DNA of 64,000 nt from Epsilonproteobacteria bacterium tcs-49 (GTDB lineage Bacteria; Campylobacterota; Campylobacteria; Campylobacterales; Sulfurovaceae), in assembly GCA_002049495.1 (NCBI GenBank), contig LLYS01000005.1, positions 1 to 64,000 on the forward strand, in the 5' to 3' direction. Made by a program: the position numbers and the translations under genes. The stretch's first letter is position 1. Every line of letters begins with the position of its first letter. The notes beneath the pieces were generated by a model, which was not told the origin of the DNA, made no database searches, and saw only the letters and a program-made list of their open reading frames with translations. Positions 1 through 64,000 of the stretch are shown here, piece after piece.

Positions 1-1028
1 CTGCGCAGTATCCGTTTCGTATCGATCAACACATACTCCTTTTTCAAAGGCCGCAGCAGCTCGAAAAAACGGCTTTTTGGGTAGGGATTATCCTCGATAT
101 ATTTCGCGTAGAGGTTGTATTTATCCACCACCGGCATGAAGTAGAGCTTGATTCCGGAGCGTTTGAGCAGGCGCGCCAACGTATTTAAGTTGCTGTTCAT
201 CCGAGCGATATTGCGCTTTGTAGCGTGGGGGATCCCCTTGAAATCGTTTTTGTAAAAAAGCAGGCTTTGCTGATCCTTCGAGCTAAAAAATTTTTTTCGC
301 AGCGGCACTTTGTAAACGTCGGCGGAGTATGCCCGGTGATCGTAGGGGTACAGCAGGTTATATTTCACCGCATTGATATTCAAATTATTAAAAAGATTGA
401 TCGTGTGCTTATCAAAGGCAAACCAGGAGGTCCGTGTCTCCTGGATTAAAAAAGAACCCTTTTCAGGTTGAACCTCACCCCCTTGGATAAAAAAGTCCAT
501 CTTTTTAAACATTTCGGATTTTACCGGTTTGCCGGGGTGCCAATCTATCCCCCTGGCAAAGCGCTCCACCGATTTGCGCTCCACCGATTCAAGCAAAATA
601 TGCTTCACTCCCCACTTTTGCAAAAGCCCGCTGTCATGGAGGGCAACCAGGCATTCGATATAGGAAACCGGACCGATGAAGTTTTTGATATCGAGTACGT
701 TTTGACCGCTGTTATGGGCGATATAGGCTTGGTAGTAACTGTTGCGGCCGCTACCGCCCCCATCGGAAAAAGAATCCCCCAAAGTCAGCAGATCTACGCT
801 TTTTTGCCCCTCTTTTTTACGAAACTCCACCTTTGATACGGGAAGCGTATTTTGTATCTTCCGCGGCAACAGGGAGTCGAGTTGATAGGACATTCTGCCC
901 AGATCGCCGATCACGTATCCCTTGGGGAAAACGTACTTGGTGTAACTGTTCCAGGCGTAAAAGTGAAAAGCCGCGGTCACCAGTACCGCAGCTGCAAAGA
1001 TTCCCGCAAATCGATAAAATCGTCGCAA
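1..1028 (-). CDS. SGNH/AlgJ-like polysaccharide acetylation partner (partial)
   Basis: Reading the minus strand from a TTG at 1028 gives at least 342 codons with no stop, running off the left edge. The TTG has AGGA five bases upstream and lies just after the MBOAT stop; no better in-frame start was found upstream. The N-terminus (about residues 5-20) is one hydrophobic anchor, so most of the protein should be periplasmic. A GDSFSDGG motif near residue 85 matches block I of SGNH/GDSL hydrolases and of AlgJ/AlgX-type proteins that work with AlgI-type MBOAT acyltransferases. The adjacent MBOAT gene supports a role in O-acetylating a surface glycan. The rest of the catalytic triad cannot be checked because the C-terminus is missing. 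Family call by motif and context only. Confidence 0.72.
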   Translation of the reverse strand, partial: MRRFYRFAGIFAAAVLVTAAFHFYAWNSYTKYVFPKGYVIGDLGRMSYQLDSLLPRKIQNTLPVSKVEFRKKEGQKSVDLLTLGDSFSDGGGSGRNSYYQAYIAHNSGQNVLDIKNFIGPVSYIECLVALHDSGLLQKWGVKHILLESVERKSVERFARGIDWHPGKPVKSEMFKKMDFFIQGGEVQPEKGSFLIQETRTSWFAFDKHTINLFNNLNINAVKYNLLYPYDHRAYSADVYKVPLRKKFFSSKDQQSLLFYKNDFKGIPHATKRNIARMNSNLNTLARLLKRSGIKLYFMPVVDKYNLYAKYIEDNPYPKSRFFELLRPLKKEYVLIDTKRILR

Positions 1029-1035
1029 AACAATC

Positions 1036-2496
1036 CTAAAAGTTAAAGTATAAAAACTCTGAAAGTTTGTTCAGGTTCGATGCGGCATATACAAATAAGA
1101 TAACGCTAAAGAGCAGGTTTTTCCAGCTTGGTTTGAAGGATTCACGCAGCTGCATGGAGTTTTTAAACGCCAATACGATGATAAAAGCGATAAAGATCCA
1201 CGTATAGCTTTTATTGCCGTTCATATTGTGCAGCCAGTGGCCAAACGTCACCCCGTAGTCGCTTAAAAACGCCAGCTTCTGGGCATACTTGGCCGAAAGT
1301 TCCACTCCTGTAAAACCAAACATCCCCTTTAAAACCTTGATCGCATCCTCCCACTCCTTGGCACGGAAAAAAACCCAGGCGATGTTGATAAAGTTAAAAG
1401 TCACGAACCATGCGACTACGGTATTGAGCCGCATCCCGGCGGCTTTCCAGATGCGGTGGATAACCAAAGCCGCCCCGTGTAAAAATCCCCAAAAGACGAA
1501 AGTCCACCCGGCACCGTGCCACAGACCGCCCAGCAAGAACGTAATCATCAGATTGTTATAGGTGCGGAAGTTCCCCTTCCTGTTTCCCCCCAGAGGGATA
1601 TAGATATAATCGCGCAGAAAGCGGGAAAGGGTGATATGCCATCTGCGCCAGAAATCCTGGATATCTCTGGCTTTGTAGGGGGAGTTGAAGTTGATGGGCA
1701 ATTTGATATTAAACAGCAGCGCCGCCCCGATCGCCATATCGGTGTATCCGCTAAAATCAAAATAGATTTGGAAGGTGTAGCTCAAACTCGTCGCCCACGC
1801 TTCCAAAAGCGTCAGCGTCGCCGCATCGTCAAACCCCGCCGTCGCCCAGATAGCGAACTCGTCGGCGATGATCACCTTTTTAAACAGGCCGATGGAGAAG
1901 ATAAACATCCCCAACGCGATATGTTTATAATTCTTGACCAGATTCCACTTTGAGGCGAACTGGGGCATCATCTCTTTGTGGTGGACGATGGGACCGGCGA
2001 TAAGCTGCGGGAAAAAGGTAACGAAAAGCGCGTAGTTTAAAAAATCGTACTCTTTGGTCTCGCGGCGGTAACTGTCCACGAGATACGCGATCTGTTGGAA
2101 AGTAAAAAAGGAGATCGCCAGCGGCAGTGCCAGATGCAGCAGCTGCGCGTCCGCCCCGAAAGCGAAGTTGAAATTCGCGATGAAAAAATCGGCATATTTA
2201 AAATAACCCAGCAACCCCAGGTTTGCCGCGACTCCCACGGCGAGAAGCATCTTTTTTGACACCTTGACCCGTTCGTAATTTTCATTGAGCGAATTCCCAA
2301 CGACGTAGTTAAACAGCATCGAGGAGAGGATAATGGGCAGATAGTTCACGTTCCACCAGCTGTAGAAAAAGAGCGAACTAAATACCAGATACGCTTTTGC
2401 CCCGACCACAAGGCGCTTTTGCAGCAAAAAGAAGTATACGAAAAAAGTGATGGGCAAAAAGAGGAAGATAAATTCTTGGGAATTAAACAGCATCAA
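1036..2496 (-). CDS. MBOAT-family O-acyltransferase, AlgI-like
   Basis: The 486-residue protein is very hydrophobic, with around ten or more predicted membrane spans. It carries the MBOAT core: WRRWHITLSRFLRDY followed by IPLGGNRKG, then a conserved GLWHGAGW segment whose histidine is the family catalytic residue. This arrangement fits AlgI/DltB-type proteins that move acyl (usually acetyl) groups across the inner membrane onto an exported polysaccharide. It overlaps the upstream rfbC gene by four bases and is followed seven bases later by an SGNH-type protein, the usual partner in AlgI/AlgJ-like pairs. Alginate itself is not implied: no alginate genes are in view, and dTDP-sugar genes are. 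The acceptor is probably a sulfated or rhamnose-containing surface glycan (inference). Confidence 0.9.
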   Translation of the reverse strand: MMLFNSQEFIFLFLPITFFVYFFLLQKRLVVGAKAYLVFSSLFFYSWWNVNYLPIILSSMLFNYVVGNSLNENYERVKVSKKMLLAVGVAANLGLLGYFKYADFFIANFNFAFGADAQLLHLALPLAISFFTFQQIAYLVDSYRRETKEYDFLNYALFVTFFPQLIAGPIVHHKEMMPQFASKWNLVKNYKHIALGMFIFSIGLFKKVIIADEFAIWATAGFDDAATLTLLEAWATSLSYTFQIYFDFSGYTDMAIGAALLFNIKLPINFNSPYKARDIQDFWRRWHITLSRFLRDYIYIPLGGNRKGNFRTYNNLMITFLLGGLWHGAGWTFVFWGFLHGAALVIHRIWKAAGMRLNTVVAWFVTFNFINIAWVFFRAKEWEDAIKVLKGMFGFTGVELSAKYAQKLAFLSDYGVTFGHWLHNMNGNKSYTWIFIAFIIVLAFKNSMQLRESFKPSWKNLLFSVILFVYAASNLNKLSEFLYFNF

Positions 2497-3062
2497 TACA
2501 GCCTTTGCGCATAATCAAACAGTTCCGTTTCCTCCAGGGAGGGCTGCTCTTTATCTTTTGGCGAAAGCTGCAGCTGTTCTAGCTCCAGCGGCCACCGTAC
2601 CGCTATTTTCGGATCATTGAAAGCGATCCCCCTGTCACACTCGGGGGCATAGTAACTATCCACTTTATACGCGAAAACCGCTTTTTCGCTTAAAACGACA
2701 AAGGCGTGGGCAAAGCCTCTGGGGACAAAAAGCTGTTTTTTATTTTCGCCGCTGAGTTTGACCGCGACATATTCGCCGAACGTCGGACTGCCCTTTCGGA
2801 TATCCACCGCTACGTCTAGCACTTCCCCCTCGATCACCCGTACCAACTTTGTCTGCGCATGGGGCGGCAACTGGTAGTGCAAACCGCGCAAAACGCCGAA
2901 ATCGCTCTTGGATTCGTTATCCTGACAAAAGTTCAGTTGAAATCCCAGAAACTCTTCAAGCTTGTCTTGACGGAAGGTTTCCATGAAATACCCCCGATCA
3001 TCACCGTGTACCGTCGGTTCACACACCACCACGTCCTCAATTGCCGTTCGCGTAAATTTCAT
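2493..3062 (-). CDS. rfbC: dTDP-4-dehydrorhamnose 3,5-epimerase
   Basis: A 189-residue cupin protein of the usual RmlC length. It has the signature GVLRGLHYQ (catalytic-type histidine about residue 62), LVRVIEGEVLDVAVDIRKGSPTFG, and PRGFAHAFVVLSE. RmlC epimerises C3 and C5 of dTDP-4-keto-6-deoxyglucose in the third step of dTDP-L-rhamnose synthesis. rfbA lies two genes upstream, but rfbB and rfbD are not in this window, so they may lie elsewhere or past the left edge. It overlaps the MBOAT gene by four bases, suggesting translational coupling. A related 3,5-epimerase for another dTDP-6-deoxy sugar cannot be excluded. Confidence 0.92.
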   Translation of the reverse strand: MKFTRTAIEDVVVCEPTVHGDDRGYFMETFRQDKLEEFLGFQLNFCQDNESKSDFGVLRGLHYQLPPHAQTKLVRVIEGEVLDVAVDIRKGSPTFGEYVAVKLSGENKKQLFVPRGFAHAFVVLSEKAVFAYKVDSYYAPECDRGIAFNDPKIAVRWPLELEQLQLSPKDKEQPSLEETELFDYAQRLY

Positions 3063-3077
3063 TCTTACTCCCGATTT

Positions 3078-3986
3078 CTATTTTGTTTTCCAAAAAAAGC
3101 TGAAAATGCTTTGCTTCTGCACGGGCTCCATCTCCCGTTCCGAAGGTTGCACCTCAAGCTTTGCCGCATGTAAAAAGAGCTTGTTGTAAAGATGATACTC
3201 CTGAAAGTACGTTTCAAAACGCTCTTGATTAAACTCCGCTTCTCCCAGGGAGAGTTCCCGTATCCATACGATAAGCTCTTTAAAAAAACGCGGCAACTCC
3301 ATTTGAGACGTTATGTCACTGTCACTGTGTTTCAATCCCACGTCTAAGAACTCCCTGATATCCTCCACACACTTTTGGTCACACGCCAAATCCAGCTTCT
3401 GCGCGATAGCGGTAACCGCAGCTTCGGTATCGTGCAGCAGTGTTGCGTAGTTGATAAAGACCCTCGGATGGTTGGAAGCGTGGTACAATGCCAGCAGCAT
3501 ATATTTCATCCACAGCAGTAACGATTTCTCCAGGGAAAAGCCGTCGCGCTTTTGCAGCGAAAGCGCCACTTCATAGGGGTCTCTGTAGGGCAGTACGATG
3601 GTTATGCCGTAACCGTTTTCGCGCAGCAGTTTTTCCCAGAAGGGAAAAGTGATGCAGAGTCGGGGATCTTTGATAACGATCCGATCCTCTTTTCCAAACT
3701 CCTCCTCCATAATCGCCCTGGCTTCTTGGATAATGTGCGGCTCCTCCCAAACCTCTTTTAAATAGTGTTCGGGGAAGAGGCGCTCATCCATCCATGAACT
3801 CTCCAAAAGTTCCAGTATCCGCTCATTGCACTCCACGATCCGCTCATTTTCATAGTAGCCTTTGGGGTTATCCTCGCTCGCCTGCATCATCGCGTTGCCG
3901 AAAGCAAGGCCAAATTTGCTCAGCGTTCCCGAAACGGCGGAAGTACCGCTGCGGTGCATCCCCAAAACCACTATACATTTTTTCAT
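3078..3986 (-). CDS. Sulfotransferase family protein
   Basis: The 302-residue soluble protein opens with MKKCIVVLGMHRSGTSAVSG. The GMHRSGTS loop (about residues 9-16) is the PAPS 5'-phosphosulfate-binding P-loop-like motif of sulfotransferases. Later segments (DRIVIKDPRLCITFPFW and VLPYRDPYEVALSLQKRDGF) match the second, 3'-phosphate-binding region of the fold. Such enzymes transfer sulfate from PAPS to sugars or other acceptors. Its position between rfbA and rfbC in a polysaccharide locus suggests that a surface glycan is sulfated. The substrate is unknown. A tail of about 60 residues after the core has no motif I recognise. Confidence 0.82.
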   Translation of the reverse strand: MKKCIVVLGMHRSGTSAVSGTLSKFGLAFGNAMMQASEDNPKGYYENERIVECNERILELLESSWMDERLFPEHYLKEVWEEPHIIQEARAIMEEEFGKEDRIVIKDPRLCITFPFWEKLLRENGYGITIVLPYRDPYEVALSLQKRDGFSLEKSLLLWMKYMLLALYHASNHPRVFINYATLLHDTEAAVTAIAQKLDLACDQKCVEDIREFLDVGLKHSDSDITSQMELPRFFKELIVWIRELSLGEAEFNQERFETYFQEYHLYNKLFLHAAKLEVQPSEREMEPVQKQSIFSFFWKTK

Positions 3987-3995
3987 CGCTGCAGC

Positions 3996-4871
3996 CTACC
4001 TTTTGATCCGGGAAATCAGATACTGGCCGTACTGGTTCTTTTTCAGCGGTTCGGCCAGTTCCAGCAGTTTCTTTTCATCGATATAGCCCATTTCGTAAGC
4101 GATCTCTTCTAAGCACGCCACTTTCAAACTCTGTCTGTTTTCTATGGTTTGGATAAACTGGCTGGCTTCGAGCAGGCTTTCGTGGGTTCCCGTATCAAGC
4201 CACGCGTAGCCGCGTCCCATCAATTCCACTTTCAAACTGTTTTGCTCCAGATACGCCTGATTGACCGAAGTGATCTCTAGCTCCCCCCGGTCGCTGGGTT
4301 TGACTTTTTTAGCGATCTCGACCACGCTGTTGGGGTAAAAGTACAATCCCACCACCGCGTAGTTGCTTTTAGGCTCGCTCGGTTTCTCTTCGATACTGGT
4401 TACGTTGCCGCTGTCGTCAAAGGCGGCGACGCCGTAGCGTTCGGGATCTTTGACGTAGTAGCCAAATACCGTCGCTTTACTTTCCTCCTTGACGTTTTTC
4501 ACCGAGCGCTGCAGCAGTTGGGTCAAGCCGTGGCCGTAAAAGATGTTGTCGCCCAAAACCAGACACACGTCATCATCTCCGATAAACTCTTCCCCCAGTA
4601 CAAACGCCTGCGCCAAACCGTCCGGAGAGGGTTGTACCACATACTCAAAACGCATCCCCAGATCGCTGCCGTCTCCGAGCAGCTCCTCAAAGCGGGGCAG
4701 ATCCTTGGGCGTTGAGATGATCAATACCTCCCTGATCCCCGCAAGCATCAAAACCGAAAGCGGATAGTAGATCATCGGTTTGTCATAGATGGGAACAAGC
4801 TGTTTACTGACCCCCTTGGTGATGGGATAGAGCCTCGTTCCGCTGCCTCCGGCTAAAATGATTCCTTTCAT
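3996..4871 (-). CDS. rfbA: Glucose-1-phosphate thymidylyltransferase
   Basis: A 291-residue nucleotidyltransferase, standard length for RmlA. It starts [20 protein letters not shown], the nucleotide-binding signature (GGSGTRL about residues 8-14), followed by [18 protein letters not shown] with the catalytic-site lysine. [13 protein letters not shown] and [11 protein letters not shown] are also typical. It makes dTDP-glucose from dTTP and glucose-1-phosphate, the first step to dTDP-rhamnose and other dTDP-deoxysugars. Its start overlaps the end of the upstream GT2 gene by four bases. With rfbC it indicates a dTDP-deoxysugar pathway feeding the neighbouring glycosyltransferases. Confidence 0.95.
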
Positions 4872-5719
4872 ACTGTCCTTTCTTCACTGTTTTTTACAAG
4901 TCCGTTTTTGCAGATAAACTCCCCGTTATCCCACTTTTTTTTCATGATCGCGTTATTGGCGTCCACGGTTTCTTTGTTCCATGTACGGGGGTGGTACAGG
5001 TGGAACGTATTGGCCAGGTAGCGCACCGATTTGGAATCGATCCCAAAATGCTGGAAGCGCCAGGTCAGATCGATATCTTCGCCCACCGAGGGCGCGGTGT
5101 AATCCTCGTCAAAACCGTTGATATATTCCAAATCCTTTTTAAAGCAGGAGAAGTTGCAACCGATGATCATGGGGCGCTTTCTATTCATCCTGCGCTCCAG
5201 CCACGAACCTTTGCGCAGTTTGATCCCCTCCTCCGCATGGCGTGCTTTGTCCAGCAGCAAAAAAGGCAAAAAGAGCCCAAAAAGCTTTTCGATCCAGATC
5301 GCATTGAGTCGCTTTTTTCGGATGAGGGAGCTGAAAAACGGCCCCAGTTCCACCCGCTTGCCGCACAGGATCCTGCTGTGGGTGATACTTTCGCGATGCT
5401 TTTGGACGAAATCGCCGTAGGGGATGATATCGCCGTCGATAAAGATCAGATACTCCCCTTTGCTGGCTCGTACGGCGTTATTGAGCGCGACGTTTTTTCT
5501 CCACCCTTCATCGGATTGCTGCAGATGCACTATCCGCTCATTTTCCGCGTAGGGTCGCATAAACTCACGCATCTGCTTGGAATCTCCATCCTCGGAAACG
5601 ATGATTTCAAAATCATCGACACTTTGATGCAGCAAACTGTTCAAGATCAACTCCAGCGACTGGGTATCTTTATATACCGAAACGATCACTGAAGTACTGA
5701 TATGGCTATACTCGTTCAT
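4868..5719 (-). CDS. Family 2 glycosyltransferase (galactosyltransferase-like C-terminal region)
   Basis: The 283-residue protein has an N-terminal GT-A fold: [19 protein letters not shown], the acceptor/nucleotide region IVSEDGD, and a DGD metal-binding triad at about residues 95-97 within [11 protein letters not shown]. The C-terminal half carries [11 protein letters not shown], the ED motif found in chondroitin-polymerase/galactosyltransferase-type GT2 enzymes. No membrane segment is obvious, so it is likely cytoplasmic or peripheral. It is the first gene of a leftward run into rfbA, sulfotransferase, rfbC and MBOAT. A weak minus-strand -10 like box (TAAAAT) lies at 5750-5755. Sugar specificity cannot be read from sequence. 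Confidence 0.85.
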
Positions 5720-5797
5720 TGAAACCCTACGTGTACTGTTTTTACCTATATTTTAGCATTTTTAAGTTAAAATATTACTTTATCAAGGGAGTTTCGG

Positions 5798-6700
5798 ATG
5801 TGCGATGTTTCAATAATCACGGTCAATTACAACGGTTCTGACGATACGCTGGCGATGGTTGCCAGTATCAAAGAGCACACCTCCGTGGATTTTGAAATCA
5901 TCATCCTCGATAACGACTCCGCCCCGCGGGAGAAACAGAAGCTTCAAGCCCTGCAAAACGATCCGGCGGTAACGCTGATTTTCAATGAAACCAACGACGG
6001 CTTCGCCACGGGCAATATGCTCGCCGCGGCGAAAGCGACGGGGAGATATCTCTTTTTTCTGAACAACGATACCCTTTTGCTCAACGACGTCATCGGTATT
6101 TTACACGCGACTGCTTTGAAAAACCCCGATATCGGCCTGCTGGCGCCGCAGCTTTACGATACGGACCACAAGCGTACGACGACGTTCAGGGAGTTTCCCT
6201 CTCCGGGGGAAAAGTTTTTCGGCAAGGGGTTTAAGCGCTTCTTCTCTTTCAAAAAGATACACGACAATAAAAAGGCTTACGAGGATGTCGTCGACGCGGG
6301 AATCGTCAGCGGGGCATGTATGTTTCTGCCCGAAGACGTTTTTAAACAGGTCGGCGGTTTTGATACGAACTTTTTCCTCTACTGCGAAGAGGAGGATTTA
6401 TCAAAGCGGGTCTGGGATGCAAAATACCGCGTCTGTCTGGAACCCAGGGCCCATCTTGTGCATATCGGCGGACAAAGTACAAAGAAAAATTTCAAAATCG
6501 AACGGGAGTTTATCATCTCCTATTTTTACCTGCTTGACAAGCATTGCAACACCCTGTCAAGTGCCTTGTTGAAACTGCACCTGTGTTTGAAATATCTTTT
6601 TAAAATCCCCAAAAACCCCCTTTATAAAAAACTTTTTCTTTTCTGCCTGCAAAGCGATAAATCCGACTACAGTTTAAAACAGGAGCAAAAGGGTGCATAA
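5798..6700 (+). CDS. Family 2 glycosyltransferase, rhamnosyltransferase-like
   Basis: The 300-residue protein begins MCDVSIITVNYNGSDDTLAM and has the NNDT divalent-metal motif in LFFLNNDTLLL. The later VSGACMFLPEDVF and FDTNFFLYCEEEDLSKRV segments are characteristic of the WbbL/RfbN-like GT2 branch, many of which transfer rhamnose from dTDP-rhamnose. Nearby rfbA and rfbC fit such a donor, but the assignment of sugar is inference. A Shine-Dalgarno AAGGGAG lies about nine bases before the ATG. It starts a plus-strand LPS gene run diverging from the polysaccharide locus, and its end overlaps the next gene by eight bases. Confidence 0.85.
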   Translation: MCDVSIITVNYNGSDDTLAMVASIKEHTSVDFEIIILDNDSAPREKQKLQALQNDPAVTLIFNETNDGFATGNMLAAAKATGRYLFFLNNDTLLLNDVIGILHATALKNPDIGLLAPQLYDTDHKRTTTFREFPSPGEKFFGKGFKRFFSFKKIHDNKKAYEDVVDAGIVSGACMFLPEDVFKQVGGFDTNFFLYCEEEDLSKRVWDAKYRVCLEPRAHLVHIGGQSTKKNFKIEREFIISYFYLLDKHCNTLSSALLKLHLCLKYLFKIPKNPLYKKLFLFCLQSDKSDYSLKQEQKGA

Positions 6701-7433
6701 AAAGATCATCGCCTGCGACGGCGCTTTTACGCCGCTGCTTGAAAACCTGCAGCGCTATTTTGAAAACTCCGGACAAACCCTCCATAAAGCGCGCAACGAG
6801 ATACGGGTCGTTGACTATGAGGGGGAGTTTTACAGTGTCAAAGCGTTTAAAGTTCCCCATCTGCTCAACCGCTTTATCTATACTTTTTTTCGCGATTCCA
6901 AAGCGAAAAAATCCTATGACTACAGCCTCAAAATTGCCCCCTTTGTCCCCAAAGCGATCGGTTATATCGAAGAGTTTGAGCGGGGACTGCTTGCAAAAAG
7001 CTACTTTGTCAGCGAGTATTTTGATTATGACCTTACCATCAGAGAACCCCTGCTGCAGCGAAACTATCCGGAAAAGGAAGCGATCTTTCGCGCCTTTGCG
7101 CATTTTACGTTTACTTTGCACGAAGCGGGGATTTTGCACGCGGATTACTCCCCGGGCAACATTTTGATCAAAGAGGAGGAAACGGGGTATCTTTTCAAAA
7201 TCGTCGATATCAATCGGATGGTATTTAAAACCCCGACCTTCCGGGAGCGGATAAAGAACTTCGCCAAACTGTGGGCAAAAGATGAGGATTTGACCCTCAT
7301 TCTCAAAGAGTATGCCCGATTGTGCGGATATAAACCCGGCGACGTCATACGGCAGGGACTTGCCTATTCACAGGCGCATAAAGATAGAAAAAACAGAAAA
7401 AAACGACTCAAGGGGGAGAAGGTTGTCGACTGA
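6693..7433 (+). CDS. Lipopolysaccharide kinase-like protein (Kdo/WaaP-type fold)
   Basis: A 246-residue protein kinase-like protein. The catalytic loop HADYSPGNIL (HxDxxxxN) is clear at about residues 149-158, followed by KIVDINRM, where the aspartate takes the place of the DFG metal-binding residue. An earlier YSVKAFK segment may hold the ATP-binding lysine. The family includes KdkA and WaaP, which phosphorylate Kdo or heptose of the LPS inner core at the cytoplasmic membrane. Glycosyltransferase genes on both sides support an LPS-core role. The C-terminus is strongly basic (KDRKNRKKRLKGEK), which could aid membrane contact. Which sugar is phosphorylated cannot be told. Confidence 0.78.
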   Translation: MHKKIIACDGAFTPLLENLQRYFENSGQTLHKARNEIRVVDYEGEFYSVKAFKVPHLLNRFIYTFFRDSKAKKSYDYSLKIAPFVPKAIGYIEEFERGLLAKSYFVSEYFDYDLTIREPLLQRNYPEKEAIFRAFAHFTFTLHEAGILHADYSPGNILIKEEETGYLFKIVDINRMVFKTPTFRERIKNFAKLWAKDEDLTLILKEYARLCGYKPGDVIRQGLAYSQAHKDRKNRKKRLKGEKVVD

Positions 7434-8184
7434 AAACAAAATTACCCATATCACACCGGTACTGATCGTCAAAGACGCCGCCAAAACACTGAGCGCATCT
7501 TTGCAAAGCTTGTCATCTTTTGCGGAGGTGATCGTCTATGACAACGGCTCTTTAGACGAAAGTAAAAAGATCGCGTCCTCCTTTGCAAACGTCAAGCTCC
7601 ACGAGGGAGAGTTTTACGGCTTTGGCCCCACCAAAAACCTCGCCGCGGATTTTGCCTCAAACGGCTGGATCCTTTCCCTTGATAGCGACGAAGTGCTTTC
7701 CGAAGAGTTTGTCGCGCACCTTCGCACGCTCAAGCTGCAAAACGATCATCTCTATACCGTCTTGCGCACCAATCACTATAAAAACCGCGAAATCAAACAC
7801 TGCTGGGGCCGGGACATCATCGTACGGCTTTACAATAAAGACAAAACCGCTTTTACCGATAAAAAGGTCCATGAAAAAGTGATCCAAAAGGATTTGCACG
7901 TTGCGATGCTTCAAGGGACGGTCAAACACTACCCCTACTCCAATATCAGCGACTTTATCGTAAAACTGGACCGCTATTCGACCATCTTTGCCAACGACAA
8001 CGCCGGGAAGAAAGGTTCCTCCCCTTTAAAAGCGATCCTCAACGCCAACTTCTCCTTTTTTAAAACCTACGTTCTCAAGCGCGGTTTTCTCGACGGATAC
8101 GCGGGACTCGTGATCGCATTTTCCCATATGGCCACCAACTTTTACAAATATATCAAACTCTATGAACGCAACAAAGGGTTGTAG
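7423..8184 (+). CDS. LgtF/WaaE-type LPS core glucosyltransferase (GT2)
   Basis: I place the start at TTG 7423 (GGGGGAG just upstream), overlapping the kinase gene by 11 bases. An ATG at 7312 is in frame but would overlap the kinase by 122 bases and add residues unlike the fold. From 7423 the protein has about 253 residues: ITHITPVLIVKDAAKTLSAS, VIVYDNGSLDES, FGPTKNLAAD, and LSLDSDEVLSEEF, where DSDE is the metal motif. This pattern matches LgtF/WaaE beta-1,4-glucosyltransferases that extend the heptose inner core. The C-terminal region has the AFSHMATNFYKYIKLYE ending common in this group. Acceptor identity is inferred from family and context. Confidence 0.84.
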   Translation: MSTENKITHITPVLIVKDAAKTLSASLQSLSSFAEVIVYDNGSLDESKKIASSFANVKLHEGEFYGFGPTKNLAADFASNGWILSLDSDEVLSEEFVAHLRTLKLQNDHLYTVLRTNHYKNREIKHCWGRDIIVRLYNKDKTAFTDKKVHEKVIQKDLHVAMLQGTVKHYPYSNISDFIVKLDRYSTIFANDNAGKKGSSPLKAILNANFSFFKTYVLKRGFLDGYAGLVIAFSHMATNFYKYIKLYERNKGL

Positions 8185-9111
8185 ATGCATATCCTGGTAA
8201 CCAGACACGACAAGATCGGAGATTTCGTCACGACCTTTCCCATGCTCCAAGCGCTCAAAAAGCGCGGACACCGCGTCACGGTGCTGGTCTCGAAAGTCAA
8301 CCTCCCCTTCGCCCGCGAACTGCCCTTTGTCGACGATGTTTTGCTGTATGAAAAAAGCTGGATCGCCAACGCCGAGAAGATCCGCGCGAAACGCTTTGAC
8401 GCCAGCATCAGCGCTTTTATCGATACAAAGCTGGCGGTGTCGCTGTTTTTCGCCCGTATCCCCCGGCGCTACGCCCCGGCAACGAAGATCGCGCAAATCT
8501 TTTTCAACAAAAGAGTGGTACAGCGGCGCAGCAAAGTAGAAAAGACCGAATGGGCGTACAACCTCGACCTGGCGGCGGCGTTTGATTCGGAAATTTCCCG
8601 TCGGCTCCACTTCCCCTACCTGCGATTTGACGATACGGACCTGCACGACCGCGTGGTTTTACACCCGGGATTCGGTGGCAGCAGCGACGGGAACCTGAGC
8701 CTTGACGATTATCTGCTGCTGGCTCAAAAGATCAAAAAACGGACCGGTTCGGCGGTGGTATTTACCTTCGGGCCAGACGACGGAGAGAGTAGAGAGTACC
8801 TACGCACCCGGCTGGATTTTGACGCGCAGCTTCTGGATTCGACCATGTCGCTGATGGAGTTTTGCCGCTACCTGGCCCAAAGCCGGCTCTTTATCAGCAC
8901 CTCCACCGGCCCCATGCACCTGGCCGGGGCGGTGAACACCCCCACGCTCTCGTTTTTCGGCGACTCCCCCTTTGCGTCCCCGAAACGCTGGGCAACGATC
9001 AGCGACCCTGCAAAGCAGCACAACTTTACCCTTGCCGCAAACTATGATCGCAAGCGGTTCCAAACCATCGCGGATACGGCGGTACGATTTTTAAACGATG
9101 AACAGTTATAA
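8185..9111 (+). CDS. Family 9 glycosyltransferase (heptosyltransferase-like)
   Basis: The 308-residue protein opens with MHILVTRHDKIGDFVTTFP, the GT9 N-terminal signature (R-x-D-x-x-GD). The C-terminal ADP-sugar site reads ISTSTGPMHLAGAVNTPTLS followed by FFGDSP. GT9 enzymes add L-glycero-D-manno-heptose or related sugars to the LPS inner core. It starts one base after the preceding stop and overlaps the following gene by 14 bases, so co-translation is likely. A second GT9 (waaF) lies convergent downstream, so this one may act on another heptose or be a heptosyltransferase III/IV-like enzyme (inference). Confidence 0.86.
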   Translation: MHILVTRHDKIGDFVTTFPMLQALKKRGHRVTVLVSKVNLPFARELPFVDDVLLYEKSWIANAEKIRAKRFDASISAFIDTKLAVSLFFARIPRRYAPATKIAQIFFNKRVVQRRSKVEKTEWAYNLDLAAAFDSEISRRLHFPYLRFDDTDLHDRVVLHPGFGGSSDGNLSLDDYLLLAQKIKKRTGSAVVFTFGPDDGESREYLRTRLDFDAQLLDSTMSLMEFCRYLAQSRLFISTSTGPMHLAGAVNTPTLSFFGDSPFASPKRWATISDPAKQHNFTLAANYDRKRFQTIADTAVRFLNDEQL

Positions 9112-10189
9112 ACGTTATGTCAAAACCTTGAGCGTCACCCTCGTAGTGCTGCTAGGCGGCATGATGGCGACGGTGTATATCGTCGACCCCTACCAGCAGT
9201 ACCGCAAAGCCGCCTTTTACACCTTTGAACCCAGGGATCAGCGCATTTTAAACGCGGGGTTGGCAAAAAACTACCCCTACGATACGATCATTATCGGCTC
9301 CTCGATGGTGGAGAATTTTGATACGCGTGACGTGGAACGGCTTTCGGGGGTACAAAAAGTGATCAAGCTCCCCACCCGCGGGGGCGATATCTACGAGGAA
9401 GCGCAAACGATCAAAACCGCTTTGGCCACGGGCAGGGTGAAAAATATCATCTTCGGGCTCGATATCTACTCCTTTAGCGCTTCGGCCCGTCCGCTGGCGC
9501 AAAACAGCCGTTTTCCCCTCTACCTCTATGACCGAAAGGTGCTCAACGATATCAACTACCTGTTAAACGGCCGAAGCTTCCGGCGCGCTTTGGATTACGT
9601 GCGCAATCCTTACGATCCCGAAAAGATCCACACACAGTTGCGCCACCTCTACGCATGGCAGCAAGAGTATGCCTACGCTTTCGCACCGAAGGTGCAAAAA
9701 CGCTTTTACAAAAGCATATACCGCCGCTTTTTTAAAAACCCCGCCGCTTCCCAAAGCGCCAATAAACAGTTTTCCCCCGCAACCCTTGCGGCCAATTTTG
9801 ATGCGCAGCTGCTGCCCCTTGTCAAAAACAATCCCCAGGTACGCTTTTACTTTTTTTATCCCCCCTACTCCCTCATCCGCTACGCGATGATGGAGCAAAA
9901 AAACTACTTCGATGCGCTGCTGGCTTTTAAACGCCATATCTTTTCCCGGCTGGAGCCTTTGGAGAATGTGGAGCTGTACGATTTTCAAAGCGTAGAGAAG
10001 ATAACGCATGATCTGCGGCTGTATAAAGACAGCACCCACTACCACGCCAGGGTCAACGCCTGGATGGTGCGGCAAATCGGCAGCAAAAACCACCGTATCC
10101 AAACGCAAAAGCAGGCCGCGGCGTCAAACGCACGGTTGCGTGCGCAGCTTGAACGCTTCGATCCCCGGTTTTTACTCCACCCCTTTTAA
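9098..10189 (+). CDS. Membrane-anchored SGNH-like protein of unknown function
   Basis: A 363-residue protein with one N-terminal membrane segment (about residues 10-30) and then a presumably periplasmic domain. After the anchor comes YIVDPYQQYRKA and then TIIIGSSMVENF; the GSSM stretch resembles block I of SGNH-fold proteins such as DltD. Near the C-terminus, KDSTHYHA has the spacing of a block V Asp-x-x-His pair. I recognise no named family. It is the last gene of the LPS run, overlapping the GT9 gene by 14 bases. Its tail overlaps the convergent waaF gene by 18 bases. A role in transferring or trimming a substituent on LPS or glycan is plausible but unproven. Confidence 0.7.
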   Translation: MNSYKRYVKTLSVTLVVLLGGMMATVYIVDPYQQYRKAAFYTFEPRDQRILNAGLAKNYPYDTIIIGSSMVENFDTRDVERLSGVQKVIKLPTRGGDIYEEAQTIKTALATGRVKNIIFGLDIYSFSASARPLAQNSRFPLYLYDRKVLNDINYLLNGRSFRRALDYVRNPYDPEKIHTQLRHLYAWQQEYAYAFAPKVQKRFYKSIYRRFFKNPAASQSANKQFSPATLAANFDAQLLPLVKNNPQVRFYFFYPPYSLIRYAMMEQKNYFDALLAFKRHIFSRLEPLENVELYDFQSVEKITHDLRLYKDSTHYHARVNAWMVRQIGSKNHRIQTQKQAAASNARLRAQLERFDPRFLLHPF

Positions 10190-11122
10190 CTGCGCGACTT
10201 TTTGCAACACATCCGCAGCTTCCACGCTTTTCATACACTCATGGGTTCCCAGGGGGCACACCCGCTTCATGCAGGGGCTGCACTCTAACTCTTTGCGCAC
10301 GATGAGAGCTTTCGGGCTGTAAGGGGCGGTCTCTTTATATTTCGTGGGGCCAAATACCGCCACCGTGGGTACGTCGTACGCCGCGGCTACGTGCATGGGG
10401 CCGCTGTCGTTGGTTACGAAACACGCCAATCCCGCGATATGTTCTATAAGCTCCGTTACCGACGTTTTGCCGGCTAGATTACGGTAGTTTTGCACCCCCG
10501 CTTCACGCAGCGCTTTCTCCACGTCGCCGGCCATCTCCACCTCCGAGGGACCGCCGAAAATCACGATATCGTACCTGTCGCACAGTTTTGCCGCCACCTG
10601 CGCAAACCGCTCGGGATACCAGCGTTTGGCGCTTCCGTAGGTCGCTCCGGGGTTTATCCCCAGGGTCGGTTTATCGTATTGTTTGGGGCGGTAGTACAGG
10701 CGCAGTTTATGCGGCTTGTATTGCGTTTGTAAAACCCGGTTGATAAAATCGTTATAGTGATACACCTGATGCTGTACCCCGCGGTAGTGCCTTCTGTAAC
10801 GGGCTTTTTCCTTCGCCTTGAGAAACAGCAGGAGCAGTTTCGAACTCAACGGACGGCGAAAACTCAGCGCCAGATCAAAGGACCCCGCGCCCTTTGCGTA
10901 GCGGTAAAGCCAACCCAGACGCGACCTTGCGCCCTTGCTTCTGTCTACGACCACTTCCGCTACGTTGGGATGGGCTTTGAGCGCCTCGGTGGAGACGAAG
11001 GAACCAAAAAGCGTGAGCCTGCACTCCGGATAGCAAGTACAGAGATTTTGCAATGCCGGCGTGGTCATCACCGCATCCCCCAACCAGGTGGGGATTTCGA
11101 CAAAGATGCGCTTACTCCGCAC
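10172..11122 (-). CDS. waaF: ADP-heptose--LPS heptosyltransferase II
   Basis: A 316-residue GT9 enzyme: IFVEIPTWLGDAVMTTPAL at the N-terminus is the WaaF form of the signature. The C-terminal VTNDSGPMHVAAAYDVPTVA and FGPTKYKETAPY form the donor site. A cysteine cluster (CSPCMKRVCPLGTHECM) near the end is typical of WaaF rather than WaaC. It adds the second heptose to the LPS inner core in the cytoplasm. Its start overlaps the end of msbA by 11 bases, so synthesis and flipping of lipid A-core are coupled in one transcript. It converges on the unknown SGNH-like gene with an 18-base overlap. Confidence 0.92.
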   Translation of the reverse strand: MRSKRIFVEIPTWLGDAVMTTPALQNLCTCYPECRLTLFGSFVSTEALKAHPNVAEVVVDRSKGARSRLGWLYRYAKGAGSFDLALSFRRPLSSKLLLLFLKAKEKARYRRHYRGVQHQVYHYNDFINRVLQTQYKPHKLRLYYRPKQYDKPTLGINPGATYGSAKRWYPERFAQVAAKLCDRYDIVIFGGPSEVEMAGDVEKALREAGVQNYRNLAGKTSVTELIEHIAGLACFVTNDSGPMHVAAAYDVPTVAVFGPTKYKETAPYSPKALIVRKELECSPCMKRVCPLGTHECMKSVEAADVLQKVAQLKGVE

Positions 11123-12833
11123 CGATCTTTCCTTTCAAGCGCTGGTACTCTTCACACTCTTGCAGCAACACCTCGTCGCTGCCTTCACACACGATCCGCC
11201 CCTCTTTAAAGACAAAGATCTTATCGGCGTGTTCGATGGTACTTAATCTGTGGGCGATGATAAAGGTGATACGATCCTTTTCCAGCTTCTGCATCGCTTT
11301 GGCGATGGCGCGTTCACTCTTGTTATCCAGCGCACTGGTGGCTTCATCGAAGATAAGGATCTGAGGATCTTTGTAAAATGCCCTCGCGATGGCGATACGC
11401 TGGCGCTGTCCCCCCGAGAGATTGGTCCCGAACTCGTCCAGCTTCGTATGGATCCCCTCGGCCAGGTTGGAGACGAATTCATACGCCTCGGCGTTTTTCA
11501 ACGCTTCGACAACCCGCTTCTCATCCACCTCCTGGCCATAAGCGACGTTTTGCGCCACCGTATCGTTGAAGATATAGACCCGCTGCGTCACCATCGCTAT
11601 GGAGCGGCGCAGGCTTTTGATATCGAGCTCTTTGATCTCTATACCGTCAAAGGTCAAACTGCCTTCGCAGTCGTAAAAGCGCACCAGCAGGTTCACAAGC
11701 GAACTTTTGCCGCCGCCGCTGTCGCCGACGAAAGCGATCACTTCCCCCTTTTTGGCTTCAAAACTCACCCCCCGCAAAGCGCTGATCCGGCCGTAATTCA
11801 AAACGATATCTTTCCCCCGGATTCGCTCGACCGTCGTACCGAGCTTTTTTGCTCCGTTTTTTATCTGGGGACGCAGATCCAGCAGGAACGACATCCGCTC
11901 CACGGCCGCGACGACCCCCTGGAGGGTATTGTACTGTTTCGTCACCCGTTTGACGGGCGTATAAAGCATAAACATCGCCGCTAAAAAGGAGAAGAAACTC
12001 CCCACGGTCATCGTCCCCTCGATCACCTCTTTTCCCCCGATGATGATCACCACGGCCGCCCCTAAAGCTCCCACCGTTTCCATTACCGGCGAGACCAGTT
12101 CGTTGGCTTTGACCGATTTCATCGTATAATCGCAAAACTTCTGATTGTCGTATTTATACTTTTCGATTTCGTACTCTTCGTTGGTGTTGACTTTTATGAT
12201 TTCGATATTATTAAAAATTTCTCCCAGAACGGAGGTGGTATCGGCGGCTTTTTCCTGCATCCTTTTTGTGATGGTTTTCATCTTTTTATTCAAAATCCGG
12301 ATGGGTAGTACCGCCAAGGGGAGTACGATAAGAGCGATAAAAGCCAGCTTGGGGCTTTGGACGATCAAGACCCCCACAAGGGCGACGACGGCCAGGGTTT
12401 CGCGAAGCATCATCGGGATCATCACCGAAACGGCTTCCTTGATCCGCTCGATATCGCCGAACATACGGCTAAGCAGCTCTCCTTTTCTATATTTATTGAA
12501 AAAATCCAACTCAAGCCCCAGTAGGTTCCCCAGGGTTTTGTTGCGTATTCTGCGGACGATATCGTTGCCGATAAACGCCATGAAATACGCCTGCATATAC
12601 ACGCCGACCCCTTTTCCCATATAGGTCACGACTACGGCAAAGGGCATAAGATAAAGCAACTCTTCGTTTTTTTCGACAAAGATTTCATCCAGTACCGGTT
12701 TGATCACGTACGCTGCCCCCGCACTACCGGCTGCGGCGAGCCCCATCCCGATAAATGCCAATACAAACATCAGTTTGTAATCTTTCATATAGGGCCAAAA
12801 GCGCTCCAAAATGATCGAAAACGTTTTTTTCAT
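11112..12833 (-). CDS. msbA: Lipid A-core flippase, MsbA-type ABC transporter
   Basis: A 573-residue half-transporter with a six-span membrane domain (about residues 15-310) and a C-terminal ATPase. It shows Walker A GDSGGGKSS, signature LSGGQRQRIAIARA, Walker B ILIFDEATSALD and the H-loop in IIAHRLST. Length and architecture match MsbA and other type IV exporters that flip lipid A-core across the inner membrane. Direct coupling to waaF supports the MsbA assignment over a generic multidrug or protein exporter. It is divergent from rpmB, with a 169-base gap between them. Confidence 0.88.
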   Translation of the reverse strand: MKKTFSIILERFWPYMKDYKLMFVLAFIGMGLAAAGSAGAAYVIKPVLDEIFVEKNEELLYLMPFAVVVTYMGKGVGVYMQAYFMAFIGNDIVRRIRNKTLGNLLGLELDFFNKYRKGELLSRMFGDIERIKEAVSVMIPMMLRETLAVVALVGVLIVQSPKLAFIALIVLPLAVLPIRILNKKMKTITKRMQEKAADTTSVLGEIFNNIEIIKVNTNEEYEIEKYKYDNQKFCDYTMKSVKANELVSPVMETVGALGAAVVIIIGGKEVIEGTMTVGSFFSFLAAMFMLYTPVKRVTKQYNTLQGVVAAVERMSFLLDLRPQIKNGAKKLGTTVERIRGKDIVLNYGRISALRGVSFEAKKGEVIAFVGDSGGGKSSLVNLLVRFYDCEGSLTFDGIEIKELDIKSLRRSIAMVTQRVYIFNDTVAQNVAYGQEVDEKRVVEALKNAEAYEFVSNLAEGIHTKLDEFGTNLSGGQRQRIAIARAFYKDPQILIFDEATSALDNKSERAIAKAMQKLEKDRITFIIAHRLSTIEHADKIFVFKEGRIVCEGSDEVLLQECEEYQRLKGKIGAE

Positions 12834-12856
12834 TGCTTACCTTATCTTTTCTATGC

Positions 12857-12862
12857 TATAAT
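12857..12862 (+). promoter_or_regulatory. -10 box of the rpmB promoter
   Basis: A perfect TATAAT lies in the 169-base gap between msbA and rpmB, 140 bases before the rpmB start. No clear -35 is seen, which is common for sigma-70 promoters in Campylobacterota. The implied untranslated leader would be about 130 bases, long for this compact genome. It holds a short palindrome GAAAATTTTC near 12970 but no known riboswitch pattern. Confidence 0.55.
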
Positions 12863-13002
12863 GGTCGTGATTTTACCCAAAAACCCATTAAAAGCATCTG
12901 CACTTTCCAAGTAGCGATGTCTACCCTTTGGTTTTAAGCTGCCTCTAATAAAGATTCAGCTAAAATTGCGAAAATTTTCAGTTACAGATAAAAGGTCGAA
13001 CT

Positions 13003-13194
13003 ATGGCAAAAAGATGTATGATCAGCGGCAAAGGCCCCAACGTTGCAAACCACGTGAGCCACGCGCACAACAAAAACAAAAAAAGACAGATGCCTAATCT
13101 AAGAACCGTAAGAGTTACCTTAGAAGACGGTACGACAAGAAAGATCAAGGTTGCTGCTTCAGAGCTTAGAACTATGAAGAAGAAAAACTCTTAA
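13003..13194 (+). CDS. rpmB: 50S ribosomal protein L28
   Basis: A 63-residue basic protein beginning [20 protein letters not shown], followed by [18 protein letters not shown], the L28 signature. It binds 23S rRNA near the exit-side interface of the large subunit. Length fits the short bacterial form. Only one cysteine (residue 5) is present, so the zinc-binding C+ form is absent. It is preceded by AAAGG at a normal distance and followed 26 bases later by a potassium channel gene, with a C-run/G-run (CCCCCCAGGGGG) between that could form only a tight hairpin. Confidence 0.97.
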
Positions 13195-13219
13195 TTTCCT
13201 CCCCCCAGGGGGAATATCC

Positions 13220-14350
13220 TTGAACCCATTCTCAAAACTCCGCTCAACACTCCATTGGAAATCACGAACAAAACCGCATGTTAGTTTAGACGGCCAGATC
13301 TACGGCCTGCTCAAACCCTTTAGACTTCCGTTTATCATGCTCGTCGTCGTCATGATGCTGGGAACGACGGGATATATCCTCATCGACAACTTCCCTTTGA
13401 TGGATGCGATTTTTCAAACGGGAATTACCTTTACCACCGTAGGTTTTGGAGAGATTGACGAGATCAGCGGTCCCGGCCGCGTATTTACCATCACCCTTAT
13501 CATCATCGGGTTTTTACTCTTTACCATGTCCATCGGTATTATCACCGAAGTGATCAACAAGGGTGAACTTATCAAACTTATAAAGGAGCGCGACATGCTC
13601 TACAAAATCGCCAGATTAAAGCGCCATTTTGTTATCTGCTACCACAATGAATTTACCATTCAAGTGGCCGATCAGCTGCGAAGTTCGCAAATCCCATTTG
13701 TCATCATCGATCCAAGGGAGGATCTCGAAGAGATCGCCAAGCACTACAACTACCCCTACTTCGTCAAAGCGCAACCCCACACCAACGAAGCGCTGCTCAA
13801 ATCCTACATCTCAAGCGGCAAGGGGCTTATCACGCTTTCGGATAATATCGCGGACAATATCGCTACCATCGCGTCGGTGCGGCTTTATGAAAAGGAGATC
13901 GGTAAACATATCCCCTATCAAATCATCGCCAAGGCCGACGATCAAACCGATGAGGAGAAACTGATCAAACTGGGAGCCAACAGCGTGGTCACCCCCACGA
14001 AACTCATGGCGCAAAGGGTCAGCTCCATGGCGATCCGTCCCGATATGATCAACCTGATCGAAAAATTTATGTACTCCCAGGACAGCGCGCTGGATATGGA
14101 GGAGATCCTGGTACCCAAAACCAGCTGGCTGGTACTCAAAAAGATCAAAGAGACCCACTTCCGCGACGTCACCAACGTCTCCATCGTCGGGATCCGCAGA
14201 AAAGACGGCATCTTCACCTCCATGCCCGGCAGCAGCGAAACGATCACGAGCAACTGCAAACTGCTTGTAGTGGGCAAAGCCGAGGGGATCGCCTTGACCA
14301 AACAACTTATCAACAGAACAAAAAAACCCAAGGAACTCAGCTATGTTTAA
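13220..14350 (+). CDS. Two-span potassium channel with RCK (TrkA-type) domain
   Basis: A 376-residue channel subunit. Membrane spans lie at about residues 33-53 and 92-115, with the pore loop between them carrying the filter TTVGFGE. The usual aspartate after the filter is replaced by glutamate. The C-terminal half is an RCK domain (TrkA-N then TrkA-C). Where RCK proteins normally have GxGxxG, this one reads HFVICYHNEFTIQVADQL, so the nucleotide-binding glycine motif is lost. It probably passes K+ across the inner membrane, but ligand gating may differ from NAD- or Ca-gated relatives. No SD better than the near-cognate AGGGGGAA upstream; GT-free ATG start not available, so the TTG at 13220 is used. 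It overlaps argJ by eight bases. Confidence 0.85.
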   Translation: MNPFSKLRSTLHWKSRTKPHVSLDGQIYGLLKPFRLPFIMLVVVMMLGTTGYILIDNFPLMDAIFQTGITFTTVGFGEIDEISGPGRVFTITLIIIGFLLFTMSIGIITEVINKGELIKLIKERDMLYKIARLKRHFVICYHNEFTIQVADQLRSSQIPFVIIDPREDLEEIAKHYNYPYFVKAQPHTNEALLKSYISSGKGLITLSDNIADNIATIASVRLYEKEIGKHIPYQIIAKADDQTDEEKLIKLGANSVVTPTKLMAQRVSSMAIRPDMINLIEKFMYSQDSALDMEEILVPKTSWLVLKKIKETHFRDVTNVSIVGIRRKDGIFTSMPGSSETITSNCKLLVVGKAEGIALTKQLINRTKKPKELSYV

Positions 14351-15524
14351 CTGCATCTCTATCAAAGGCGGCGTCGGAGCCGTCGAAGGCTTTCACTGCG
14401 GCGCTACGGCTGCGGGCTTGAAACCGGGCGGTGCGCTGGATATGGCCTTTATCAAAGCCGATACCTTGTGTGATATGGGGTATATCTTTACCGACAACCG
14501 CTTCCAGGCCGCGCCTTTGCGCTACGTCAAAGAGCGCAATATCACACAGACTAACTGCATCTTGATCAACGCCAAAAACGCCAACGCCATGACCGGCCCT
14601 GAGGGGGTCAAAGATGTGGGCAGCGTGATGGAAGCGCTGCAAGCAAAAACGGGTGCGACGAACCCGATAATGAGTTCCACCGGAGTTATCGGCGTCCCCC
14701 TGCCCGTAGAGCAGATCATAGCGGGACTTGACGGGCTGGATTTTACGGCCAAAGACGGCGACGGGGCCGCACAGGCGATCATGACCACCGACAGTTACCC
14801 CAAGCAGATCGCTTTTGAGATCACCCTGGAAAACGGTGAGCGTTTCCGCATCGGGGCGATGGCAAAGGGTGCGGGGATGATCGATCCGTCGATGGCGACC
14901 ATGCTGTGCTTTATCGTCACCGACGCCGCGATACCGGCTGAGAAACTCACCCCCTTACTGCAGGAAAATGCAAAAACCACCTTCAACGCCGTCAGCGTAG
15001 ACGGGGACCGCTCCACCAACGACTCGGTGTTTTTACTCAGCAGCGCCAAGGCGGCCTACGACGAGGAAGCCTTCGAGTTTGCCCTGCATAAGGTGATGGA
15101 ACATTTGGCGCTGCAGATGGTACAAGACGGCGAAGGGGCAAAAAAGATGGTCGCTTTTGAAATCAGCGGCGCCAAAGACGATGCCCAGGCCGAACGGGCG
15201 GCAAAGAAACTGAGCAACTCCCTGCTGGTCAAAACCGCGCTTTTCGGTGAAGACCCCAACTGGGGGCGCATCGCTTCGACCATCGGTTCTAGCGGCGTAG
15301 AGTGCAGCGAAGAAACGCTGCAGATCCGCTTTGATAACCTGCTTGTATATGACAGGGGTCAGGTGTACTTTGACGAAGCAGCCGAAGCCAAAGCGGCAAA
15401 GGTGATGCGCCAGGAACAGTTCGCCGTCAAATGCGATCTGGGACTGGGAGAGGGAGCGTTTACCGCCTACGGCTGCGATCTGGGATATGAATATGTCAAG
15501 ATCAACGCCGATTACAGAACGTAA
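14343..15524 (+). CDS. argJ: Glutamate N-acetyltransferase / ornithine acetyltransferase
   Basis: A 393-residue protein with the self-cleavage site of the ArgJ family: AKGAGMIDPSMATMLCF, where the new N-terminal nucleophile is threonine 186. Cleavage between A185 and T186 gives alpha and beta subunits. LFGEDPNWGRI and the C-terminal DLGYEYVKINADYRT are also family signatures. ArgJ recycles the acetyl group from N-acetylornithine to glutamate in arginine synthesis. argC is elsewhere in this window (33744-34751). Whether it also uses acetyl-CoA (bifunctional) cannot be decided by reading. Its overlap with a K+ channel gene looks like genome compaction rather than shared function. Confidence 0.95.
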   Translation: MFNCISIKGGVGAVEGFHCGATAAGLKPGGALDMAFIKADTLCDMGYIFTDNRFQAAPLRYVKERNITQTNCILINAKNANAMTGPEGVKDVGSVMEALQAKTGATNPIMSSTGVIGVPLPVEQIIAGLDGLDFTAKDGDGAAQAIMTTDSYPKQIAFEITLENGERFRIGAMAKGAGMIDPSMATMLCFIVTDAAIPAEKLTPLLQENAKTTFNAVSVDGDRSTNDSVFLLSSAKAAYDEEAFEFALHKVMEHLALQMVQDGEGAKKMVAFEISGAKDDAQAERAAKKLSNSLLVKTALFGEDPNWGRIASTIGSSGVECSEETLQIRFDNLLVYDRGQVYFDEAAEAKAAKVMRQEQFAVKCDLGLGEGAFTAYGCDLGYEYVKINADYRT

Positions 15525-15593
15525 AAAATACTCTTTATTAAAGCTATTTGTGATAAAATAATAGTTATAGACAATCAATAACAAAGGATAGAA

Positions 15594-15821
15594 ATGCTTC
15601 ACGAATATAGAGATATTATCAGTGAAATGAAAACCGAGGATGCCCACTTTGCCAAGATTTTCGAAAAACACAATGAACTTGACCAAAAGGTAGCCGACGT
15701 TGAAGAGGGAAGAGAACCCATGGAGGATCTTGACCTTGAAAAACTCAAAAAAGAGAAACTCAAACTCAAAGATGAAGCATACGCTTTGATTTTAAAGTAT
15801 AAAGAGGCCAAGGGACTCTAA
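15594..15821 (+). CDS. YdcH/DUF465-family small protein
   Basis: A 75-residue, highly charged, mostly helical protein. It begins MLHEYRDIISEMKTEDAHFA and has LDLEKLKKEKLKLKDEAY, the pattern of the DUF465 (YdcH/SlyX-like) family of short coiled-coil proteins. The function of this family is not established. AAAGGATAG gives a good ribosome site, and a TAAAAT -10 like box sits about 40 bases upstream. The mechanosensitive channel gene begins three bases after its stop, so the two are probably cotranscribed. Confidence 0.8.
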   Translation: MLHEYRDIISEMKTEDAHFAKIFEKHNELDQKVADVEEGREPMEDLDLEKLKKEKLKLKDEAYALILKYKEAKGL

Positions 15822-15824
15822 GCC

Positions 15825-16886
15825 ATGATAGCCGGAATCGGTATCTTCCAATACGCAGCCGCCCTCGGGGTCGTGCTGCTCTCCATTATCTTGAAAAAAC
15901 TATTTTCCAAAACCATTCTGCACTTTTTGCAAATCGCCACGAAAAAGACAAAAACAAAACTTGACGACAACATCCTACTCTCCATCGAGACCCCCATCCA
16001 AGCAGCTATCATCTTGGCCGGAATCTATATCGCCGTGGATATTCTCGGAATCTCCGCGGCATTTTTAGACAGCCTGCTCAAAAGTTTCGTAATCTTTATC
16101 ATCTTTTGGAGCTTTTACAACGCCGTAGGGGTTTTTGAACACAGCATCTACGCCTTTGTTAAAAAATCCAGCAAAGAGTTGGCCCAGGAGATCAGCGATC
16201 TGCTGCTTAAAATCGCAAAGTTTTTTATCGCCGCGGTGGGCGTGATCGCCATCTTGGAAGAGTGGCAGATCGATGTCTCCACCTTCGTGGCCTCTTTGGG
16301 GATCGGGGGCCTTGCCTTTGCCCTGGCGGCCAAGGATACGGTGGCAAACTTCTTTGGCAGCGTGATGATCTTTCTGGACAAATCCTTCAAGATCGGCGAC
16401 TGGATCAAAGGTGCCGGCGTAGAGGGGATCGTCGAAAAGATCAATATCCGTACCACCAAGATCCGCACCTTTGAAAAATCGCTCATCACCGTCCCCAACG
16501 CCGCTTTGGCCAACGCTCCGGTGGAAAACTTTTCCAGACGGGGGATCCGACGGATCAATATGCGCCTGGGCTTGACCTACTCCACAACGACAGCGCAGAT
16601 GGAAGCGATCGTCACCGAACTTCGTGAACTGCTGCACGCGCGCGAAGATATCGACAAGGAGACGATCTTTATCTATTTTGACGAATTTGCCGCCAGCAGC
16701 CTGAGCATCTTTTGCTACTTTTTTACCGCCACCGCCGATTGGCAAAAATACCTGCAGATCCGAGAAGCAATAAATCTGGAAATTATCAGACTCGTAGAGA
16801 AACACGGCGCAGAGTTTGCCTTTCCCTCACAAAGTATCTACTTTGAAAACGAGCTGCCGCTGCCACCCAAAGATACAACGGCATAA
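15825..16886 (+). CDS. Small-conductance mechanosensitive channel (MscS family)
   Basis: The 353-residue protein has several N-terminal spans, then the MscS core. The pore helix region is VASLGIGGLAFALAAKDTV, and FFGSVMIFLDKSFKIGDWIK leads into the beta domain. VEKINIRTTKIRTFEKSLI and VPNAALANAPVENFSRR follow as in other MscS proteins. It is longer than E. coli MscS (286 residues) because of extra N-terminal spans, like YbdG/YnaI-type members. It releases solutes under hypo-osmotic stress at the inner membrane. It follows the YdcH-family gene by three bases. Confidence 0.92.
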   Translation: MIAGIGIFQYAAALGVVLLSIILKKLFSKTILHFLQIATKKTKTKLDDNILLSIETPIQAAIILAGIYIAVDILGISAAFLDSLLKSFVIFIIFWSFYNAVGVFEHSIYAFVKKSSKELAQEISDLLLKIAKFFIAAVGVIAILEEWQIDVSTFVASLGIGGLAFALAAKDTVANFFGSVMIFLDKSFKIGDWIKGAGVEGIVEKINIRTTKIRTFEKSLITVPNAALANAPVENFSRRGIRRINMRLGLTYSTTTAQMEAIVTELRELLHAREDIDKETIFIYFDEFAASSLSIFCYFFTATADWQKYLQIREAINLEIIRLVEKHGAEFAFPSQSIYFENELPLPPKDTTA

Positions 16887-16897
16887 GTATTTCACCC

Positions 16898-16950
16898 GCT
16901 TCTGGGATAGGACACAAATCCTCCCTTCGGTCTGAGCCTATCTAAGAAGC
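16898..16950. other. Imperfect hairpin between convergent genes
   Basis: The 88-base gap between the MscS and helicase stops holds two 14-base arms (16898-16911 and 16937-16950) that pair at 12 of 14 positions around a 25-base loop. The loop includes CCCTTCGG, or CCGAAGGG on the minus strand. There is no T-run, so it is not a normal intrinsic terminator for either gene. It could terminate in another way or be a small RNA. The minus-strand loop is faintly like the SRP RNA apical loop but lacks its conserved flanking bases, so I do not assign it. Confidence 0.35.
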
Positions 16951-16974
16951 AGTTGCAACACTACAGGGGTCTAC

Positions 16975-19713
16975 TTATCGCCTGCGCTTCTTACCGCGGT
17001 TGAAACAGCTTTCGCAAATCTTGTACTTGAAGTTAAAATCCAGCACCTTGCCGCAGCGTTTGCAGCGCTTGATAAATTGCGAAAATTTCAGCGAACTCTC
17101 AATAAAATCGTTTAGCGTTTTACGCGCTTGCGTTACCCTCTCCACATCCGTAAAGATATCGGGAAATTTAAACGACAGCCACAGATAGAGCGAAATCTCT
17201 TTGACCCGATCTTCGGCATTGAGCAGCATCGTCGAAGTTTTGGCGTATGCGGGCAGGCTGCGCATGGGTTTGTAGCGTACGGGGCTGCCCTTTTCCAGAC
17301 TCAGGATATACTCGTGAAAGATCGATTCGATATAGGGGGAGTTGATACTCACCGGCGCGCAGCTGAGGTGGTACTTGGTCTCCAGTTCCAATTCGTAACT
17401 ATCCGTAATCTTGGCGATCTCAATCATTTGATCAAGCTTTTTGGCCACAAAGGGACCCTCGAATTTCATATTTTTCGCAAAAAAGTCCAGTATCTCATAC
17501 AGACTTCGGGTTTGTAAAATCTCCGCGACCAGCCGGATATGTTCCAGATTCGCCATGACGGTGAAGGGGGATTTGATCGGTTTGAGCTCCCCTTGCATCC
17601 GTTTTTGGATCACCTTGTGCACGGCACTGTTCACGCCGCCCACGTAGCCCACTTCCTCCATACCGTAGCGTCCGGCACGTCCGGCGATCTGGAGCACTTC
17701 GTCGCTGGTAAGCTGCCGTACGCTTTCGCCGTCGAATTTGCTCTCTTTGGTAAACAGCAGCGTCTTTATGGGCAGATTCAACCCCATGGCGATAGCGTCG
17801 GTGGCGATAAGGATCTGGCTTTCACCTTCGCGAAAACGCCTCGCCTCTTCGCGGCGCACCTCGGGGGAGAGGTTGCCGTAAACCACCGAAACGGTGTAGT
17901 TTTTGGCCATGCGCTGCTTGAGCGCGAGCACGTCTTTGCGCGAAAATGCCACCAGCGCCGTCTGGGGTTCCACCCGGTCCAGATCGATGGGCAGGGGCAG
18001 CACTTCCAAAGCGTTTTTGCGCTCAAAACACACGATCTCAAGCTCCTCTCCCAGCCACGCCGCAATCTCTTTGACCGCTTCTAAGGCGTTTTGTGAACCG
18101 GTAAGATAGAGCTCCTTTGCCGGAGCGCCGATGATGGCGTTGACCCACGCCCACCCCCGGTCCCGGTCGCTGAGCATCTGCGCTTCGTCGATGACGCAGC
18201 AATCCACGTCAAAGGCGTAATTCATCATCTCAATGGTGGAGCTGATATGCGTGGATTCCTCGTCGATGATCTCCTCCTCACCGGTGATAAGCGAACAGGC
18301 GATGCCGCTGCTTCTCATCGACTCATAGCCCTCCAAAGCCAAAAGCCGAAGGGGTGCGAGGTAGTAGCCCGTATCGGCGTTTTGCAGCTTTTGCAGCGCG
18401 GCGTAGGTTTTACCGCTGTTTGTGGGTCCGACGTGAAAGATGATCTTTCTGCCCAACTCCCTGGCCACGGGAAAGAGATTTTTAAAATCACGCACCGTTT
18501 TTTTGAGCAGCTGCTGACGCTGGTAGCGGTTTTTGATCGGTTGGAGATACTCCCGGAAATGGTACAGGATACGACGCTGCACCTTCACGCGCAAAAAGAG
18601 TTTGCCCCGCTTTTGCAGATCGCTTTGAAAATAGCGCAGGATAAAATCTTCGATCACCCCGCTGTCCACTTCCAACCCCTGCGCCATCAACACAAGCTCG
18701 TCATGAAGCGCTTCAACCTGCAGCATAAAGCGGCTTTGGGTCTGCTGCGCCTTTTGCTCAAACTGCTCCTCCAGTTCCAACTCTTCGCCGTAAAAGATTT
18801 GGCGGTAGAGGGTAGATTTCTCAAGCTGGATCGATTCGGGATAGTGCAGTTTCTTGCCATAAAGGGTCACGTGCATCGATTTCGTGGCGAGGAAACCGTC
18901 GCGCTCGGCACGCAGTTCATAACCTTTTAAAATGCTTTGCAGCGTTTGCAGCGCCACGGGCGGCGCTTCAATCTCATCTACGGGATCAAGGCCTTTGAGG
19001 GTATCAAGGAGCTGTTCGCGGCTGAGGTAGCGGTGTGTCCGGGGCAGTTCGCGGCACAGCTGCGCGATCTCTTGCTGTTTCTCCGCCGCGGCTTGCTCCC
19101 GCCGCTGCAAAAGGTTTTGCTCCTTTTGCTCGAAATTGAGCTGTGCAAACTCCTTTTGCGCCGGCAGCAGCGTCACAAGCTCCTTGTGGAACTCTTCGCC
19201 GTAGGGGGTAAAGAGGTACACGTGCAAAAATTCGCCCCCGCCCTCCTCGTCGATGGCTACGCCCGTGTGCTCTTCAAGCTTCGTAGCGGTTTTGGCAAAG
19301 CGCAGGTACTCCAGAGTGTTTTTGACTTTTTTTTCGGTGATCTTTTTGGATTTTAACTCCTTGAGCCGCTCGGTGACTTCATACCGCTCCTCCGGCGTCG
19401 CGCCGTAGGGCTGGAGCAACTCCTTGATCTTGGCGATCCGCTCGGAGTATCCCGCCTCCTCGTTGTAGGTGGGCTGGCGCTTGTTGACGATAAAGTTCAG
19501 CATCGCTTTTCGCACGTTCATCTTGGTCTGGGACCAGTGGCTGCGGATAGCGCGAAGCAGATCCTCTCGCTCCAAAGAATCGGGCCGGAGTTCGCAAAAC
19601 ATACTCAGCTCCACCAAAAGGTCCGTATCGAGCGTCGCGACGCCCTGATCAAACCCTTCGCCGTTAAAAACCTTTTTCACCTGTTTATTGATTTTGCCCC
19701 GCTTTTTACTCAC
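16975..19713 (-). CDS. Suv3-like superfamily 2 helicase with C-terminal zinc ribbon
   Basis: A 912-residue protein. The helicase core starts near residue 428 with HVGPTNSGKTYAALQ (Walker A), then CVIDEAQMLSDRDRGWAW (motif II, DEAQ) near 508, LIATDAIAMGLNLP, and QIAGRAGRYG (motif VI). GPTNSGKT and the RGWAW stretch after motif II are the pattern of the Suv3 RNA helicases of mitochondria and some bacteria. About 420 N-terminal residues are charged and of unknown fold. The last 30 residues hold a CxxC-CxxC zinc ribbon (CKRCGK and CESCFN). A role in RNA turnover is inferred from the family. It stands alone, convergent with the MscS gene. Confidence 0.85.
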   Translation of the reverse strand: MSKKRGKINKQVKKVFNGEGFDQGVATLDTDLLVELSMFCELRPDSLEREDLLRAIRSHWSQTKMNVRKAMLNFIVNKRQPTYNEEAGYSERIAKIKELLQPYGATPEERYEVTERLKELKSKKITEKKVKNTLEYLRFAKTATKLEEHTGVAIDEEGGGEFLHVYLFTPYGEEFHKELVTLLPAQKEFAQLNFEQKEQNLLQRREQAAAEKQQEIAQLCRELPRTHRYLSREQLLDTLKGLDPVDEIEAPPVALQTLQSILKGYELRAERDGFLATKSMHVTLYGKKLHYPESIQLEKSTLYRQIFYGEELELEEQFEQKAQQTQSRFMLQVEALHDELVLMAQGLEVDSGVIEDFILRYFQSDLQKRGKLFLRVKVQRRILYHFREYLQPIKNRYQRQQLLKKTVRDFKNLFPVARELGRKIIFHVGPTNSGKTYAALQKLQNADTGYYLAPLRLLALEGYESMRSSGIACSLITGEEEIIDEESTHISSTIEMMNYAFDVDCCVIDEAQMLSDRDRGWAWVNAIIGAPAKELYLTGSQNALEAVKEIAAWLGEELEIVCFERKNALEVLPLPIDLDRVEPQTALVAFSRKDVLALKQRMAKNYTVSVVYGNLSPEVRREEARRFREGESQILIATDAIAMGLNLPIKTLLFTKESKFDGESVRQLTSDEVLQIAGRAGRYGMEEVGYVGGVNSAVHKVIQKRMQGELKPIKSPFTVMANLEHIRLVAEILQTRSLYEILDFFAKNMKFEGPFVAKKLDQMIEIAKITDSYELELETKYHLSCAPVSINSPYIESIFHEYILSLEKGSPVRYKPMRSLPAYAKTSTMLLNAEDRVKEISLYLWLSFKFPDIFTDVERVTQARKTLNDFIESSLKFSQFIKRCKRCGKVLDFNFKYKICESCFNRGKKRRR

Positions 19714-19744
19714 AAAGCTCCTTTGTTTGCCGTTACGTGTTTGG

Positions 19745-19750
19745 TATAAT
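19745..19750 (+). promoter_or_regulatory. -10 box upstream of the aldolase-like gene
   Basis: TATAAT sits in the 58-base gap between the divergent helicase and aldolase-like genes, 22 bases before the ATG at 19772. No clear -35 is seen. The short leader carries AAAGGA as ribosome site. This probably opens the division-gene transcript. Confidence 0.6.
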
Positions 19751-19771
19751 TATATCCAAAGGATCGGCATT

Positions 19772-20341
19772 ATGGATAAAATACTATTAAAGCACCTGCA
19801 AGATATCTCCCTTTCCCTTTTCAGGAAGGATTTTTTCGGCATCTACCACGGCTCTATCTCCTCCAAGATCAGCAGCGGCAGCTTTTTGATCAATAAGCAC
19901 GAAACGATCTTCGATGAATTCAACGAAGATTCCATGATCAAAATCCACTCCGACAGCAAGGATTACCGCTGGAACGAAGCCAGTATCGACGCCAACATCC
20001 ACGAAGAGATATACAAAAACGTTTTAAGCGCGAAATATATCTGCTACACCATGCCCCAATACACCACCTCCTACAGCCTCTATAACGAACTCATCACGCC
20101 CAAGGATTATTTTGGCAAAACGGTACTTGGCGATATTGAGGTGTATGACCCCAAACAGTTTGTGGATTGGTATGAGCGGGCCCCGGCGGAGATTTCAAAC
20201 TACTTTACCATCAACGATACCAATATCATGGTGATCAAAGGCTACGGTATCTACGCCTACGACCGCGACATTTACGAACTGGTCAAAAAGATCGCTATTT
20301 TGGAAAAAAGTTGCCGTCTGCTCAGTCTTGCCAGGGATTAG
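19772..20341 (+). CDS. Class II aldolase/adducin-fold protein lacking the zinc ligands
   Basis: I start at ATG 19772 (AAAGGA upstream); an ATG at 19688 would overlap the helicase start and precede the promoter. The 189-residue protein follows the class II aldolase layout: YHGSISSKISSGSFLI, then NIHEEIYKNVLSAKYI, then a segment where HxH is expected but CYTMPQYTTSYS is found. The third usual histidine (HG) is replaced by tyrosine in VIKGYGIYAYD. All three zinc ligands therefore appear lost, so it is unlikely to be an active aldolase or epimerase. It sits upstream of the PpiD-like, ftsA and ftsZ genes. A structural or regulatory role is possible; none is known to me. Confidence 0.75.
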   Translation: MDKILLKHLQDISLSLFRKDFFGIYHGSISSKISSGSFLINKHETIFDEFNEDSMIKIHSDSKDYRWNEASIDANIHEEIYKNVLSAKYICYTMPQYTTSYSLYNELITPKDYFGKTVLGDIEVYDPKQFVDWYERAPAEISNYFTINDTNIMVIKGYGIYAYDRDIYELVKKIAILEKSCRLLSLARD

Positions 20342-20397
20342 ACAGGGCAAAGCAGATTTTAAATGCTTTTACTATAAAATACTAGGTTCGATAGAGA

Positions 20398-20403
20398 TAT
20401 AAT
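20398..20403 (+). promoter_or_regulatory. -10 box upstream of the PpiD-like gene
   Basis: TATAAT lies 33 bases before the ATG at 20436, in a 94-base AT-rich gap. A -35 is not evident. It would drive the PpiD-like, ftsA and ftsZ genes, whose gaps are only 7 and 12 bases. Confidence 0.55.
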
Positions 20404-20435
20404 AAATTTATTACGGATAAGACAGGACTGTTTAT

Positions 20436-21857
20436 ATGATTTCATGGATGCAAAAGCAGAGAAAATATTTAGTTATCACCATTTGGATCAGTACCATCGC
20501 CTTCGTCGGAGCGGGCTTTGTGGGCTGGGGCAGTTACGAATACGGCAGCAAAGCCGGAGCCGTGGCAAAGGTCGGAGACGAAGAGATCAAGATGAGCACC
20601 TTCCAACTGACCTATCAAAACCTCTATAACCGCTATAACCAGATGCTTGGGGGCAATATGGATGAAAAAACCGCCAAGGAGCTGGGTTTGAAGGATGCGG
20701 CGCTGAACAATTTGATCAACCAGACCCACTTTCTCAACCTCGCCCAGGAGTACGGCGTCGTCGTCAGCGACGAAGAGTTGGCACGGGAACTTGCCTCCAT
20801 CCAGGCTTTCCGCCAAAACGGCACCTTTAGCAAGGAGCTGTATAAGCGTACCCTGCAGGGGATGCGGCTGCAACCCAAAGAGTTCGAATCGATCCTGAGA
20901 AACGAACTCAAGATCACGAAGCTGCTCAACCTTTTCAACCTGCCCGTGACGGACAGGGAAAAAGATGCCCTCAGTGCGATGGTGGCCGACAAGATCGAGT
21001 ATAAAGTCCTCACCACCGATGACGTGAGCGTTTCCCTGGATGAAAAGCAGATCAAAAAATATTACGAAGAGAATAAACAAAACTATAAAACAAAGCGCAA
21101 CTACAAACTCGAAGTCCTCTGGACGACAACGGAGGATATCGAAGCCCCCCAAAACGAGCTGAAAAGCTATTATGAGACCAAGCGCTTTGACTACCGTGAC
21201 GAGGAGGGGAAGATCCTGCCCTTTGAAGAAGCCAGGGCGCAGCTGGTTAAAGATTACAAACTCGAGCGGGCCAAGAAGCAGGCACAGCGTGATTATATCA
21301 AGTTCAAAAACGGCGAAGAGGTGCAGACCGAACGGATGAGCGTCGCGGAAAACGCCAAGTTCTCCCCGGCACTGTGGGAGGAGCTGCTCCAAGCCCAAGC
21401 GGGGGACGTGGTTAAACCAAAGCGCTATCTTGGCCGATATGCCACCGTAAAGCTGCTTGAGGTCATCAAACCGCAGGTCAAACCCTACGCCGAGGTCAAA
21501 GAGCTTGTCGCCAAGGAGCTCAAAGCGCAGAAATTGCAAGAAAAGTTGCGTACCCGTGCACAGGCACAGCTTGAGAGTTTTAAAGGAACGCTCACCGGTT
21601 TTGTTTCCCCGGCCGATTTTCCCGAACTGCGGGGACTGAACCGCTTTGAAACCAACGAGTTTGCCAAGGAACTTTTCAACGCTCAAAAGGAGCAAAACCT
21701 TTTCCTGCGCGGCAATAAAGCGGTGCTGTACCGCATCGTCGAACAAAAATTGATCAACCATGACCAAAGTGTTTCAGGGACAAAGCAAACGATCTTTGAA
21801 GCAAACCTGCTGGATCGATTGAAACAAGCGCAACCGACGCAAGTGTATATAAAGTAA
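20436..21857 (+). CDS. SurA_N/PpiD-like membrane-anchored periplasmic chaperone
   Basis: A 473-residue protein with one N-terminal membrane anchor (about residues 10-32) and a periplasmic body. Residues 40-190 show the SurA/PpiD N-terminal chaperone pattern: VAKVGDEEIKMSTFQLTYQN, ALNNLINQTHFLNLAQEYGV and VVSDEELARELASIQAF. The middle region, where a parvulin PPIase domain would be, has no motif I can recognise as parvulin, so isomerase activity is doubtful. A C-terminal helical region follows (EVKELVAKELKAQKLQEKL). It likely helps fold outer-membrane proteins. It is followed seven bases later by ftsA, tying envelope assembly to division. Confidence 0.85.
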   Translation: MISWMQKQRKYLVITIWISTIAFVGAGFVGWGSYEYGSKAGAVAKVGDEEIKMSTFQLTYQNLYNRYNQMLGGNMDEKTAKELGLKDAALNNLINQTHFLNLAQEYGVVVSDEELARELASIQAFRQNGTFSKELYKRTLQGMRLQPKEFESILRNELKITKLLNLFNLPVTDREKDALSAMVADKIEYKVLTTDDVSVSLDEKQIKKYYEENKQNYKTKRNYKLEVLWTTTEDIEAPQNELKSYYETKRFDYRDEEGKILPFEEARAQLVKDYKLERAKKQAQRDYIKFKNGEEVQTERMSVAENAKFSPALWEELLQAQAGDVVKPKRYLGRYATVKLLEVIKPQVKPYAEVKELVAKELKAQKLQEKLRTRAQAQLESFKGTLTGFVSPADFPELRGLNRFETNEFAKELFNAQKEQNLFLRGNKAVLYRIVEQKLINHDQSVSGTKQTIFEANLLDRLKQAQPTQVYIK

Positions 21858-21864
21858 AGGGGAT

Positions 21865-23226
21865 ATGTTGAATAACTCTGTATTAGCTATCGACATCGGA
21901 TCATCAAAGGTCGTCGCGGCCATCGCACAAAAAGAGGGGGAGAAATCCCGACTGCTGGGCCACGGCATCTGCAAGACGCAGGGGGTCAAAAAGGGAGCGA
22001 TCGTCAATATCGAACTGGCTTCCAAATCGATCAAACAGGCCGTCAGCGATGCCAAGCGGGTTTCGGGTACCGATATCAACAAAGCCGTCATCTCCATCTC
22101 AGGCGCCTATACGAAAAATATCAAATCCACCGGTATCGTCAACATCCCCCATCAAGAGATCGGGATCAAAGAGATCAACCGCGCCATGCAGACGGCCCTG
22201 TATAACGCCAACATCCCCGACGAATATGAAGTGATCCATATCCTGCCCTATAATTTCAAAATCGATGATCAGGAGTTTATCGAAGATCCCTTCGGCATGA
22301 ACGCCGCGCGTATGGAGGTTGAGTGCAACGTCATCATCGCGCAAAAATCCAGCCTCAACAACCTCAAAAAGGCGGTCAAATCCTCGGGGATAGAGATCAA
22401 TAAGATTATTCTCTCAGGCTACGCATCCTGCCTTTCGGTCATCAGTGACGATGAAAGGGAGCTGGGCGTGGCGGTGATCGATATCGGCGCCTCAACAAGC
22501 GAAATGGTGATCCACAGCGGCAACTCCATCCGTAACCTCTCTTTTCTCGGCGTGGGGTCGCACCATATCACCAACGACCTCTCCATAGCGCTGCATACGC
22601 CCTTGAGCGTTGCGGAAAAGGTCAAGGTCGATTACGGCAATCTCAAAGAGGTTTCTAACGATCTGATCGAAATCCCCACGATGGACGACAGCGGAGAGAA
22701 GAACGAAGTTTCCCTAGAGATCGTACACAACGTGATCCTGGCGCGGATCGAGGAAACCTTTATGATCCTTTCAAGCCTCATCGAAAAAAGCGGTCTTAAA
22801 GGCCATATCGGCGCGGGTATTATTCTTACCGGCGGGTTGACCAAGCTTCCCGGGCTCAAAGAGGCGGTATCACCCTTTTTTGACGACAACGCGATCCGCA
22901 TCGCCAAACCCAAAGAGATCGACGGGATGTTTGACGAACTCAAAGATCCCTCCTGTTCGGCGATTATCGGGATGCTGCTGTATCAGTTGGGAAGCTTCAC
23001 GGAGTATGAGATCGACAGCAACCGCAATCTGCTGACCAATAAAGAGGAGTTGGCGGATCGAAACTTAAAAAACATTCAAAGGAATGAAGAAGTTGCCAAG
23101 CCTGAAGAAAATTACAAAATTGAGGATGAAGAGGCTAAAACAAAATCGGAAATTGCCGATTTTGCTAAAAATGATACTCAGAAAAGTTTGAAAAAATTCT
23201 GGCAGTGGGCGACAAAGCTATTTTAA
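21865..23226 (+). CDS. ftsA: Cell division protein FtsA
   Basis: A 453-residue actin-like ATPase. It has the phosphate-1 motif AIDIGSSKVVAAIA, the SHS2 domain insert, AVIDIGASTSEMVIHSGN (phosphate 2), and GAGIILTGGLTKLPGLKE (adenosine motif). The last residues, KKFWQWATKLF, form the amphipathic helix that anchors FtsA to the membrane. An acidic linker of about 50 residues precedes it. FtsA tethers FtsZ filaments to the inner membrane and recruits later division proteins. It lies between the PpiD-like gene and ftsZ. The ribosome site AAAGGGGAT sits just before the ATG-equivalent TTG/ATG cluster at 21865. Confidence 0.96.
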   Translation: MLNNSVLAIDIGSSKVVAAIAQKEGEKSRLLGHGICKTQGVKKGAIVNIELASKSIKQAVSDAKRVSGTDINKAVISISGAYTKNIKSTGIVNIPHQEIGIKEINRAMQTALYNANIPDEYEVIHILPYNFKIDDQEFIEDPFGMNAARMEVECNVIIAQKSSLNNLKKAVKSSGIEINKIILSGYASCLSVISDDERELGVAVIDIGASTSEMVIHSGNSIRNLSFLGVGSHHITNDLSIALHTPLSVAEKVKVDYGNLKEVSNDLIEIPTMDDSGEKNEVSLEIVHNVILARIEETFMILSSLIEKSGLKGHIGAGIILTGGLTKLPGLKEAVSPFFDDNAIRIAKPKEIDGMFDELKDPSCSAIIGMLLYQLGSFTEYEIDSNRNLLTNKEELADRNLKNIQRNEEVAKPEENYKIEDEEAKTKSEIADFAKNDTQKSLKKFWQWATKLF

Positions 23227-23238
23227 AGGGGGAGTATA

Positions 23239-24375
23239 ATGAGCGATTTTAACATAGAGATCCAAGAGGGAATCATGGGTGCGAAAATCAAAGCGATCGG
23301 CGTCGGAGGCGGCGGCGGAAACATGATCAACCACATGATTGACAGCGGTGTGGACAGTATCGACCTGATCGTTGCCAATACGGATGCGCAGGCACTGAGC
23401 TCTTCACACGCTCCCATCAAGATCCAGCTGGGCGAAAAACTCACCAGAGGTCTCGGTGCGGGGATGAAACCCGAAAAGGGCAAGGAATCGGCAGAGGAGA
23501 GTTACGAGGATCTTAAAAAGATGCTTGAAGGTTCCGATATCGTTTTCGTTTCCGCGGGTCTTGGCGGCGGAACGGGTACCGGTGCGGCACCCATTATCGC
23601 CAAAGCGGCGAAGGAGGTGGGCGCGCTTACCGTATCGGTCGTGACCAAGCCGTTTAAATTTGAGGGGCGCAAACGCTCCAAGCTTGCCGATCAGGGATTG
23701 GATGAGTTGAAAAAAGAGAGCGATTCCCTTATCGTTATCCCCAACGACAAGCTCCTTGCGATCGTGGATAAAAACCTGGGGATCAAAGACAGCTTCAAAA
23801 TCGTCGACGACGTACTCTCCCGTGCGGTCGGCGGCGTAAGCGACATGATCCTCTCCCACGGCGACAACGATATCAACGTCGACTTCGCCGACGTCCAGAC
23901 GGTGATGAGCCACAAGGGGCTTGCGCTGATGGGTATCGGCCACTTCCAGGGCGACAACGCGGCTTATGAAGCGGTTAAGGACGCTATCGAGTCTCCGCTG
24001 CTTGATAACGTATCCATTAACGGCGCGCTTGGTATTTTGGTCAATATCTATATGCACCCCGACTATCCGATCCTGGAAGTCAGCGAAGCGATGACGATGA
24101 TCGAAGACCACGCCGACGACGACGTGGAATTTATCTGGGGTACGACGACTGATGACTCCATCCCCCTCGATGAAGTCAAAATCACCATCGTTGCTACGGG
24201 GTTTGAGAAAGATGAGCAAAAAAGCGTCAACAAGGTAGAAGTCACGCCCGAAGAGCAGCATCAAGCGATCAAAGAGAAAAAGATGCAGCAAAGAAAGGTC
24301 GTCGGCGGCTACGAAATGAGTGAAAACGAAGATTACCTCGACATCCCTCCCTTTATGAGAAACCAAAGGGATTAA
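23239..24375 (+). CDS. ftsZ: Cell division protein FtsZ
   Basis: A 378-residue tubulin homologue of usual length. It has the start IKAIGVGGGGGNMINHMI, the tubulin signature GGGTGTGAAPI (about residues 113-123), and VPNDKL-type and NVDFADVQTVM segments. The C-terminal peptide DIPPFMRNQRD matches the conserved FtsA/ZipA-binding tail. FtsZ forms the division ring at mid-cell. The ribosome site AAAGGGGGAG precedes the ATG, and the gene is followed by a strong intrinsic terminator, so the division transcript ends here. Confidence 0.98.
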   Translation: MSDFNIEIQEGIMGAKIKAIGVGGGGGNMINHMIDSGVDSIDLIVANTDAQALSSSHAPIKIQLGEKLTRGLGAGMKPEKGKESAEESYEDLKKMLEGSDIVFVSAGLGGGTGTGAAPIIAKAAKEVGALTVSVVTKPFKFEGRKRSKLADQGLDELKKESDSLIVIPNDKLLAIVDKNLGIKDSFKIVDDVLSRAVGGVSDMILSHGDNDINVDFADVQTVMSHKGLALMGIGHFQGDNAAYEAVKDAIESPLLDNVSINGALGILVNIYMHPDYPILEVSEAMTMIEDHADDDVEFIWGTTTDDSIPLDEVKITIVATGFEKDEQKSVNKVEVTPEEQHQAIKEKKMQQRKVVGGYEMSENEDYLDIPPFMRNQRD

Positions 24376-24381
24376 TCCCGC

Positions 24382-24402
24382 TCCCCCTCGCGGGGGGATT
24401 TT
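24382..24402 (+). terminator. Intrinsic terminator after ftsZ
   Basis: Six bases after the ftsZ stop, TCCCCC pairs with GGGGGA around a TCGCG loop, followed by TTTT. It closes the division-gene transcript and overlaps the ribosome-site region of the next gene, whose ATG is at 24405. Confidence 0.8.
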
Positions 24403-24404
24403 GC

Positions 24405-25043
24405 ATGCACTGCCCCATCTGTAAAAACCGGACCGAACCCCTCATTTGTTCCAAAGAAAAAACATACCGGCACTGCCCAAACTGCGATTATATCTTTTTA
24501 CACCCCTCTTTACGCCTGAGTGAAACACAGGAAAAAGCCCACTACCAAAACCATGAAAACAGCATAGAAAACGAAGGCTACGTCCAAATGTTTGAACATT
24601 TTTTAACCTTTATTCTGCCCCGCTGCGAAGGGATAAAAACCGTTTTGGAGTTTGGCTGCGGCCCCGGCCCCGTTTTGGCGGAACTGCTCCGGCGCAGGGA
24701 GTATCGGGTGAATTGCTACGACAAATACTTCCACCCCGAAAAGAAAGCTTTGACCAAAGAGTATGACCTTATCACCGCTACGGAAGTGTTTGAACACCTT
24801 GCCGATCCTTTGAAGCACCTCGCCCTGCTCTCCGCACTGCTCCGTCCGGGCGGATACCTTGCTTTGATGACCCATTTTCATCCGCAAAACGCGAACCTGT
24901 TTGACAAATGGTGGTACCGGCAGGATGCAACGCATATCGGCTTCTTCACCCCCGCTACCTTTGCGGCGATGGCCCGGGAGTGTAATTTGGAAGTGTATGC
25001 CGACGATGGAGAAAAGCAGCTTATTTTACGGCGACGAAGGTAA
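24405..25043 (+). CDS. SAM-dependent methyltransferase with N-terminal zinc ribbon
   Basis: A 212-residue protein. Residues 1-30 carry CPIC and CPNC pairs, a small zinc ribbon. The SAM-binding motif I is VLEFGCGPGPVLAELL, with ITATEVFEHL as the acidic post-motif and LLRPGGYLALMT as the later strand. This is the class I methyltransferase layout; similar zinc-ribbon members methylate sugars or small molecules, but the substrate here is unknown. The ATG is only two bases past the ftsZ terminator, so it may rely on readthrough or an unseen promoter. Its end overlaps the convergent cmoA gene by 23 bases. Confidence 0.8.
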   Translation: MHCPICKNRTEPLICSKEKTYRHCPNCDYIFLHPSLRLSETQEKAHYQNHENSIENEGYVQMFEHFLTFILPRCEGIKTVLEFGCGPGPVLAELLRRREYRVNCYDKYFHPEKKALTKEYDLITATEVFEHLADPLKHLALLSALLRPGGYLALMTHFHPQNANLFDKWWYRQDATHIGFFTPATFAAMARECNLEVYADDGEKQLILRRRR

Positions 25044-25731
25044 CGAAATTTCCCCACTGAAACAGCGTTTCTACACTTAAAAAACCTGCCTCTTTTACCA
25101 TTTTTAAGTTTTCCTCGATCGTATAGGGGATCAAAACGTTTTCCAGCGCTTCACGCTTCTGTGCAATCTCGGTTTTGCTGTACCCCTGTGCCTGCTTATA
25201 CTCATAGTAGATATCGATAATCTGCTTATCGAATTTTTTATCTTTAAAGATCACCTTTTCGCTGAAAACGAATATCCCGCCCTCTTCCAGAGCATCGTAA
25301 ATCTTTTCAACCAGCCGGGCGCGCATCATGGGGCGGATAAATTGCAGCAGATAGTTGCACACGATAAAATCCCGGGTATGAAAAGGATACGCAAAAGCAT
25401 CGGCCGTTTCAAGCGTCATCTCCACGTCGTATGCCTTGGCTTTATTCCCTGCGCGCTTGATCATCGCTTCGGAACTGTCGATCCCCGTTAGCTGCAGCGG
25501 TTGCTGCACTTTTGCCTGTAGCTGCAGCAAAAAAGTTCCCGTAGAACATCCGATATCCAGTACCCGATCCCCCGGCTTTATGGAGTGGGCGAGATAGTTG
25601 CAGATCAGTTCCAGGTTTTCTTTATAAAAGGGGATGGAGCGGCTGAGCATATCGTCAAAGACGCTGGCAACCTGCTCATCAAATTCAAATTTTTTCTCGA
25701 TCTCCTTGGAAAAGATATTATCCTTTTGCAT
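25021..25731 (-). CDS. cmoA: Carboxy-S-adenosyl-L-methionine synthase
   Basis: A 236-residue class I methyltransferase-fold protein with motif I RVLDIGCSTGTFLLQL and IVCNYLLQFI. FDEQVASVFDDMLSRSIPFY at the N-terminus and GIFVFSEKVIFKDKKFD in the middle are CmoA signatures. CmoA turns SAM and prephenate into carboxy-SAM, which CmoB uses for the cmo5U34 wobble modification of tRNA. cmoB is not in the window. It is the last gene of the long minus-strand block and overlaps the start of ribF by 14 bases. Confidence 0.92.
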   Translation of the reverse strand: MQKDNIFSKEIEKKFEFDEQVASVFDDMLSRSIPFYKENLELICNYLAHSIKPGDRVLDIGCSTGTFLLQLQAKVQQPLQLTGIDSSEAMIKRAGNKAKAYDVEMTLETADAFAYPFHTRDFIVCNYLLQFIRPMMRARLVEKIYDALEEGGIFVFSEKVIFKDKKFDKQIIDIYYEYKQAQGYSKTEIAQKREALENVLIPYTIEENLKMVKEAGFLSVETLFQWGNFVTFVAVK

Positions 25732-26507
25732 GGTATCTCCTTGCTGCTTCGCAATCGATCAGGATTTGGCGCTTCAACGCCTCAAGGGAGGAAAACTTCC
25801 TATTGGGGCGCAGGTAGTGCAAAAAATCCACGGCGATGCGCTCCCTTTGCGGCGTGATCGCTGTATCTAAAAGGTGCGTCTCCAAAGCCACCTTGCCGTC
25901 GGTGGTTTTCCTGTGTCCGGCAAAGCTGACCGAATCGTACCATTTGCCGTCCACTTCGCTTTTTGACGCGTACACCCCCTCTTTGGGCAGGCATTGGCAG
26001 CTTTGAATATTGATCGTGGGCACCAGCTCCTTGGCTCCGACCCCCTGACCTTTGATATGTTCCCCCCAGATGCGGTAGGGTTTGCCAAGCAGCCGCACGG
26101 CCAGATCGTAATCTTTGGGCAGCAGTTCGCGGATCTGTCTGGAGTGTACCGCTATTTCACACTTTTTAAACTCCTCCACAACCTCTACGTCGGGAAACTC
26201 CTTTTGAAGCGTTTGGACGTTGCCGCATCTTTTGTGGCCAAAGCGAAAATCATACCCCACCACGATTTTTTTCAAAGAGGGAAAATCCCGCTGCATCCGC
26301 TGTACGAACTCCCTGGGCGAGAGCGTAGAGATCGTTTCAAAGTGGTAGATAAACAGGGGAAAATCGCTATAAACACTGCGCAGATAGCCCGGCGTCAAAC
26401 AGCCGCTGTTGCGTTCGATCGCGACGACGGCGCCGTGGCTGCCCAGACGGTTGAAAAGCTGCCTGTGCCCCAGGTGCATACCGTCAAAGTTACCGATGGC
26501 TATGGTA

Positions 26508-29136
<2,629 letters not shown>

Positions 29137-29163
29137 TCAGCCCTGCTTGTAAGTAATGACAAA

Positions 29164-29169
29164 ATTATA
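29164..29169 (-). promoter_or_regulatory. -10 box of a ligA promoter
   Basis: On the minus strand TATAAT lies 34 bases before the ligA start, inside the 101-base gap after cheW. This is the largest gap in the greA-to-cmoA block and probably separates the chemotaxis transcript from a ligA-tlyA-ribF-cmoA transcript. Confidence 0.55.
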
Positions 29170-29231
29170 CCAAAAGAGCGGTAAATTGCAGGGTATTTCG
29201 AGGGCGGGTGCCCCCGGGATGTAGCGATTTG

Positions 29232-29726
29232 TTAAAAGTCTCTTTTGAGCAGGGTCTCAATCTGCAAAATGGTAACGAGGCGGTCGTCGATGCGCCCTAC
29301 GCCGTAGATCAAATTGTCTTTACCGGAGGTTTCGGGCGCGGGTTCGATATCGCTTTCTTTGATGCGCAGCGCTTCGGAAAGCTCTTCGATAACAAAGCCC
29401 ACCTGCTCCTCATTCTCGTTTTTCAAAACGATCACTCTGGTTTCGTCGTTAAATTTGGTTTTGGGCATCCCGAACTTGTGCTTAAGATCCACCAGCGGCA
29501 ATACGCTTCCGCGCATGTTAAAGACGCCTAAAATATAGGAGGGCGTTTTGGGAACTCTGGTGTACTCGATGGGTTTGATGATCTCCTTGATCGAGAGGAT
29601 AGGAACGGCAAACTCTTCATCCCCTACGACAAATCCCACCAGCTGGATAACGTCCTCCTCCTGGACCTGAGGTTCATCCACCTGCTGTTTCTGTTTTTTT
29701 AATATCTGCTCCATCTTTTCATTCAT
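29232..29726 (-). CDS. cheW: Chemotaxis coupling protein CheW
   Basis: A 164-residue protein. After a charged N-terminal stretch of about 25 residues comes the CheW fold: VIQLVGFVVGDEEFAVPILS, IKPIEYTRVPKTPSYILGVF, NMRGSVLPLVDLKHKFG and QVGFVIEELSEALRI. CheW links chemoreceptors to CheA at the inner membrane. It follows cheA by nine bases in the order cheV-cheA-cheW, as in Campylobacter. No unusual features beyond the glutamine-rich tail at the start. Confidence 0.95.
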   Translation of the reverse strand: MNEKMEQILKKQKQQVDEPQVQEEDVIQLVGFVVGDEEFAVPILSIKEIIKPIEYTRVPKTPSYILGVFNMRGSVLPLVDLKHKFGMPKTKFNDETRVIVLKNENEEQVGFVIEELSEALRIKESDIEPAPETSGKDNLIYGVGRIDDRLVTILQIETLLKRDF

Positions 29727-29735
29727 GGTCGACTC

Positions 29736-32066
29736 CTAAGGAAGGTTGATGTTGCGCTTGACAACATTTGCTAAATAATCGGGCGAGTACGGCTTGGTGA
29801 TATACTCGGTCATACCCACTTCTACCCCGCGCATCCGATCTGACTTGCTCGTTCTTGACGTTACTGCGATAAGCGGCAGGTTTTTATATCTGTTGAACTT
29901 TCGAATTTCGCCTGCGAGGGTGTATCCGTCCATTCGAGGCATCTCGATATCGATCAACACCGCATCGTAATCGGCGTCGTTGTCTTTGAGCTTGCTCAGT
30001 GCTTCCTCGCCGTTGGTGGCTTCTTCGGTGCTGACTCCGAGGGGTTCCATCGATTTTTGCATAATCTTACGATCGGTTTTACTGTCATCGACGATCAACA
30101 CTTTATAATCCTCCGGAGCGTTTTTCTCCTTGGTTGTCGTCGCGGTTTCCATGGCGTCTTTTGCTCTGGCGGAAGCCTCCTTGGACATATCCATAAGCGC
30201 GCCCACATCGGCGATAAGCGTCACGCCGCCGTCACCTCTGATCGTCGCCCCGGCGATCCCTTCGATCCCTTTGATATACTCGCCGAGGGATTTGATAACG
30301 ATCTCTTCCTGACCGATAAGCTCATCGACGATAACACCCAGCTTCTTCTCGGCAAGACCGATGATGACGACGTAGGCGTGATCACCCGTATCGTAGGTAC
30401 GCTCCACGTCGTAGATATCGGCGATATGAACCAAAGGCAGTACTTCGCTGCGCAGATTCAGCACACTTTTGCCCTCGACGTATTTCACTTCGTCGGTGGT
30501 GATGCGCACCGTCTCCAAAACCGAGGAGAGTGGGATAGCGAACAACTCCTCCTGGACGTTGACAAGCAGTGACTGGATAATCGCAAGCGTCAAAGGGATC
30601 TTGAGCTTGATGACGGTCCCTTTTCCCTTTTCACTGTCGATATCGATAATCCCGTTGAGTTTTTCGATATTGGTTTTAACAACATCCATCCCCACGCCGC
30701 GGCCCGAAACGTTGGTTACCTGCGCTGCGGTGGAGAATCCGGGTCTAAAGATCAGGGCAAAGGCGTCTTTGTCACTGAGGCGATCCGCTTCTTTTTCGTT
30801 GATCACGCCCTTTTCAAGGGATTTGTTGATCAACATATCCGCATCAAGCCCCTTCCCGTCATCTTCGATCTCGATGATGATATTGTTGCCCTCGTTGTAG
30901 GCTTTAAGATATACCGTTCCTTTGGGGGATTTCCCCGCGGCTTCACGCTCTTCGGGAGTCTCTATCCCGTGGTCGCAGGAGTTACGGATGATGTGTACGA
31001 GCGGATCACCGATCTCTTCGACGATCGATTTGTCCAGCTCCGTTTCCTCCCCGCTGATAACCAGTTCGATATCCTTTTTAAGCTCCCTGGAAAGATCGCG
31101 CACCATTCTGGGGAATTTGTTAAACACTTTCCCCACGGGCAGCATACGGGTTTTCATCACCGCGATCTGCAAATCGGTAGTGACCACCGATACCCCTGCG
31201 ACGACGTTGCTGAGCTCTTCGAGGAACTGTTCCCCTTCGTAACGCTCCTCCACGTCGCTGTAGATTTTGGAGAGTCTGTTCTTTCCAAGTACCAGCTCCC
31301 CGATCAGGTTCATCAAGTGATCCAGACGGCTGACGTCCACACGGATCGTCTGCTCGGGTGCGGAGGGCTTTTTCTTCGCGGGAGCCCCTTTGCTCTCCTC
31401 TTTTGCCGCCGGTTTTGCCGCTGCGGGTTTGGGAGCTTCTTTTTTGGGAGCCTGTGCCTGCTCCTTTTTCTTCTTCTCTTCCCGACGCTTTCTATCTTCC
31501 TCCTGGCGCTGCTGCAGCAGACGCTCGATCTCGGCTTCGACCTCCTCTTCACTCATCTCCTCGGGATCTTTGCCGTCATCTTCGGATTCGGGCTGAGGCT
31601 CGGGTTCGGATTCGGACTCGGGCTCGGACTTAGCTTCCTGTGCACCCTCTTCCGGATCGGCGTCGACCTCTTTGCCCTTAAGGATATTGTCAAGCTTGAG
31701 AACGCAATCTTCTACTTCGATACCGCCTTCGTCGCTTCCGGTATCTCGGATCTGTTCCAAAAGGCCTTTCATCAAGTCGATCGATTCAAAAACCACGTCC
31801 ATCACGTCCGCATCGATGACCAGCTCCCCGTGACGCGCTTTGTTAAGCACATCCTCCATATGGTGGGTCAGGTGCGTCAAAACGTCAAGATTCAAAAAGG
31901 AACCCGATCCCTTGATCGTGTGTGCGACTCTAAAGATCTTGTTGAGCAGATCCTTATCTTCAGGATTGGATTCTAAATCTACCAGGTCTTCATCGAGCTG
32001 TTCCGTCAGTTCCGAAGCTTCTACTAAAAAGTCTTCCAATATTTCTTGCATATCATCCATCATCAA
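29736..32066 (-). CDS. cheA: Chemotaxis histidine kinase CheA with C-terminal receiver domain (CheAY)
   Basis: A 776-residue protein. The Hpt domain has VAHTIKGSGSF with phospho-acceptor histidine about residue 49. An acidic and then lysine/alanine-rich linker runs from about 130 to 230. Next come the dimerisation domain (VSRLDHLMNLIGELVLGKNR), an HATPase domain (DHGIETPEERE and ATNVSGRGVGMDVV-type motifs), and a CheW-like domain. The end (from about 655) is a receiver with VLIVDDSKTDRK and phospho-acceptor DIEMPRMDGY. The receiver fusion is typical of Campylobacterota and may act as a phosphate sink. No P2 CheY-binding domain is evident in the linker. Confidence 0.96.
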   Translation of the reverse strand: MMMDDMQEILEDFLVEASELTEQLDEDLVDLESNPEDKDLLNKIFRVAHTIKGSGSFLNLDVLTHLTHHMEDVLNKARHGELVIDADVMDVVFESIDLMKGLLEQIRDTGSDEGGIEVEDCVLKLDNILKGKEVDADPEEGAQEAKSEPESESEPEPQPESEDDGKDPEEMSEEEVEAEIERLLQQRQEEDRKRREEKKKKEQAQAPKKEAPKPAAAKPAAKEESKGAPAKKKPSAPEQTIRVDVSRLDHLMNLIGELVLGKNRLSKIYSDVEERYEGEQFLEELSNVVAGVSVVTTDLQIAVMKTRMLPVGKVFNKFPRMVRDLSRELKKDIELVISGEETELDKSIVEEIGDPLVHIIRNSCDHGIETPEEREAAGKSPKGTVYLKAYNEGNNIIIEIEDDGKGLDADMLINKSLEKGVINEKEADRLSDKDAFALIFRPGFSTAAQVTNVSGRGVGMDVVKTNIEKLNGIIDIDSEKGKGTVIKLKIPLTLAIIQSLLVNVQEELFAIPLSSVLETVRITTDEVKYVEGKSVLNLRSEVLPLVHIADIYDVERTYDTGDHAYVVIIGLAEKKLGVIVDELIGQEEIVIKSLGEYIKGIEGIAGATIRGDGGVTLIADVGALMDMSKEASARAKDAMETATTTKEKNAPEDYKVLIVDDSKTDRKIMQKSMEPLGVSTEEATNGEEALSKLKDNDADYDAVLIDIEMPRMDGYTLAGEIRKFNRYKNLPLIAVTSRTSKSDRMRGVEVGMTEYITKPYSPDYLANVVKRNINLP

Positions 32067-32073
32067 TCCTTAC

Positions 32074-33018
32074 TTAGTCGTTTACGTGGGCTTTTACGAT
32101 TCTTGAAATCTCTTCGTAAAATTTATTGGCTTCAAATTTCACAAGGTATGCTTCTCCACCCGCTTGCTCGCCTCGGCTTTCGCTGAAGTGATCGCTGATC
32201 GAAGAGTTAAATACCACGGGGATCTTGCTAAAGCGCGGATCATCTTTCACGTTTGCCGCGAAGTGGAACCCGTCCATCTGGGGCATCTCCACATCCGAGA
32301 CGATGATTTTCACATTCTTGCTGATCGCTTCCCCGTAGGTTTTATACAGCTCTTCAAGCTTGTTTAACCCCTCTACCCCGTCGTTGGCTTCGATCACGGT
32401 AAAGCCCATCTTCTCCAACGCGTTTCGCACGTACTTTCTGGCGATAGGACTGTCATCGAGGGCCAGGGCGGTTCCGGCGAATTTTTCCACTTCGACGTTA
32501 TCGTCCACGTCCTGGTGGTACAGTCCCAGTTCGGCAACCACGCTCTCAAGATCCAAGATCAACAGTACGTCGTCGTTTTCGATCTTGGTAACGCCTGTGA
32601 TTTTGCTTTTGTCAAAGGCACCGTCGCCGCTGCTGAAGCTCGCGGGTTCGATATCGTTCCAGTTGATACGGCGGATACGCTTTGCTTCGTGGACGACGAA
32701 GCTGACGTAGATGTTGTTAAATTCCGCAATGATCACCCGTTTGTTTTTATCTTTTTCCTCCGGGACTTCCACGCCCATCCATTTTGCCAGATCGATCACG
32801 GGTATCACGACGCCGCGCAGATCGAAAATTCCTTCGATAAAATCGGGAACCCCGGGAAGCTCGGTCAGCTTGGGCATTTTGATTATCTCTTTTACCTTCG
32901 CTACGTTTACTCCGTATATCCCCTCATAGATATTATCGCCAACTTTCTTGAAGATTCGGAAATCAACAAGTTCCATCTCATTTGAGCCGACTTTTAGGGT
33001 GTTACCTTCTTTGGACAT
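32074..33018 (-). CDS. cheV: Chemotaxis protein CheV (CheW-receiver fusion)
   Basis: Two adjacent ATGs exist (33021 and 33018); AAGGAG is five bases from the second, which I use, giving 314 residues. Residues 15-165 form a CheW domain (GVNVAKVKEIIKMPKLTELP, GIFDLRGVVIPVIDLAKWMG). Residues 185-314 form a receiver with LALDDSPIARKYV and phospho-acceptor SDVEMPQMDGFHF. CheV couples receptors to CheA and may be tuned by phosphorylation. It overlaps the LpxH-like gene and precedes cheA by seven bases. Confidence 0.95.
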   Translation of the reverse strand: MSKEGNTLKVGSNEMELVDFRIFKKVGDNIYEGIYGVNVAKVKEIIKMPKLTELPGVPDFIEGIFDLRGVVIPVIDLAKWMGVEVPEEKDKNKRVIIAEFNNIYVSFVVHEAKRIRRINWNDIEPASFSSGDGAFDKSKITGVTKIENDDVLLILDLESVVAELGLYHQDVDDNVEVEKFAGTALALDDSPIARKYVRNALEKMGFTVIEANDGVEGLNKLEELYKTYGEAISKNVKIIVSDVEMPQMDGFHFAANVKDDPRFSKIPVVFNSSISDHFSESRGEQAGGEAYLVKFEANKFYEEISRIVKAHVND

Positions 33019-33754
33019 CATTGCTCCTTAACTCTACTCTACACTCAACAAAAAGTTCACTATTGTTTAATTCTACTATAAAATAACTTTGATTACATGC
33101 ATATGCGGGCAAATTCACATATCGCAACCGGCCCGCCGCTTTCATCGCTATTTCATTTTGGTGGAAGTGGCCTTCGACCACGCAATCAACCCCGCTACGC
33201 AGGTAGTTTTCTACCCTTATATCGGTAATTGTACCAAAGTTTTTTATACTTTTGCATAAATCTTTGGAGTTGTTATAGGCATTTATTTTATCCGTGATCC
33301 ACCCCTTGAAGTTACACATATTCAAGACTTTTAAAAGCAGCGGATTGGTGATCGTTCGGATATAGAGTTCATAGCCTAAAGGCGTATAAAGGTCCCCGTG
33401 ACTCAGCGCTGCTGTTTTGTTGCCGATTGCGGCAAAAACGGGTTGCTGTTTCCGGGGGAAAACCCGCATCTTTGGAAACACCTTTTTCAAGTTGAAATCG
33501 TGGTTTCCCTCAAAATAGTAGGATTCGATATCAAGTGCGTTGATACGCGCTACCATCTTTGCGTTTTCCTCCGCCGTCGCTTTCACCCCGCCGACAAGCA
33601 GATCGAAAATATCTCCCATCCAAAAGATTTGCGGGGGTTGCAACCGCCCCGTTTCCAAAGCGCTCAGGAAGTTTTCCAAAGCGGGTCTGGAGGGGGAGTA
33701 GTGTGCGTCGCCTAAAAAGATCGCCCCCTCTTTGACGGCGACCCTAGGGGACAT
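33002..33754 (-). CDS. LpxH-like UDP-2,3-diacylglucosamine pyrophosphatase family phosphoesterase
   Basis: A 250-residue calcineurin-like metallophosphoesterase. All metal-binding blocks are visible: FLGDAHYSPSR, WMGDIFDLL, YYFEGNHDFNL, ALSHGDLY and VVEGHFHQNE. This set is shared with LpxH, which cleaves UDP-diacyl-GlcN to lipid X in lipid A synthesis, and many Campylobacterota carry such a divergent LpxH. The assignment to LpxH is by family and not by position, since its neighbours are argC and cheV. Its start overlaps argC by 11 bases and its end overlaps cheV by about 17. Confidence 0.8.
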   Translation of the reverse strand: MSPRVAVKEGAIFLGDAHYSPSRPALENFLSALETGRLQPPQIFWMGDIFDLLVGGVKATAEENAKMVARINALDIESYYFEGNHDFNLKKVFPKMRVFPRKQQPVFAAIGNKTAALSHGDLYTPLGYELYIRTITNPLLLKVLNMCNFKGWITDKINAYNNSKDLCKSIKNFGTITDIRVENYLRSGVDCVVEGHFHQNEIAMKAAGRLRYVNLPAYACNQSYFIVELNNSELFVECRVELRSNDVQRR

Positions 33755-34751
33755 AGGCTATGCGGGGCAAGCCCGTCATTTCTTCCAGGCCGCAGATGAT
33801 ATTTGCCGCGGCAAGGGCCTGGGAGCTGGCTCCGCGCAGCAGATTGTCTATCGCCGAAGCGATAAAAAGCGTTTTTCCGTTTTTCGCCGCGTAGAGATCG
33901 CAGTAGTGTGTCCCCGCCACGTTTTTGATCTCGACCGGAGTTTCGCGCAGGCGGATAAAAGGTTCCTGCCCGTAGCGCTCACCCAGCACTTGCGCCGGAT
34001 CGATATCATGTTTAAGCTGCACGTAGCAGTTGGCGATCATCCCGCGCGTCGCGGGGATGATCTGGGGGACGAAATTTACCGTCTCCTCCGCGAGGGAAAG
34101 CTTTTCGGCGATTTCGCAGCTGTGGCGGTGCTTGAGGGGGTTGTATGCGAACATATTGTCGTTGGCTTTGACAAAATGCGTTTTTTCGCTGCACTTTTTT
34201 CCCGCGCCGCTGACGCCGCTTTTGGCGTCGATAATAACGGGCGCGTCAAAATCGATATGATCCATAAACGGCAGGAGTGCCAGCAGCGCCGCCGTGGGGT
34301 AACAGCCGGGAACGGCGACGTTGCGGGTATTTCGCAACCCTTCGCGGTAGTGTTCGATCAATCCGTAGGTATAGTTTTGCAAATTCCCTTTGTCGCCGTG
34401 GGGGCAGTAGTGCTTCTCATAGGCTTCAAGTTTCAACCGGTAATCCGCGGAAAGATCCACCACCTTGGTAGTTAAATCCTTGGCAAAACCGAAAGCGGTT
34501 TTGTGCGGCAGCGCCAAAAAGACCAGATCCAACCTGTTCGCTTCCGCCGCGTCGGCTTTGCTTACGTCTACGCTGTTGACCCCCTTTAGCGCCGGGTGCA
34601 GACTCTCCACGCTGCCCTCGCCGCTGCTTGTCGCCACATATTCCAAACTGAACCGGGGATGCGTATCAAGCAGCTTGATCAGCTCCAATCCCGTGTAACC
34701 GCTTGCGCCTATAATCCCTACCGTTATTTTTTTATCGTCCCGTTGACCCAA
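33744..34751 (-). CDS. argC: N-acetyl-gamma-glutamyl-phosphate reductase
   Basis: The protein has the NADP fold [18 protein letters not shown] and the catalytic cysteine in [29 protein letters not shown]-type and [12 protein letters not shown] segments also fit. ArgC makes N-acetylglutamate semialdehyde in arginine synthesis. The start is uncertain: TTG 34751 with GAGGAG upstream gives 335 residues, the usual size, whereas ATGs at 34778 and 34787 have no ribosome site and overlap dut by 47-56 bases. It sits between dut and the LpxH-like gene, away from argJ. Confidence 0.92.
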
Positions 34752-35160
34752 AACCTTTTTCTCCTCTTTGTGTTTCATCCAGATCATCCACTTCGACCAT
34801 CACCGCTTGAACCACCTCTTTGATCACGCCCTGGGCGATGCGCTCGCCCTGCGTGATCGCAAAATCCTCTTCCCCGTGGTTGATCAGCAGTACTTTGATC
34901 TCCCCCCGGTAATCGCTATCTACCGTCCCGGGAGTGTTGAGCACCGTAATCCCGTGTTTATATGCCAATCCGCTTCGGGGGCGGATCTGCAACTCATACC
35001 CCTCATCCACGGCCATCGCCAGCCCGGTACCCAATAGTACCCGCTCGCCGGGTCTGAGGATCGTATCTTCGATAGCGTGCAGGTCAAACCCCGCCGCACC
35101 GCTGCTTTGATACGCGGGAATCACCGCTTCGGGGGTAAGTTTTTTAATCTTCAAATGCAT
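34732..35160 (-). CDS. dut: dUTP diphosphatase
   Basis: A 142-residue trimeric-type dUTPase. Motifs in order: [11 protein letters not shown] (I), [12 protein letters not shown] (II), [13 protein letters not shown] (III), GERIAQGVI (IV) and [11 protein letters not shown] at the C-terminus (V), all intact. It removes dUTP and supplies dUMP for dTMP. It overlaps the end of greA by 17 bases and the start region of argC by about 20, consistent with one transcript. Confidence 0.97.
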
Positions 35161-35647
35161 CTGTTTTTACCTCTATCTCTTCATAGGTGATACTGTCGAT
35201 TTCGTAATGTTTTATCCCGTTGGGCAGGGTCGCTTCGATCTCATCGCCCTCCTCTTTACCCAGCAGCTGCTTTGCCAAAGGGGAGTTTAGGGAGATATAT
35301 CCCTTGTCGATATCCCCTTCAACGCTGCCGACGATGGTGTATTTGACCTCTTCCTCACTGTCTAAATCGGTCAACTCCACGGTAGATCCGAAACTCACCC
35401 TTTCATGGGCAAGTGTTGAGGGATCGATCACTTTGGCCCTGCCGATAATATCGCTAAGTTCTGCGATACGCGCTTCCATATGCGCCTGCTTCTCTTTGGC
35501 CGCGTGGTACTCGGCGTTCTCTTTCAAATCGCCGTGGCTTCTCGCCTCGTCGATCTCTTCGGCGATCTTGGCGCGTTTTTTTGTTTTCAGATATTCCAAC
35601 TCTTTCGTTACTTTTTCCAAACCTTTGGGCGTAATGGGAAAATCCAC
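35144..35647 (-). CDS. greA: Transcription elongation factor GreA
   Basis: A 167-residue protein, standard GreA size. The N-terminal coiled coil has [20 protein letters not shown] with [18 protein letters not shown], the acidic tip (D and E residues) that stimulates RNA cleavage by backtracked polymerase. The C-terminal FKBP-like domain has [18 protein letters not shown] and [18 protein letters not shown]. It begins the long minus-strand block, with a -10 box 36 bases upstream, divergent from surE. Confidence 0.97.
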
Positions 35648-35682
35648 TCTTTTATCCTTGTTGTAACTGGTTTTTTGGTAGT

Positions 35683-35688
35683 ATTATA
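35683..35688 (-). promoter_or_regulatory. -10 box of the greA promoter
   Basis: Minus-strand TATAAT lies 36 bases before the greA start in the 102-base gap to surE. AAGGA precedes the greA ATG. It probably serves greA-dut-argC-LpxH-like-cheVAW. Confidence 0.6.
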
Positions 35689-35749
35689 ACGAAAATATCG
35701 GGGATTTTAAACTCCCTTTGTATGATGATTTATCAAGGAGTACCATACA

Positions 35750-36535
35750 ATGAAAACCATTTTAGTAACCAACGACGACGGTTTTGAATCCTGGGGACTC
35801 AAATCGCTCGTAGAAGCACTCAGCCCCCTCGGACGCGTCATCGTCGTCGCCCCCACGGTCAATAAATCCGCCTGCGGTCACAGCTTGACGCTGGATAAAC
35901 CCCTGCGTTTTGTGGAACTTGACGACGACTTTTTCAAACTTGACGACGGCACGCCCTCCGATTGCGTCTACCTTTCGCTGCACTCCCTGCTCGAACGCAA
36001 ACCCGACCTCATCGTCAGCGGCATCAATAAAGGGGCAAACATGGGTGAGGATATCACCTACTCCGGGACCGCCGCCGCGGCGATGGAAGGCACGCTGCAC
36101 GGCGTCCCCTCCGTGGCCGTTTCCCAGGTGTGCAAAAGCCGCTGCGAAAATATCAGCATCCACGGTTACGAATTGGCAAAGAAAGTGGTATACGACGTAG
36201 CCAAAGATCTGCTTAACAACGATATCGAACTGCCCCACCGCCGCTTTTTAAATATCAACGTCCCGCCGCTCAAACCCGAAGAGGCCCAGGGGATCAAACT
36301 CACCCGCGCGGGGTACCGTATCTACGGCAACGACCTGAGCACCCACAGAAACCCCCGGGGACTGGAGTACCACTGGATCGGGCTGCATCCGCTGGAGTGG
36401 GAAGCGGGAGAGAAGCGAGACTGCGATTTTGAAGCGGTGGAAGCGGGCTACGTTTCCGTCACCCCCGTACAGATGAACCTCACCTGCGACGAGGCTTTGA
36501 AAAAATTGGAATCATGGATCGATACGAAAAGATAA
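35750..36535 (+). CDS. surE: 5'-nucleotidase SurE
   Basis: A 261-residue enzyme beginning MKTILVTNDDGFESWGLKSL, with the paired aspartates (NDDG) that bind divalent metal. APTVNKSACGHSLTL and LIVSGINKGANMGEDITYSG complete the SurE active site. It hydrolyses nucleoside monophosphates and possibly short polyphosphate. AAGGAG precedes the ATG. Its end overlaps the TcdA-like gene by 22 bases, so the two are probably coupled. Confidence 0.96.
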   Translation: MKTILVTNDDGFESWGLKSLVEALSPLGRVIVVAPTVNKSACGHSLTLDKPLRFVELDDDFFKLDDGTPSDCVYLSLHSLLERKPDLIVSGINKGANMGEDITYSGTAAAAMEGTLHGVPSVAVSQVCKSRCENISIHGYELAKKVVYDVAKDLLNNDIELPHRRFLNINVPPLKPEEAQGIKLTRAGYRIYGNDLSTHRNPRGLEYHWIGLHPLEWEAGEKRDCDFEAVEAGYVSVTPVQMNLTCDEALKKLESWIDTKR

Positions 36536-37143
36536 AACAGCTTTTTCCCGAGGATTTCGAAAAGCTGCAAAACACCAAAATTCTATTGCTGGGCGTAGGC
36601 GGCGTGGGCGGGTTGTGCCTGGATTGTCTGCACAGAAGCGGTATCACCGACATCACAGCCGTCGATTGCGACCGCTTTGATCTAAGCAATCAAAACCGGC
36701 AGCTGGGCAGCGAAGCGACAGGAGAGATCAAAGTCGAACGCTTCGCCAAAACCCACGGTATTACGCCCCTGCATGAGACGATCACGCCCCGATGGGTCGA
36801 AGAGTTTGATTTCACCCCCTATGATTTCGTCATCGACGCCATCGACGACATGCGCGCCAAAGTCGCCGTGGCGCACAGGTGCAGCGACAAGCTCATCAGC
36901 TCCACGGGCAGTGCGCGCAAAACCGACCCCACCAAGATCGAAGTCGCAAGCATTTGGCAAACCTCCGTGGATCCGCTGGCCAGAAAGTTCCGCTACGAAC
37001 TCAAGCGCAGTGGGTTCAGCGGGGATTTCCCCACCGTATACTCCACCGAACAAGCCAGTAAAAACCCGGGCAGTTTCATGGGCGTCACCGGCTCATTTGG
37101 ATTGGCGATCTGCTCCTTTATCGTGCGAAAGATTACTGCGTAG
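36514..37143 (+). CDS. TcdA-like (ThiF/E1 fold) tRNA threonylcarbamoyladenosine dehydratase
   Basis: A 209-residue ThiF-family protein. The ATP-binding loop is ILLLGVGGVGGLCLDCL, followed by VDCDRFDLSNQNRQL and VIDAIDDMRAKVAV. The pattern IDAIDD with SSTGSARKTDPTKIEVA and later SGFSGDFPTVYSTEQA matches TcdA/CsdL, which cyclises t6A37 of tRNA to ct6A. No rhodanese or ubiquitin-like partner is nearby, which fits TcdA better than a sulfur-carrier E1. It overlaps surE by 22 bases. Confidence 0.85.
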   Translation: MDRYEKIKQLFPEDFEKLQNTKILLLGVGGVGGLCLDCLHRSGITDITAVDCDRFDLSNQNRQLGSEATGEIKVERFAKTHGITPLHETITPRWVEEFDFTPYDFVIDAIDDMRAKVAVAHRCSDKLISSTGSARKTDPTKIEVASIWQTSVDPLARKFRYELKRSGFSGDFPTVYSTEQASKNPGSFMGVTGSFGLAICSFIVRKITA

Positions 37144-37351
37144 TCCCCTTTCGCACGCCGGCTACAGCTTTTCTACACTTTCTTTCATTTCTTAATAGAA
37201 TTTAATTTATACAAATAACTTTTAAGCCATAGTAAATTTTCAAATTTTTGCTACGTTGATGCGATTTTACATCAAGCGCACACTTTTATTTGCTACTGTT
37301 TGAATCGAAAAAATTTCATTTTGTCATTAAGATATTTCAAAGGAGAACTCT
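37144..37351. other. AT-rich intergenic region upstream of the MCP gene
   Basis: These 208 bases hold no open frame of note and no RNA gene I recognise. They are very AT-rich with several A and T tracts. I could not find a convincing sigma-28 or sigma-70 promoter, though the MCP ATG has a good AAAGGAG. A curved-DNA or regulatory role is possible. Confidence 0.4.
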
Positions 37352-39058
37352 ATGCTGCACAACGTCAGTATCAAACAGAAGCTTTTGGGACTCGGCGCAA
37401 TCATACTGGTGCTACTTGGCATCAATATCGCCCTGACCGGTTCCCATATCCAAAACCTCAATCGTGAATTTCACCTGGTGACGCAAAAAGCGTATAAAGG
37501 AAAGATCGCCGCTTTAGAGATCCAGGCTGATCTGAACTATATCAGCCGAACGACCCGGGATATTATGCTCGGTGGCCCCTATGAAAAGGATTTACAAAAG
37601 ATTAAAACCCGAATCGAGAGTATTGATGCCAACTACGAACTGCTCAAAGACTCCGTCAAAGGGACGCCCAAACAAAAGCAAAAGCTCGCGCTTATCGCAA
37701 AAGCGCAACAAGCTACATTGGATTTTGTCGGTGACGGATATAACAAGATGCGCTCCCTAGCGAAAACGAGTATGGGTAAAGATGTGATGGAAAAGATGTT
37801 TCTGCGCTATAAACAGGATGCCACCCCATTGGCAAATAGAAGCAGGAACTATTTCAAAAAGATCAAACAAACAAAAGATAAAGGGGTACAAATACGAACC
37901 GCCCTTTTTCAGAAAAAGATAGCCGATTTGCAAAATGAGATTTTGCTGCAGTCACTCATTATGCTTCTGCTGGTCATCGTATCTCTATTTCTGCTGGCAC
38001 GAAGTATCACTAAACCGTTATCGGTGTTTCAAAAAGGGTTACTCTCATTTTTCAACTATCTTGAGGGCAAAAGCGACAGGAGCAACCCCATTCCCCTTCA
38101 AGGCAGCAATGAGTTTGCCCAGATGGCAAAAATGGTCAATAGCAATATCAAAACGATTGATGATACCCTTGCAAAAGACAGAAAGCTCGTAGAGGAAGCT
38201 TCCCTCGTCATCGATAAAGTAAAACACGGCTGGTATGGAGACACTATTCAGGGGAAAAGCGGCAATAGAGCACTTGAGGAACTCAAAAACGGTGTCAATG
38301 AGATGATTTCGGCGACGAGAGATCACTTTTCCGTGATGAACACGATCCTTGAAAAATATGCAAGTCATGATTACCGCCAGGTACTCAACCTGCAGGAGAT
38401 AGAAAAAGGAGGCGCTTTTGAAGAGTTGGTCACGGATATCAACACCCTCAGAAGCTCCATTATCAAAATGCTCAAAGACAACCGCAACAGCGGGGAGCAG
38501 CTGCTGGGCAGTTCCAACACGCTCAAGGCAAAAATGCATGAACTCAGCAGTGCCACGCAGCAGCAGGCGGGGAGCCTCAAAGAGATCACGATCACCATCG
38601 AAGAGCTCGATCAAGCTATCGGTTCCACCTCTTTGCAAACCGAAGAGGTCGCCGCCCAATCCGACGAGATCAAATCGGTAATCAGCATTATCAGCGAAAT
38701 CGCCGATCAAACCAACCTGCTCGCCCTCAACGCCGCCATCGAAGCCGCCCGCGCCGGAGAACACGGCAGAGGCTTCGCCGTCGTCGCCGACGAGGTGCGC
38801 AAGTTGGCCGAGCGAACGCAAAAAAGCTTGAGCGAAATCGATGCCAATATCAGCGTTTTGGTCCAATCGATCAACGGCATCGGCGAAACGATCGGCAATC
38901 AGGCAAAGAGGATCTCGGTGGTCAGCCAAAGCATGTCCGAGATCGACTCAAGCACCCAATCCAACGCAAAAGCCACCGAAGAGATCAGCCAGGTAGCAAG
39001 CAGCGTCGACTCCATGGCGAAGATGATTTTGGAAGATCTTAAAAGCAAATCCTTTTAA
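37352..39058 (+). CDS. Methyl-accepting chemotaxis protein
   Basis: A 568-residue receptor. TM1 lies at about residues 10-32, then a four-helix-type periplasmic sensor domain to about 195, TM2 at about 198-218, HAMP, and a long helical region. The hairpin tip [20 protein letters not shown] and [17 protein letters not shown] at about 445-485 is the highly conserved CheA/CheW contact site. The C-terminal helix is shorter than in E. coli receptors and lacks a recognisable NWETF-like CheR tether. The ligand is unknown. It stands alone between the TcdA-like gene and htpG. Confidence 0.95.
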
Positions 39059-39064
39059 AGCTGC

Positions 39065-39080
39065 GGCGGCGTTCGCCGCC
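39065..39080 (+). terminator. GC-rich hairpin after the MCP gene
   Basis: GGCGGC pairs with GCCGCC around GTTC, seven bases past the MCP stop. There is no T-run, and the htpG -35 begins four bases later. It may be a weak or factor-dependent terminator. Confidence 0.4.
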
Positions 39081-39083
39081 ACC

Positions 39084-39112
39084 TTGACAAAGTTTCACTC
39101 AATATGTATAAT
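39084..39112 (+). promoter_or_regulatory. Consensus sigma-70 promoter of htpG
   Basis: TTGACA (39084-39089) and TATAAT (39107-39112) are separated by 17 bases, a perfect sigma-70 consensus, with TG one base upstream of the -10. This is the strongest promoter seen in the window. Transcription should start around 39119, inside the CIRCE-like repeat. Confidence 0.85.
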
Positions 39113-39116
39113 TTCA

Positions 39117-39143
39117 TTAGCACTTTTAAAGTGTATTTGCTAA
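39117..39143. promoter_or_regulatory. CIRCE-like HrcA operator
   Basis: A 27-base site begins TTAGCACTT and ends ATTTGCTAA. The CIRCE consensus is TTAGCACTC, nine bases, GAGTGCTAA: the left arm matches 8 of 9, the right arm 6 of 9, and the 27-base length is exact. It overlaps the expected start of htpG transcription, where a repressor would block initiation. HrcA control of heat-shock genes is known in Campylobacter and Helicobacter. hrcA is not in this window, and HspR is an alternative. Confidence 0.55.
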
Positions 39144-39179
39144 AAACCCACGAAAATCACAATAAAAGGATAGGTAAGA

Positions 39180-41024
39180 ATGGCGAAACATAGCTTTGAA
39201 ACGGAAGTCAATCAACTGTTGCAATTGATGATCCACTCTTTGTACTCCAACAAAGAGATCTTTTTGAGAGAACTTATCTCCAACTCCAGCGACGCCCTGG
39301 ATAAATTGAAATTAAAAACTTTAACCGAAGATGAATTTAAAGACTTTGATTACAGCCCCCGCGTCGATATCGACATCGACAAGGAAAACAATCTGCTTAC
39401 CGTAGCCGACAACGGGATCGGGATGGATGAGCAGGAGTTGATCCAAAACCTCGGTACCATCGCCAAAAGCGGGACAAAATCTTTCATCGAAAACCTCAGC
39501 GGCGACGCAAAAAAAGACTCCAACCTCATCGGCCAATTCGGAGTGGGCTTTTACTCCTCCTTCATGGTAGCGGATAAAGTGGAGGTCGTTACCAAAAAAG
39601 CGGGAGAAGAGAAAGCTTACAAATGGGAAAGCGACGGCAGCGGCGAGTATGAGATCACCGAAACGACCAAAGAGCACAGCGGGACGGCGATCACGCTGCA
39701 TCTTAAGGAGGACGCCAGCGAGTACGCCGACACGTTTAGAATCGAAAGTATCATCTCCAAATACTCCAACCACGTTCCCTTCCCCATCTACACTACCAAG
39801 GAAAAAGAGGTCGGCGAAGGCGAAGAGAAAAAGACAGAAAAGGTGGAGGAGCAGATCAATAAAGCCGACGCGATCTGGCGCATGGCAAAAACCGATCTGA
39901 GCAAAGAGGAGTATCAAGACTTTTACAAACAGATCTCCCACGACAGCCAGGACCCCTACTTCTGGATCCACACCCACGCCGAGGGGACACTGGAATACCA
40001 CAACCTTTTCTACATCCCGAAAACGGCGCCCTTTGATCTGTTCCGTGTCGATTACCAGCCCGGCGTCAAACTCTACGTCAAGCGCGTTTTCATCACCGAC
40101 GATGAGAAGGAGTTGCTGCCGCCCTACCTGCGATTTGTCAGAGGGATCATCGATGCCGAAGATCTGCCGCTGAACGTCAGCCGGGAAATCCTGCAGCAAA
40201 ACATCGTCCTTGAAAAGATCAAAAAAGCCGCGGTCAAAAAGATCCTGGGCGAAATGAAAAAGAAGCTTGATAAAGACAGAGAGGGATATGAAGCTTTCTT
40301 CGAACAGATGGGCAAAGCGCTCAAAGAGGGACTTTATACCGATTATGAAAACAAAGACAAACTGCTTGATCTGATGCTGTTTAAATCCTCCAAAAGAGAG
40401 GGATATATCACGCTCAAAGAGTACAAAGAGCAGATGAAACCGGATCAGGAGACGATCTATTTCCTCACCGGCGAAAACGAGTCGATGGTGAAAAATTCAC
40501 CGCTTCTTGAAAAGTATATCCAGGACGACATCGAAGTGCTGCTGCTCAGCGACGAAGTGGACAGCGTGGTGATGCCGATGGTAGGCGAGTACGACGGTAC
40601 CAAGCTTGAAGCGATCAACTCCTCCGCAAGCGACGACAAGGTCGAGGAAAAGACCGAAGAGGAGTACAAAGGGTTGGTAGCAAGCCTCAAAGAGCTTCTG
40701 GGCGAAGAGGTTAAGGATGTCAAACTCACCACAAGACTCACCAAATCCCCCTCCTGCGTCGTATACGACAAAGAGGACCCCGATTTTGCGATGCAGCAGA
40801 TGATGGCGCAGATGGGTCAGGGGGACATGGCCAACGTCAAACCGATTTTGGAGATCAACCCCGATCACGAAATGATCAAAAAGCTCAAAGACAGCGACAA
40901 AGAGACCCAAAAAGATATCGCCGATATCATCCTGACGCAGGCAAAACTCAACGAAGGGCTTAAAGTCAACGACGTCAGCTCCTTCATCGACAAAGTCAAC
41001 AAGTTCGTCGGCAAAGCGCTCTAA
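39180..41024 (+). CDS. htpG: HSP90-family chaperone HtpG
   Basis: A 614-residue chaperone of normal length. The N-terminal ATPase shows KEIFLRELISNSSDALDKL, VADNGIGMDEQELI and IGQFGVGFYSSFMVADKV. The middle domain has LYVKRVFITDDEKELLPPYL and the catalytic-loop SREILQQN. A C-terminal dimerisation domain follows. It remodels client proteins under stress in the cytoplasm. It is a single gene with its own consensus promoter, CIRCE-like operator and terminator. Confidence 0.97.
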   Translation: MAKHSFETEVNQLLQLMIHSLYSNKEIFLRELISNSSDALDKLKLKTLTEDEFKDFDYSPRVDIDIDKENNLLTVADNGIGMDEQELIQNLGTIAKSGTKSFIENLSGDAKKDSNLIGQFGVGFYSSFMVADKVEVVTKKAGEEKAYKWESDGSGEYEITETTKEHSGTAITLHLKEDASEYADTFRIESIISKYSNHVPFPIYTTKEKEVGEGEEKKTEKVEEQINKADAIWRMAKTDLSKEEYQDFYKQISHDSQDPYFWIHTHAEGTLEYHNLFYIPKTAPFDLFRVDYQPGVKLYVKRVFITDDEKELLPPYLRFVRGIIDAEDLPLNVSREILQQNIVLEKIKKAAVKKILGEMKKKLDKDREGYEAFFEQMGKALKEGLYTDYENKDKLLDLMLFKSSKREGYITLKEYKEQMKPDQETIYFLTGENESMVKNSPLLEKYIQDDIEVLLLSDEVDSVVMPMVGEYDGTKLEAINSSASDDKVEEKTEEEYKGLVASLKELLGEEVKDVKLTTRLTKSPSCVVYDKEDPDFAMQQMMAQMGQGDMANVKPILEINPDHEMIKKLKDSDKETQKDIADIILTQAKLNEGLKVNDVSSFIDKVNKFVGKAL

Positions 41025-41035
41025 TCGCACTCCAA

Positions 41036-41060
41036 GGCGGCTTCGTGCCGCCGCTTTTTT
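41036..41060 (+). terminator. Intrinsic terminator after htpG
   Basis: GGCGGC and GCCGCC pair around TTCGT, then GC and six Ts. It lies 12 bases past the htpG stop, just upstream of the mntP promoter. Confidence 0.9.
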
Positions 41061-41069
41061 CCCCTATGC

Positions 41070-41075
41070 TATAAT
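41070..41075 (+). promoter_or_regulatory. -10 box of mntP
   Basis: TATAAT ten bases after the htpG terminator and 29 bases before the mntP ATG. The leader is too short for the yybP-ykoY manganese riboswitch that often controls mntP, so any metal control must act at the promoter or on translation. Confidence 0.6.
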
Positions 41076-41104
41076 TTTTCAATATCTTTTAATCAAGGTC
41101 GCAG

Positions 41105-41659
41105 ATGATAGAAGTATTGCTTCTGGCGTTTGCCCTCTCCATGGACGCGTTTGCCGTTTCCGTGGGTTTGGGGGTCAAAACCAAAACGTTTGATACAAAA
41201 ACCGCGCTGAAAATAGCGCTGTTTTTCGGAATCTTTCAAGGCTTAATGCCGCTGTTTGGCTTTTTGGCAAGCGTGGGGATCGGCAGTATGATCCGCTCGC
41301 TAGATCACTGGATCGCCTTTGGGCTGCTTTTACTGATCGGGGCGAAGATGCTGTATGAGGGGTACGGGGAAAATACCGAAGAGGAGATTTCGCAGATAAC
41401 GAACAAGGTGCTGCTCATCCTTGCTATCGCCACCAGCATCGACGCCATGGCCGCGGGGTTTACGCTGAATTTGCTGACCCTTCCCCCCGCTCTTTCCATG
41501 GGGCTCATTGCGCTGGTAACCTTTGTTTTCAGTTTCCTTGGAGTCTTGATCGGGACCAAAGGGGGCGGATTCCTGGAAGCCAAGGCGGAAATGCTCGGGG
41601 GTGCGGTACTCATCGCCATCGGCGTTAAAATTTTACTTTCGCACACCCTTTTGGCTTAG
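41105..41659 (+). CDS. mntP: Manganese efflux pump MntP
   Basis: A 184-residue membrane protein with six predicted spans in two repeats. Each repeat has a conserved acidic stretch: ALSMDAFAVSVGLG in the first and ATSIDAMAAGFTLN in the second. This duplicated layout is that of MntP/YebN, which exports Mn(II) across the inner membrane. Its stop overlaps the convergent 85-residue gene by four bases. Confidence 0.92.
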   Translation: MIEVLLLAFALSMDAFAVSVGLGVKTKTFDTKTALKIALFFGIFQGLMPLFGFLASVGIGSMIRSLDHWIAFGLLLLIGAKMLYEGYGENTEEEISQITNKVLLILAIATSIDAMAAGFTLNLLTLPPALSMGLIALVTFVFSFLGVLIGTKGGGFLEAKAEMLGGAVLIAIGVKILLSHTLLA

Positions 41660-41913
41660 CGCTCCTTGCGCAGCGCTTTGCTTGATTTGTCAAAGCACTG
41701 CATCTGCATCTTTTCGTTGGTCGTGGCGATCACGCAGGTGCGCTCGGGATCGGTCAGGGGCGTAAATTCATACACTCTTATGTTGTAGCCGCTGGTTTCG
41801 ATGCTGTACTGGGCGTCGGGGTCGATCTTTTCATCCTTCCAGGACATAATCTGCGACCAGCTCAGGGCGTGGGCCGTGAGAAATGAAAGAAGAATCGTTA
41901 CAAACAGTTTCAT
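41656..41913 (-). CDS. Small secreted protein of unknown function
   Basis: An 85-residue protein with a Sec-type signal peptide (hydrophobic residues about 4-14, cleavage possibly after AHA). The mature part is about 68 residues with two cysteines (TCVIA and MQCFD) that could form a disulfide in the periplasm. I recognise no domain. It is a single gene between the convergent mntP and the divergent gatB. Expression is plausible given AAAGGAAA before the start. Confidence 0.6.
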   Translation of the reverse strand: MKLFVTILLSFLTAHALSWSQIMSWKDEKIDPDAQYSIETSGYNIRVYEFTPLTDPERTCVIATTNEKMQMQCFDKSSKALRKER

Positions 41914-41984
41914 ACCGTTTCCTTTTTTAAGCGCGTATTATACAGCTTTTGACCGCTATAACCAAAATCAAATGATAGAAACGA

Positions 41985-41990
41985 TATAAT
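41985..41990 (+). promoter_or_regulatory. -10 box of gatB
   Basis: TATAAT lies 53 bases upstream of the gatB ATG. The rest of the 129-base gap to the small secreted gene is AT-rich, with no clear -35. Confidence 0.55.
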
Positions 41991-42042
41991 AAAGCAATTA
42001 CTCATTTAGCATAGAAAAATACATATTGCAAAGGTTATATAG

Positions 42043-43470
42043 ATGTTTGAAATCGTAATCGGTTTGGAAGTCCACGCACAGCTCAATACGAAAACAAAGA
42101 TATTTTGCTCCTGTCCCACCAGTTTCAACGAACACCAAAACTCCAACACTTGCCCCACCTGCCTGGCCCTGCCCGGTGCCCTGCCCGTTTTGAACAAAGA
42201 AGCGGTCAACAAGGCGATGATGTTCGGCCACGCGGTCAACGCCACTATCAATGAGAAATCGATCTTTAACCGCAAAAACTACTTTTACCCCGACAACCCC
42301 AAAGCGTATCAAATCTCCCAGTTTGACGTCGCCATCGTCGAAGACGGGGAGTTGATGATCGACTTTGAAGACGGAAGCAGCAAGCGCGTGGGCATTACCC
42401 GCGCCCACCTGGAGGAGGATGCGGGCAAAAACACCCATGAAGCCAACCACTCCAAAGTGGACCTCAACCGCTGCGGTACCCCGCTGCTGGAGATCGTCAG
42501 CGAACCGGATATGCGCAGCGCCGAAGAGGCGGTACTCTATCTTAAAAAACTGCACTCCATCGTCCGATACCTCGATATCAGCGACGCGAATATGCAGGAG
42601 GGGTCTTTCCGTTGTGACGTCAACATCTCCATCCGTCCCGAGGGGCAAGAGGAGTTTGGAACGCGCGTGGAAGTAAAAAATATGAACAGTTTCAAATTCA
42701 TCAACCAGGCGATCAACTACGAAGTCAACCGCCAGATCGAAGCGTACGAAGACGGCGTGTATGAGCAGGAGGTGGTACAAGAAACCCGACTGTTCAATAC
42801 CGATACCGGTGAAACCAGAAGTATGAGGGGTAAAGAGGAAAGCGCGGATTACCGCTACTTCCCCGACCCCGACCTGCTGCCGCTGATCGTCACCAAAGCC
42901 GATATCGAAAAAGCGGGTAACATCCCCGAACTTCCCGATGAGAAGAAGCAGCGCTACATCGACGAACTGGGCATCAGAGCCTACGACGCCACGGTCATCT
43001 GCGCGGACAAAGCGGTCGCGAACTACTTCGACGAAGTCCTTGAGTGCGGCGTCAGTGCCAAAAACGCCGTGAACTACCTGACAAACGAACTCAACGGCTT
43101 GCTCAACAAGGAGGGATTAACCATCCACGAATCGCCCATCGACGCGCAAAAGCTCGGGGCTATCATCAAAAATTTAGAAGATGACACCATCAACGGCAAG
43201 GGCGCGAAGAAGCTGCTGGAGTTTTTGATGGGCGAACAGACGGAAGTAGACGCGGCCATTGAAAAGCTGGGCTTGAAACAGGTCAGCGACGACGGCGCCA
43301 TTTTAGCCATCATCGACGAAGTACTGAGTAACAACGAAGACAAGGTTGAGGAGTACAAAGGCGGCAAGGAAAAACTCTTCGGCTTTTTCGTCGGACAGGT
43401 GATGAAAGCCAGCCGCGGCAGCGCCAACCCCGCAAAAGTCAACGAGCTGCTCCGTGAAAAGCTGGGGTAA
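42043..43470 (+). CDS. gatB: Asp-tRNA(Asn)/Glu-tRNA(Gln) amidotransferase subunit B
   Basis: A 475-residue protein with the GatB kinase-like signatures: [45 protein letters not shown] and [15 protein letters not shown]. The C-terminal YqeY-type tail ([21 protein letters not shown]) is complete. GatB activates the misacylated tRNA by phosphorylation for transamidation with GatA and GatC, which are not nearby. In this phylum the enzyme is needed for Gln-tRNA and often Asn-tRNA. Confidence 0.97.
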
Positions 43471-43506
43471 GCGGCTTGCCCGGGCAAAGAACCGGAAAGC
43501 GACGCG

Positions 43507-45051
43507 ATGAAACTGCTGGTTCGGGTTGCCTATTTTCTTGAAGCGTCGGATCGTTATGCGCAGATAAAGGAGTTTTTCAACCGGCTGCTCAACGACCCCG
43601 ACTACCCCCTGAAAAAATATTTCGACTACACGATGATCTTTTTGATCATCTCCTCGGTAGTGATCCTGATCCAAAGCGTCAAATACGATCTGCCCCCCTG
43701 GCTGCTGTTTTACGATATCTATATCGTCTCTTCGCTTTTTTTGATCGAGTATCTGCTGCGGATGTGGGTCTTTAGCGATATCCACAAAATTATCATCCGC
43801 TACTATGAGGAGGTGCAGTTTCTGGAAAAGCGCTTTTTCAGCAGCGTCGCCCTGCTCAAAATCGCCAGAAACAAGTGGGAATACGTCAGCTCCCCCATCG
43901 CTATCATCGACCTGCTGGCGATTTTGCCCACCTACCGCCCTCTGCGGATTTTGCGGATCTTTATCCTCTTTCGCATCTTCAAAATTTTGCGTTATACCAA
44001 AAGCGTCAACCAGTTTTTAGACGTTATCCACAGTAAGAAGTTTGAAATCCTGACGCTGGGGATGCTGCTTTTTTTCGTAGTTTTTACCGCGGGCGTGACG
44101 ATCTATGTGTTTGAAAGCGGGGTCAACGACAGTATCAACTCCCTCTTTGACGGTCTTTACTGGGCACTGGTAACCATCTCGACGGTGGGCTTTGGCGATA
44201 TCACCCCCGTCACCACCGGCGGCAAAGTGGTATCGATGGTGGTGATTTTAAGCGGCATCGGGATGATCAGTTTCGCCACCTCCATCGTCGTCTCCGCCTT
44301 TAGCGAAAAGATGGACGAGATCCGGGAGAGCCGGGCTGTGATGGATACGACCAAGAAAGATGACTTTATCATCATCTGCGGCTACGGTCAAATGTGCAAT
44401 ATGCTCATCGACAACTTCAAACGCAACGGCATCACCTTTATCATTATCGAAAAGGATTACGATAAAACGGCGATCGCTTCGAAAAAGGGCCTTAATATCA
44501 TCAACGAAGACGCCACGCAGCACAAAACCCTGAACCGATTCGACCTGGACAGCGTCAAAGCGGTTCTGGCCACCACCAGCAGCGACGTGGCAAATATCTA
44601 CATCACCCTCAACGTGCGCAGCATCTCCAAAAGCGTGCCCATCATCTCCCGTGCCAACCATGAAAAGATGACGCAAAAACTCTTCCTCGCCGGGGCGACC
44701 GACGTGGTCAAACCCTACGATGTAGCGGGCATGATGGCGGCGGTTTATATCGACCAGCCCGTAGCCTTTGAAGCGATCAATGCGATCTTGACGGCCAAGA
44801 AAAACGCCCACTTTGAGCAGGTAACGGTGCAAAAAGATCTCTTTTTGCAGGGTAAACGGATCAAGGATATCGATTTTGCCAAGTACAAAATCATCCTTAT
44901 CGGCGTATTCCGCGATGATGAATTTATCTTTAACCCCACGCCCTATTTTGAATTGCGCGCCGATGACGTGCTGATCATTATGGGCTATATTATCAGTATC
45001 GACTGGTTCAAAAAATTGATCCAGCGTTCAAGGATAACCCATGAACGGTAA
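43507..45051 (+). CDS. Voltage-sensor-type potassium channel with RCK domain
   Basis: A 514-residue channel. Six spans are predicted (about residues 35-240). The fourth, RPLRILRIFILFRIFKILRY, has arginines every third or so residue like an S4 voltage sensor. The pore has TISTVGFGDITP, an intact K+ filter. The C-terminal half holds an RCK domain (IIICGYGQMCNMLIDNF) and a TrkA-C-like tail. The glycine motif reads GYGQMC, slightly altered from GxGxxG. The next gene is a separate RCK protein overlapping by 11 bases. A 12-base palindrome TTGCCCGGGCAA lies upstream at 43476-43487. Confidence 0.9.
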   Translation: MKLLVRVAYFLEASDRYAQIKEFFNRLLNDPDYPLKKYFDYTMIFLIISSVVILIQSVKYDLPPWLLFYDIYIVSSLFLIEYLLRMWVFSDIHKIIIRYYEEVQFLEKRFFSSVALLKIARNKWEYVSSPIAIIDLLAILPTYRPLRILRIFILFRIFKILRYTKSVNQFLDVIHSKKFEILTLGMLLFFVVFTAGVTIYVFESGVNDSINSLFDGLYWALVTISTVGFGDITPVTTGGKVVSMVVILSGIGMISFATSIVVSAFSEKMDEIRESRAVMDTTKKDDFIIICGYGQMCNMLIDNFKRNGITFIIIEKDYDKTAIASKKGLNIINEDATQHKTLNRFDLDSVKAVLATTSSDVANIYITLNVRSISKSVPIISRANHEKMTQKLFLAGATDVVKPYDVAGMMAAVYIDQPVAFEAINAILTAKKNAHFEQVTVQKDLFLQGKRIKDIDFAKYKIILIGVFRDDEFIFNPTPYFELRADDVLIIMGYIISIDWFKKLIQRSRITHER

Positions 45052-45751
45052 CAAAATCTTTATCTTCGGCTACGGCAAAAACGGTCGCCAAATCGCGAAA
45101 ACCCTCTCCATGCACCACAACGTCGTTATCGTCGACAGTGAGGAACAGGCTATAAAAAAAGCGTACAACGACGGGTTTGAACACACCCACTGCATCGATT
45201 TGACCGAAGATAGTGAAATTTCCAAGCTGGGGATCGTCCAGCGGGCAAAGACTTTGATCTGCGCGATGGATGATGAGAGTATGAACATCTTTTTGGTTAT
45301 CTCTTTGCGCGCGCTTTTTGAAGAGGTGATCATCATCTCCATCAGCGATTCGGTCGAAACCAACCAAAAGCTGCTTATGGCCGGTGCCAACAAGGTGATC
45401 GATATTTACGATCCGGGATCGACGCGCATCTTTAACATCCTGGAAAAACCTTACGTTTTGAAGGTTTTCGATATACTTTTTCACCCCGACAGCAAGATCA
45501 GTTTCAATGAGTTTCCCATCCCCGAAAACAGTTTTTTAGTCGGCAAAACGGTCAGTGAAGTGGATTTTCGCGCCCACCATCTGATCCTGGTAGGGATCGT
45601 GGATCTGGAGTACGGCGAACACTTCACCTTTGCCACCCACGGCTTTGATCATAAACTCGATTATAAAGATATCCTCGTGTGCATGGGCAAAGACGCCGAT
45701 CTTGAACGCTTTGCACGGCGGATCGAACACAACGGTAAGGAGAAAGAATGA
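45041..45751 (+). CDS. Soluble RCK (TrkA-N/TrkA-C) protein
   Basis: A 236-residue cytoplasmic protein without membrane spans. The N-terminal TrkA-N fold begins KIFIFGYGKNGRQIAKTL with an intact GxGxxG motif and NVVIVDSEEQ as the acidic residue following strand 2. The C-terminal half (PENSFLVGKTVSEVDFRAH and KDILVCMGKDADLERFARR) is a TrkA-C domain. It overlaps the upstream channel gene by 11 bases and gpsA by four. It probably assembles with that channel as a second RCK layer, as in channels with two RCK domains in one chain. A role with a Trk transporter is less likely, since none is nearby. Confidence 0.85.
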   Translation: MNGNKIFIFGYGKNGRQIAKTLSMHHNVVIVDSEEQAIKKAYNDGFEHTHCIDLTEDSEISKLGIVQRAKTLICAMDDESMNIFLVISLRALFEEVIIISISDSVETNQKLLMAGANKVIDIYDPGSTRIFNILEKPYVLKVFDILFHPDSKISFNEFPIPENSFLVGKTVSEVDFRAHHLILVGIVDLEYGEHFTFATHGFDHKLDYKDILVCMGKDADLERFARRIEHNGKEKE

Positions 45752-46632
45752 TAGCAGTGATAGGTGCCGGAAAGTGGGGGCAAGCCCTGGCCTTTGCCTT
45801 AGGCAAGAGTAACGAAGTGGTGATCACGTCACGGACCAAGCGCGATCTTGAAAACTTCGTATCCCTGGAAGAAGCGATGCAAGCACAGACGCTTGTCGTC
45901 GCCATCCCCGCCCAGTCGGTACGCTCCTGGCTGCGCAAAAACCCCATCGGCAGGGAGCAAAACGTTTTAGTCGCCGCAAAGGGGATCGAGATTGAAAATC
46001 AAGCCTTCTTAAATGAAATTTACGCGGAGTACGTGGATGAAAACCGCCTGGCTTTTATCTCCGGTCCCTCCTTTGCCAAGGAGGTCAGCCGGGAACTCCC
46101 CACCGCCATCGTGATCAATTCGCGTAACCGGGCCCTGGCTTCGAAACTCGCGTCCTTTTTTCCCAACTTTATCAAAACCTACGTCAGCGAAGACGTCACG
46201 GGTGCGGAAGTGGCGGGGGCGTATAAAAACGTCATCGCCATCGCCGGCGGGATCAGCGACGGTTTGCAACTGGGCAATAACGCCCGTGCGGCACTGACGT
46301 CGCGGGGGCTGGTGGAGATGACGCGCTTTGGCAAAGTCTTCGGGGCCCAAGAGGATACCTTTCTGGGTCTAAGCGGCGCGGGAGATCTTTTTTTGACCGC
46401 CAGCAGCGAACTTTCCAGAAATTACCGGGTGGGGTACTATCTGGCACAGGGGCAGAAGCTCGATCGGATCCTGAAAGATCTGGGAGAGGTTGCGGAAGGG
46501 GTATACACCACCGAAGCGATCTATGCCATTTCGCGAAAACGCGACATCTACGTCCCCATCGCAACGGAAGTGTATAAGATTTTGCAGGGCAAAGATCCGA
46601 AACAGAGTCTGCAGGATATCCTGGCTAATTAA
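45748..46632 (+). CDS. gpsA: Glycerol-3-phosphate dehydrogenase [NAD(P)+]
   Basis: A 294-residue enzyme. It has the NAD motif AVIGAGKWGQALAFAL, the substrate site VAAKGIEIENQAFLNE, ISGPSFAKEVSRELPTAI, and the active-site lysine in GAEVAGAYKNVIAIAGGISDG. It reduces dihydroxyacetone phosphate to glycerol-3-phosphate for phospholipid synthesis. It overlaps the soluble RCK gene by four bases (ATGA) and the convergent receptor gene by eight. Confidence 0.96.
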   Translation: MIAVIGAGKWGQALAFALGKSNEVVITSRTKRDLENFVSLEEAMQAQTLVVAIPAQSVRSWLRKNPIGREQNVLVAAKGIEIENQAFLNEIYAEYVDENRLAFISGPSFAKEVSRELPTAIVINSRNRALASKLASFFPNFIKTYVSEDVTGAEVAGAYKNVIAIAGGISDGLQLGNNARAALTSRGLVEMTRFGKVFGAQEDTFLGLSGAGDLFLTASSELSRNYRVGYYLAQGQKLDRILKDLGEVAEGVYTTEAIYAISRKRDIYVPIATEVYKILQGKDPKQSLQDILAN

Positions 46633-49261
46633 ACTCCCCTTTTAACTCCTGCGTTTTGCGTGTCTGCAGGGTAAACTCCAAGCCCGTCTGCTGCGCAATC
46701 TTTGCAATAGCGGGTTCGAGCTGGGCGGGTTTCGTATCTTCGCAGAAAAGGTAAAAATTGCCGGGTTTGACGTAAAAGTTCATCATGCTGCATACGCCGT
46801 AGATGATATGCGCCGCTTCTTCCAAACGTTTTTCCACCTCCTGAACGCCCTCTTGCATCTCCAGTTCCATAATCCGGTCCGCCTGGAGCTGGTATACCGT
46901 TTCATGCCTTTGCAAAAACTCTTTTTGGTGCAGCATCAGCTTGAGGTAGTTTTCATTGTAAAAACCCGTGACGGGGTTTTTATAAAAGTACGCCAACCGC
47001 TCCCGCTCAATCTCATTTTTCGGCGACTGGCTGATGGAGGTGGAGACCTCCACATCCTTCAGCGCTTCCACGGCCGCATCCACCACCCGGGGGTGAAACT
47101 GCGCGCCCCGAAGCGCCTGCAACTCCTCCAGCGCTTCTTCGGTGCTTTTGTTGCGCTTGTATATGCGGGTACTGGTCATGGCGTCAAAGGCGTCCGCGAC
47201 ACTCATGATCGCCGGAAGCAGCGGAATCTCATCGCCTTTTAAACCGTCGGGGTACCCGGTCCCGTCGTAACGCTCATGATGGTGGAGCATAATGTCGGCA
47301 AGGTCGCGGTAGAGCTTGATCCCCTTGAGCATTTCATAGCCTACGACGACGTGTTCTTTAATCATCTGGTACTCCAGATCGTTGAGTTTTCCCGGTTTGA
47401 GTAAAACCGCATCGGGGGTGGATATCTTGCCGATATCGTGCAAAATAGCGGCTTTTGTCAACTTTTCGATCTGCTCTTTGGCGATCCCCATCTTTTTGGC
47501 GATCATTTCGCTGTACTGCGCTACCCGCGCGGTATGCCCCGCCGTATAAGTGTCGCGCTGTTCGATCATTTTGACAAAGGAGATAATCGTCTCTTCGTAA
47601 TTTTCGATCTGCTCATTTTTCAGCCGTTCGTGCTCCTGGGCGTGCAGCGCCGCCTCCACCGCAAATCCCAGGTCGCCGCTGAGCTCTTCAAGCATCTTTA
47701 TCTCTTCGAGTTCAAACCCCTTTTTCGCCGAACTCAAAATCCCGATCACGCCGCTGTTTTTATTCTCATCCACATCCGAACGCAGCGCAAACAGTGCGAC
47801 CGACCGCACCCCCGCATCGGTGCAGAGCTTTCGAAAGCCTTCATCCACGTCATAGGTTTGCACATCGTTAATGATTTCAAAGCTCTTTTTTTCCAGGAAG
47901 TGTCGGGCCAACCCTTCGCCGCTTTCAAAATCATGATGCAGATACTCCCCGAGCTCCGTGTGCTGCTGCAGTTTTGAAGCGCTGTACCAGCGGTTTTGCT
48001 TTTCACACTCACGCAGATAAACGAAGCTGAGCTTGTAGCGGTTGGGCTTGATCAAGCGCTGGCAACTTTTTTGCAGTAGCTCGGGAACCCTCTTGTAGGT
48101 GATCAGATAGCGGTTGATATCGGAAACGGTGGACATTACCGAGCGCAGGTAGCGCTCCTTGCCCAGCAGCTGCTCGACGCTGATCGTTCTTTGATGAATA
48201 CGCTTTTCCAATTCGCTGTTGGTCAAGATCAGCTCCTCATGGGAACGCTTGAGCGAAAGGTGCAGGCGCAGTACGTAGAAAGTAAGCGCAATGATCGCGA
48301 TCAATGCCACGACCCCTACCGTAATCGCTAGCCAATAGCGCTGCAGCAGTTTCCCGATATAGGTTTGTAAACTGTCTTTGTAAATCCCTACCCCCAAGGC
48401 TTGAAGAGTTTCGTGAACGAGATTGTAATTTGCCGGAATCGTCCACCCCGCAGCTTTGGCGGCTTTTGCCGCTTCATCGCTTGCTTGCATCGACATCAGC
48501 GCCAGTGCCACCTTTTTGGCTATCTTTGTATCGGTATGGCGCAGCTTGGCGATTGGCCACTCGGGGTAAAGCCGCGTACTGCGCAAAAAGGGGAAATTTT
48601 TATCGTTGTAACGGTTAAGCACGAAAAGTTTGTTGATCTCTATCTTCCCCTCCGCAGCCATACGCTCAAGGGTATCGGTACGGACCGTTCCCGCATCCAC
48701 CTTCTTATCCAGTACCGCATATACGACGTTGTCGTGGGTGCCCAAAAAGGAGAGTTTGGCAAAATCGCCGTAGGGATCGATGCCGTTTTTTTGAAAGAGG
48801 CGGTACGCCATATGCCAACCGCCGAAAGACTCCTCATCCACGGCGGCAAAACGTTTGTTTTTCAAATCCCGAAGATGGTTGATATCCGCACTATCGGATC
48901 GGGTAAAAACGACCCCTCCAAAACGGGTGGTCTGCACGTGTTCGAGACTTTGGTTGATCAGCGTAGCGATGCGATTGATCTGGTATTTGGTTTCTAGCTG
49001 TACGTAAAACGCGGAGTTGGTGATGATAAAATCCACCTCCTCCCGCCGTACGGCCAGGTCGATCGCTTCAAAGGAGAGGGGAACGATCGTAAAATTGGCA
49101 CCGGGAATCTTTTCGTTAAGGTAGGTTGCCGTAGGCTGCCATTTTTTCAGTGCCAGTACATCCCCGCGTTTGGCAAGGACACCGATCTTGATCTTGACCG
49201 CACTTCCTTCCAGGCCATACAGAAAAAGCGGCAGCAGCAAAAGCAGTAAAAACCTTTTCAC
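46625..49261 (-). CDS. PhnD-GAF-HD-GYP membrane receptor, probable c-di-GMP phosphodiesterase
   Basis: An 878-residue protein. A signal peptide (about 1-17) leads into a periplasmic PhnD/TAXI-like solute-binding domain (about 22-290; KIKIGVLAKRGDVLALKKW and VDFIITNSAFYVQLE). A membrane span lies at about 310-332, then a coiled coil, a GAF-type domain (about 375-520), and an HD-GYP domain from about 545. Its key blocks are intact: HTARVAQYSEMIAKK, AILHDIGKISTPDAV, HHHERYDGTGYPDGLKGDEI and SVADAFDAMTS. About 160 further C-terminal residues are of unknown fold. It should bind a small solute outside the membrane and cut c-di-GMP inside. Ligand unknown. Confidence 0.88.
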   Translation of the reverse strand: MKRFLLLLLLPLFLYGLEGSAVKIKIGVLAKRGDVLALKKWQPTATYLNEKIPGANFTIVPLSFEAIDLAVRREEVDFIITNSAFYVQLETKYQINRIATLINQSLEHVQTTRFGGVVFTRSDSADINHLRDLKNKRFAAVDEESFGGWHMAYRLFQKNGIDPYGDFAKLSFLGTHDNVVYAVLDKKVDAGTVRTDTLERMAAEGKIEINKLFVLNRYNDKNFPFLRSTRLYPEWPIAKLRHTDTKIAKKVALALMSMQASDEAAKAAKAAGWTIPANYNLVHETLQALGVGIYKDSLQTYIGKLLQRYWLAITVGVVALIAIIALTFYVLRLHLSLKRSHEELILTNSELEKRIHQRTISVEQLLGKERYLRSVMSTVSDINRYLITYKRVPELLQKSCQRLIKPNRYKLSFVYLRECEKQNRWYSASKLQQHTELGEYLHHDFESGEGLARHFLEKKSFEIINDVQTYDVDEGFRKLCTDAGVRSVALFALRSDVDENKNSGVIGILSSAKKGFELEEIKMLEELSGDLGFAVEAALHAQEHERLKNEQIENYEETIISFVKMIEQRDTYTAGHTARVAQYSEMIAKKMGIAKEQIEKLTKAAILHDIGKISTPDAVLLKPGKLNDLEYQMIKEHVVVGYEMLKGIKLYRDLADIMLHHHERYDGTGYPDGLKGDEIPLLPAIMSVADAFDAMTSTRIYKRNKSTEEALEELQALRGAQFHPRVVDAAVEALKDVEVSTSISQSPKNEIERERLAYFYKNPVTGFYNENYLKLMLHQKEFLQRHETVYQLQADRIMELEMQEGVQEVEKRLEEAAHIIYGVCSMMNFYVKPGNFYLFCEDTKPAQLEPAIAKIAQQTGLEFTLQTRKTQELKGEFN

Positions 49262-49338
49262 GGAAACGCTCCTTTGTCTTTTATAACAATTGCTTATATC
49301 ATACCATAATTTGGCGACATTGTCACAGCGGTTTCACT

Positions 49339-49599
49339 TTAACGGTTACAAAGCTCCTCTTTCTGCTTTCGGGACAACTTTTTGATCGCATACTCCTGCC
49401 GTAGCGCCCGGCTTTTGGAATCGCAGCGTTTGAGATACGCAAGCGTAACCGGTCGCCTCGTTCGGGTATACTTTGCCCCCCTGTCGGAGTGGTTGTGTTC
49501 CCGGATGCGACGGTCGATATCGGTGGTAATCCCCGTATAGAGCGTATCGTCGCTGCAGCGGAGCATATATACGAAGTAGTACCGGCTATTTTGAGCCAT
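49339..49599 (-). CDS. GIY-YIG nuclease-like protein (UPF0213/YhbQ type)
   Basis: From ATG 49599 it has 86 residues: YYFVYMLRCSDDTLYTGITTDIDRR with the VYML...YTGIT form of the GIY-YIG motif, then EHNHSDRGAKYTRTRRPVTL with the conserved arginine and a glutamate near the end. An in-frame ATG at 49647 would add 16 residues that overlap the upstream gene and are not part of the fold. YhbQ-like proteins are small single-domain members whose role in DNA repair or stress is not settled. It overlaps the 161-residue gene by 14 bases. Confidence 0.88.
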   Translation of the reverse strand: MAQNSRYYFVYMLRCSDDTLYTGITTDIDRRIREHNHSDRGAKYTRTRRPVTLAYLKRCDSKSRALRQEYAIKKLSRKQKEELCNR

Positions 49600-50071
49600 T
49601 GAGCAGCTGTTTGACCGTATCAAAGGAGCAGAAAAAGATCGCATCAAAGATCGGATTGAGCTTGGTGGTTTCGCTATCTACGATCTCAAAAGCGGAAAAA
49701 GTAAAACCCTCTCCCTGCTTCGGCGTGACCGTAAAGGTGATGGGAGAGAGGGTACGAACGAGGTTCAAAACTTTTTTGTAGTGTTTGCCCTCCTCTTTTT
49801 TCGGCAGCAGATTGCCCCGCTTGCTCTCATACACCCGCTCGGCCAGCAGGAGCTCCAACTTGTCCTTAAAGATCACCTTGTCCCAGGTGACAAAACCCTT
49901 TTCAAAGCTGAAGCGGCAGCTGCTTGCCATCAGCGGATGCCTGTCGCGTTCGCGCACCGTCTCAAGCATCTGCAAAAAAAAGTTTCTGCCGCCCATCTTC
50001 TGCGCATATTCGTTTAACAGTTCATGGTAGTACTGCTTCTGTTCCGTGGTTAATTCATTGAGGTTACACAC
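49586..50071 (-). CDS. Conserved-looking protein of unknown function (161 residues)
   Basis: A soluble protein of 161 residues with no motif I recognise. The N-terminus is helical (LTTEQKQYYHELLNEYAQKM) and the rest is mixed, with charged turns. No signal peptide or membrane span. It is coupled to the GIY-YIG gene (14-base overlap), so a shared nucleic-acid-related role is conceivable but unproven. Its leader carries the 25-base-arm hairpin at 50086-50136, and a -10 box lies further upstream at 50156-50161. The ribosome site AAAGGA is about nine bases from the ATG. Confidence 0.65.
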   Translation of the reverse strand: MCNLNELTTEQKQYYHELLNEYAQKMGGRNFFLQMLETVRERDRHPLMASSCRFSFEKGFVTWDKVIFKDKLELLLAERVYESKRGNLLPKKEEGKHYKKVLNLVRTLSPITFTVTPKQGEGFTFSAFEIVDSETTKLNPIFDAIFFCSFDTVKQLLNGSK

Positions 50072-50085
50072 CCGTTTTCCTTTAT

Positions 50086-50136
50086 GGCCATCTCTAAAAA
50101 CCCTGTGCGGTCCGCACAGGGCTTTTAGAGATGGCC
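50086..50136 (-). terminator. Long perfect-arm hairpin with embedded terminator
   Basis: Two 25-base arms (50086-50110 and 50112-50136) pair around a single base with one imperfect pair, which is a G-U wobble in minus-strand RNA. The inner ten pairs (CCCTGTGCGG and complement) are GC-rich and, on the minus strand, are followed by TTTTT, so they form an intrinsic terminator for the ovoA-ovoB-dgc transcript. The outer arms (GGCCATCTCT) extend beyond what a terminator needs. Confidence 0.75.
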
Positions 50137-50155
50137 TTATATGTATTCTTTGCGC

Positions 50156-50161
50156 ATTATA
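50156..50161 (-). promoter_or_regulatory. -10 box upstream of the hairpin
   Basis: Minus-strand TATAAT just after the diguanylate cyclase stop. Transcripts from it would start near 50149 and pass straight through the hairpin at 50086-50136 before the 161-residue gene, suggesting attenuation. Confidence 0.45.
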
Positions 50162-50168
50162 GCGAAAT

Positions 50169-51284
50169 TTATGCGACCACCACCCGGTTGCGTCCGCTGT
50201 GTTTCGCTCTATAAAGTGCGTCGTCCGCCGTTTCGTACAGCTTCTCCAGCGTATTTTGATTAAAAGTTTTTGTCACCACCAGTCCGATGGAAGCGGTGAC
50301 GTATTCGCTGGCTTTGTTGCCGCCGTGTTCCAGCCCCAACCCCTCGATACGACTGCGCAGCCGCTGTATATGCTCAACGATCTTGGCTTCGCTGTCGGAA
50401 CTTAAAATCGCGCCGAACTCCTCTCCGCCCAAACGAAAAGCGAAATCCTCGTGGCGGCGCAGGTGCGAACGCATCAGCTGCGCCAGTTCGATCAACACCT
50501 CATCGCCCTTTTGATGGCCGTAACTGTCGTTGTACTGCTTGAAAAAATCCACATCCAGAATAAAAAACCCGAAGTAGAGGTTGTGCCGCCTCGCCCGGTA
50601 AAATTCGCGTTTGAGTATCTGGTTGAAAAAGCGCTTGTTATACAGCGACGTCATCCCGTCGGTCACGGAAAGGCGTTCAAGCTCCTCCATATGCTGGCGC
50701 TCTCTTTCCATCAGGGTTGTAACCTTTTTATACACCGCTTCCTGGGAGAGTTCGATCACGTAGGTTACATAGATCAAGATGGAAAGGGCCACGGCGAAGC
50801 GGAAAAAGGAGAGTTCGCTCCAATCTCCCCCCTGCCAAATCCCGATCCCTTTGTAAGAAAGAAACAAAAAAATCCCGTAAAAAACCGCCACGAGCGGGAT
50901 TCCGGTGCGGTGTCCCATGGTAAAAACGGCAAAGATGGGGAAAAATATGGTCCAGATCAACCCGAAATCCTTGTTGTCGTTGACGGAGATAAAAAAGAAG
51001 GTAAACAAAAACAGCGTAATGACGCTGAGCGTCACGGCACTGTCGTAATTGTCAAAGTAGCGCAGGGAGATGAAAGCGAAGATAAAACTCACAAGGGTAA
51101 ACCCTTCGATCAGCAAAAAGATACGGTTATGGGTAATAAAATAATCATACACCGTAAAAACGGCGATAACACTCGTAACCACCAGTAAAAGCGCGTTTAG
51201 CAGCACCTTTCTTTGCAGCTGGGGGATATCGCTTTTGTAACTGACCTCTTCGGTTAAAAAGGTTGCGAGCATCTTGACCATCAC
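50169..51284 (-). CDS. Membrane-bound diguanylate cyclase (GGDEF)
   Basis: A 371-residue protein. About six membrane spans lie in residues 25-190 with no recognised input domain, then a short helix and a GGDEF domain (about 205-371). The active site reads RLGGEEFGAI, and an RxxD inhibitory site (RHED) lies five residues before it, so product inhibition is likely intact. LDVDFFKQYNDSYGHQKGDEVL is also complete. It makes c-di-GMP. It overlaps the end of the OvoB-like gene by four bases, so it is translationally coupled to ovothiol genes, an arrangement not expected from function alone. Confidence 0.93.
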   Translation of the reverse strand: MMVKMLATFLTEEVSYKSDIPQLQRKVLLNALLLVVTSVIAVFTVYDYFITHNRIFLLIEGFTLVSFIFAFISLRYFDNYDSAVTLSVITLFLFTFFFISVNDNKDFGLIWTIFFPIFAVFTMGHRTGIPLVAVFYGIFLFLSYKGIGIWQGGDWSELSFFRFAVALSILIYVTYVIELSQEAVYKKVTTLMERERQHMEELERLSVTDGMTSLYNKRFFNQILKREFYRARRHNLYFGFFILDVDFFKQYNDSYGHQKGDEVLIELAQLMRSHLRRHEDFAFRLGGEEFGAILSSDSEAKIVEHIQRLRSRIEGLGLEHGGNKASEYVTASIGLVVTKTFNQNTLEKLYETADDALYRAKHSGRNRVVVA

Positions 51285-52438
51285 ATCTCCTTTAAGGGCT
51301 CCATGCGCCTTATCGCCTCTTGCAGTTTCACTCTGGGCGCTGCGAAATTGAGCCGCATAAAGCCGCTGCCCGCTTCGCCGAAATCGATCCCGCTGTTGAG
51401 CCCAAGCCCGAGAGTGTGGACGAAATACGCTTTAAGCGCGCTATCCTCAAGCCCCGTTTTGCGGCAATCAAGCCAGAGCAAAAAGGTACCTTCGGGCAGA
51501 AAATACTCTATCTTTTCAAACTCCCGCAGCGCGTTGTCCAGATACTCCAGGTTGCCTTTGAGATGCGTCAGCAGCTCCTCCACGTAGCCTTCACCCCCTT
51601 GCAGTGCCGCCACCGTCGCGGCGATACTGAAGGGGTTAGCGACGTGAAATCCCAGCTGCGTCATCCGATGGCTTAAGCGGCGCCGGAGCGTATCGCTTTG
51701 GATGATGGCGTACGCGCTGGAAAGCCCCGTCAGACTAAAGGTTTTGGACGGGCCGCTGAGCGTAACCGCTGTTTCCGGCGCATACTTGGCGATGGGGATA
51801 TGCGTACCCCTATAGACCAGATCTGCGTGGATCTCGTCACTGATGATCAGCACCCCGTGCTTTTGGCAGATTTGTGCCATCTTTTGCACCTCCCCTTCGC
51901 TCCAGACCCGTCCCGTGGGGTTGTGGGGCGAACAGAGGATAAACAGCTTCGCCGCTTTGGCTTTTTGCTCAAAATCGTCAAAATCGATCTCGTACCCCTC
52001 ACTCCCCGCTACAAGGCGGTTTTCCAGCAGGGTGCGTTTATTGTTGCGAACGCTTGAGAGAAAGGGAGGATAGATGGGTGTTTGGATAATCACCCCCTCG
52101 CCCTCTGCGCTAAAGGTTTCTATGGCCATGTTGATCGCTACGACGACGGAGGGGACGGTGAGGATCTCCTCTTTTTTTATCTCCCACGTAAAACGCCGTG
52201 CCATCCACGCACGGATCGCCCCGTAATACTCCCCGGGATAGATCGTATAGCCGTATACCGGGTGGGCGGCGCGCTTTTGCAGCGCACTTTGTACCGCTTC
52301 GGGCGCGGCGAAATCCATATCAGCCACCCACAAAGGCAGCACGTCGTCGCTGCCGAATTTCTGCTTTCTGCCGTCGTATTTGACGCAGGAGCTTCCTTCG
52401 CGCTTTATGTCACGCTCAAAGTTCATCGCTTCTTCCAA
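51281..52438 (-). CDS. ovoB: PLP-dependent C-S lyase, probable OvoB (MalY/PatB family)
   Basis: A 385-residue fold-type I aminotransferase-like protein. VLPLWVADMDFAAPEAVQSA and TVPSVVVAINMAIETF are MalY/PatB signatures; LCSPHNPTGRVW binds the cofactor, and the Schiff-base lysine lies in LSGPSKTFSLTGLSSAYAI. This family includes cystathionine beta-lyases and OvoB, which cleaves 5-histidylcysteine sulfoxide to 5-thiohistidine. The start overlaps ovoA by 16 bases, which makes OvoB the best reading. Without that context it would be called a generic PatB cystathionine beta-lyase. Confidence 0.82.
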   Translation of the reverse strand: MEEAMNFERDIKREGSSCVKYDGRKQKFGSDDVLPLWVADMDFAAPEAVQSALQKRAAHPVYGYTIYPGEYYGAIRAWMARRFTWEIKKEEILTVPSVVVAINMAIETFSAEGEGVIIQTPIYPPFLSSVRNNKRTLLENRLVAGSEGYEIDFDDFEQKAKAAKLFILCSPHNPTGRVWSEGEVQKMAQICQKHGVLIISDEIHADLVYRGTHIPIAKYAPETAVTLSGPSKTFSLTGLSSAYAIIQSDTLRRRLSHRMTQLGFHVANPFSIAATVAALQGGEGYVEELLTHLKGNLEYLDNALREFEKIEYFLPEGTFLLWLDCRKTGLEDSALKAYFVHTLGLGLNSGIDFGEAGSGFMRLNFAAPRVKLQEAIRRMEPLKEM

Positions 52439-54525
52439 ACGGTGACGTGGCTGATACTGTGCTGGAACTTACGATCTGTCTCTTTGATCACAAACTCTAC
52501 GTCGCGGCTTTCAAGGAGTTCAAACTCCCCCTCAAGCAGCTCTTTTAACCCATCAAACGTGGTGTAGTTTTCCCCGTCTTTTTTAAAGCCGCCCAGCCAC
52601 TTGGACTTTGGCGTATGCCCCTCGTCCCAGCTATAGGGCGAGGCGAGCAATACGATCCCGCCTTCGTTGAGGCGGCCGGAGAGATCGCGCAGGAACTTTT
52701 GCGGATCGTATAACCGATCGATCAGATTGGTGGCAAAGATCAGATCGAAGTTGCTAAAGACCGGCTTGAGATTGCACGCATCCCCTTGCCAAAACTCCAC
52801 CTTCGCCGCACTTTCCTCCAACCCGAACTGCTCGAGTTTTTTGGTTTTGTACTCCACCAGCTCCCCCTCCGTGGTTTCGGTGTAACTGATCTCTTTGTTT
52901 TTTTTCATCTGCGTCGCCAGCTGGATAAAGCGCGCGGTATAGTCGATACCGATGACGTGGTCAAACTCCCTTGCCAACTCAAAACTGCCCCGCCCGATGG
53001 CGCAGCCTATATCCAGCGCGCGCTTTTTGGGCAGATCGGCGCAGTGTTGCAGCGCGATCCGCGCGCAGTGCTTTTTGAAATTTTCCACGCCGTAGTACTC
53101 CTCCCCCCAGCTCATCTGCGCATACTGCGACACCAACGAATCGGTTTCATAGACGTTGGCGTCCACCTTCTGCTCATAATCGCTGATAACGTAGCGGAAA
53201 CCCGCGTGCTGGAAAAAGTGGCGCCGGAAAGCGTAGCGTGAACTCTTCAACGTTTCATTGCCCGTAGAGATCCACGATCCGCCTTTGAAAAGGTTGTGCT
53301 CGTTATCATAGGTCGGAGTGGTAAAATCATCATACAGGGGGTGGACTTTGAACCCGTCAAAGGGGTAGATGGGGGTTTGGGTCCACTGCCATACGTTGCC
53401 GAAAACGTCATAAAACTCCCCGTGGGCGAAGCGATCCACCGGCGTAGAGGAGGCGTAGTGTTCCAGGTTGCTGTTTGCGGGCGCCTTTTCGCCCCACCGG
53501 GGTTCGTCGGGGAAGTTGACGTACTCATAAAGCCGGTACCACTCATCCTCTGTAGGCAGGGTGATCTTTTGTCCGGTTCTTTTCCCCAGCCAGTTGCAGT
53601 ACGCCCTGGCTTCGTGGTAATTCACCTCCGCGGGCCAGTTAAGCGGCAGTTCGATCTCGCCGGTCAGGGTACGCAGTTTGTAACCGTCGCCGCTTTTGAC
53701 CCAGAAGGTAGGGTGCTGGGGTTTGATATATTCGCGCCACTTACGCCCCTCCTCTTCCCACCAGCGATCATCGCCGTAGCCGCCCGCGTCCACAAACTCC
53801 AAAAATTCGCCGTTGCTTACCAGATATTTGGACGCTTGAAAATCGGGGATTTGGGCTTTATGGTGGCCGTATTCATTGTCCCAGCCGTAAAAATCCGCGT
53901 CAGAGTCTTTGCCGATCTCCACGGTGCCCCCGGGGACGGGAAGCAGTTCGTTTGCGGGCGCTTCTGCGCTGTCGGGACAGACAGGAAAGGCGTCGTGGGG
54001 TTTGACAAATTCCAACGGCAGCTGGCGCATCAGTACCGAGGAGGTTTCTAAATGGATATTTTCATGCTCGATCCCCATCAAAATAGCCCAAAAGGGCGAA
54101 TCCCAATCGATAGGCAGCGACAGGGGCATGGTGCTGATAAGCTCATCCACCCTTTGGCGCACCGCGTCGCGGTAGCGCCGCGTGCGCTCAACGCTCGGCC
54201 AATCGTAGTTGCTCTCATCCAGATCATCCCAGCTCATCTCGTCCACGCCTACGGCAAAGATCGATTCCAGTTCGGGATCGATGCGCTGCTTGAGCCGCTT
54301 GGCAAGCACCAGTTTATTGATATAAAACGCCGCCGTGTGCCCGTAGTAAAAGATCAACGGGTGGCGCAGGTAATCGGGCCGTTCATAGTAGGCTTGCTCG
54401 TTTGCCATGATTTCAAACAGCGCTTCGTAACTGTCGTAGGTTTTATGGAAATACTCGCGGATCTCTTCGCGTTTTTGCTCCGCATCGTTTCCGTGCAGGG
54501 AGATATTTCGTCGGATATGCAGCAT
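52423..54525 (-). CDS. ovoA: 5-histidylcysteine sulfoxide synthase / methyltransferase OvoA
   Basis: A 700-residue three-domain protein. The DinB-like domain (1 to about 170) carries the iron ligands: histidine 63 (YYGHTAAF) and histidines 154 and 158 (HENIHLE). An FGE-sulfatase domain (about 190-445) has FDVFGNVWQWTQTP and FKGGSWISTGNE. A class I methyltransferase (from about 470) has ALDIGCAIGRGSFELA near residue 503. This fusion is diagnostic of OvoA, which joins cysteine to histidine C5 with oxygen and later N-methylates the imidazole to yield ovothiol A. The single-domain EgtB of ergothioneine synthesis lacks the methyltransferase. It leads the operon. Confidence 0.93.
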   Translation of the reverse strand: MLHIRRNISLHGNDAEQKREEIREYFHKTYDSYEALFEIMANEQAYYERPDYLRHPLIFYYGHTAAFYINKLVLAKRLKQRIDPELESIFAVGVDEMSWDDLDESNYDWPSVERTRRYRDAVRQRVDELISTMPLSLPIDWDSPFWAILMGIEHENIHLETSSVLMRQLPLEFVKPHDAFPVCPDSAEAPANELLPVPGGTVEIGKDSDADFYGWDNEYGHHKAQIPDFQASKYLVSNGEFLEFVDAGGYGDDRWWEEEGRKWREYIKPQHPTFWVKSGDGYKLRTLTGEIELPLNWPAEVNYHEARAYCNWLGKRTGQKITLPTEDEWYRLYEYVNFPDEPRWGEKAPANSNLEHYASSTPVDRFAHGEFYDVFGNVWQWTQTPIYPFDGFKVHPLYDDFTTPTYDNEHNLFKGGSWISTGNETLKSSRYAFRRHFFQHAGFRYVISDYEQKVDANVYETDSLVSQYAQMSWGEEYYGVENFKKHCARIALQHCADLPKKRALDIGCAIGRGSFELAREFDHVIGIDYTARFIQLATQMKKNKEISYTETTEGELVEYKTKKLEQFGLEESAAKVEFWQGDACNLKPVFSNFDLIFATNLIDRLYDPQKFLRDLSGRLNEGGIVLLASPYSWDEGHTPKSKWLGGFKKDGENYTTFDGLKELLEGEFELLESRDVEFVIKETDRKFQHSISHVTVWKKR

Positions 54526-54687
54526 GGCACCCCTTTATATAGTGGAAGTTTCTTTCATTAATGTACCATATTGTCTCTTTAGAACTCTTTGATTCAAGCT
54601 GTGCAACCCGGGTTTTCTTAATCTTTCTTTGATCATTTTTTGATAAAATAACGCTTAAGTTACATACACGACAGAGGACAGACACCC

Positions 54688-55140
54688 ATGGGGAAAACTA
54701 TTATAAACAGTATCACAAACGAAAAGATCGTCAAACCCGACCCGGTAGATGACGAAGTGCTTTTTGACGGCGGGGTTATGATCACCGAAACCGATACAAA
54801 TGGCATCATCACCTACGCCAATAAAAAGTTCCGCAAAATCACGGGTTATGACAAGGAGGAGCTCATCGGCTCGCCCCACAGCATCAACCGCCACCCCGAC
54901 ATGCCCAAAGAAGCGTTCAAGGGGATGTGGCAAACGATCAAAGAGGGAGAGATGTGGGAAGGACATGTGAAAAACATGTGTAAAGACGGCCGCTACTACT
55001 GGGTCGTCGTGTGGGTCAAACCCCGCTACAACGGCGACGGCGAACTGATCGGCTATATCGCCGGCAGAAAGGTTCCCGACCGTACCCGAATCCCCCAGTT
55101 TCAAGAGCAATACGACCAGATGCGGGCCAAAGAGGTTTAA
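54688..55140 (+). CDS. PAS domain sensor protein, CetB/Aer N-terminus-like
   Basis: A 150-residue cytoplasmic protein made mostly of one PAS domain. GGVMITETDTNGIITYANKK, FRKITGYDKEELIGSPHSIN and RHPDMPKEAFKGMWQTIKEG match the FAD-binding PAS of Aer and of CetB. In Campylobacter, CetB works with the separate receptor CetA in energy taxis. No receptor gene adjoins it here. It lies 162 bases from the divergent ovoA. The end has no signalling domain, so a partner protein is needed. Confidence 0.85.
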   Translation: MGKTIINSITNEKIVKPDPVDDEVLFDGGVMITETDTNGIITYANKKFRKITGYDKEELIGSPHSINRHPDMPKEAFKGMWQTIKEGEMWEGHVKNMCKDGRYYWVVVWVKPRYNGDGELIGYIAGRKVPDRTRIPQFQEQYDQMRAKEV

Positions 55141-55235
55141 CCTCCGCGCCCGAGCGCTTTTCACTTCCTGCAAAACACCATTAAGCACAAATATTGTAAA
55201 ATATCGCCACTACTACATAAAAGGTCAATGTCACG

Positions 55236-57443
55236 ATGGAAATTGAAAACATTCAAGAGGTTTTACAAGCACACAAACTCTCCGAAGCCGAGTATGAAAA
55301 TATCAAGTCGATTTTGGGCAGAGAACCCAATCTTGTCGAAATCGGCATCTTCAGCGCTATGTGGAGCGAACACTGCAGCTACAAATCCAGTACCAAATAT
55401 CTGCGCGGTTTTCCCACCAAGGCGCCGTGGGTGATCCAGGGGCCCGGGGAAAACGCCGGCGTTATCGATATCGGCGACGGGATGGCCGCGGTCTTTAAGA
55501 TGGAAAGCCATAACCACCCCAGCTATATCGAACCCTACCAGGGTGCGGCGACGGGCGTGGGCGGCATTTTGCGCGACATCTTTACCATGGGCGCACGCCC
55601 CGTGGCAAACCTCAACGCCCTGCGCTTTGGCAACGTCCTTGATAAAGAGAGTATCGGCCGCTATCAGCGCCACCTGGTCCGCGGCGTGGTCGAAGGGATC
55701 GGCGGTTACGGCAACTGTATGGGCGTACCCACCATCGGGGGCGAAACCAGTTTTGACGAGTGCTACAACGGCAACATTTTGGTCAACGCGTTCTCCCTCG
55801 GCCTGGCAAAAAGCGATGAAATCTTTTACGGCAAAGCCGAAGGGATCGGCAACCCCGTAATCTACGTGGGATCCAAAACCGGACGTGACGGCCTGGGTGG
55901 CGCGGTGATGAGTTCGGACAGTTTCACCGAAGAGAGCAAAAGCCTGCGCCCCACGGTACAGGTGGGCGATCCCTTTACCGAAAAGCTGCTGCTTGAAGCG
56001 TGTCTGGAACTGTTTCAGACCGACCACGTAGTGGGGATTCAGGATATGGGCGCCGCGGGGCTTACCTCCTCCTCCTTTGAGATGGCGGGGCGAAGCGGCA
56101 GCGGTATGATCATGCACCTGGACAAGGTTCCCGCACGCGAAGAGGGGATGACCCCCTATGAATTCATGCTTAGCGAATCCCAGGAGCGGATGCTGCTGTG
56201 CGCGAAAAAGGGAAGCGAACAGGAGATTATCGATATCTTTGAAAAGTGGGACCTTGACGCGGCGGTCGTGGGAGAGGTGACCGATACGGGCAATATGGAG
56301 CTGTTCTGGCACGGTGAAAAGTGTGCGGAAGTTCCCGTCGATCCCGTTAGCGAAGAGGCTCCCGTCCTTGACCGCCCCACAAGAGAGCCCGCCTACCTTT
56401 CCCGGATCGCGAAGTTCGATCTCAACGCGGAGGAAAAGATCGCCAACCAGGATGCGTATAATAAACTGATCAGCTCTTTGGAAGTGGTCGATAAAGCGTG
56501 GATCTACGACCAGTACGATTCCATGGTACAGACCAACACCGCCAAAGGCCCCGGCACTCTGGACGCCAGCGTGATCCGCGTCAAGGAAAACGGCAAAGCT
56601 TTGGCGATGAGCAGCGACTGCAACCCCAGATACTGCTATATCAACCCCGAGATCGGCGGGGCGCTGACGGTGGTCGAAAGCGGCAGAAACGTCGCCATGA
56701 GCGGTGCGCAGCCCTTAGCGATCACCGACTGTCTGAATTTCGGCAACCCCGAAAACCCCGAAGTGATGTGGCAATTCGCCAAAGCGACCGACGGGATCAA
56801 ACAGGCGTGCGAAAAACTCAGCACTCCAGTCGTCAGCGGCAACGTATCACTCTATAACGAAACCGACGGAATCAGCGTTTTCCCCACGCCGACGGTGGCG
56901 ATGGTGGGGCTTAACGACGACGAGCACAAAGTCCTGCCCAGCTCTTTCCAAAACGAGGGGGCGTCGCTGTATCTTATCGGCGAAACGGGCTCTGATTTTG
57001 GCGGCAGTTTGTATCTCAAAGAGCTTTACGGTAAAACCGAAGGAACGCTGCCCGAGATCGATTATGAAAAGGAGCTTGCGCTGTGGAAGCTGGTCATCGA
57101 AGCCAATAAAGCGGGGATTTTAAATGCGGCGAAAGATATCAACGTCGGCGGTATCGCCGTAGCGTTGAGCAAGATGGCGGCGATCTCGGGCAAAGGGATC
57201 GATGCAAAAATCAGCGTCGGCGACGAGCGCGATATCTTCAGCGAAACCTTCTCCCGGGCTATCGTGGAGACAAACGACGACGCGGCCTTTGAAGCCAAAG
57301 CCAAAGAGTTAGGCCTTGCTATCGAAAAGATCGGTACCGTCGGCGGAGAAAGCGTAAGCGTCAACGACGTCTCTATCGATCTGGGCGAGCTGCAAACCAT
57401 CTACTACAACCGCTTTAAAGCGGTGATTGAACAAGACCTGTAG
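55236..57443 (+). CDS. purL: Phosphoribosylformylglycinamidine synthase, small-form PurL
   Basis: A 735-residue PurL of the type that works with PurS and Pur[35 protein letters not shown] and [19 protein letters not shown] are diagnostic; the second AIR-synthetase repeat has [17 protein letters not shown]. It uses ATP and glutamine-derived ammonia to form FGAM in purine synthesis. The -10 like TAAAAT about 40 bases upstream could be its promoter. An alpha/beta hydrolase gene follows five bases later. Confidence 0.97.
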
Positions 57444-57448
57444 ATTCG

Positions 57449-58159
57449 ATGGCGCGCAAACGCGTAGAGTACGGCTCCCACAGCTTTGATCTAAGCTACG
57501 ATCTGCAAAACCCCGGCTTGGACAAAGCGCTGCTGTTTCTGCACGGCTGGGGCAGCAACAAGGAGTTGATGAAGCAAGCCTTCGGGCACTGCTTTGAAAA
57601 CCATACCCACATCTACCTCGATCTGCCCGGCTTTGGCAAAAGCGATGCCCCTACGGTGCTTACCACCGATGATTACGCCGCAATCGTAAAAGCCTTTTTG
57701 CAAACGCAGAGTTATACCCTTGAAGCGATCTTTGGCCACTCCTTCGGCGGCAAGGTCGCTACGCTGCTTTCGCCCGACAAGCTGGTGCTGCTTTCCAGCG
57801 CGGGGATCGTAGAGCCAAAGCCCCTTTCGGTGCGGCTTAAAGTCGCGCTGTTTAAACTCCTCAAACCCTTCGGCGGAGCAAAGCTGCGCTCGCTTTTTGC
57901 CAGCGGCGACGTGGAGGGAATGGGTGAGACGATGTATGCGACTTTTAAAAACGTGGTAAACGAAGATTTCACCCCGAAATTTCGCGCTTTTAAAGGCCAA
58001 GCGCTGATCTTTTGGGGAACAGAGGACCGCGCTACCTCGCTGCAAAGCGGAGAAACCATAGCAAAACTGATGAAAAACAGCCGTTTCTACCCTATGGACG
58101 GGGACCACTACTTTTTCCTCAACCGGGGGAAGATGATCGAAACAACATATCTTACGTAA
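57449..58159 (+). CDS. Alpha/beta hydrolase
   Basis: A 236-residue alpha/beta hydrolase. The oxyanion region is LLFLHGWGSNKELMK, the nucleophile serine lies in FGHSFGGKVATLL, the acid is likely in FWGTEDRATSL, and the histidine in MDGDHYFFLN. It resembles BioH/MenH-like carboxylester hydrolases, but the substrate is unknown. It begins five bases after purL and may be cotranscribed with it. No signal peptide, so cytoplasmic. Confidence 0.82.
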   Translation: MARKRVEYGSHSFDLSYDLQNPGLDKALLFLHGWGSNKELMKQAFGHCFENHTHIYLDLPGFGKSDAPTVLTTDDYAAIVKAFLQTQSYTLEAIFGHSFGGKVATLLSPDKLVLLSSAGIVEPKPLSVRLKVALFKLLKPFGGAKLRSLFASGDVEGMGETMYATFKNVVNEDFTPKFRAFKGQALIFWGTEDRATSLQSGETIAKLMKNSRFYPMDGDHYFFLNRGKMIETTYLT

Positions 58160-58249
58160 CAGTCCCGGCAACAAACTACCACGTTTTATTTGACCCTTTT
58201 AAATTTTTTGGTATCATAAGGAAAGCTACGGATAATAAAGGAGGCTGTG

Positions 58250-58483
58250 ATGGAAGTCAAAAGTTATCTGTTTCAATCCCCCTACCCTTCGCAGGTACAG
58301 TTCGGACGGGAAAATACCGTCTCAAAAGAGAATGAAAAGATGCAGCAAGACAGTGCGCAGCTTGAGCAGCAAACCAACCAGACGGCCCGGGATGCCAAAA
58401 CAATGGAAACTTCGCAAAGCCGGGAGGTGGAACCGCGTGTTACGCAGAGCTCTGATAACAGCAGACTCGACGTATACGCGTGA
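58250..58483 (+). CDS. Small glutamine-rich protein of unknown function
   Basis: A 77-residue hydrophilic protein. AAAGGAGG is five bases before ATG 58250, an excellent ribosome site. The middle is rich in Gln, Glu and Asn (KMQQDSAQLEQQTNQTARDA) and looks disordered or coiled. No domain is recognised. Its stop overlaps the next gene's GTG by four bases (GTGA), so the two are coupled. TATCAT about 20-30 bases upstream could be a -10. Confidence 0.6.
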   Translation: MEVKSYLFQSPYPSQVQFGRENTVSKENEKMQQDSAQLEQQTNQTARDAKTMETSQSREVEPRVTQSSDNSRLDVYA

Positions 58484-59031
58484 TTATGCCCAAGCAGCAC
58501 CTACGCTATGAATACCGCATCTTCTGCGACGATCCCCTAAGCTTTACCAAACGGATCGATCGCAGCTTTTCCAAACTGGAGGAGAAAAGCAGCAGCGAAA
58601 CCTACCTGCTGTTTTCAAACCGCAAAGAGTATAACCTTAAAATCCGCGATGAACACCTTGATATCAAACAGCTCGTAGAGAGGAGGGAGGGATTTCAAAA
58701 GTGGCGGCCGATCCCCCCGCAAGAGATCGCCGGCGTATTGGAAGAGTTGGGATTGCGCAGCTCTTCAGATGATCTTTCGGGATTGATTCAAGAGTGCGGG
58801 GAGCGCGAAGATGCCTCGGTAGCGGAACTTTTCAAAAGCCGCACCCTCTATGCCCGGGGGGACGTATTAACCGAGATCGCCACGGGAGAGATCGAGGGGG
58901 AACCCTACGCTTCCATCGCCGCGGAGTCTTCGGACTTGGAGCAGCTAAGCGACGTGGTCAAAGAGTTAAAACTCGCAAAACTTCCCAATACCAGTTATAT
59001 CGAAAAGCTGCTCCAACAAACGCGGCGTTAG
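58480..59031 (+). CDS. CYTH-like (triphosphate tunnel) protein, tentative
   Basis: A 183-residue soluble protein, starting at GTG 58480 (or ATG 58486). HLRYEYRIFCDDP opens like a CYTH domain, followed by SSETYLLFSNRKEYNLKIRD, DIKQLVERREGFQKWRP, LFKSRTLYARGD and TEIATGEIEGEPYASIAAES. Alternating charged strands of this kind are typical of CYTH/triphosphatase tunnels such as ThTPase and class IV adenylate cyclase. The opening ExExK is weak (only EYR), so activity is uncertain. It is coupled to the small Gln-rich gene and converges on the secreted-protein gene with a 4-base overlap. Confidence 0.6.
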   Translation: MIMPKQHLRYEYRIFCDDPLSFTKRIDRSFSKLEEKSSSETYLLFSNRKEYNLKIRDEHLDIKQLVERREGFQKWRPIPPQEIAGVLEELGLRSSSDDLSGLIQECGEREDASVAELFKSRTLYARGDVLTEIATGEIEGEPYASIAAESSDLEQLSDVVKELKLAKLPNTSYIEKLLQQTRR

Positions 59032-59615
59032 CGCGGCGGGAAAAACCGCTCCGTACCGCCCTCTTTGGAAAAGTAGTGCCCTACGAAATTGTGCTGCGCC
59101 AAACTTTCGTCAAAGGTTTTTTCAAAACGCCGCTGCTTCGCTATAAGGCCGCAGCGGGCGCATATGCTGCGCGCGAGCTCCCCGCTGTAATCAAGCAAAA
59201 AAAGTACGCTTGACGCATCGTAGGTACTCAGGTAGTAAAAGCGCTTCTTCCCCTTTTCATACAAAACGATTTTATAATCCCCCGCTTCAAATCGCTCCAG
59301 CACATTTAATCCGCCGACTCTTTGACGCAAAAACCCGTGGTAGATGCTGCTGGCAAGTCCGTTCCATGCACAGCTGGTGCGCAGCTGGAGATATTCGGCG
59401 TGCAGCAAAGTATCGTCCAGGGTAAATCCCCGTCTGACGCAGCCGCCCGCCCTGTTGCGCTGAAGCGGCTCCTCGAGCGTAAACGTACGGATACCCTCTG
59501 GGGTGCGCAACTGTAAATTTTTGCCCTCAAGGAAAAAATACTCTGCCGCCAAAGCAACCGTTTGCATGGCCAGCACCGAGATAAGTACGATTATATTTTT
59601 TTTCAAGTTCCCCAT
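59028..59615 (-). CDS. Secreted protein of unknown function (195 residues)
   Basis: A 195-residue protein with a clear Sec signal peptide (NLKKNIIVLISVLAMQTVAL, cleavage near AA at about residue 23). The mature part is about 170 residues, beta-rich in appearance, with cysteines at GGCVRRG, TSCAWNG and SICARCG that could form two disulfides. I recognise no domain. It is divergent from the iron importer, with the palindromic repeat at 59647-59702 and the Fur sites between them, so iron control is possible but unproven. Confidence 0.62.
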   Translation of the reverse strand: MGNLKKNIIVLISVLAMQTVALAAEYFFLEGKNLQLRTPEGIRTFTLEEPLQRNRAGGCVRRGFTLDDTLLHAEYLQLRTSCAWNGLASSIYHGFLRQRVGGLNVLERFEAGDYKIVLYEKGKKRFYYLSTYDASSVLFLLDYSGELARSICARCGLIAKQRRFEKTFDESLAQHNFVGHYFSKEGGTERFFPPR

Positions 59616-59646
59616 CGTTTCTCCTTTGGAGCAAGGCTTTTTTTAC

Positions 59647-59702
59647 TAGACTTCTTGCGAAACCATAGATTGAACATAACCTATGGTTTCGCAAGAAGTC
59701 TA
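59647..59702. repeat. Palindromic MITE-like element
   Basis: Two 22-base perfect inverted arms (59647-59668 and 59681-59702) around a 12-base centre. The outer end, TAGACTTCTTGCGAAAC, recurs with one change at 63416-63432. A full palindrome of this size with ends like an insertion sequence suggests a miniature transposable element or a remnant. It could also act as a terminator for the minus-strand secreted gene's region, but it lies before that gene's start. No target duplication is clear. Confidence 0.6.
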
Positions 59703-59756
59703 ATAGTAACACAAGAAGATAAAGCCAGCCTTTGGTCTTTGAGAAGCATGGATAAA

Positions 59757-59775
59757 TATAATGATAATAATTATC
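59757..59775. promoter_or_regulatory. Fur box upstream of the iron importer
   Basis: TATAATGATAATAATTATC matches the 19-base Fur consensus GATAATGATAATCATTATC at 17 positions. It lies 68 bases before the fbpA-like ATG, at a likely promoter. Iron-dependent repression of the importer is expected. Confidence 0.75.
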
Positions 59776-59813
59776 GTATTAAACTTATATTAATCTTTTC
59801 CGGCTATACTTTT

Positions 59814-59832
59814 GATACCGATTATCATTTTA
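59814..59832. promoter_or_regulatory. Second, weaker Fur-box-like site
   Basis: GATACCGATTATCATTTTA matches the Fur consensus at 14 of 19 positions and sits 11 bases before the ATG, overlapping the leader. It may add to the stronger site at 59757-59775 or be a chance AT-rich match. Confidence 0.4.
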
Positions 59833-59842
59833 AGGAGAAAGA

Positions 59843-60847
59843 ATGTTACGCACTCTCATGGCGGCCGGCCTCTTGACATCTATAGCTTTTGCCGCCGCAC
59901 AAGTCAATGTTTATTCCCACCGGCACTATGCGGCGGATAAACAGCTTTTTGAAACTTTCGAAAAGAAAACGGGAATCAAGGTCAACGTGGTCAAGGCAAA
60001 AGCGGACGAGCTGATCAAGCGGCTTGAAAGCGAGGGGGAAAACTCCCCCGCCGATATCTTAATCACCGCCGACGCCGCACGCCTGCATCTGGCTAAATCC
60101 AAAGGTTTGCTCCAAAGCGTCGATTCGGCGTTTTTAAACGCAACCGTACCCGCGAAATTGAGAGACCGTGACGGCCGCTGGTTTGCGCTGACAAAACGCG
60201 CGCGGATCATTGTCTACAATAAGGACACGATCGATCCCGGAGAGCTTTCCACCTATGAAGCCCTTACGGAGGAAAAGTTCCGCAAAAAGATCCTCATAAG
60301 AAAATCCTCCAACGTCTATAACCAATCCCTGCTTGCTTCCATCATCGCCAACGACGGCGAAGAAGCGGCGAGAAAGTGGGCAGAGGGGATGGTGCGCAAC
60401 TTCGCCAGAACCCCCCGCGGTAACGACAGGGATCAGATGAAAGCCGTGGCCGCAGGCTTTGGAGATATCGCCGTAGTCAACACCTACTACGTGGGCAAAC
60501 TGCTTAACTCCCGCAAAATCAACGAGGTGGCCGTCGGGAAAAAGATGGGCGTGTTTTTCCCCAACCAGGAGGGTCGGGGAACGCATATCAACATCTCCGG
60601 TGCGGGAGTGGTGAAACACAGTCCCAACAAAGACAACGCCGTAGCGCTTCTGGAGTTTTTGCTATCCCAGGAGGCACAGCGGGTTTTTGCCCGGGCCAAT
60701 TACGAATATCCCGTCAATCCGGAGGTTGCCCCATCAAAGCTGCTCCAATCCTGGGGAGCGTTCAAAGAGGACGATCTGCCCCTGAATAAACTGGGGGAAA
60801 ATAACGCCGAAGCGGTTCAAATCTTTAATGAAGCGGGATGGAGATAG
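59843..60847 (+). CDS. fbpA: Ferric iron ABC importer, substrate-binding protein
   Basis: A 334-residue periplasmic binding protein. A signal peptide (about 1-18, cleavage near FAAA) is followed by VNVYSHRHYAADKQLFETFE, the FutA/FbpA pattern, with tyrosines in YSHRHY, and later VVNTYYVGKLL, whose tyrosine pair binds Fe3+. LLEFLLSQEAQRVFA fits the family. It binds ferric iron in the periplasm for the permease and ATPase encoded next. AAGGAG precedes the ATG, and two Fur sites lie upstream. The permease gene begins one base past its stop. Confidence 0.93.
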   Translation: MLRTLMAAGLLTSIAFAAAQVNVYSHRHYAADKQLFETFEKKTGIKVNVVKAKADELIKRLESEGENSPADILITADAARLHLAKSKGLLQSVDSAFLNATVPAKLRDRDGRWFALTKRARIIVYNKDTIDPGELSTYEALTEEKFRKKILIRKSSNVYNQSLLASIIANDGEEAARKWAEGMVRNFARTPRGNDRDQMKAVAAGFGDIAVVNTYYVGKLLNSRKINEVAVGKKMGVFFPNQEGRGTHINISGAGVVKHSPNKDNAVALLEFLLSQEAQRVFARANYEYPVNPEVAPSKLLQSWGAFKEDDLPLNKLGENNAEAVQIFNEAGWR

Positions 60848-60848
60848 G

Positions 60849-62432
60849 GTGAAATCCATCCCCTCCCGCTGGGTCGTTTTTTCAACCCTGCTGACCCTGA
60901 CCCTGCTGCTGCCCCTTGGCGTGATCATATACAACGCCCTGGGGGCGCAGAGCGAAACCTTGGCACATTTAAAACAGACGGTACTCAACCGCTATATCAC
61001 CAACACCCTTTTACTCCTGTGCGGCGTGGGGATACTGAGTTTCCTTTTCGGCACGCTCGGTGCGTACTTCGTCACCTTTTACCGGTTTAGATTTGCCAAG
61101 TTTTTCTCCGTCGTTTTGGTTCTGCCCTTTCTGATCCCCTCATATATTCTGGGGTTTATCTACTCCGATCTTTTGGGTTTTTTCGGGCCCGTTCATATGT
61201 TTTTGCAAGGATTGGGCATCACCTGGTATTTTGACGTTTTGCAGATGCCTACCGTAGTGATCTTGCTGTCTTTGGCCCTGTATCCCTACGTTTATCTTAT
61301 CGTCCGCGCCTCCTTTGCCCAAAACTCTGCGGCGCTGCTCAACCCCGCTTTGTCGCTGAAAGCGGGCTATTTCAGGATTTTTTACAAAGTGATCCTCCCC
61401 CTTTCAAGACCCGCAATCGTGGGCGGTTTGAGTTTGGTGATGATGGAGACGATCAGTGAATACGGCCTTGTCAAATACTTTGGCGTCGATACGCTCAGCA
61501 CCGCCGTTTTTACCGCCTGGTTCGGACTGGGCGACATTTACAGCGCGGCGTATATCTCCAGTGTTGCGATGCTGATCGTTTTTGCACTTTTGATCATAGA
61601 GCGCTTCAACCGCGGCAGCGCACGCTATAAAAGCGAAGCGATGCAACAGCCCCTCCAAAAACGCCGCGCCGGCCCCGTTTTGAGCATTTTTATCGTTTTG
61701 TTTTTATCGATCCCCTTTCTCTTCGGCTTTCTTCTTCCCTTTGCCTGGATCGTCAAATATGCGTGGATCCATGCGGGAGAGGTTATCGACAGGGAGTATC
61801 TGCAAATTGTGCTTCAAAGCTTTTCCGCGGCCGCCGTCTCCGCGTTTGCGGTGGTATTGATCGCTTTGATTCTCGGATATAGTGCCAGGGTTTTTCAAAC
61901 TCCCTATATGCGCTACCTGCTCAAAGCCGCAACCCTGGGATACTCCATCCCCGGAGCCGTCATCGCGGTGGGTATTTTGATGCTTGCGGGTTTGCTAGAC
62001 ACCTTTTTCATCGCTACCTTTTCCCTGGACGGGCTTGTTCTGGGGGGATCGCTCGTGCTGCTGTGTTTTGGCTACTGCGTACGCTTTTTGGCCGTAGGGC
62101 TCAACAGCGTCGAATCCAGCTTTGAAAAGGTGGGAAGCGGCGTAAACAAAGCTTCTCGCAGTTTGAACAAATCCCTGCTGCAAACCCTGCTGCGTATAGA
62201 TCTCCCCCTGATCAGGGGAGCTTTGTTTGCAGGTTTTATTCTGGTCTTTATCGATATTTTAAAAGAGTTGCCCGCTACGCTGATCCTGCGCCCGTTTAAT
62301 TACGAAACCCTGGCAACAAAAACCTATGAACTGGCGATGAACGAGATGGTTCAAGAATCCGCCATCTATGCGCTGAGCATCGTCGCCGTTTCGATTATCC
62401 CCATTCTTATCACCCTGAGGAGTTACCGATGA
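60849..62432 (+). CDS. fbpB: Ferric iron ABC importer, permease
   Basis: I start at GTG 60849, which has GGAG five bases upstream; the ATG at 60828 has no ribosome site and overlaps fbpA by 20 bases. The result is about 527 residues with two fused permease halves, each of six spans and an EAA-type loop, e.g. ALSLKAGYFRIFYKVILPLS and RSLNKSLLQTLLRIDLPLI. This duplicated layout is standard for FbpB/AfuB. It forms the inner-membrane channel, between fbpA and fbpC, overlapping fbpC by four bases. Confidence 0.92.
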   Translation: MKSIPSRWVVFSTLLTLTLLLPLGVIIYNALGAQSETLAHLKQTVLNRYITNTLLLLCGVGILSFLFGTLGAYFVTFYRFRFAKFFSVVLVLPFLIPSYILGFIYSDLLGFFGPVHMFLQGLGITWYFDVLQMPTVVILLSLALYPYVYLIVRASFAQNSAALLNPALSLKAGYFRIFYKVILPLSRPAIVGGLSLVMMETISEYGLVKYFGVDTLSTAVFTAWFGLGDIYSAAYISSVAMLIVFALLIIERFNRGSARYKSEAMQQPLQKRRAGPVLSIFIVLFLSIPFLFGFLLPFAWIVKYAWIHAGEVIDREYLQIVLQSFSAAAVSAFAVVLIALILGYSARVFQTPYMRYLLKAATLGYSIPGAVIAVGILMLAGLLDTFFIATFSLDGLVLGGSLVLLCFGYCVRFLAVGLNSVESSFEKVGSGVNKASRSLNKSLLQTLLRIDLPLIRGALFAGFILVFIDILKELPATLILRPFNYETLATKTYELAMNEMVQESAIYALSIVAVSIIPILITLRSYR

Positions 62433-63376
62433 AACCTTTGCTACGACTTGACGATATTTATAAACGCTTCGGCTCAAAAGAGGTGCTGCAGCGCATTTCA
62501 CTGGATATCCAAAGGGGCGAAATCATCTCCCTGCTGGGAAAAAGCGGCAGCGGCAAAAGCACCCTTTTAAACGTCATCGCCGGTTTCGAATCGCCGCAGC
62601 AAGGCTCGGTTACGCTGGGGGCGAGAGAGATCACCCACACCCCCGCAAATAAGCGCGATATCGGTTTCGTTTTCCAAAACTACGCCCTTTTCCCCCATAT
62701 GAATGTTTTGGAAAATATCACTTTCGGCATCTCCCATCTGCCCAAAAAGGAGCAACGCAGCAAAGCGGCACAGCTGCTGGAACTGGTACAGCTGCAAGCG
62801 TACGCAAACAGTTACCCCCACCAACTCTCCGGGGGGCAGCAGCAGCGCATCGCCCTTATCCGCGCCATGGCACTGGAACCGGAGCTGATTTTGCTCGACG
62901 AACCCTTCAGCGGAATCGATGCCATACTCAAAACGCAGATTCAAAAGCAGCTGCTGCAAATTTTGCGCGCGACGCAAAAAACCGCGCTGATTGTCACCCA
63001 CGATGCCAAAGAGGCGATGGCGATGAGCGATAAGATTATCTATCTGGAAAATGGCAGGATTACCCAATACGATACTCCCGAAAATATTTACCGGAACCCG
63101 AAAACAAAAGAGATCGCCACCAGTTTCGGCGTCGCCAACTTTCTGCAGCGCGACGGCAAACTCTACTGTCTGCGCCCCGAGGCATGTTCGCTGGCTAGAG
63201 ACGGAGAGTTTCCCGTCAACGTCACCCACTGCATGTTTGAGGGGGAGCGCTTTAACGTCGAGGTTCGGCTGCAAAATACTTTTTTACGGCTTTTTTGCTC
63301 CTCCAGGCCCCAAAACAACCAGCTGCGCCTCTCTATCGACTGGGACAAAGCGGTGGAGTTGGAAAAGATCAATTGA
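62429..63376 (+). CDS. fbpC: Ferric iron ABC importer, ATPase
   Basis: A 315-residue ABC ATPase: Walker A SLLGKSGSGKSTLL, Q-loop FVFQNYALFPHMNVL, signature LSGGQQQRIALIRAM, Walker B LILLDEPFSGID and H-loop IVTHDAKEAM. A C-terminal TOBE-like extension of about 80 residues follows. It powers iron uptake and completes the three-gene importer. It overlaps fbpB by four bases (ATGA). The family also includes sulfate, molybdate and polyamine ATPases, but the context and Fur sites settle iron. Confidence 0.92.
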   Translation: MKPLLRLDDIYKRFGSKEVLQRISLDIQRGEIISLLGKSGSGKSTLLNVIAGFESPQQGSVTLGAREITHTPANKRDIGFVFQNYALFPHMNVLENITFGISHLPKKEQRSKAAQLLELVQLQAYANSYPHQLSGGQQQRIALIRAMALEPELILLDEPFSGIDAILKTQIQKQLLQILRATQKTALIVTHDAKEAMAMSDKIIYLENGRITQYDTPENIYRNPKTKEIATSFGVANFLQRDGKLYCLRPEACSLARDGEFPVNVTHCMFEGERFNVEVRLQNTFLRLFCSSRPQNNQLRLSIDWDKAVELEKIN

Positions 63377-63415
63377 CATAAATCCCCTATCAAAATCTTT
63401 TGCTACACTATATAA

Positions 63416-63432
63416 TAGACTTCTTGCAAAAC
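63416..63432 (+). repeat. Half-copy of the 59647 repeat end
   Basis: TAGACTTCTTGCAAAAC matches the end of the palindrome at 59647 at 16 of 17 bases. No opposite arm is seen nearby. It overlaps the last base of a TATAAT (63411-63416), so it lies at the likely transcription start of the phasin-like gene. Confidence 0.5.
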
Positions 63433-63449
63433 ACTACAAAGGAGCCACC

Positions 63450-63704
63450 ATGTTAAAAGATCTCATCTACTCCTCCGTAGGAGCGGCTTTACTAACGAAA
63501 GAAAAGTTCGAGGAGGAGATTGAAGGATTCCATGAGAAAAATTCCAAAAACCGTGAAAGGGCGAAGGAGCTGTATGAGCAGTTGCAGCAAAAAGGGCAAC
63601 AGGAGGAGCAGCGCTTCAAAGCCGAACTCAAAGGGATGATCAAAGAGGTGATCGAGGAGATGGGCATAGCCACGAAAGACGATCTAAAAAACGTAAAAAA
63701 GTAG
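63450..63704 (+). CDS. Phasin-like small helical protein
   Basis: From ATG 63450 (AAAGGAG upstream) there are 84 residues. A short N-terminal hydrophobic stretch (YSSVGAALL) precedes a long charged helix (LYEQLQQKGQQEEQRFKAEL) and the ending EEMGIATKDDLKNVKK. That ending resembles the L-G-(I/L)-x-T-(K/R)-x-(D/E)-(L/V) pattern of the polygranule-associated (phasin-like) family. These proteins coat granules or membranes; UbiK-like proteins are a further similarity. The next gene is an ABC1/UbiB-type kinase, a pairing seen in other bacteria. It is preceded by a TATAAT at 63411-63416. Confidence 0.65.
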   Translation: MLKDLIYSSVGAALLTKEKFEEEIEGFHEKNSKNRERAKELYEQLQQKGQQEEQRFKAELKGMIKEVIEEMGIATKDDLKNVKK

Positions 63705-63714
63705 CCTTTTGTCC

Positions 63715-64000
63715 GTGCGTCACTTTTCTCCCCTACGGATCTACCGTATTTTTCGGTTTTTAACCACCGTCTTTTTACTGATCAAAAACAAACGCAGGAT
63801 CCTGCTGCTCCCCCCGCTTTCGCCTAAAAAGCTGGAAAAGACGATCAATGAGCTGGGGGTAAGCTTTATCAAACTCTCCCAGGTTCTTGCGACCCGCAGC
63901 GACTTTTTCCCCGAGCCATATCTGCACCGGCTCCAGAAGGTACACGACGCCGTCCCCGCCATGGGGAAAAAAGAGTTCCAAACCGCTTTTGACAACGCTT
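63715..64000 (+). CDS. ABC1/UbiB-family atypical kinase (partial)
   Basis: Reading from GTG 63715 gives 95 codons to the right edge with no stop. Residues RIYRIFRFLTTVFLLI are hydrophobic; NELGVSFIKLSQVLATRSDF followed by FPEPYLHRLQKVHDAVPAM is the KxGQ-like N-terminal block of the ABC1/ADCK family (UbiB in E. coli, where KxGQ is more usual). SFIKLSQ stands in place of the canonical KxGQ. The kinase core lies past the edge. Members assist quinone synthesis; Campylobacterota use menaquinone, so the role here may differ. The start codon is the weakest part of the call. Confidence 0.8.
   Translation, partial: MRHFSPLRIYRIFRFLTTVFLLIKNKRRILLLPPLSPKKLEKTINELGVSFIKLSQVLATRSDFFPEPYLHRLQKVHDAVPAMGKKEFQTAFDNA

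Follow-up and report, generated by a model that had tools for sequence, protein, structure and literature searches.

An ovothiol A gene pair in a Campylobacterota genome is followed by a diguanylate cyclase gene that is probably an incidental neighbour

The ovothiol pathway, in which OvoA, OvoB and the methyltransferase of OvoA act in succession, is established (PMC12631010). OvoA and OvoB are reported to be widespread in Proteobacteria, with about 2% of the species coming from hydrothermal vents, and a strictly anaerobic Sulfurimonas has been cited in connection with both proteins (PMC9103826). OvoA was thus already known in the phylum considered here. In Proteiniphilum saccharofermentans, the ovoA operon includes the non-conserved neighbours LemA, DUF2207 and transcarboxylase, and the cluster carries an acetyltransferase gene that recurs with ovoA (over 50 genomes) and whose product proved active (PMC12631010). 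Our literature search found no paper joining ovothiol with a diguanylate cyclase.

We analysed a window of 64,000 nucleotides from Epsilonproteobacteria bacterium tcs-49 (Campylobacterota; contig LLYS01000005.1, positions 1 to 64,000). Three genes lie head to tail on its minus strand, with overlapping ends. The first, ovoA (positions 52423-54525, 700 aa), encodes a predicted 5-histidylcysteine sulfoxide synthase with a C-terminal 5-thiohistidine N-methyltransferase. The second, ovoB (positions 51281-52426 from its ATG, 381 aa), encodes a predicted PatB-type PLP C-S beta-lyase. The third (positions 50169-51281 from its ATG, 370 aa) encodes a predicted membrane diguanylate cyclase with a MASE6-like N-terminus and a GGDEF domain. 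We favour, with a probability of about 0.86, the reading that this locus is a standard ovothiol A gene pair with an incidental MASE6-GGDEF neighbour, and that the cyclase has no specific role in ovothiol metabolism.

An initial annotation of this DNA described three overlapping genes, and we found the open reading frames at these coordinates and on this strand, with overlap lengths that depend on the choice of start codon. A longer form of ovoB starts at a TTG (position 52438) and overlaps ovoA by 16 bases; the ATG at 52426 is more likely and gives a 4-base overlap, with the ovoA stop and the ovoB start sharing the sequence ATGA (positions 52423-52426, minus strand). A longer form of the cyclase gene likewise starts at a GTG (position 51284), overlapping ovoB by 4 bases, and here too the ATG (position 51281, 1-base overlap) is the more likely start. 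The corresponding junction (positions 51279-51293, minus strand) reads TGATG and has an AAAGGAG sequence five bases upstream. Short overlaps are common in the window (19 of 43 same-strand neighbouring pairs, an overestimate from a crude set of open reading frames that uses the longest starts) so that the overlaps seen here speak only weakly for a special relationship.

A terminator-like hairpin with a perfect 24-bp stem and a T-run (positions 50086-50136) lies 3' of the cyclase gene. Its predicted folding energy is -49.5 kcal/mol, compared with a mean of -16.9 for shuffled sequences (z = -10.8). The hairpin is present in a single copy in the window genome, which rules out a dispersed repeat, and it probably acts as a terminator in both directions at the end of the three-gene unit. 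The overlapping ends and this unique hairpin make a transcript spanning all three genes plausible. On the other side of the locus, a gene for a single-PAS protein (positions 54688-55140, plus strand) is divergent from ovoA, and relatives of this protein are encoded directly after ovoA in two other genomes (L161 and L173). As a candidate for a conserved ovoA partner the PAS gene is uninformative, because the window genome contains 31 matches to the PAS protein.

The window OvoA scores above the cut-offs of the models for both of its halves (TIGR04344, ovoA_Nterm, 704 bits, cut-off 400; TIGR04345, ovoA_Cterm, 333 bits, cut-off 170). It aligns over its full length (1030 bits) to 8khq, the closest solved structure, which is of the same two-domain kind. 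The iron-ligand motif HX3HXE is kept (HENIHLE, residue 154), and an alignment with 203 relatives revealed no deviation at any of the 93 columns with a conservation of 98% or more. Judged by both equivalog models and by these motifs, the protein looks like a working bifunctional sulfoxide synthase and N-methyltransferase. The initial annotation considered an O2-using OvoA to be notable in a microaerophile. The enzyme is in fact common in the order, where matches occur in 176 of 399 genomes and exceed the cut-off in 175, and ovoA is present in 81 of the 175 genomes of the family.

The third gene product contains a GGDEF domain (Pfam accession PF00990, 160 bits). Its N-terminus scores 25.8 bits against MASE6 (Pfam accession PF20966), just below the cut-off of 27.4; MASE6 is matched at an E-value of 0.001 or better in 18 of 25 cyclase homologues, the window cyclase among the 18. 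The active-site motif is GGEEF, and an I-site motif (RHED, matching RxxD) lies five residues before it. Residues predicted to bind metal and substrate (D243, D245, N251, D252, G285, G286, E288 and F289) are invariant in the 25 homologues. With a full GGDEF domain, the protein looks like a working diguanylate cyclase. Its sequence gave us no sign of a redox sensor. About 900 bases beyond the cyclase gene, on the same strand, lies a gene (positions 46625-49261, minus strand) whose product combines a phosphonate-type periplasmic binding domain, a GAF domain and an HD-GYP-like domain (HDIG ... GYPDG) and is likely a c-di-GMP phosphodiesterase.

We collected ovoA loci with their surrounding DNA from genomes of the family, from genomes of the order and from named genomes, and obtained 215 distinct loci. 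At 103 of these, the gene immediately 3' of ovoA has the same orientation and encodes an OvoB-type lyase. Sequence beyond ovoB is available at 97 loci, namely the window and 96 relatives, all of the latter from other genera, as the genus itself is represented by the window genome. The gene after ovoB encodes a D-Ala-D-Ala carboxypeptidase (Pfam accession PF02113) at 43 of the 97 loci and a PNPOx-like protein at nine, and 15 loci have an opposite-strand gene in this position. The remaining genes are mostly one-offs or form small groups (rubrerythrin, FTR-rhodanese, redoxin, OmpA, Sel1 and others). Redox-related genes follow ovoB in three relatives, where they encode a rubrerythrin (L122:7475-8137), an FTR-rhodanese fusion (L243:3800-4537) and a redoxin (L249:6638-7189).

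A GGDEF gene directly after ovoB is seen in the window and in 0 of the 96 relatives with readable sequence, and we rejected a conserved third gene of this kind. Enrichment of GGDEF genes at any position around ovoA was also rejected, as their density within 1.5-3.5 kb of ovoA (7-10 per Mb) is no higher than that farther away (8-11 per Mb). Other ovoA loci with a GGDEF gene nearby (L271, directly upstream and on the same strand; L257; and L062, L247 and L268, on the opposite strand) occur at the background frequency, and the L271 architecture is clearly different. The initial annotation proposed that c-di-GMP output is tied to ovothiol or oxidative stress, and suggested that this idea would fail if relatives did not keep the GGDEF gene next to ovoA. 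Our survey lends the proposal no support, with the trio absent from all these relatives and no GGDEF excess around ovoA.

The cyclase has a separate distribution. Using its sensor half (the N-terminus) as a query, we identified homologues in 13 other genomes of the family and in 20 genomes of other families in the order sample. In the 24 genomes that have both ovoA and a MASE6-GGDEF homologue (24-35% identity to the window N-terminus), the two always lie on separate contigs or are separated by at least 617 kb. Flanks of about 1.5 kb around the scanned homologues contain no OvoA- or OvoB-like gene. The window genome contains 62 GGDEF matches, which makes a chance GGDEF neighbour unremarkable: with about 2200 genes (an estimated number), a GGDEF gene would be expected in one of two flanking positions with a probability of about 5%.

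These counts bear on the possibility that coupling is specific to the genus: joint production of the cyclase and the ovothiol enzymes would let c-di-GMP, and with it attachment or motility, respond to the oxidative or oxygen exposure by which the operon is induced. Overlap at both junctions, the terminator-like hairpin right after the cyclase gene and a cyclase whose catalytic and inhibitory motifs are intact would all fit this proposal. It is nonetheless unlikely given the 96 relatives without a GGDEF gene after ovoB, the lack of GGDEF enrichment near ovoA, the placement of cyclase homologues elsewhere in the genome in 24 ovoA genomes and a cyclase sequence that gives no evidence of a redox sensor. 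That a MASE6-GGDEF cyclase was recruited into the ovothiol operon in this one genus, with ovothiol-inducing conditions also raising c-di-GMP, is very unlikely.

The product of the second gene scores 473 bits against the PatB C-S lyase model (TIGR04350, cut-off 340) and is the only protein of the window genome over the PatB-family cut-off. Like the two other proteins, the lyase looks like a working enzyme. The PLP lysine K228 is kept, but the protein departs from its family at four near-invariant positions, among them N231S. This substitution (positions 51734-51736, ovoB residue 231) is three residues past the PLP lysine, at a site where asparagine is 100% conserved in other ovoA-adjacent lyases.

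In a tree of 139 lyases (a quick tree with several long branches), the window lyase falls inside a clade of 93 rows (SH-aLRT 94) that consists mostly of ovoA-adjacent lyases, with Bacillus subtilis PatB and Escherichia coli MalY outside. Some members of the clade come from genomes where we detected no ovoA, and membership alone is therefore no proof of OvoB activity. The tree supports assignment of the window lyase to the ovoA-linked kind and not to plain MalY/PatB proteins. Family models and conserved residues thus bear out the initial identification of ovoA and of an OvoB-like lyase gene, and the tree does not show the grouping with plain cystathionine beta-lyases that was named as an argument against the latter. 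That the enzyme is instead a plain cystathionine beta-lyase of the MalY/PatB type, leaving the pathway incomplete here, is highly improbable: PatB and the window lyase share the TIGR04350 subfamily, the literature attributes a broad specificity to OvoB (PMC12631010), related lyases occur without ovoA and four near-invariant sites differ, but the gene directly follows ovoA here and at 102 other loci, its product groups apart from PatB and MalY, and the genome has no other lyase over the cut-off.

Two families of the order (f6 and f4) contain the nearest relatives of the window OvoA as well as those of the window OvoB, and members of a single family are spread over several parts of the OvoA tree. 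This pattern would fit movement of ovoA and ovoB together. Judged by gene order, ovoA-ovoB is a real and widespread two-gene cassette in Campylobacterota, with neighbours that differ by lineage. In a large Sulfurovum-like group, the pair lies between secD/secF-like genes plus a gene of 112 aa on one side and carboxypeptidase, aminotransferase and murC-like genes on the other; the secD/secF and murC names are our own reading of the sequences. We rejected an extended ovothiol operon in these relatives, as the flanks (secD/secF-like, S13 carboxypeptidase/aminotransferase and murC-like) look like housekeeping genes and not like parts of the pathway. Three genomes of the family (L114, L115 and L116) have ovoA without an adjacent ovoB and encode a PatB-type lyase on another contig.

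A standard gene pair with an incidental neighbour would operate as follows, with the pathway steps in this organism predicted from homology and conserved residues. With O2 and an iron centre, OvoA would couple histidine to cysteine to form a sulfoxide; OvoB would then cleave off what remains of the cysteine, yielding 5-thiohistidine, and the methyltransferase domain of OvoA would complete ovothiol A. The comparison of loci indicates that the two genes have been inherited and moved as a cassette whose neighbours change between genomes. In the window, the pair is directly upstream of the cyclase gene, and the overlapping ends and terminator-like hairpin make co-transcription probable. Given the lack of conservation, the membrane sensor domain of the cyclase is most likely what controls it. 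The locus illustrates a limit to reading function from a single operon: where a genome contains 62 GGDEF matches and gene overlaps are frequent, any pair of genes can come to have a cyclase behind it.

Among described systems, the window pair most resembles that of the Erwinia tasmaniensis type (OvoA structure 8khq), with which it shares a full-length two-domain OvoA and a PatB-type lyase encoded by an adjacent, co-oriented gene. Nothing of substance differs, apart from the four near-invariant-site substitutions of the window lyase. As in Proteiniphilum saccharofermentans, a single ovoA operon carries extra genes that are not kept in relatives; unlike the acetyltransferase of that species, the window cyclase is not recurrent with ovoA. 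The cyclase itself matches other MASE6-GGDEF diguanylate cyclases in domain order and conserved catalytic residues, and differs from every homologue examined in its position behind ovoB.
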